A stretch of 22,450 nucleotides of DNA from a virus, in IMG/VR virus record IMGVR_UViG_3300032050_000875, positions 1-22,450 of that record; one strand, 5' to 3'. Every line of letters starts with the position of its first letter. Positions within the stretch are counted from its first letter, which is position 1. The translations under genes and the position numbers were made by a program. Positions 1-22,450 of this stretch are shown piece after piece. Below the pieces are notes generated by a model. It was given only the letters and a program-made list of their open reading frames with translations. It had not been told where the DNA came from and made no database searches.

Positions 1-262
1 GGGTGTAGAGGCGCTCACGCTGTGCCTGGGCCTGGGCCCAGGTGTTCTTGAAGTCGTCGGCCATCGTCACGTTGTTGGCCCGCATGTAGTCGCGGTGCTT
101 GCTGCGCGTGCTGATGTCGCTGCCGTCAGTGGCCTGCAGGCCGTCGTAGTGACGGTCGCCCCACAGGATGCCGGCGTCGTTGCGCATCGGCTCGCGGTGC
201 TCGGCGGTGACTTCGATCAACTCTCCGGTGGTGCGGTCTTGGATGTAGCGGCGACGGGTCAT
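1..262 (-). CDS. Small phage protein of unknown function, C-terminus beyond the window
   Basis: The frame is open from an ATG at 262 to the left edge, giving 87 codons with no stop, so the gene is partial. The N-terminus reads MTRRRYIQDRTTGELIEV and is followed by polar, charged sequence with no membrane segment. Small proteins opening with a 'RYIQ...TGELIEV'-like motif are common near portal, terminase or fibre genes of GC-rich phages, but I know of no proven function. Its ATG overlaps the stop of the preceding 22-codon gene (ATGA), so translation is probably coupled. It is the last visible gene of the leftward structural operon. The role is unassigned. Confidence 0.7.
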   Translation of the reverse strand, partial: MTRRRYIQDRTTGELIEVTAEHREPMRNDAGILWGDRHYDGLQATDGSDISTRSKHRDYMRANNVTMADDFKNTWAQAQAQRERLYT

Positions 263-327
263 GGCTCCACTTCCTCTTCTTCCTTCTTGCGATCACGCAG
301 GGCGGCGATGACTGCTTGTGCGTCCAT
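259..327 (-). CDS. Tiny 22-aa charged peptide gene in the leftward operon
   Basis: A 22-codon frame begins at an ATG at 327 and ends in a TGA whose first bases are shared with the next gene's start. The sequence opens MDAQAVIAALRDRKK and ends in a glutamate-rich tail. An AGGAG Shine-Dalgarno lies 3 nt before the ATG, which is tight, and the gene begins 21 nt after the stop of the 164-aa gene. The overlap and ribosome site suggest that it is translated. It may be a real micro-protein or a device that hands ribosomes to the next gene. The peptide is probably helical; no function is recognised. Confidence 0.5.
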   Translation of the reverse strand: MDAQAVIAALRDRKKEEEEVEP

Positions 328-348
328 CAGCTCCTCACTCTGGCTTGC

Positions 349-843
349 TCACGCCCACATCCTGCTGGGGGTTGCCGGAAACACGCGGAAAGCCTCAAGC
401 TCCGGAACCTCGTCGGTGTGGCGCACGTTGACATGCCAGCCATCAATCGGAGCCATCTCATCCACCGCTTCGCCGCTGCCGTCTGGGGCAGGCAGCACGT
501 TGCCCGTGGGCTTGTAGATCGTGCCGATGACATCCACCGCCGCGTACTTGGGCACCTTCATCATTTGGGGCGGCGCATTCCAATCCGTTCTCTCGGTCGT
601 TTCAGGCCACGAATCCAGTATTTCCGCACCCTCTGGTGGGTTGTAGGTCATGTAGTCCTCGAAGTCGTTCTCAGCAGTGCCTTTGACAAGGTACTTGGTG
701 GCAATCACCGTTTTGCTTGGCGGAGAAAAGTTTGGCAGTTCTTCAAACAGCGCCGCGTTGGCCTCGGCTTCGTCAGCGAATTTCAGGAAGTAATCGGTGT
801 ACATAGGTGCCTCACTGAATGGGTCGAAGGGGTCGTAGGTCAT
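349..843 (-). CDS. Phage tail-fibre-region accessory protein, 164 aa
   Basis: This 164-aa protein starts at the ATG at 843, which has AGGAA about 6 nt upstream. That start is preferred over a longer frame reaching 942, whose extra codons run through another small gene. It is acidic and soluble and begins MTYDPFDPFSEAPMY. A conserved-looking C-terminal block has 'IGTIYKPTG', then 'GWHVNVRH', and ends 'FRVFPATPSRMWA'. The pairing of IYKPTG and GWHVNVR is familiar from uncharacterised proteins encoded just after fibre genes in many GC-rich phages. It may be a fibre-assembly factor or virion-associated protein, but that is inference from position. It overlaps the 25-codon gene before it by 4 nt. 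Confidence 0.75.
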   Translation of the reverse strand: MTYDPFDPFSEAPMYTDYFLKFADEAEANAALFEELPNFSPPSKTVIATKYLVKGTAENDFEDYMTYNPPEGAEILDSWPETTERTDWNAPPQMMKVPKYAAVDVIGTIYKPTGNVLPAPDGSGEAVDEMAPIDGWHVNVRHTDEVPELEAFRVFPATPSRMWA

Positions 844-917
844 TTGCGTTTCCTGATCAAGCGCACAAGCGGCATCAACGCCAAACCGTCTAGGAATCCG
901 CGTAGGAAGTGGGTCAT
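840..917 (-). CDS. Tiny 25-aa basic hydrophobic peptide gene
   Basis: A 25-codon frame starts at the ATG at 917, overlapping the homing-endonuclease stop as ATGA, and ends in a TGA at 840-842 that overlaps the start of the 164-aa gene, again as ATGA. It fills exactly the gap between the two larger genes. The peptide begins MTHFLRGFLDGLALMPL and ends in a basic run RLIRKRK. A hydrophobic stretch before a positive tail suggests a membrane-associated or amphipathic helix. There is no clear Shine-Dalgarno, so expression would depend on coupling. No function is recognised. Exact overlaps at both ends argue against chance. Confidence 0.55.
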   Translation of the reverse strand: MTHFLRGFLDGLALMPLVRLIRKRK

Positions 918-1513
918 GTTGTGATGGCCTGAGCCGCGACAATCTGGTTCATGCGCTTGTTGTTGATGCCAAGCATTTTCCGAGCGTCTTCACGCACCAT
1001 GCGCTGGCCTTGCACATCAACCCAGACGTTGTTGCGCTTGTTTCGCATCTGCACTTTGTAGTCCACCCACCGGCAGTTTTCCGGCGCATATGGGCCATTG
1101 ACGTCAATGCGATCAATCGTTAGACCTTCTTGTGCTTCTCCCATGTCTTGAGCAAAAGCAGCAAAGTCATTCCAACGGCCACAGATAGTGATGCCTCTGC
1201 CGCCATAGTCCGCATAGCGTGGATTTTTGGCATTCATACAGCGCTGACGCATGTTTTTCCAAATACGGTACAGCAGAGTTTCTGCACCTTTAACGCCGCT
1301 CCCGTGCTTAGTCATGCGCTGACGCTGCAAGTCAGTTTTGAGGCATCCACACGAACGGCTCATACCCTTGCGCAGGTTTGTGCCGACTGCGGTTGTTTCT
1401 TTGCCGCACTCACAAGCACAGCGCCACAGCGTCTTACCGTTGAAGCCTGCACGCGCTAACACGGTAAGCCTGCCAAAACGCTGGCCCGTAAGGTCAATTA
1501 AAGGTTTTCCCAT
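914..1513 (-). CDS. HNH-like (YGGRGI-type) putative homing endonuclease
   Basis: This 199-aa protein resembles free-standing phage endonucleases. Residues 7-60 form a zinc-ribbon-like N-terminus, 'LTGQRFGRLTVL' followed by cysteines at 32, 34, 36, 55 and 57. The core has YGGRGI (103-108), DRID (134-137), NCRW (146-149) and an NKRNN patch near 158-162, a degenerate HNH arrangement in which DRID stands where DHID is usual. Residues 163-195 look like a helix-turn-helix or NUMOD-type DNA-binding tail. It starts 2 nt after the fibre stop and its own stop overlaps the next start, so it sits neatly between two genes. It probably cleaves an empty site in related phages. The Shine-Dalgarno is weak. 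Activity and target are unknown. Confidence 0.75.
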   Translation of the reverse strand: MGKPLIDLTGQRFGRLTVLARAGFNGKTLWRCACECGKETTAVGTNLRKGMSRSCGCLKTDLQRQRMTKHGSGVKGAETLLYRIWKNMRQRCMNAKNPRYADYGGRGITICGRWNDFAAFAQDMGEAQEGLTIDRIDVNGPYAPENCRWVDYKVQMRNKRNNVWVDVQGQRMVREDARKMLGINNKRMNQIVAAQAITT

Positions 1514-1515
1514 TA

Positions 1516-3042
1516 CTAGCTCGTTATGCTTTGAAGCTCTGCGTTTGACAGCCTACGAGGATAGTATACTATACGGCGGAGGTGGCCTGACAGTTCAAAA
1601 CTTCCAGTGCCCAAATTCCCTAACGCCAATTTGTTAATGCCAGTCGGAAAAGCAAAAGTTGCGTTTGAATTTACAGTTCCACCACCAAGGCATGTAGCAG
1701 AATTTAAGGCTTCGAATGCAACACCTGTTTTGTAAACTGTATTTGCTGTTGCTACAGCAAGAACTGTGATTGGAATTGTTGATCCGCCCGCTTGATCTCC
1801 ACGTACTTGCGCCGCAGAGTCAACGCGAACAGCAATATATTGTGAATTTGTTCCATCAGATAATGACCAAATTCTTTGACTGTTAGTTGATCTAACCCCC
1901 AAAATTGACCATTCACTGAACACTGTCCCAGCACTCGCGTTGTACCAAGGACTCAGCGTATTCACTGAAGCCACATCGGCTGCACGGGTCAGCGCGGTGG
2001 TGGTGGTGGGGATGTAGCTGGTGGGGAAGGCTCCGGCTTCGAGTTGAGCGCCCCAGACAAGCGTTTGGCTTGCCGTAGTTTGAGCGTTGGCTGCTCCTGG
2101 GTAAATAAGCGCCGTAATGTTGGTTGGAGCAGTAAGCGTCACATAAATGGTGCAGCGATACCACCCATTACCAACCGACTGAATTGTTGGGGTAGCGGCA
2201 GATACAGCCGTGCCGACCGCAACTGCCGTACCGGCGACGCCCGAGCCAGACAAGATAAAATCGGCCCTGACGTTGTTATTAACGGAAACATCTCCTGCCA
2301 ACAATAAACGAGCGTTTGTATCTGTAGAGTTTGCCTTGCAAAACACGCTGTATGCGTAAGTACCCGCTGTCGTGCTTGCGGTTCTGTAAAACACCGCGTT
2401 AAAGGTGGCTGGGGCGTTAATCGCCAGCAGTGCGGCAGTGGTGGTTCCGTCTGGAGCAGAAGCAGCGTTTATCGTTGTGTCAAGCGTGGCTAATAACTCA
2501 TACCAAGCATTGTTCCCAGCCACAGTGCCGATGCTTGAAAAGTTCGACGGGTAAATATTGTTGGTGCGGGACTCCTCAATCAACAGCCCCTGAGCCGCCA
2601 GCGTGGAGGGGTTGTAGTCGAAGCGGGGCATATGCGACGACACGCGCCAGGATGCAATCGTGCCGCTGCCCCCTGTGCTGGTCACATCAATCACCAGCAC
2701 CTGAGTTGATGCGGTGTAGCTGGTGACAGTGCCTTCCATGAAGTTGGCACTGTTGGACTGCTGGCTTACGCGGACCAGATCGCCTACGGCCCAATAGCGA
2801 TTCGCGCCCGCCGTCGCCGCGAGCGTAAACGTCTTGCTGCCCGTACCGATGGCCACACTTGACGTGCTGAAGTCCACGCCCTCAAGGACGCCATCGGGGC
2901 TGAACCACGTAGCGCCGCTGGCCCTGCTGAAGGTAATCTTCTCGTTCAACACCGGAATGGAAACAAAATCCAGCGTCAGCGAAGGCCGGCCGCCTGCGCT
3001 CATGTCGGGCAACCCGACGCGCCCGATGTTTTGCCCCAGCAT
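1516..3042 (-). CDS. Tail spike/fibre protein with carbohydrate-binding-like modules
   Basis: This 508-aa protein is rich in Thr, Ser, Ala and Gly, as expected of beta-rich fibres. Near the N-terminus is 'ITFSRASGATWFSPDGVL', then 'PRFDYNPSTLAAQGLLIEES' with RTNN following, a signature shared by many phage spike and head-fibre proteins. A middle domain (about 165-345) resembles a carbohydrate-binding sandwich and ends 'WGAQLEAGAFPTSYI'. The last domain (about 360-508) resembles a LamG/concanavalin fold and ends 'LSGHLRRIVYYPRRLSNAEL'. The likely role is host-surface binding. DNA encoding the last domain is more AT-rich than the rest. It follows the 99-aa gene by 2 nt and precedes the homing endonuclease. 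Confidence 0.8.
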   Translation of the reverse strand: MLGQNIGRVGLPDMSAGGRPSLTLDFVSIPVLNEKITFSRASGATWFSPDGVLEGVDFSTSSVAIGTGSKTFTLAATAGANRYWAVGDLVRVSQQSNSANFMEGTVTSYTASTQVLVIDVTSTGGSGTIASWRVSSHMPRFDYNPSTLAAQGLLIEESRTNNIYPSNFSSIGTVAGNNAWYELLATLDTTINAASAPDGTTTAALLAINAPATFNAVFYRTASTTAGTYAYSVFCKANSTDTNARLLLAGDVSVNNNVRADFILSGSGVAGTAVAVGTAVSAATPTIQSVGNGWYRCTIYVTLTAPTNITALIYPGAANAQTTASQTLVWGAQLEAGAFPTSYIPTTTTALTRAADVASVNTLSPWYNASAGTVFSEWSILGVRSTNSQRIWSLSDGTNSQYIAVRVDSAAQVRGDQAGGSTIPITVLAVATANTVYKTGVAFEALNSATCLGGGTVNSNATFAFPTGINKLALGNLGTGSFELSGHLRRIVYYPRRLSNAELQSITS

Positions 3043-3044
3043 GG

Positions 3045-3344
3045 TCAGGCTCCGATCACTGCGAGCCGTTGGCCAGGCGTCACGCCGAAGTACTCCACCG
3101 CCTCGCTGGGCAGGCGCAGGCCGCTTGTGGTGGCCGTTGGATTGCTGCCGTAGGCAAGGCAGCAGGGCGCGTCCGATGCCAGCCTTACGAAGCGCGTGGT
3201 GGCGGCAAAGACCGTGCTCTGCACGCTGCTCGTGGTGTAGGTGACCACCTGCGTGGTGCCAGGCAGTCGAGCCGCCTGCGGCACGCCGCCGATGTCGTTG
3301 GCGTTTTCAAGAAACTGAAATTCGGTGATGAAGAGCTTGGCCAT
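3045..3344 (-). CDS. Small phage structural-region protein, 99 aa
   Basis: This is a 99-aa protein starting MAKLFITEFQFLENANDIGG, with a GAGGA ribosome site upstream. Its centre has 'TTRFVRLASDAPCCLAYG' and its end has 'VEYFGVTPGQRLAVIGA'. This layout recurs in short uncharacterised proteins encoded beside fibre or head genes in many phages and fits a small all-beta domain. It ends 2 nt before the large spike gene starts, so the two are co-transcribed and probably act in the same structure. A head-decoration or fibre-adaptor role is possible but is inference only. Confidence 0.75.
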   Translation of the reverse strand: MAKLFITEFQFLENANDIGGVPQAARLPGTTQVVTYTTSSVQSTVFAATTRFVRLASDAPCCLAYGSNPTATTSGLRLPSEAVEYFGVTPGQRLAVIGA

Positions 3345-3380
3345 GGTGTGATCCTCAGATGGTGATGAGTGGCGTCAGGC

Positions 3381-4037
3381 TCAGGCCGCGCCCAGGGTGG
3401 TGACGGTGCCGGACGATCCCTTGTACTTGAGCGCGCCGGCCTGGACGTACAGCGTGCCGCCGCCGCTAGGGGTTGCGGGCTCGGTGGAATTGGCGATGAA
3501 CTGCAGCGGGGCCGTGGCGCTGAACATGATCTGCTGCACCGCGACGATGGCCGAAGGCGTCACCGGCCTGGTGGGGCTGGTGCCGGCGGCCAAGTGCTGC
3601 AGGAAAACGTCGGTGCTGCTGGCCGACCAATAAAGTTGCAAATTGTTCCCAGCGGCGACCGTGACGACCAGGGTAGTCGCGGCGATCAGCGCTCCATCAG
3701 AGCCGCCGTGCTGGCCGGGGATGTCGAAGATCGAATTGCTGTTCGCCAGGTCCGACCCGTTTTTGCGCAGCCACACGCGAGCGGTCTGGATGCTGTTGTT
3801 GGAGTTGTGCAGCTGCAGCGAGAACGACAGCGCGAAGGTGCCGGCCTCGGCAAAGGTGATCTTTGAGCCATCGACAATTGAGACCCCTCGGCTTTCCGAC
3901 GTGGTGCCCAGCGCCACAGCGTAAGCTGTGGTCGCGGAAGCAATGGTCTGGTCCGTGAGATCCAGAAACGACCCGTAGGCCCCGAGATCCCCGCCAGGCC
4001 CCTGCGGCCCGCGTTCGACGATGGTGACGATGCTCAT
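3381..4037 (-). CDS. Tail-fibre-like protein with short collagen-like start and C1q/TNF-like body
   Basis: This 218-aa protein begins MSIVTIVERGPQGPGGDLG, a short collagen-like GPQGPGG segment typical of phage fibre tips. A Ser/Thr-rich beta domain follows, with 'ITFAEAGTFALSFSLQLHN' and 'RVWLRKNGSDLANS' as in C1q/TNF-like jelly rolls; 'NNLQLYWSASS' fits a later strand of that fold. The C-terminus has 'GGGTLYVQAGALKYKGSSG', a common fibre-end motif. Its ATG overlaps the stop of the 116-aa gene (ATGA). It is likely a trimeric receptor-binding or decoration protein. The fold is inferred by eye from strand pattern. Confidence 0.7.
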   Translation of the reverse strand: MSIVTIVERGPQGPGGDLGAYGSFLDLTDQTIASATTAYAVALGTTSESRGVSIVDGSKITFAEAGTFALSFSLQLHNSNNSIQTARVWLRKNGSDLANSNSIFDIPGQHGGSDGALIAATTLVVTVAAGNNLQLYWSASSTDVFLQHLAAGTSPTRPVTPSAIVAVQQIMFSATAPLQFIANSTEPATPSGGGTLYVQAGALKYKGSSGTVTTLGAA

Positions 4038-4384
4038 TGCGTGACCTCTGCGCTGATGCTGATGGTGCCTCGGATCAGGCGATAGACCAAGCCGCCTGCA
4101 GTGACGATCTCCAGATCGTACTTGCCGAAGCTCCAGGTGAAGGCGGCCGACTCTGCGGCGGTGATGGTCAGCGTGATCTGCCCAAGATCGCCTGCGATGG
4201 CCAGCTTGCCGTTTGCCGTGGTGGCCTCAAACAGTACGGTGGTCACGTTCGTGGCCGCGCGAACCTGCATGCGCGCGGTGGCGCCGGTCAGATTGATGGC
4301 CGCTCCGTCGTCATCCGTCCAGCGAATGATCTGCTCGTAGCTGGCGCCTTTTTCGACGCTGAGATTGTGGACTTCGGCGCTCAT
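4034..4384 (-). CDS. 116-aa phage protein encoded next to portal (possible baseplate or connector component)
   Basis: The start chosen is the ATG at 4384, which overlaps the portal stop as ATGA; a longer frame upstream only reads through the portal gene out of frame. The protein begins MSAEVHNLSVEKGASYEQII and has 'INLTGATARMQVRA', then 'FTWSFGKYDLEIVTAGGLVY'. This 'G.t....w.d..G..inLtGataRmqvR' pattern is seen in many small phage proteins and faintly recalls the N-terminal domain of BppU-type upper baseplate proteins. Position between portal and fibres suggests a virion component. The function is not established. Confidence 0.75.
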   Translation of the reverse strand: MSAEVHNLSVEKGASYEQIIRWTDDDGAAINLTGATARMQVRAATNVTTVLFEATTANGKLAIAGDLGQITLTITAAESAAFTWSFGKYDLEIVTAGGLVYRLIRGTISISAEVTQ

Positions 4385-5727
4385 GCTTGCTCCAGAAGCC
4401 GCTGATCTATCGCGGCATGAATCAGGCCCTGCTGCTCTTGCCCAAGGCCGGCAAACTGCACCGACACGATGCGCCTCTGCTGCTCGGCGATGACTTCGGT
4501 CGGCATGGCCGCACCGATCATGCTGGCCAGAATGTCCAGCTCGGCCACGACGTCGGCTAGGTTGAAGTCGCGCGACCAGGAAATCTGCGGCGCGGTGGTC
4601 AGGCCAAGCCACTGGCGCGAAAGCTCCCAGGCTCTGCGCTCAAGGCTCTCCATCCTGCCGGCAAACTTGGCCAGCTCGGAGTTCAGCGCCTGAAACCGCA
4701 TCTGCAGGGCCAGGCCGGACTCGCGCTGCGACGATGAGGCGATCACCAGGCCTATCTCGTTGATCTGATCCTTCAGCGCCGCGATGCGGTCCAGGTAGAT
4801 CCGCGCGGGGCCATCCGGTGGCGCGATGAAAGCCGGCGTGCTGCCGCTGTGCACCATCAGGTTAGATGAGCCGATGGTTTCGCCAACGACCTGCGCAGCC
4901 TGGACCTTCTGCGCATCCGTGGAGTTCTCGCTAACCTGCATGGTCAGCAAACTGAACGTCTGCGAGCGCAGGATCTCGTCCAGCTCGCTGTCCAGATTGA
5001 ACATCCGCCGCGACAGGTCCGCGATGGGCGCAAACGGGCCGAAGTACGGGAAGTCCCCGCCCTCGGTGAAGATCAGCAGCGGGCACTCGGTCAGCGGATG
5101 CTCACCTTGCGCCAGGATGCGCTGCTGGCCATCCATGGCACGCCAGGATGTCAGGTCGAAGTGCCATGTGCAATCGACGCGCTCGCCGGTCTCCAGCGTG
5201 AAATTGCCCGAGAACTCCGCGTAGGTAAATTTCCCGTCGTCGCCGATCTGGTAGTCGGTTAGCAACTCGGGCTTGATGCTGGTCCAGTACGGCGCAACCC
5301 TGGCGCGCACCTGCTGCTCCAGCGTCGGGGCCATGGCCGGCGGCATGTCAACCAGCAGCAGCATGCTGCCGCGTGCCTTGGCCTCCACCACGAACTGAGA
5401 CCAAAAGCTGTCGATGCTGTTGCCTTTGCCGTCAATGTCGGCGGCCATCGCCTCGTACAGCGGATTGGCCATGGCGCGCACGGCAGGCCGGCTGGCGAGG
5501 TACCCGGCGAAGCGAGAGACGACCTGGGCCAGCGGCGAGGCGTACCAGGCGATTTCATTGCGGCGCGCGTACTTGGTCTCACTCTCGCGCGGGTACTGGA
5601 TCAGGTACGACGACGCCACCGCAATGGGGCGCGCCTTGCTGTCGAAGCTGATGAGAGGCCGAAATGGGCCGTCGCCATTTAGGGCGAAGCCTATGAATTT
5701 GAAGCGCGTTATATCTTGATTGGCCAT
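4381..5727 (-). CDS. Phage portal protein (DUF4055-like)
   Basis: This 448-aa protein has the layout of dodecameric portal proteins that form the DNA channel at one capsid vertex. The N-terminal third has 'YARRNEIAWYASPLAQVVSR' and a 'GSMLLLVDMPP' strand. The middle has 'FPYFGPFAPIADLSRRMFNL' followed by SELDEILRSQTF, the long helices expected of the stem and wing. The C-terminal region has 'SGLALQMRFQALNSELAKFA' and an ESLERRAWELSRQW helix. It resembles the DUF4055 group. It is the first gene of the leftward operon and its start lies only 50 bp from the divergent H-NS-like gene. No good Shine-Dalgarno precedes the ATG. Transcription away from scaffold and capsid is unusual. Confidence 0.85.
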   Translation of the reverse strand: MANQDITRFKFIGFALNGDGPFRPLISFDSKARPIAVASSYLIQYPRESETKYARRNEIAWYASPLAQVVSRFAGYLASRPAVRAMANPLYEAMAADIDGKGNSIDSFWSQFVVEAKARGSMLLLVDMPPAMAPTLEQQVRARVAPYWTSIKPELLTDYQIGDDGKFTYAEFSGNFTLETGERVDCTWHFDLTSWRAMDGQQRILAQGEHPLTECPLLIFTEGGDFPYFGPFAPIADLSRRMFNLDSELDEILRSQTFSLLTMQVSENSTDAQKVQAAQVVGETIGSSNLMVHSGSTPAFIAPPDGPARIYLDRIAALKDQINEIGLVIASSSQRESGLALQMRFQALNSELAKFAGRMESLERRAWELSRQWLGLTTAPQISWSRDFNLADVVAELDILASMIGAAMPTEVIAEQQRRIVSVQFAGLGQEQQGLIHAAIDQRLLEQA

Positions 5728-5777
5728 ATCACTGGTATATTGCAGGTTCGTTTCACTTTAACTCACCGGCTTTACCA
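5728..5777. promoter_or_regulatory. Divergent intergenic region between portal and H-NS-like genes, candidate promoters
   Basis: These 50 bp separate two divergent operons and are AT-rich against the surroundings. Rightward, TATATT (5736-5741) could be a -10 box but lacks a well-spaced -35. Leftward, TTAAAG and TATACC hexamers about 16 bp apart are a moderate match. Promoters in both directions are needed here unless long transcripts cross the region. Neither flanking gene has an obvious ribosome site. Individual boxes are uncertain. Confidence 0.3.
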
Positions 5778-6095
5778 ATGAGCATTAATGAACTCCTCGC
5801 ACAGAAAGCAGAACTTGAGCGCCAGATCGCCGAACAAACCCGCGCGGAGCGGGCGTCTGCGGTCTCGCAGATCAAGACCCTGATGTCTACCTATGGCCTC
5901 ACGCCTGGCGACATTGTGACCGACTCCGCGAAAGTTGCAAAGAGTCCGGCCCGCGAGAAGTCTACGCCCCGCGCCACCGTTGCGCCGAAGTACCGCAACG
6001 ACGCCGGCAACACCTGGACCGGGCGAGGCCTCAAACCCCGGTGGCTGACCACGGCCCTGGCTGGCGGCGCAACGCTTGAGCAGTTTGCAATCTGA
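5778..6095 (+). CDS. H-NS family nucleoid-associated protein encoded by the phage
   Basis: This 105-aa protein matches the beta-proteobacterial H-NS layout. Residues 1-40 form the coiled-coil oligomerisation segment (MSINELLAQKAELERQIAEQ), then comes a Lys/Pro linker, then a C-terminal DNA-binding domain with 'VAPKYRNDAGNTWTGRGLKP' and RWL (residues 68-90), ending LEQFAI. The W-T-G-R-G-x-x-P-x-W core inserts into the AT-rich minor groove in this family. Such proteins bind and silence AT-rich DNA. Here the gene is first in the capsid operon, 11 nt before the scaffold gene, which is an unusual place. It could adjust host silencing or control phage promoters; both are inference. No clear Shine-Dalgarno is visible. 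Confidence 0.9.
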   Translation: MSINELLAQKAELERQIAEQTRAERASAVSQIKTLMSTYGLTPGDIVTDSAKVAKSPAREKSTPRATVAPKYRNDAGNTWTGRGLKPRWLTTALAGGATLEQFAI

Positions 6096-6106
6096 CGGAG
6101 ACGACG

Positions 6107-6778
6107 ATGGACATTGAAAGCCTGAAGGAAGCCCTCGGAGACGAAAAGTTCACCGCGCTAAAAAGCTACGTCGATGATCTGCAAGGGCAACGCGACAGAG
6201 CGCGCCAGGAGTCGATCACCGGCCGTCGCGGCATGAAGGACAAGCTGGCCAAGCTTGAAGCGGACCAGAACGCGCTGATGGAGCGCCTGGGCATTGACAG
6301 CCTGGAGGATCTGGATCTTCTGCCCGATGCCAAGGGCGCCGCCGAGGCCGCGAAGCAATATGACGCCAAGCTCAAGCGCATGGAGCGCCAGCTGCAGGAG
6401 GCGACAACTCAGCGCGACGAGATCAGCGGCAAGTTTCGCGGCAGCTTGCAAAAGGCAGCCATCGCCGAGGCTTTGTCGGGCCATGAGTTTGTCGCGCGCG
6501 ATCTGGTCGAAACCTTCGTTTCGCAACGCCTGACCTGGGAAGGAGACGACCTATTGTTCAAGTCCGACGATGGGCGTATGATTCCGGTCAAGGACGGGAT
6601 CGCAGGGATTGCGAAGGCCCGTCCGGAATTGCTCAAATCGACCGGCACGGGAGGTGCTGGAGTCCGGGCATCCAACGCTGGAGGCGGTGGAGCCAAGACC
6701 ATGACCCGCGCCGAATTTGAAGCACTCGCACCCGCTCAACGGGTAGAGGCTGCAAAGTCAGGCGTCCAACTCGTCTAA
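6107..6778 (+). CDS. Capsid scaffolding protein
   Basis: This 223-aa protein is strongly charged. Residues 20-120 are predicted coiled coil (KLAKLEADQNALMERLG, then LKRMERQLQEATTQRDEIS). A small alpha/beta region follows ('WEGDDLLFKSDDGRMIPVKD'), then a Gly-rich linker and a C-terminal helix 'MTRAEFEALAPAQRVEAAKS'. The same order is found in scaffolding proteins of many siphoviruses and P22-like phages. They guide coat assembly and leave before DNA packaging. The gene lies directly upstream of the major capsid gene, which supports the call. A GGAG site precedes the ATG. Confidence 0.85.
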   Translation: MDIESLKEALGDEKFTALKSYVDDLQGQRDRARQESITGRRGMKDKLAKLEADQNALMERLGIDSLEDLDLLPDAKGAAEAAKQYDAKLKRMERQLQEATTQRDEISGKFRGSLQKAAIAEALSGHEFVARDLVETFVSQRLTWEGDDLLFKSDDGRMIPVKDGIAGIAKARPELLKSTGTGGAGVRASNAGGGGAKTMTRAEFEALAPAQRVEAAKSGVQLV

Positions 6779-6796
6779 CTTTCTGGAGTTCTCACC

Positions 6797-7942
6797 ATGG
6801 GTGCCACCCTTACCAATCTCATCCCGACCCTGTACAGCAATCTGGACGTCGTGTCCCGTGAGCTGGTTGGTTTCATTCCCGCTGTGACGCTGGACGCGCA
6901 AGCCTCGCGCGCCGCAGTCAACCAGTCCGTGCGTTCGTTCGTCGCGCCTGCCGCATCGGCTGGCGACATCACCGCAGGCGTCACGCCTCCCAACGATGGC
7001 GACCAGACCATCGGCGACCAGGAGATCAAGATCACCAAGGCGCGCCGGGTTCCGATCCGCTGGACCGGCGAGGAAGAGCGCGGCTCCGGCCCCGCTGCTG
7101 CTGCCATCCAAGGCGCCCAGATCCAGCAGGCCATCCGCACGCTGTGCAACGAGATTGAGGCCGACATTGCCGATCTGTACAAAGTGGCGTCTCGCGCTGC
7201 TGGTGCTGCTGCCACGACGCCTTTCGGCACTGCTGGCGACTACACCGCTGCCAGCCTAACCCGCAAGATCCTGGTCGACAACGGCGCGCCTGTCTCCGAC
7301 ATGCAGCTGGTCCTCGACACGGCGGCGGGCGCCAATCTGCGCGGCAAGCAGGCCTCAAGCTCGCAGGAGTTCGGCGACACCATGCTGCGCCAGGGCGTGC
7401 TACTGGACGTGAACGGCATGATGGTCCGCGAGTCTGGTCAGACCAAGACGCACACGAAGGGCACTGCAGCATCGGCCACGACCAACACGGCCGGGTACGC
7501 GGTCGGCGCGACCACCATCACGCTGGCCTCGGCTGGCACCGGCACCATCCTGGCCGGCGATGTGATCACCTTCGCGGGCGACACGAACCAGTACGTGGTG
7601 ACCACCGGCGATGCTGACGTTTCCGGCGGCGGCACTGTGGTTCTGGCCGCTCCCGGCCTGCGCCAGGCGATTGCCGCCTCTGCAACGGCGATCACGGTGG
7701 TGGCCAGCAGCCCGCGCAACCTGGGCTTCGCTCGTTCGGCTATCGTGCTGGCGCAGCGCCTGCCGGCCCTGCCGGCTAACGGCGACCTGGCCTCGGATCG
7801 CACCAGCATCGTGGACCCGCGCTCGGGTCTGTCGTTTGAGGTGGCGCTGTATCCGCAGTACCGGCAGATGCAGTGGGAGGTGTCCTGCGCCTGGGGCGTC
7901 AAGGTCATCAAGCCCGAGCACGTCGCCATCTTGCTGGGCTGA
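6797..7942 (+). CDS. Major capsid protein, P22 coat (gp5)-like HK97 fold
   Basis: This 381-aa protein begins MGATLTNLIPTLYSNLDVVS and has 'RRVPIRWTGEEERG' in the first third. 'QGAQIQQAIRTLCNEIEADI' reads as the long spine helix of an HK97-type coat. Residues about 220-300, including 'YAVGATTITLASAGTGTILA' and 'DVITFAGDTNQYVV', look like the inserted beta I-domain of P22-like coats. It ends 'WGVKVIKPEHVAILLG', like the 'G....RPE' end of P22 gp5 relatives. TGGAG lies 8 nt before the ATG. Its TGA overlaps the next start (TGATG). Hundreds of copies would form the head. The fold assignment is by motif, not structure. Confidence 0.88.
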   Translation: MGATLTNLIPTLYSNLDVVSRELVGFIPAVTLDAQASRAAVNQSVRSFVAPAASAGDITAGVTPPNDGDQTIGDQEIKITKARRVPIRWTGEEERGSGPAAAAIQGAQIQQAIRTLCNEIEADIADLYKVASRAAGAAATTPFGTAGDYTAASLTRKILVDNGAPVSDMQLVLDTAAGANLRGKQASSSQEFGDTMLRQGVLLDVNGMMVRESGQTKTHTKGTAASATTNTAGYAVGATTITLASAGTGTILAGDVITFAGDTNQYVVTTGDADVSGGGTVVLAAPGLRQAIAASATAITVVASSPRNLGFARSAIVLAQRLPALPANGDLASDRTSIVDPRSGLSFEVALYPQYRQMQWEVSCAWGVKVIKPEHVAILLG

Positions 7943-8157
7943 TGTCTCAGACCGCAGCAACCGTCCGCGTGATGCCCACTCACCCGTCGCAAGGTGAGTG
8001 GGTCACGATCAACGCATCAGATTTTGACCCTGCCGTGCATCAACTGTATGGAACAGCGCCAGAACCTGATGCGTCACCGAAGCCGGCAGAAATGCCAAAG
8101 CGGCGCGGACGACCGCCGAAATACCTGAACCAGGAGCCCAACGATGGCAACCGCTGA
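7942..8157 (+). CDS. Small protein with AT-hook-like RGRPPK motif after the capsid gene
   Basis: This 71-aa protein starts at the ATG at 7942, which shares one base with the capsid stop. An upstream start at 7873 lies inside the capsid gene and is less likely. The N-terminal half has 'GEWVTINASDFDPAVHQLYG'. A Pro-rich linker leads to a basic KRRGRPPKYL segment (residues 56-65), which contains the GRP core of AT-hooks. The family is common between coat and tail genes but has no proven role. It could be a minor head or neck protein that contacts DNA at the vertex. That role is inference. Its end overlaps the tail-tube gene by 14 nt. Confidence 0.8.
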   Translation: MSQTAATVRVMPTHPSQGEWVTINASDFDPAVHQLYGTAPEPDASPKPAEMPKRRGRPPKYLNQEPNDGNR

Positions 8158-9127
8158 AAACGCGAAACTCCAGTACGAGGCGGGGCAGACCTCCACCTCG
8201 ATGACGACCCTGACGAACTCAGGCGACGAAACGACCTTCACCAGCTCGGCCTCGTTGTGGTCCAAGCGCTCGGGCTATGCGCCCGTGGTGTTGCCCAACG
8301 GCCTGCTGACGGGCGGGGCAGTTACGCCGGCAACGGCGGCCACCAACAACACGGTGGACGTCGCGGCGCTGACGCTTAACCTGAACGGCGTGGTGACCTC
8401 CGTCGCCGCTGTGTCTGCCACTTCCATCACCCGGCCTGCTACGGCGGTGTCGAAGGTCAACTCGATCACCGTCAACAGCTCGGGCTCGGTGGCAGTCGTC
8501 GCCGGCACGGACGGATCAACCACGGCATTCTCCGAAACCCGAGGGGCTGCTGGTGGGCCTCCGCTCATCGCCGTGGACAGCGTGGAAATCGCCCAGGTGC
8601 GTGTGACGTCAAATACTGCCGCCGTCATCACCAGCGCGCAAATTTTCTCGGTGGTGGGCACGCACACCGAGCGCGCAGACTACCCGCTGTTCGACATCAA
8701 CTACAGCGCCGGCTCTGTGACCTTTCTGGCCGCGCTGCCGGAGATTCACACCGGGCCGACGCCGAAACGTGTCTACGCCTCGTTTGCCGCGCCGATCTTC
8801 AGCGACGTGCAACTGGCGTCGGACTTTGTGCCGCCTGAGACGACGCACAGCCTGACCAGCACCCAGGTCTACGGCACCACGCTTGGCTCCACGGCCTCGA
8901 CGCTCAATCAGGGCAGCTTTACCGCCTACCTGCAGGATGGCGTCGCCGATGGCCTAGTGCAGCTCAAGAATCAGGATCTGTGGTTCAAGTTCTTCCCCGA
9001 TCGCTACAAGTCGCCGTACCTGCTCACGCAGGGCAAGCTGGGCGTTTCGCGCACCTTCCCGGCTGGCGACAACATCCAGGCGGCTTGCACCATTTCCGCC
9101 ACGGAGCGCGCAACTGAGGTAGGCTGA
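8144..9127 (+). CDS. Major tail (tube) protein, putative
   Basis: This is a 327-aa Thr/Ser/Val-rich protein with many short beta strands, starting MATAENAKLQYEAGQTSTSM after AGGAG spaced 7 nt. The C-terminal half has 'FTAYLQDGVADGLVQLKNQD' followed by LWFKFFPDRYKSPYLL, which resembles the tail-tube sheet that stacks into hexameric rings. Residues about 60-150 look like an added Ig-like or beta-sandwich decoration domain. Position just before chaperone G/T and the tape measure fits the conserved siphovirus order. A minor tail or head-decoration role is the main alternative. Its stop overlaps the next ATG (TGATG). Confidence 0.7.
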   Translation: MATAENAKLQYEAGQTSTSMTTLTNSGDETTFTSSASLWSKRSGYAPVVLPNGLLTGGAVTPATAATNNTVDVAALTLNLNGVVTSVAAVSATSITRPATAVSKVNSITVNSSGSVAVVAGTDGSTTAFSETRGAAGGPPLIAVDSVEIAQVRVTSNTAAVITSAQIFSVVGTHTERADYPLFDINYSAGSVTFLAALPEIHTGPTPKRVYASFAAPIFSDVQLASDFVPPETTHSLTSTQVYGTTLGSTASTLNQGSFTAYLQDGVADGLVQLKNQDLWFKFFPDRYKSPYLLTQGKLGVSRTFPAGDNIQAACTISATERATEVG

Positions 9128-9582
9128 TGTTTGATCTGAATCGATTCGAGCAAGCACGGTTCGAGTCGAAGAAGGCGCGAGTGGCCGTCGAGGCGCTCGC
9201 GTTTTTTTTCGACGAAGGCGAAGCACCAGAGTGGGAAGTCCGCGGCCTGAGCGCCAGCGAGCTGCACACCGCGCTGGAGGCCGAGAAACGCCAGTCCAGC
9301 ATTGACAGCATCGTCAAGGCCATTGCCACCAAGGCGGACCAGGCCAAGGCCATCAGGCAGGCCCTGGGCATTGCCGGCGACACACCTGGCGAGATTGCCA
9401 AGCGCCTGGAGATTCTGGTGGCCGGCTCGGTGGCCCCGAAGATCGAACTGTCGGCGGCCGTGAAGCTGGCCGAGGCCTTCCCGATTGAGTTCCTCATGCT
9501 GACCAACAAGATCAGCGAACTCACTGGCCAGGGCGCCGATCTTGTAAAGCCAAGCGCCGCCTCGCAGACGATCCAGGGCTGA
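9127..9582 (+). CDS. Tail assembly chaperone, G product
   Basis: This 151-aa, mostly helical soluble protein begins MFDLNRFEQARFESKKARVA. It lies between the tail-tube and tape-measure genes, where siphoviruses encode the G chaperone that coats the tape measure during tail assembly. Residues 35-45 read 'EWEVRGLSASEL', typical of tail-chaperone N-termini. A second frame, T, overlaps its end in the -1 frame, as in lambda G/GT. It starts through TGATG coupling with the tube gene. The assignment rests mainly on the T frame and position. Confidence 0.85.
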   Translation: MFDLNRFEQARFESKKARVAVEALAFFFDEGEAPEWEVRGLSASELHTALEAEKRQSSIDSIVKAIATKADQAKAIRQALGIAGDTPGEIAKRLEILVAGSVAPKIELSAAVKLAEAFPIEFLMLTNKISELTGQGADLVKPSAASQTIQG

Positions 9583-9740
9583 GCGCGACACTTGCGCTCC
9601 TGGAACAGCGAGGCGGCTACCTCTACCAGCATCGCCCGGATATCATCCCGCAGGGTTTTTTGACCGACGAAGAATTGACGATCTGGGCGGCGTACTACGA
9701 GAAAAAGCAGCAAGATGGCCGACATACAGCAAACCGTTGA
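9489..9740 (+). CDS. T extension of the tail assembly chaperone, read by -1 frameshift
   Basis: This frame is open from 9489 to TGA 9740 in the -1 phase relative to G and has no good start of its own. From 9549 on it reads A-KRRLADDPGLSATLALLEQ, then 'RGGYLYQHRPDIIPQGFLTD' and 'EELTIWAAYYEKKQQ', which matches the familiar T domain of siphovirus GT fusions. If ribosomes slip at AAG 9547-9549, the fusion has 141 G residues plus 63 T residues, 204 aa in all. GT is made in small amounts and recruits tail tube to the tape measure. The end overlaps the tape-measure start by 26 nt. Confidence 0.85.
   Translation, partial: VPHADQQDQRTHWPGRRSCKAKRRLADDPGLSATLALLEQRGGYLYQHRPDIIPQGFLTDEELTIWAAYYEKKQQDGRHTANR
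9546..9617 (+). promoter_or_regulatory. Programmed -1 frameshift signal (A_AAG slip site plus hairpin)
   Basis: The slip candidate is A AAG at 9546-9549, with AAG in the G frame. Six nt downstream begins GCCGCCTCGC (9556-9565), fully complementary to GCGAGGCGGC (9608-9617), a 10-bp GC-rich stem. Its loop can also pair CCAG 9573-9576 with CTGG 9600-9603, and GAGCGC 9581-9586 with GCGCTC 9594-9599, giving a tall stacked hairpin. The 6-nt spacer is in the range that promotes -1 slippage. The G stop codon lies inside the hairpin. Confidence 0.7.
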
Positions 9741-11469
9741 GCTGATTTTCAAGGGTCAGAACCAGACCAATGCGGCAATTTCGCAGATCCAAAAGGATCT
9801 CGGTGATCTCTCGCGCAATGCCGACAGCTCCACTACCGCGATCGGCAAAACCAACGCCGAGTTAGACAAGATCGGCGGCAACAGGGCCGGCATTCAGTCT
9901 GCAACCGTTGCGCTGCAGGCCCTGGCCGGCTCGCTGGTCATCAAGGACTTCATCGACGCCAACGTTGCGATTGAGCAGTTTCGCAACACGCTGAAGCTGG
10001 TCACAGGGTCAACCGACGCGGCGAACAAGGAGCTGGACTTCATCACCAGCACGGCCAACCGGCTTGGCATTGAGGTTCGAGGTGCGGCTGGGGCATACGC
10101 ATCGTTTGCAGCTGCGGCCAAGGGCACGGCGGCCGAAGGCGAAGGTTCGCGCAAGGTTTTCGAAGGGTTTGCCACGGCGTTTGCCGCTTTGGGGACAAGC
10201 GGCGCAGATGTGGCCGGCGCGTTCACGCAGCTTGCGCAGGGCGTCAGCAAGGGCAAGTTTGAGCTTGATGATCTGAAGTCTGTTGCAGAGCGTCTGCCGG
10301 GGTTCTTCAACACTTTCGCCGACTCGCTGGGCGTCACCAATGAAGAATTTTTCGACCTGATCTCCAAGGGCAAAATCGGTATCCCCGAGCTGGTCAAGGT
10401 AGCGGAACAGCTCAAGACTCAATTCGGGTCGGCGGATTTCAGCAGTTTCAACAATGAGCTAGCAAGGCTCAAGAATTCGATCACTGATGCGCAGGTGACC
10501 ATCGGAGACGCTGGGGCATTTCGATTGCTTGTGAAAGCAATTGAGGGCACTACGGTCATTGTCGCCGGGTCAACTGCCGCCATTGTGCTATTTGCCGAAG
10601 CGTTGGGCACGGCTGTTGCCGCTATCGTTTCAACGTCCGGCACGCTGAGTGATTTCAGAAAGGGCAACATTACCCTTGCCGAGGCCATAGAGAGAAACAG
10701 TGATGAAGCAGACAGATTCAAAACTGCCATCAGCCAATCCTTCGACAAGGCCGCCGCCTCTGTCGATGGCTTGGTGCCAAAATTCTTGGGGCTAGATACT
10801 GCCACCAAGAAAACGACCGCCTCAAGCACCGGCCTTGCCGTAGCGCTCGGCGACGAAGAAAAGGCAATGCTCGCGCAGGTCGCATCTGCGCAAGAGCTGG
10901 CCACCGCAAAGGTCAAGGTCAAAGACAAGAGCGCAGACCTTGCGAAGCAGCAGCTCGCAGAGCAAAAGCTGTATTTGGACACGACGAAGGCCGCCCAGGA
11001 TTACGCCGTCAAGCTGGAAAGCATCGCATCCAACGAGCGCATTAAATTTATTGAGGCGCGCGTCAAACTGGAGATTGCCCAGGCGGTTGCGGATGCTCAG
11101 AAATTTGAGTCAGCAATTGAAGCTCTTGCAACAACCGTCGAATCATCAAGCGGGGTAATACAAAGCCTTTTTGGAGCTATTGCTAATATCGGTGGACCCG
11201 ACAATCTCAGGAAGTTGGAGATTATTACAGATCAATTAGAAATAGAAAACAAGATACGAAGAGAAGCATTAGATTTGCAAAGAACATTGATCGAATCTCA
11301 GATTGATCTGAACAACGCCAGAACCGCGTCCTTCCAGCGAGGCAACGCCTTGATCCAGATCGACGGCAAGGGCCTGCAGCCGCACCTGGAGGCGTTCATG
11401 TGGGAGATTCTGAAGACCATCCAGACCCGCGTGAACCAAGACGGCCTCGAGCTGCTTGTGGGGACTTGA
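9715..11469 (+). CDS. Tail tape measure protein
   Basis: This 584-aa protein is largely helical. The N-terminus has 'VELIFKGQNQTNAAISQIQK'. Residues about 60-240 form a tape-measure domain with 'AYASFAAAAKGTAAEGEGSR', 'QLAQGVSKGKFELDDLKSVA' and 'ERLPGFFNTFADSLGVTNEE'. A hydrophobic segment near 275-305 ('TVIVAGSTAAIVLFAEALGT') may insert in the host membrane during DNA entry. Residues about 390-530 are coiled coil. The C-terminus 'GLQPHLEAFMWEILKTIQTR' probably binds the tail tip. At about 0.15 nm per residue the tail would be near 88 nm, a rough estimate. DNA for residues about 480-530 is AT-rich. Confidence 0.9.
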   Translation: MADIQQTVELIFKGQNQTNAAISQIQKDLGDLSRNADSSTTAIGKTNAELDKIGGNRAGIQSATVALQALAGSLVIKDFIDANVAIEQFRNTLKLVTGSTDAANKELDFITSTANRLGIEVRGAAGAYASFAAAAKGTAAEGEGSRKVFEGFATAFAALGTSGADVAGAFTQLAQGVSKGKFELDDLKSVAERLPGFFNTFADSLGVTNEEFFDLISKGKIGIPELVKVAEQLKTQFGSADFSSFNNELARLKNSITDAQVTIGDAGAFRLLVKAIEGTTVIVAGSTAAIVLFAEALGTAVAAIVSTSGTLSDFRKGNITLAEAIERNSDEADRFKTAISQSFDKAAASVDGLVPKFLGLDTATKKTTASSTGLAVALGDEEKAMLAQVASAQELATAKVKVKDKSADLAKQQLAEQKLYLDTTKAAQDYAVKLESIASNERIKFIEARVKLEIAQAVADAQKFESAIEALATTVESSSGVIQSLFGAIANIGGPDNLRKLEIITDQLEIENKIRREALDLQRTLIESQIDLNNARTASFQRGNALIQIDGKGLQPHLEAFMWEILKTIQTRVNQDGLELLVGT

Positions 11470-11470
11470 C

Positions 11471-11830
11471 ATGCTGATCCGACTGAGCACCACAACATTT
11501 GACCCGCTCGGCGTCATTGAGCTGAACGTCAACTCGGAGCAGTCCGATTTCGGCGAAGCGCGCCGGCGCGTGACCCGCATCGCCACATTGGACGGCGGTG
11601 CCGTCTTCAACGACTTTGGCCTGGCCCAGGCAGACAAAACAATCACGCTCGTCTGGGCCATTGCGTCGAAGGCCCAGCAAGACGCCGTAGAGCGCTTGGT
11701 GAGGCTGTACGCGCTGATTCAGGTTTCTGTGCCCACCGGCATTTTTTTAGCGGCCCCAGAGGCCTATGCTTCAACCCAGAGCACCGGGACGCTGACGCTG
11801 CTGGTCAAGTCGAAACTATCAGGAGATTGA
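11471..11830 (+). CDS. Small tail protein after the tape measure, 119 aa
   Basis: This 119-aa protein starts at the ATG at 11471, one base after the tape-measure stop; a start 15 nt earlier is possible but would overlap that gene. It begins MLIRLSTTTFDPLGVIELNV and has 'ITLVWAIASKAQQDAVERLV' in the middle, with alternating strands otherwise. Its place is that of distal-tail or minor tail proteins in siphoviruses. It is too short for a complete Dit protein with a carbohydrate-binding module. A tail-tip role is inferred from order only. Confidence 0.75.
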   Translation: MLIRLSTTTFDPLGVIELNVNSEQSDFGEARRRVTRIATLDGGAVFNDFGLAQADKTITLVWAIASKAQQDAVERLVRLYALIQVSVPTGIFLAAPEAYASTQSTGTLTLLVKSKLSGD

Positions 11831-11831
11831 A

Positions 11832-12227
11832 ATGGCTGTCCCATCAGTTGCTACCTATTCCGTCAAGGCCAAGGAGGAGGCGCATAAGGCTTTTCGTACC
11901 TTGATCGACGCCGGCTCCGCTGCAGGCCGGCTCAAGATCCGCGACTCTGCCGACGTGCTGCTGGCCAACATCCCGCTGGCCGACCCATGCGGCACGGTTA
12001 GCTCAGGCACAGGCGTGCTCACCTTTGACGTCACGGCAGCCGAAGACACCAGCGCAGACGCGACCGGTACGGCGGCCTACGGCGAGTTCACTGATTCCGA
12101 TGGCGTCGTTCATTTGAGCCTGCCGACCCAGGCCGGCACGGCGGCCGTGAGCGGCAAGCTGGTCCTGAACACGCTTTCGATTGTCAGTGGCGGGCCTGTG
12201 AAGCTGGTAAGCGCAACACTTGGTTGA
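11832..12227 (+). CDS. Small tail-region protein, 131 aa
   Basis: This 131-aa protein begins MAVPSVATYSVKAKEEAHKA and has an AGGAG site 6 nt before the ATG, inside the end of the preceding gene. After a short helix it is beta-rich and low in aromatics ('AGRLKIRDSADVLLANIPLA', then 'GTGVLTFDVTAAEDTSADAT'). It looks like a small virion protein of the tail tip or a decoration subunit. I do not recognise a named family. It ends 4 nt before the ATG of the LamG-containing tail gene. Confidence 0.75.
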   Translation: MAVPSVATYSVKAKEEAHKAFRTLIDAGSAAGRLKIRDSADVLLANIPLADPCGTVSSGTGVLTFDVTAAEDTSADATGTAAYGEFTDSDGVVHLSLPTQAGTAAVSGKLVLNTLSIVSGGPVKLVSATLG

Positions 12228-12231
12228 TGTA

Positions 12232-13599
12232 ATGTCGACAGACATTTATTTTTCAGATGTTTCTTTGTTGCTCCATATGAATGGGGCAAATAATTCTACT
12301 TCTTTTTTAGATTCTTCATCTTCTACCAAAACCGTCACAGCAAACGGCGGTGCGAAAATTAGCAATGTTACGCCAAAATTTGGCAGCGGCAATGGTTTTT
12401 TTAACAGTCTAGATTCAGTTGAAGACTATTTATCTATTACAACATCTTTAGATTCGTTTAGATTTTCAACGAATGATTTTACAATAGAATGTTGGATAAG
12501 ATGCACGATTGGTAATGCCGCAATTATTGATGCATATAGTGGAAATCCATCAAGCTCAATAGATAATGGTTACCAACTATTTATTAACAATTCTGGAAAT
12601 ATAGAGTTCTGGATTGGCGCAAACGTCAGTGCAACTGTTACATCATCTGGTGATTTAAGAGATGGCAACTGGCATCATGTAGCTATTTCAAAGAATAGCG
12701 GAAATTTTAGATTGTTTATTGATGGTACTCAATCTGGAGGAACTCAATCTGACAGCACAAATCTAAATTTTCAAGCAACAATGTTCGCAATCGGCGCCCA
12801 ATATTGGGATGGCGACGTTTATTTTCCTTATAATGGTTACATTGACGAATTAAGAGTTACAAAGGGCATTGGCAGATACACAAGCAATTTCACGCCGGCA
12901 ACAGAAGAATTTCCAGAGTTTGACAAGATAAATGCAATTTCATCTGATTCTGGAGTATTGTCAAATGTTTCTGTTGTAGGTAACATAATAACATTTGCAC
13001 GAGCCGATGTGCCATCCATGCTCGGCGCAGCCAATCCGCTGGCCACGCACGATTTCACTTCGGTTATCGGCGACGCGACGACCTACTACGTGATGGATCT
13101 CACCACGCCAAGCGGTCTAGTGCGGGTGCCGATCTCAAGCTGGCAGGCCACGCTGCAGAGTGGCCTGAGCAATTACGTGCAGTGCGTGGTGCCTGCGGTC
13201 TCGGATTACGTCTCGGCCATCAATGCTGCAACGCAGTTCAAGATTTCGCGCTTGGTGGACGTGCCAGGACTGGCCACGCCGCTGACCTACGAGATGGCCA
13301 CGGCGCCAGTGCAGACAACGACCTTCGACCAGGGCCCGTTTCGGTACACCTGCACCATCAGCGGCTACAGCTCGGGCTTTGCCCCCAACGAGACGCCCAG
13401 CGCGGCCTACAACCGCATCATGCAGGGCATTAGGTCCATCAGCATCAACCAGGGCGGAACGCGCGTGCGGTGTTCGATTGACTGGCTACTGCGGCCATCG
13501 CAGCGGGTGTTCGCCAGCTCCGAGGAGTTCGTGGTGTCCTACATCAACTACTACGTCGGCGAGGGGGATGCCTACATGGAAGTCGGGGAGCGGGCCTGA
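12232..13599 (+). CDS. Tail-tip protein with N-terminal LamG-like receptor-binding domain
   Basis: This 455-aa protein starts at the ATG at 12232 (an in-frame TTG lies 12 nt upstream). Residues about 5-225 form a LamG/concanavalin-like jelly roll: 'DVSLLLHMNGANNSTSFLDS', then 'FTIECWIRC', 'GNWHHVAISKNSGNFRLFID' and 'YNGYIDELRVTKGIGRYTSN'. This domain binds glycans or surface ligands in many phage tails. Residues about 255-455 are a different tail domain, ending 'EEFVVSYINYYVGEGDAYME'. The first part is encoded by clearly AT-rich DNA and the second by GC-rich DNA, changing near 13010. It is probably a mosaic made by recombination. Its TGA overlaps the next start. Confidence 0.8.
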   Translation: MSTDIYFSDVSLLLHMNGANNSTSFLDSSSSTKTVTANGGAKISNVTPKFGSGNGFFNSLDSVEDYLSITTSLDSFRFSTNDFTIECWIRCTIGNAAIIDAYSGNPSSSIDNGYQLFINNSGNIEFWIGANVSATVTSSGDLRDGNWHHVAISKNSGNFRLFIDGTQSGGTQSDSTNLNFQATMFAIGAQYWDGDVYFPYNGYIDELRVTKGIGRYTSNFTPATEEFPEFDKINAISSDSGVLSNVSVVGNIITFARADVPSMLGAANPLATHDFTSVIGDATTYYVMDLTTPSGLVRVPISSWQATLQSGLSNYVQCVVPAVSDYVSAINAATQFKISRLVDVPGLATPLTYEMATAPVQTTTFDQGPFRYTCTISGYSSGFAPNETPSAAYNRIMQGIRSISINQGGTRVRCSIDWLLRPSQRVFASSEEFVVSYINYYVGEGDAYMEVGERA

Positions 13600-15950
13600 T
13601 GGGTCGCGGCACGATCCTGGCTAACCTGGGCGCTGGTCAATACACGATTAAGCTCGACTTCGGCGAGTCCCGGCTTGCGGCGCAGTTGCTGCTACTGACG
13701 GGCGCCAACACCGACCTAGACACACAGATTGCAGCGCAGCAGGCCAAAGTAAACACGGCCCAGGCCGCCCTCAACGCCAGCAATGCCGCGCTGGCAGCTG
13801 CGATCAATGCCTACGTCGCGGGCAACAGCGCGCCCAATCTGCTGCCTCCGGTGGAAACCGCCAAGCTGGACCAAGTGGCCAAGGAGGAGGCCCTGCGCAG
13901 GGAGACTGTGGCGCTTGGCAAGCTGCAGGGCTCAAAGGCCAACAACCTGCGCAAGATTGACGATCTCAACAGCTACCGAGTGAGCCTGACGCTGAACGCC
14001 TGGTGCGCGGATTACACCGAGGGCGCATCGGGCACGGTGGCCACGCTGGAGATTCCAAACGAGCCCAAGACGGTGCTGATTGCGCCAGCAGGCAGGGCAC
14101 CAGTCGATGCCGATGGCGATCTGCGCATGCGGGCCTTGATGACGGCACCGCAGGCCTACTACAACGTGGCAATCCTGCCAGGTTGGCAGAAGTTCAAGCC
14201 GACGTACCGCAGCGGCGTCATCACTGCTATCAACGGCGACACGGCCGATGTGGCGCTGGATGAAGCGAAGTCCAGCTCCGGCGGCATTGCCGACATCGGG
14301 CTGGCCAACATCGAATTTGACGTCAACCAGACCAGCACGCTCACCAACGTGCCGATTGTTTATCAGGACTGCAACGGCACGGCTTTCGAGGTCGGCGATG
14401 CGGTGGTGGTGCAGTTCATGGCGCAGAGTTGGAGCACGCCGCGCATTATTGGGTTTATGAGCAATCCAAATCCATGTCAAAACGCTTTTTTTAATTATGG
14501 AAAAGTTTTACCATTTGATAGTTTTGACGTTAGTCAAATAACTCCCGGACCAGTAATTAACTATTTTGGCGGTCCAGGAATAAGATATCAAGCAAGCCCT
14601 GAAATTACCTTAAATACTTTATGGTGGGGCGGCGATGTTGTGTGGATTGGCCAGACTGGTTCAGTGTCATGGAGGATGGAAGGCGATCCATATAACTTCC
14701 CATATGTAGTGTTTCGAGACACAACAATTGATTGCACAAGCCCTGAATTCTATGCTTGGCTGGCATCAAAAGATTCGTATGCAAACTATTTTCAACAATG
14801 GCACGTTTGCGGTGGCGCGGTTTATAATGAGCAAATAGGATCGGAAAGAAGGCAAATACTATACTTTGCCGCAATTAACAAAGAAGAAGCCGTTAGCGGA
14901 AACTCACAGTCTCTGAATGAAACGCTATATATCTACCGAAAAGACTTGGCAACGAATGCACTGACAAAAGTGTATGAGTTATCTGTTGCAATAGGTACGC
15001 AGAACAGGTTTGACGAAACCTCTCCTTGGGTAGACAATGAAGCGACTGGAAATTCTTTTGTTCATTTGACGGATGCCTCCAGTGGGCCGCTGCTTTCATC
15101 AAGTGGCAAAAAGATTTACAAGGTAATTCGAGACACAAACGACAATCCGCATTTTGGTTATTGCATTAAGGTATCGTTTCATCCAACGCAGCCTAAAGCC
15201 ATTTTTGCCTTTATGAGCAACTGGCAATACGGCTATATGCAATGGATTTATCAATCTGGGGCAACGTTTACGTCTGCAACTGGTGTAGTTGCGGCGGAAT
15301 ATCATCCAGATGACGGCAGAATTTGCAGCCTTGCAATAAGCAATTATGCTTTTGATCCTCAAGTGGATACAGAATTGCCTAATGGATCTATTGATTCGTT
15401 TATAGGTTTTGGAGCTTCTTTTACAGCAACCTTTAGCGAAGGTGGACTTACCGTAATTTCAGATGATCCAAGGCGCGCATTTGTCGGGCAACTTAATGTT
15501 TGCTTTCCACAAAACAACGTCATTGTTAGCAGGCAAAAGATTAGGCGGGTTAGCTTGGCAACCGCTCCTGCTTGGTCTAGAAACTTTTTTAGCGGCGCAT
15601 TTACTGAATCATATGTTCAAGGGACGATTGCCGGCAGCATATATTTATCAAATCCTCAATTGCCGCTTGTGCAATTCAGATCATCTGTAGCGCATTCGTA
15701 TTTGCTTGCATCGTTGACGCAAATATATTATTGGGTCAGGGTTGTCTATGCAAAGAACCGTTACTATGCAATGTTTTACACAATACAAGACGAGCAGCCA
15801 GGCGGCGGAATTCCTGCAAGGCTGTTGTCATCAGAGTTTACGCAAGCACAAATTGTAGAGGATACTGGCGTGACATTTAATGATTCTGCTGGGTCGTCTA
15901 GTGGATTGTCAATCTATACGCCGGCAAGAATTGGCTTCACTTCAAAGTAA
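13599..15950 (+). CDS. Large tail-tip/receptor protein with conserved N-terminal part and AT-rich C-terminal part
   Basis: This is a 783-aa protein. Residues 1-20 (MGRGTILANLGAGQYTIKLD) and a coiled coil at about 25-125 precede a beta-rich region ('PTYRSGVITAINGDTADVAL', 'AFEVGDAVVVQFMAQSWSTP') typical of tail-tip hubs with an OB-like barrel. From about residue 287 the DNA turns AT-rich and the protein becomes rich in Tyr, Asn and Phe, with repeated strand pairs that could form a propeller or beta sandwich. The long C-terminal part is probably the host-binding module. No enzyme motif is seen. It ends 4 nt before the endolysin start. Confidence 0.75.
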   Translation: MGRGTILANLGAGQYTIKLDFGESRLAAQLLLLTGANTDLDTQIAAQQAKVNTAQAALNASNAALAAAINAYVAGNSAPNLLPPVETAKLDQVAKEEALRRETVALGKLQGSKANNLRKIDDLNSYRVSLTLNAWCADYTEGASGTVATLEIPNEPKTVLIAPAGRAPVDADGDLRMRALMTAPQAYYNVAILPGWQKFKPTYRSGVITAINGDTADVALDEAKSSSGGIADIGLANIEFDVNQTSTLTNVPIVYQDCNGTAFEVGDAVVVQFMAQSWSTPRIIGFMSNPNPCQNAFFNYGKVLPFDSFDVSQITPGPVINYFGGPGIRYQASPEITLNTLWWGGDVVWIGQTGSVSWRMEGDPYNFPYVVFRDTTIDCTSPEFYAWLASKDSYANYFQQWHVCGGAVYNEQIGSERRQILYFAAINKEEAVSGNSQSLNETLYIYRKDLATNALTKVYELSVAIGTQNRFDETSPWVDNEATGNSFVHLTDASSGPLLSSSGKKIYKVIRDTNDNPHFGYCIKVSFHPTQPKAIFAFMSNWQYGYMQWIYQSGATFTSATGVVAAEYHPDDGRICSLAISNYAFDPQVDTELPNGSIDSFIGFGASFTATFSEGGLTVISDDPRRAFVGQLNVCFPQNNVIVSRQKIRRVSLATAPAWSRNFFSGAFTESYVQGTIAGSIYLSNPQLPLVQFRSSVAHSYLLASLTQIYYWVRVVYAKNRYYAMFYTIQDEQPGGGIPARLLSSEFTQAQIVEDTGVTFNDSAGSSSGLSIYTPARIGFTSK

Positions 15951-15954
15951 AACC

Positions 15955-16431
15955 ATGAAATTCGAAACCGCATTTGCCCTGCTGCTCGGCCACGAAGGCG
16001 AGTTCAGCGACCACCCCGACGACCCCGGCGGCAAAACCCGCTACGGCGTCACCGAGGCCGTGGCCAGGGAGACGGGCTATAAGGGCGACATGCGCGAGTT
16101 GCCGCTGGAGCTGGCGCAGCGGATCTACCTCGAAAAATACTGGAAGCCGATCCGGGCCGATGACCTGCCGCCTGGTGTGCGCTACGCGACTTTCGACGCC
16201 GCAGTCAACAGCGGGCCGGCGCAGGCCACTCGATGGCTGCAGCGTGCGCTCGGGGTAGAAACCGATGGCGTCATCGGGCCGCAGACACTGGCCGCCGCCT
16301 ACGCTCAGGACGCCAACGCGCTGCGCATGCGCATGCTGGCCCAGAGGTTGCGGTTCATGACCGGCCTGACCAACTGGCCGGCGTTCTCGCGTGGCTGGGC
16401 GCGGCGGATTGCTGACCTCATGGAGTCGTGA
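15955..16431 (+). CDS. Endolysin, GH108-type muramidase
   Basis: This 158-aa protein starts MKFETAFALLLGHEGEFSDH at 15955; an upstream frame start lies inside the previous gene. The catalytic-type glutamate is E14 in HEG, followed by 'PDDPGGKTRYGVT' as in GH108 N-acetylmuramidases, which cut the peptidoglycan glycan chain. Residues about 90-158 form a PG_binding_3-like domain ('VETDGVIGPQTLAAAYAQDA'). There is no signal peptide or membrane anchor, so it needs the holin encoded next. No Rz/Rz1 spanin genes are seen nearby. Its stop overlaps the holin ATG (TGATG). Confidence 0.92.
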   Translation: MKFETAFALLLGHEGEFSDHPDDPGGKTRYGVTEAVARETGYKGDMRELPLELAQRIYLEKYWKPIRADDLPPGVRYATFDAAVNSGPAQATRWLQRALGVETDGVIGPQTLAAAYAQDANALRMRMLAQRLRFMTGLTNWPAFSRGWARRIADLMES

Positions 16432-16955
16432 TGGCTTGGGGCAAGGACGATTGGAAAAAGCTCGCTGCCGCCGTTGCGCCTGGCATCGCCACCGCGCTGG
16501 GAGGCCCGCTGGCGGGCGTGGCGGTTTCGGCCATCAGCGACAAGCTCCTGGGCAAGCCTGATGGCACTGAGTCCGAGATTGCCACCGCGCTGGCCACAGG
16601 AGGCACCGATGCGCTGGCCAAGCTCAAGGAGGCCGAGCAGGCCTTTCAGGTGCGCATGCGCGAGCTAGACATTGACCTCGAGCGAGTGCACCAGGCCGAC
16701 CGAGACGGGGCGCGGCAGCGCGAGGCGGGCACCGGAGACACGCTCACACCTCGGCTGCTGGCCATGGGGATCACCTGCGGGTTTTTTGGCGTGTTGGGCT
16801 GGCTGCTGACGCAGGGCAAGCCAGAAACCGGAGGCGATGCGCTGCTGGTGATGCTGGGCGCCCTGGGCGGCGCCTGGGCATCGGTGGTGGCGTACTACTT
16901 CGGCTCGTCGTCAGGCAGTGCGGCCAAGACGCGCATCCTGGCTGATCGGAACTGA
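16431..16955 (+). CDS. Holin of the three-transmembrane type
   Basis: This 174-aa protein starts at the ATG at 16431; a GTG just upstream is less likely. A weakly hydrophobic N-terminal helix ('LAAAVAPGIATALGGPLAGV') precedes a charged central helix ('FQVRMRELDIDLERVHQADR'). Two strong membrane segments follow, 'LLAMGITCGFFGVLGWLLTQ' and 'LLVMLGALGGAWASVVAYYF'. This matches the 3TM holin family first named from gene-transfer agents. It would form the membrane lesion that lets the endolysin out. The last 45 nt overlap the end of an oppositely directed gene, an unusually tight convergent junction. Confidence 0.85.
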   Translation: MAWGKDDWKKLAAAVAPGIATALGGPLAGVAVSAISDKLLGKPDGTESEIATALATGGTDALAKLKEAEQAFQVRMRELDIDLERVHQADRDGARQREAGTGDTLTPRLLAMGITCGFFGVLGWLLTQGKPETGGDALLVMLGALGGAWASVVAYYFGSSSGSAAKTRILADRN

Positions 16956-17123
16956 GGCCGGAATGCGTGAAGGGCAGCGCTCGTCCTCGATGACCCAGGC
17001 GCCAATCCAGACCTGACGATCATGCGGCGGTGACAGCTTGCGCAGGCAGGACTGGCACTCATCGCGCCAGGTGCCGGCGCAGCGGGCCGTATCGGCCGGG
17101 AGACGGGGCGGAATTGTTGTCAT
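16911..17123 (-). CDS. Small Cys-containing phage protein, 70 aa, overlapping holin 3' end
   Basis: The chosen start is the ATG at 17123, which overlaps the preceding stop (ATGA). Residues 11-27 read 'DTARCAGTWRDECQSCL', and 'WIGAWVIEDERCPSRI' follows. Cys 15, 23, 26 and 50 could hold a metal. The pattern is familiar from short phage proteins of unknown role, often in early operons. The last residues are read antisense to the holin, so the tail of the protein may be a chance extension. It is the last gene of the early leftward operon. Confidence 0.7.
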   Translation of the reverse strand: MTTIPPRLPADTARCAGTWRDECQSCLRKLSPPHDRQVWIGAWVIEDERCPSRIPASVPISQDARLGRTA

Positions 17124-17314
17124 AGGTGCACGATCAGGCTCAGGGTGACGACGCCAGCGGCAGCGACGCCGACGCCCAGCAGGATGACCTTGGTAACGGC
17201 CTCCAGCATGTCGTCGCGCAGCGGGTCGGGGTCGTCGCGCAGCAGCGGGCAGTTTCGGCCCTGGCAGCAGCGGCCATCGCAGCAGGTACGGTTTTCGGTG
17301 GATTTCATGGTCAT
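17120..17314 (-). CDS. Small Cys-rich membrane protein, up to 64 aa
   Basis: A Cys-rich N-terminus (TCCDGRCCQGRNCP) is followed by one membrane segment, 'VTKVILLGVGVAAAGVVTLS'. ATG 17314 overlaps the previous stop (ATGA); a second ATG at 17308 has better spacing (8 nt) from the GAGGAG site, so a 62-aa product is possible. Small phage proteins with a CxxxCCxGxxCP-like head and one helix are common in early operons of beta-proteobacterial phages. The function is unknown. Confidence 0.7.
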   Translation of the reverse strand: MTMKSTENRTCCDGRCCQGRNCPLLRDDPDPLRDDMLEAVTKVILLGVGVAAAGVVTLSLIVHL

Positions 17315-17598
17315 GGCTCCTCATCATCGAATGGCAGTCCAAGAACAAGCCGAATGGCTGGGCCGGCTTCGTAGCGGGTGCGCCTTCCGTTGCGAGACAT
17401 GTCGTCTGGGTGGCGTGTCTTTTTCAGCAGGCCGGCATCGCAGGCATACCGCAAACCAGTGTTGATTGTGTCCATGGTGCCGCCCCATTTGTCTTTGATG
17501 TCCTGGATCGTCAGCCATTCGTCGGGGTTGGCCGAGAACCATATCAGGGCCTTGTGGTGCAGGCGCACGCTGGCGCGTTTGTAGGTGCCGGGTTTCAT
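17311..17598 (-). CDS. Winged-helix-like DNA-binding protein, 95 aa
   Basis: This basic 95-aa protein has a winged-helix pattern. 'HHKALIWFSANPDEWLTIQD' forms the first helices, 'IKDKWGGTMDTINTGLRYAC' the recognition helix region, and 'AGLLKKTRHP' plus 'RRTRYEAG' the wing. Such small proteins act as transcription regulators in phage early operons. Here the target is unknown. It overlaps its neighbours by 4 nt on both sides. An alternative is a non-regulatory helix-turn-helix accessory protein. Confidence 0.75.
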   Translation of the reverse strand: MKPGTYKRASVRLHHKALIWFSANPDEWLTIQDIKDKWGGTMDTINTGLRYACDAGLLKKTRHPDDMSRNGRRTRYEAGPAIRLVLGLPFDDEEP

Positions 17599-17864
17599 GA
17601 TTGCGCCCGCAGAGCGGCTTCCAACTCTGCCAGCTTACGATCCAGCTCGGTGTTCTGCGCCTCAATGCTCGTGCAGTTGGGGCACTGACTGGGCATGCAC
17701 TCCCGCGTGGCGCAGGGTGGCTCCTGCACCGGCTCTGCCAGCGCGGCGCGGAGGGCTGGAATGACGGTCGCAGCGCGGTCAGATTGCCATCGCGTGTTGT
17801 TGCTCCATCCAATTTCGTGCAACGCCTCCAGCGCCTGCTGGGCGGCTTCGCGTAGGGTGGTCAT
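17595..17864 (-). CDS. Small accessory protein with Cys cluster and coiled coil, 89 aa
   Basis: This 89-aa protein begins MTTLREAAQQALEALHEIGW. A Pro-rich middle holds Cys 51, 56, 61 and 64 (CATRECMPSQCPNC), which could bind zinc. The C-terminal helix 'TELDRKLAELEAALRAQS' looks like a coiled coil. The 'LREAAQQALEAL' opening is very common in short proteins of GC-rich phages and prophages, with no known role. It overlaps its neighbours by 4 nt. Confidence 0.7.
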   Translation of the reverse strand: MTTLREAAQQALEALHEIGWSNNTRWQSDRAATVIPALRAALAEPVQEPPCATRECMPSQCPNCTSIEAQNTELDRKLAELEAALRAQS

Positions 17865-18091
17865 GTGCTCTCCTCCGCTTTGGCGATGGCGGCTAGGCAG
17901 TGGTCAGAGTTAACGCTGTGAATCCATTGTGCGCGTGAGAGTTTCAACGCCTCCAGCAGCGCATCACGCTGGGCCACAAGGCGGCGCAGTTCGGCGGCGG
18001 CGGCATTCATTTTTGCGTTCCATTCAGCGCCACCACAGGCCCGCACATCGAGCCAATCAGCCAGCCACAGGGCTTTACTCTGCGCGTTCAT
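17861..18091 (-). CDS. Small helical accessory protein, 76 aa
   Basis: This 76-aa, mostly helical protein begins MNAQSKALWLADWLDVRACG. The 'ALWLADWLD' opening is frequent in small early proteins of beta-proteobacterial phages. A helix 'AAAAELRRLVAQRDALLEAL' fills the middle. There is no membrane segment or catalytic motif. Starts and stops are set by 4-nt ATGA overlaps with both neighbours. The function is unknown. Confidence 0.7.
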   Translation of the reverse strand: MNAQSKALWLADWLDVRACGGAEWNAKMNAAAAELRRLVAQRDALLEALKLSRAQWIHSVNSDHCLAAIAKAEEST

Positions 18092-18276
18092 CCCTCACCC
18101 CTCAGCGCAGCCGTCAGCCGCTCAATCCTGGCCTGGTGGTACATGCACATGGCATCGGCGTACTCGCGGGTGCTCAGGGCCTCCAGCAGGGCCGTGCGGG
18201 CCTGGTCAAGTTCGCGCTGCATGCGCTCTGCGTGGGAGAGGGCGCCGAAGCAGCGGCGTAGGTATTCGCGGATCAT
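18088..18276 (-). CDS. Small helical accessory protein, 62 aa
   Basis: This 62-aa protein is rich in Ala, Arg, Leu and Glu and reads as two helices: 'ALSHAERMQRELDQARTALL' and 'AMCMYHQARIERLTAALRG'. A coiled-coil hairpin is likely. Overlaps of 4 nt on both sides, and codon use like its neighbours, support a real gene. No family is recognised. Confidence 0.65.
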   Translation of the reverse strand: MIREYLRRCFGALSHAERMQRELDQARTALLEALSTREYADAMCMYHQARIERLTAALRGEG

Positions 18277-18458
18277 GGCTGCGTCACCTCCATCAGCACC
18301 ATGGCGCGGCGCACCGCGTCGGACAGGTCGAGCCAGTCGGTCCAGCTCAAAACGTGCTTGATGTTGACCTGCACGACGCTGGCGTCAATGAGCTGGACGC
18401 TGGCGACTACATCGCCGTCAGCGCGCCTGATCTCGCAGTGAGTCACATCGACTTTCAT
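18273..18458 (-). CDS. Small accessory protein, 61 aa
   Basis: This 61-aa protein starts MKVDVTHCEIRRADGDVVAS and looks like a small beta sheet followed by a C-terminal helix ('DWLDLSDAVRRAMVLMEVTQ'). No motif or family is recognised. The gene is held between two neighbours by 4-nt overlaps, which fixes both ends. Confidence 0.65.
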   Translation of the reverse strand: MKVDVTHCEIRRADGDVVASVQLIDASVVQVNIKHVLSWTDWLDLSDAVRRAMVLMEVTQP

Positions 18459-18730
18459 GCTCTAGCCTCCATCGCGCAGCGGCGCGCGTAATGCCACACA
18501 CTCGACGCCTGCACGACCTGCACAGGCGCCTCGAAAACGCGCTCAGGCTCCACCATCACGCCATCGGCGGTCTGGAGGTAGGCGCGGCGTTTGTTGCCGT
18601 GGTTGATTAGCATGCCCCGCTGGACGAGGTTGTAGATCAGTCCTTTGGTGCAGCCGACGTGATCCACGATGGCGTCAATCGTCTGCGGGGTGCGGCACAT
18701 GGCCGCGATGCGGCGGTGGGTGTCTTTCAT
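18455..18730 (-). CDS. Helix-turn-helix DNA-binding protein, 91 aa
   Basis: This 91-aa basic protein has an N-terminal helix-turn-helix: 'RIAAMCRTPQTIDAIVDHVG' then 'CTKGLIYNLVQRGMLINHG', followed by a small wing (KRRAYLQTAD). The C-terminus has 'VWHYARRCAMEARA'. It resembles short phage proteins with MarR- or replication-type winged helices. It could regulate early genes or bind at an origin; neither is shown. It overlaps its neighbours by 4 nt. Confidence 0.72.
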   Translation of the reverse strand: MKDTHRRIAAMCRTPQTIDAIVDHVGCTKGLIYNLVQRGMLINHGNKRRAYLQTADGVMVEPERVFEAPVQVVQASSVWHYARRCAMEARA

Positions 18731-18930
18731 TGCTGGCCCCTTGCGCGGATGGCGGCGGCGCAGCCTGCCAACATATGCGCCAGATCACGCGCCACCTGCT
18801 CGGCAGCGCCACGGGTGCGGCAGTCGGCGACGACGGTGTACTGCGTGCGCACCACCAGGAACCGCAGGCCGTCGGTGTTTTCGTGGGCGACCACTTCGTA
18901 CTCAGTCTTCAGCGGCTCATATTGGCTCAT
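18727..18930 (-). CDS. Small accessory protein, 67 aa
   Basis: The chosen start is the ATG at 18930, giving MSQYEPLKTEYEVVAHENTD. An upstream start at 19005 would read out of frame through the RecT gene. Strands 'LRFLVVRTQYTVVADCR' are followed by a helix 'GAAEQVARDLAHMLAGCAAA'. It overlaps the RecT gene by 14 nt and the next gene by 4 nt. No family is recognised. The role may be tied to recombination by position only. Confidence 0.7.
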   Translation of the reverse strand: MSQYEPLKTEYEVVAHENTDGLRFLVVRTQYTVVADCRTRGAAEQVARDLAHMLAGCAAAIRARGQQ

Positions 18931-19651
18931 CGCTGGCCTCCGTCGGTTCAATGTCGGTGGCCTCGAGCGCGGCGCGGATCTGGCCGGCGCGTACCTTGGC
19001 GGCATCGGTGGCCTCGGCTCGGCCGTCTCGGTCCAGCTGCTTGATGGCGGGCTTGAGCGCGTTGAGTTCGTCCACGGTTTTGGCGGCGTCGATGCGGCGC
19101 ATCACGGCGCCGAAGTCCAGCACCTCGTCTGCTGGCTCGGTGGCAGGCTGGCGCTTGGGCGGCTTGGCCTCGGGCGGGTCCATGTCTTCGACTTCCTCGG
19201 GCGTGTAGGTGCCAACCACGACGCCGGGAAACACCGTGCGGATGCCTTCGCTGATGCAGCGTGCGCGCAGCATGGCGCGCGGGTACTGCGTCCAGGTCGG
19301 GTTTTTCGTCAGGCCGGCGCGCTTGGCCATTTCGATGGTCCACTCAATCTCGACGCTGCCGCCTTGCTGGTGCGAGAACTCTCCAGCCACGCGCTGGTCG
19401 TTCATCGAAAGCCACTTCACGCGGCCTCCTGCGGTCTGGAACCTGGCCAGCATGGCGTCCGCCTTCAATGCGGGGCGGTTCTGAATGATGTGGTAATCGC
19501 GGGCCGCGATGGCAGGGTGCAGGCCCTCGGCCTGGGCGATGAGCATGAGCGCCATCGCTTGGTCTGGGGTCTTGACGCCGAACAGGCCGGACTTGGCCAC
19601 TGCCAGCGCCATGCGCTCGACTTGATCGACGGGAACGAGTGCAGTTGACAT
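18917..19651 (-). CDS. recT: RecT-family single-strand annealing protein
   Basis: This 244-aa protein has the RecT core: 'QAMALMLIAQAEGLHPAIAA', 'RDYHIIQNRPALKADAMLAR', 'GGSVEIEWTIEMAKRAGL' and 'YPRAMLRARCISEGIRTVFP', then GVVVGTYTPEEV. RecT proteins anneal complementary single strands made by a partner exonuclease. The partner is encoded directly upstream, 18 nt away. Residues about 165-244 are a charged helical tail, usual in this group. TAGGAG stands 8 nt before the ATG. Gene order and motifs agree well. The symbol denotes the family. Confidence 0.9.
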   Translation of the reverse strand: MSTALVPVDQVERMALAVAKSGLFGVKTPDQAMALMLIAQAEGLHPAIAARDYHIIQNRPALKADAMLARFQTAGGRVKWLSMNDQRVAGEFSHQQGGSVEIEWTIEMAKRAGLTKNPTWTQYPRAMLRARCISEGIRTVFPGVVVGTYTPEEVEDMDPPEAKPPKRQPATEPADEVLDFGAVMRRIDAAKTVDELNALKPAIKQLDRDGRAEATDAAKVRAGQIRAALEATDIEPTEASDEPI

Positions 19652-19669
19652 TCGGAAAACTCCTACGGG

Positions 19670-20317
19670 TTAGAAGGACACTTTGGCACGCAGCTTGTCG
19701 ACGATGGAGTCGACCTCTGCAAGGAACGTCACGATCTCACGCTCCAGCGTGGCGATGTATTCGGGATTACGCGGGATGCGCTGCACGTAGAGCTGCAGGT
19801 CTGGCGGCATCCTGCTATCAAACGACACGAAGTCGCACCATTCGCGGTTGGTGATCCACATCTGGCCCTGCACCTGGGCCATGTGCTCGTCGGGCATGCC
19901 TGAAAGCCAGGTTTCTAGGTGGTTGGCAGAGTTGAATGGGCACTTGATCTCCACCAGGCCGTTGTCGGCCATGTCCTCGGTGACGAGGCCGTCCGGGCTG
20001 CAGCCTGCGGCCAGCGTTGGGTGCTGGACAAAGCCTACCGTCTCAACGTGCAGGACATGGGCCTCAATGTAAGCCTGCAGCGCTGCGGGTTCCTGATCGG
20101 TGCCCCACTGCATTGCCATCGTGCGGGCCACGGGCGCAGGCTGGCCAGTCAGGCGCTCGATCACCTGTTGCCACAGGTACGTTGTGCGGGCAGCGGTGGG
20201 AAGGCCCTTCTGTGTCTTGGCCAGTACGTGCTTGAACCCGCTGGCCGTGACCTTGCCAACGCGGGCCTGCATCCATTCGTCAGTGCGCTGCTCAAGCGCG
20301 GAGGTGTCAGTGGTCAT
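19670..20317 (-). CDS. YqaJ / lambda-exonuclease-like recombination nuclease
   Basis: This 215-aa protein has the PD-(D/E)xK nuclease core of the YqaJ/lambda exonuclease family. The N-terminus reads 'QRTDEWMQARVGKVTASGF'. Acidic residues E76 (in DQEPAA), D109 (in CSPDGL) and E123 with K125 (in EIKCP) form the expected catalytic set, and 'EHMAQVQGQMWITNREWCDF' follows as in relatives. It would resect double-strand ends 5' to 3' and supply single strands to RecT. GGAGG precedes the ATG at 4 nt, and it overlaps the preceding stop (ATGA). Confidence 0.92.
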   Translation of the reverse strand: MTTDTSALEQRTDEWMQARVGKVTASGFKHVLAKTQKGLPTAARTTYLWQQVIERLTGQPAPVARTMAMQWGTDQEPAALQAYIEAHVLHVETVGFVQHPTLAAGCSPDGLVTEDMADNGLVEIKCPFNSANHLETWLSGMPDEHMAQVQGQMWITNREWCDFVSFDSRMPPDLQLYVQRIPRNPEYIATLEREIVTFLAEVDSIVDKLRAKVSF

Positions 20318-20529
20318 GCTACCTCCAAGGTGGTGAGTTCTGCGGACGCTTCGGAGGCTGCCGAGCCCTTGGCCACGGCGGCGCGGAGTTCAGATGCCAG
20401 GATCAGGGCTTCCTCATCGGTGAGCCAGATGCTGCAATCCAGCCTCCCGGCGCCGCTGCTCATGATGAACACGGTGTGTCCGAATTCCGCCGTGGTGGTG
20501 GAACGGTGAGCCTTGAATGTGGTGGTCAT
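20314..20529 (-). CDS. Small accessory protein upstream of the exonuclease, 71 aa
   Basis: The chosen start is the ATG at 20529, with AAAGGA about 6 nt upstream; a longer frame to 20562 lacks such a site. The protein begins MTTTFKAHRSTTTAEFGHTV, has a short strand region 'CSIWLTDEEALILASELRAA', and ends in Ala/Ser/Glu-rich sequence. No family is recognised. Its stop overlaps the exonuclease start by 4 nt, so it is co-translated with the recombination genes. Confidence 0.7.
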   Translation of the reverse strand: MTTTFKAHRSTTTAEFGHTVFIMSSGAGRLDCSIWLTDEEALILASELRAAVAKGSAASEASAELTTLEVA

Positions 20530-20539
20530 GGTGGTCCTT

Positions 20540-20968
20540 TCAGTACCAATGGTGCGGGTCATCGTGATATGGATCGTCGTTCATGCTGTCGGCCATCAGC
20601 TCCATGGCGCGGTCATCAATCCAGGTGCGCTCGTCGCGCAGGATGCGGTCCTTCATTTCCATGCGGGCGTGCAGGCACTGCGCATCTGAGCCGGTGAGCA
20701 TCAGCGTCCAGAGCTGGTCTGCGGTGGCCTCGCTCATGTCCAGGTCTTCGAATCCTGCGATGCTGGTGGTTCCGCCCTCGGGCTGACGCAGGTTGTCGCA
20801 CAGCCAGAGGCTGGTGCTAAACGTGTCGGCCAGCAGTTCGTCTGCTGCATCGGCGCGGTGGCTGTCGTCAGGCGTGCGCTCGTCGTCTTCCCAGCGCGGG
20901 TCACGCGGGTCGGTGCACGGGCCCCAGGTGGCGCTGTCGCCAGGGCCGTAGGTGGTGAGGTTTTGCAT
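20540..20968 (-). CDS. Acidic accessory protein, 142 aa
   Basis: This 142-aa protein is highly acidic, with many Asp and Glu. It begins MQNLTTYGPGDSATWGPCTD and ends in an Asp/His-rich tail ('DDPYHDDPHHWY'). AGGAG lies 8 nt before the ATG. Helical segments include 'ADAADELLADTFSTSLWLCD'. Acidic early proteins of phages sometimes mimic DNA, but no such family is recognised here. The Asp/His tail could bind metal. The function is unknown. Confidence 0.7.
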   Translation of the reverse strand: MQNLTTYGPGDSATWGPCTDPRDPRWEDDERTPDDSHRADAADELLADTFSTSLWLCDNLRQPEGGTTSIAGFEDLDMSEATADQLWTLMLTGSDAQCLHARMEMKDRILRDERTWIDDRAMELMADSMNDDPYHDDPHHWY

Positions 20969-20986
20969 GTGGTGGGCTCCTGTGGT

Positions 20987-21070
20987 TTAGATGAAGGCCG
21001 CGATCAGGCAGCCGAGGGTGATGCCGAAAGCGGCGGCGAATGCGTAGTCGATGGGGCGGAGGGGTTGCAT
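20987..21070 (-). CDS. Tiny 27-aa membrane peptide gene
   Basis: This 27-codon frame starts at the ATG at 21070 with GAGGT 4 nt upstream and ends in TAA. The sequence starts MQPLRPIDYAFAAAFG and continues as one hydrophobic helix, ending LIAAFI. A single membrane span with a short polar head is predicted. It lies between two genes that have clear ribosome sites and uses the same strand. It is probably a real micro-protein, but no function is recognised. Confidence 0.5.
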   Translation of the reverse strand: MQPLRPIDYAFAAAFGITLGCLIAAFI

Positions 21071-21077
21071 GGTGACC

Positions 21078-21218
21078 TCAGATTTGTTCGACCTTGGAGA
21101 TGGTCCAGCCGAGCGCCAGGCCGCGAAGCCTTGCGTCATCCATCGAGCGATGGACTTCGACGTTGATGAACTCGCGGTTCAGAATCTTGGAGAAAACGTA
21201 GAAGGTGACGCGGATCAT
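21078..21218 (-). CDS. Small early protein, 46 aa, first gene of the leftward early operon
   Basis: This 46-codon frame starts at the ATG at 21218 with a strong AGGAG site 6 nt upstream. The protein begins MIRVTFYVFSKILNREFINV and ends 'LALGWTISKVEQI'. It looks like a small alpha/beta domain. It is the first gene after the leftward promoter and so should be expressed early and strongly. No family is recognised. The ribosome site and spacing are the best of the small genes here. Confidence 0.65.
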   Translation of the reverse strand: MIRVTFYVFSKILNREFINVEVHRSMDDARLRGLALGWTISKVEQI

Positions 21219-21252
21219 TTGGTGCTCCTGGTTGCGTGTTGCGATGGAATGA

Positions 21253-21282
21253 ATCATAAACGCGGCGTTACCATCAGCGCAA
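21253..21282 (-). promoter_or_regulatory. Candidate leftward early promoter
   Basis: On the minus strand TTGCGC (21277-21282) and TATGAT (21253-21258) are 18 bp apart. The -10 box matches five of six consensus bases. Transcription would begin near 21246, leaving about 28 nt before the first ATG, with AGGAG in it. This is the expected early promoter for the recombination operon. Confidence 0.55.
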
Positions 21283-21333
21283 GCATTGTTTACTGTTTCG
21301 CAGGGTCTTTCCTATGACCGCACTCAATGGGTG

Positions 21334-21363
21334 TTTACATCTTTATAAAAGTCCCGTTACACT
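21334..21363 (+). promoter_or_regulatory. Candidate rightward promoter of the Cro-like gene
   Basis: TTTACA (21334-21339) and TACACT (21358-21363) are 18 bp apart. The start point would be near 21370, so the ATG at 21371 would be at or next to the RNA 5' end. An alternative -10, TATAAA (21344-21349), lacks a good -35. TGTTTAC occurs twice, at 21287-21293 and 21332-21338, and may mark operator half-sites. Confidence 0.45.
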
Positions 21364-21370
21364 GCGGCCC

Positions 21371-21574
21371 ATGATGAAAATTGTCCGACACCCCGATAGC
21401 AAGCTGATTGACCAGCTCGGCGGGCCTGCGCAGCTTGCGCGGCTGCTGGGCATGGACAAGCCTGGCAGCATTCAGCGCATCGTCAACTGGCGCAGGCGCG
21501 GCATCCCGTTGGCCGTGAAGGTGCAGCATGCGCAAATCTTCATGCCGGCCCTGCTGCTAGGCCAAAAATCGTGA
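21371..21574 (+). CDS. YdaS/Cro-like helix-turn-helix regulator, 67 aa
   Basis: This 67-aa protein has a compact helix-turn-helix: 'LIDQLGGPAQLARLLGMDKP', then 'GSIQRIVNWRRRGIPLAVKV'. The 'LGG...LAR.LG......v.nWRRRGIP' pattern is that of YdaS/Cro-like regulators. These act as Cro-type repressors or as activators of the early lytic operon. Two ATGs, 21371 and 21374, are possible; no Shine-Dalgarno is seen. It is divergent from the recombination operon, like cro and the pL genes in lambdoids. An upstream start at 21314 would run through the promoter and is rejected. Confidence 0.85.
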   Translation: MMKIVRHPDSKLIDQLGGPAQLARLLGMDKPGSIQRIVNWRRRGIPLAVKVQHAQIFMPALLLGQKS

Positions 21575-21777
21575 AGCAAGGCGACCGCGTGCGCCTTTCG
21601 GACGGCGCCGATGCGATGGTGCTCGAGGTCGGCGTGGCTACGCTGCGGGTGGCGCGGATTCGCCAGGACTGGCCGTTTCCCGGCCTGCCTGAGTCCGTGC
21701 TGCGCGGCACCGTCAAGCGCCTGCCGTCGCGGTATCTCAAGGAGACGCCGCAGGATGTGGGGGAGGCGCGGTGGTAG
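21571..21777 (+). CDS. Small protein with GTG start after the Cro-like gene, 68 aa
   Basis: This 68-aa protein starts with GTG at 21571, overlapping the regulator's stop as GTGA. It begins MKQGDRVRLSDGADAMVLEV and continues 'GVATLRVARIRQDWPFPGLP', a small beta-rich domain with an SH3/KOW-like feel. The C-terminus 'RGTVKRLPSRYLKETPQDVG' is basic. No named family is certain. Coupling with the regulator suggests an early or replication-control role. Confidence 0.65.
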   Translation: MKQGDRVRLSDGADAMVLEVGVATLRVARIRQDWPFPGLPESVLRGTVKRLPSRYLKETPQDVGEARW

Positions 21778-21913
21778 AGATACGGGGGACGGCAGACTCT
21801 GCCGGTCATTGGGAATGAAGTCGCGCTCTGCTGGCGCCGGCAACGTGTACGGCCTTTCATCCCGGACGTTCTGCGCGGATCGCAACCGCAACGTCCCCCA
21901 CCATTCAGGCCAC

Positions 21914-21954
21914 GCCGCGCGGCCTTGAGCGCGGCAGATGATGCGCTGAGGCGC
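21914..21954 (+). other. Two GC-rich hairpins before the helicase start
   Basis: GCCGCGC (21914-21920) can pair with GCGCGGC (21929-21935) across 8 nt, and GCGC 21943-21946 with GCGC 21951-21954 across TGAG. The second ends one base before the GGAGG site of the helicase gene. There is no T-run, so termination is unlikely. They may modulate translation or be chance in GC-rich DNA. Confidence 0.25.
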
Positions 21955-21961
21955 GGAGGTG

Positions 21962-22450
21962 ATGATGCAAAACGAGTACGAGGATTTCCTGGCGGGCAAG
22001 GCCCAGCTAGGTGGTAACCACGGGTTCGATCCCATATGGATGCCGGACTTCCTGTTCGACTTCCAGGCCTCTCTGGTCGAGTGGGCAACCCGCAAGGGGC
22101 GCGCTGCGATCTTCGCGGATTGCGGCCTTGGCAAGACCGCCATGCAACTGGTGTGGGGCGAGAACGTGGTGCGCAAGACGGGCGCGCCCGTGCTGCTGTT
22201 GACGCCGCTGGCGGTAACGCACCAGATCGTCGAGGAGGCCGACAAGTTCGGCGTCCGTGCGGCGATCTCGCGCGATGGCGTGGTGCGGCCTGGCATCAAC
22301 GTCACGAATTACGAGCGACTGCACCTGTTCAACCCGCAGGATTTCGCTGGTGTGGCGTGCGATGAGTCGAGCATTCTCAAGAGCTTCGACGGATCAACCA
22401 AGACTGCCATCACGGAGTTCATGCGCAAGCGACCGTATCGGTTACTGGCC
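21962..22450 (+). CDS. DEAD/SNF2-type helicase, C-terminus beyond the window
   Basis: The frame is open from the ATG at 21962 to the right edge, 163 codons. GGAGG lies 2 nt before this ATG and 5 nt before the next in-frame ATG at 21965, which may be the true start. 'FDFQASLVEWATRKGRAAIF' resembles the region before motif I. Walker A is CGLGKT (54-59), followed by 'VLLLTPLAVTHQIVEEADKF'. Motif Ib-like TNYERL (115-120) and DESS (134-137), the DExx Walker B box, come next, then 'ILKSFDGSTKTAITEF'. This is typical of phage superfamily 2 helicases that act in replication or recombination. The motor's second half is missing only because the window ends. Confidence 0.88.
   Translation, partial: MMQNEYEDFLAGKAQLGGNHGFDPIWMPDFLFDFQASLVEWATRKGRAAIFADCGLGKTAMQLVWGENVVRKTGAPVLLLTPLAVTHQIVEEADKFGVRAAISRDGVVRPGINVTNYERLHLFNPQDFAGVACDESSILKSFDGSTKTAITEFMRKRPYRLLA

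Follow-up and report, generated by a model that had tools for sequence, protein, structure and literature searches.

A Phage H-NS Homologue with an Altered DNA-Binding Hook at the Head of a Capsid Operon in a Group of Freshwater Bacterial Viruses

Introduction

Why a virus should carry an H-NS-family gene directly before its scaffold and capsid genes is the question raised by a locus in a virus record of 22,450 bases, which was analyzed over its whole length (hereafter, the window). H-NS and related silencers are already known in phages, including those of EPV1 and Schitoviridae and the Lsr2-like CgpS. To our knowledge, phage-encoded H-NS has been reported since 2011, though without a tested function. 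In H-NS proteins, a Q/R-G-R motif reaches into the minor groove of AT-rich DNA (PMC4466236), and simulations revealed that R114 of E. coli H-NS, the last arginine of this motif, is the first to enter the groove (PMC6424460).

The H-NS-Family Gene and Its Genomic Setting

The features of the locus, with neighboring genes named by PHROGs, are as follows.

4381–5727, minus strand: portal gene, divergent neighbor of the H-NS gene (phrog_145, E 9.5e-45)
5728–5777, no strand: divergent portal/H-NS junction, 50 bp, AT-rich, no palindrome (junction comparison)
5778–6095, plus strand: H-NS-family gene, 105 aa, at the head of the rightward, probably late operon (PF00816, 57.6 bits; kept in 12 other contigs; omega 0.04–0.26)
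5784–5891, plus strand: N-terminal helix, residues 3–38, presumed oligomerization part (AlphaFold2 model, weak PF22470 match)
5985–6092, plus strand: C-terminal DNA-binding domain, residues 70–105 (full PF00816 profile; Foldseek to Ler, Bv3F)
6024–6032, plus strand: AT-hook-like motif R83-G84-L85, third residue L, not R/K (alignment of 12 phage copies and 80 others)
6107–6778, plus strand: head scaffolding protein gene (phrog_206, E 2.1e-11)
6797–7942, plus strand: major head protein gene (phrog_283, E 8.4e-90)

The ORF runs uninterrupted from its ATG to a stop codon at 6093–6095, and its product matches the full Histone_HNS profile (PF00816) over residues 70–105 with an E-value of 1e-15 and a score of 57.6 bits against a curated cut-off of 25.6 bits, so that the phage H-NS homologue proposed in the preliminary description is borne out. 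The match to the N-terminal model PF22470 was weak (19.9 bits, below the cut-off of 24.5). In the AlphaFold2 model, one long helix (residues 3–38, pLDDT above 80) and a disordered linker (49–64) precede a confident C-terminal domain; the coiled-coil N-terminus described earlier thus stands as a predicted N-terminal helix, by which the protein would oligomerize. The nearest solved folds found by Foldseek were the C-terminal DNA-binding domains of Ler, Bv3F and Salmonella H-NS, with no E-value below 0.001. Judged from its sequence, the 105-aa protein is an H-NS homologue of full length that is adapted to the phage.

The gene starts 50 bp from the portal gene, ends 11 bp before the scaffold gene and is the first of a rightward operon of scaffold, capsid, tail and lysis genes that diverges from the portal gene. 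Its position at the head of the scaffold/capsid operon, as previously claimed, was therefore confirmed by the PHROGs neighbors and by the order kept in relatives, and this gene order suggests that it is probably made with the late genes. A scan for sigma-70 promoters around the portal/H-NS junction found none.

Distribution among Related Viral Contigs

Relatives were sought among viral contigs, first in scans that took the H-NS, capsid, scaffold and portal proteins as queries and then by tblastn and profile searching. The gene succession portal, H-NS, scaffold, capsid recurs with unchanged order and strands in 12 further viral contigs, one of which (L009) ends inside the H-NS gene, and H-NS comes first in the scaffold-capsid operon of the window and of all 11 relatives whose contig also holds the scaffold gene. 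Because the gene, its start codon and its order recur in 12 other contigs, the ORF is not a chance one, and because this order is conserved, the gene is far from being absent from all relatives. With portal, scaffold and capsid genes around it both in the window and in its relatives, it is a phage-encoded H-NS gene of the kind known from EPV1, and its carriers are a group of freshwater bacterial viruses. The copies are 95–96% identical to that of the window in the nearest contigs, 72–75% in L008 and about 51% in a second lineage (L013, L018, L027 and L049), and they are under purifying selection, with omega values of 0.04–0.26 (pairwise Nei-Gojobori). Between the window and L013, identity is 51% for H-NS, 74% for the scaffold and 93% for the capsid protein, so H-NS diverges faster.

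The divergent portal/scaffold arrangement also occurs, with homologous head genes but no H-NS, in about 50 related contigs, and the long records among them, G017 (40 kb) and G022 (36 kb), contain no Histone_HNS domain anywhere. The H-NS gene is therefore a stable, clade-specific addition and not a family-wide component.

Neither the window nor six H-NS-carrying contigs of up to 36 kb (contigs that may be fragments) yielded a tyrosine integrase, and a portal-profile search for a prophage or host, run without a positive control, detected no portal relative in 399 Burkholderiales genomes. On these grounds, a lytic, late role of H-NS is more likely than silencing in lysogeny. An HNH endonuclease gene of the window (914–1513, minus strand) adjoins variable leftward tail genes, and short genes resembling it lie near an exonuclease gene in G005 and G009.

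Variation of the DNA-Binding Hook

The hook was compared by aligning the 12 complete phage copies with 80 other H-NS proteins, comprising Burkholderiales best matches (a biased sample), four Janthinobacterium proteins, five named phage records and E. coli H-NS. At the third hook position, equivalent to R114, the 80 others carry a basic residue in 73 cases (R 39, K 34), the rest being L (2), Q (2) and P, S and A (one each), while all 12 phage copies carry L (8) or I (4, the second lineage) and none has R or K. They thus lack the basic third residue of the silencers with a Q/RGR hook. The canonical W80, G82, R83, G84, P87 and W89 are retained. The WTGRGLKPRW core had been described as intact; that holds for these six residues but is an overstatement for the whole, because the third hook residue is Leu85 and not Arg or Lys.

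In this alignment the substitution is real, rare and common to the clade. The R-G-L hook would probably result in changed, weaker minor-groove binding, short of a proven loss, and the remaining R83 and K86 could support DNA binding. The two best bacterial matches, L109 and L110, likewise have R-G-L, so the change may have been inherited and may be functional rather than weakening. The H-NS gene of L110 lies on a chromosome-sized contig, near sugar-epimerase and other surface-polysaccharide-like genes, as judged from their sequences.

Phylogeny and Comparison with Known H-NS Proteins

In the phylogenetic tree, the phage copies group with Schitoviridae-type H-NS proteins, the latter on a long branch (support 94/97). 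The comparison with host H-NS proteins suggested earlier gave a partial answer: the copies are nested in no sampled host group, in a weak and poorly resolved tree of 109 columns and 89 rows. The best bacterial matches are about 37–50% identical, and no close host donor was found among 300 Burkholderiales genomes. Matches labeled 'Acinetobacter phage MD-2021a' were rejected as phage copies, being pieces of bacterial chromosome; in one such GenBank record (L198, CAKLQH020000023.1), hns is surrounded by hemC, hemD and type II secretion genes.

The short H-NS proteins of Burkholderiales (Bv3F type) share with the phage protein a length of about 100 aa, the N-terminal helix and the TW(S/T)GRG..P.W core, but nearly all of them have a basic third hook residue. 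The Schitoviridae-type proteins of OLIVR1 and ZX86 are likewise phage H-NS-domain proteins of the same tree group, but their genes lie beside helicase and DNA polymerase genes, and they have N-terminal extensions and an RGK/RGR hook. The H-NS antagonists T7 gp5.5, LUZ24 gp4 (Mip), H-NST and Ler resemble the phage protein in the relief of host H-NS silencing proposed for it. T7 gp5.5 and LUZ24 Mip are not known to be full-length H-NS homologues; H-NST, unlike the 105-aa protein, has no DNA-binding domain, and Ler keeps the third arginine (VGR) where the phage copies have L or I. The protein gp43 of EPV1 (JF412294, Skennerton et al. 2011, PMC3097231) is also a full-length phage H-NS (34% identity), but its gene lies upstream of TerS among hypothetical genes, outside a capsid operon, and its hook is a canonical RGK. 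The H-NS proteins Sfh, Acr2 and Sfx are mobile-element copies too, with QGR or RGR hooks, and belong to plasmids rather than to a virion operon (PMC11796372).

The other virus H-NS genes encountered lay close to genes for replication or recombination, or elsewhere than in the capsid operon, with a basic third residue in those that were read. In L208 and L212 (about 4238–5285), an H-NS gene with an RGK hook directly follows a phage-like gene of 232 aa; L208 has an exonuclease-like gene close by as well, a location of the early-region kind. Two further viral contigs (L211:2988–5111 and L213:2994–5153) encode ParB-like proteins of about 710 aa with a C-terminal H-NS DNA-binding domain (..YRDSAGNTWTGRGKRPGWL..), an apparent ParB/H-NS fusion. 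No publication describing a capsid-operon phage H-NS with an R-G-L/I hook was found in an open-access library; the capsid-operon position, this hook and the link to AT-rich tail cassettes appear to be new.

The Portal Junction

The junctions differ between the two groups of phages. Portal/scaffold junctions without H-NS are about 100 bp long (mostly 80–130 bp), and the five H-NS-carrying junctions compared measure 49–53 bp, with 36–44% GC. A palindrome that beats shuffled sequences at p ≤ 0.05 was detected in 11 of the 25 junctions without H-NS (1.25 expected; binomial 1e-8) and in none of the five with it, a contrast that is not significant (Fisher p 0.13). The palindromes are perfect or near-perfect, such as TGTTTCATGGCGTGAAACA and CTTTTCACGCCGTGAAAAG, and no second copy was found on the available stretch of the ten H-NS-free contigs tested. 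In L025, L031, L289 and L294, for example, palindromes of about 17–21 bp keep their place and vary in sequence by phage. Such a palindrome is a probable operator-like site of a co-evolving regulator, and the comparison suggests that a palindrome-type control might have been replaced upon the arrival of H-NS. A 747-bp junction in L223, considered as the site of another cargo gene, was discarded as a break in the portal frame.

AT-Rich Tail Cassettes

The GC content of the window averages 59%, with a minimum of 34% at 12.2–13.1 kb and about 41–45% at 14.3–16.0 kb, which defines two further features.

12200–13100, no strand: AT-rich stretch, down to 34% GC, in the LamG-domain tail gene 12220–13599; proposed target (GC profile, PF13385)
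14300–16000, no strand: AT-rich stretch, about 41–45% GC, in the 3′ part of the next tail gene (13599–15950); proposed target (GC profile)

The first of these tail genes encodes a LamG/concanavalin-like domain (PF13385), and the second stretch directly precedes the endolysin gene. The first stretch is present in all seven H-NS-carrying contigs longer than 15 kb, equally far from the capsid gene in each and with a GC content of 0.36–0.49, and the second in all six that reach that far (0.34–0.45), while the corresponding places in relatives without H-NS had 0.58–0.71 in eight of eight measured. Contigs with H-NS show the larger GC drop (Mann-Whitney p ~1e-5 over 35 contigs, uncorrected for kinship). 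Since the H-NS-carrying viruses have AT-rich tail genes with no counterpart in their close H-NS-free relatives, H-NS may manage the virus's own AT-rich DNA; since these viruses form one clade, the association may also go back to one evolutionary event. AT-rich islands at first seemed confined to H-NS carriers, an impression weakened by at least two more distant relatives without H-NS, L246 and L306, that show strong GC drops too.

The cassettes differ between phages. Those of G002 and G009 are 98% identical over 921 bp although the portals of these contigs are 98% and 74% identical to that of the window, which argues that cassettes are exchanged between phages. The high-affinity H-NS site of E. 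coli, TCGATAAATT, is not enriched (11 matches against 8.1 expected).

Discussion

The reading we favor, tentatively and at somewhat less than even probability, is that this hook-altered H-NS homologue acts together with host H-NS on the AT-rich late DNA of the phage and limits its silencing. The protein would be made with the late genes, it would self-assemble and associate with host H-NS through its N-terminal helix, and its C-terminal domain, with a probably weakened R-G-L hook, would join or displace host H-NS on the AT-rich late DNA. The targets would be the AT-rich portal/H-NS junction and the AT-rich tail cassettes 5–9 kb downstream of the capsid gene, probable host-recognition genes, and host H-NS would thus be kept from silencing them in the late phase. 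In this mechanism we infer the late expression, the oligomerization, the DNA binding, the contact with host H-NS and the way in which the effect runs. Ler (VGR) and H-NST, with altered or missing DNA-binding parts, relieve H-NS silencing (PMC4466236; PMC7074111). A more elaborate form, in which the H-NS gene with its AT-rich promoter replaced the palindromic operator and the hook-altered protein is a co-transcribed counter-silencer that allows AT-rich host-recognition cassettes to be kept or swapped in a GC-rich host, is in our estimate unlikely.

The main rival to counter-silencing is autoregulation, which we regard as somewhat unlikely: H-NS would bind the AT-rich 50-bp junction, repress its own divergent late promoters and stand in for the palindromic operator. 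The gene adjoins this junction in every relative, and single-copy palindromes occur in 11 of 25 junctions without H-NS and 0 of 5 with it; however, the palindrome contrast alone lacks significance, 50 bp is short for the nucleation of an H-NS filament, and the AT-rich tail cassettes would be left as a coincidence. It is improbable, too, that the phage protein supplements or replaces host H-NS and represses host CRISPR-Cas or restriction-modification genes, as hypothesized for the full-length H-NS of EPV1 (PMC3097231). The 105-aa protein does have both H-NS parts, but the product of a gene that heads a capsid operon would come too late to protect DNA on entry, the hook substitution speaks against stronger silencing, and the EPV1 copy lies at another site and carries a canonical hook. 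The suggestion in the preliminary description that host silencing is modified is thus possible, though the evidence favors AT-rich late DNA of the phage itself as the target.

The accessory distribution of the gene and its faster divergence than scaffold and capsid would fit a selfish or host-useful passenger in a permissive junction, with no role in the phage cycle. Such cargo is quite unlikely, given purifying selection and the conservation of place, start and core in two lineages; with no integrase seen, a lysogenic benefit is doubtful as well. The immediate proximity to scaffold and capsid genes in every relative might instead suggest that, during packaging, H-NS covers or bends the phage DNA or is taken into the head, as an aid to compaction or packaging. 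We consider this very improbable and reject it as the main reading, since about 50 relatives whose portal and scaffold genes are homologous lack H-NS; the 40-kb and 36-kb records lack any H-NS domain, H-NS binds AT-rich DNA, and the genome here has about 60% GC. The compaction before packaging envisaged earlier thus has nothing in its favor, and a shut-off of early genes is not supported either.

The clade offers a natural comparison, with homologous head modules with and without H-NS, contrasting GC content of the tail cassettes and a single-residue hook change, and this comparison together with so clean a change makes the phage use of H-NS directly testable. If counter-silencing holds, these phages would supply for themselves a factor through which freshly exchanged AT-rich tail genes are expressed in GC-rich hosts, and if the operator was indeed replaced by a co-transcribed counter-silencer, H-NS would be a phage-encoded tolerance factor for the phage's own foreign DNA.
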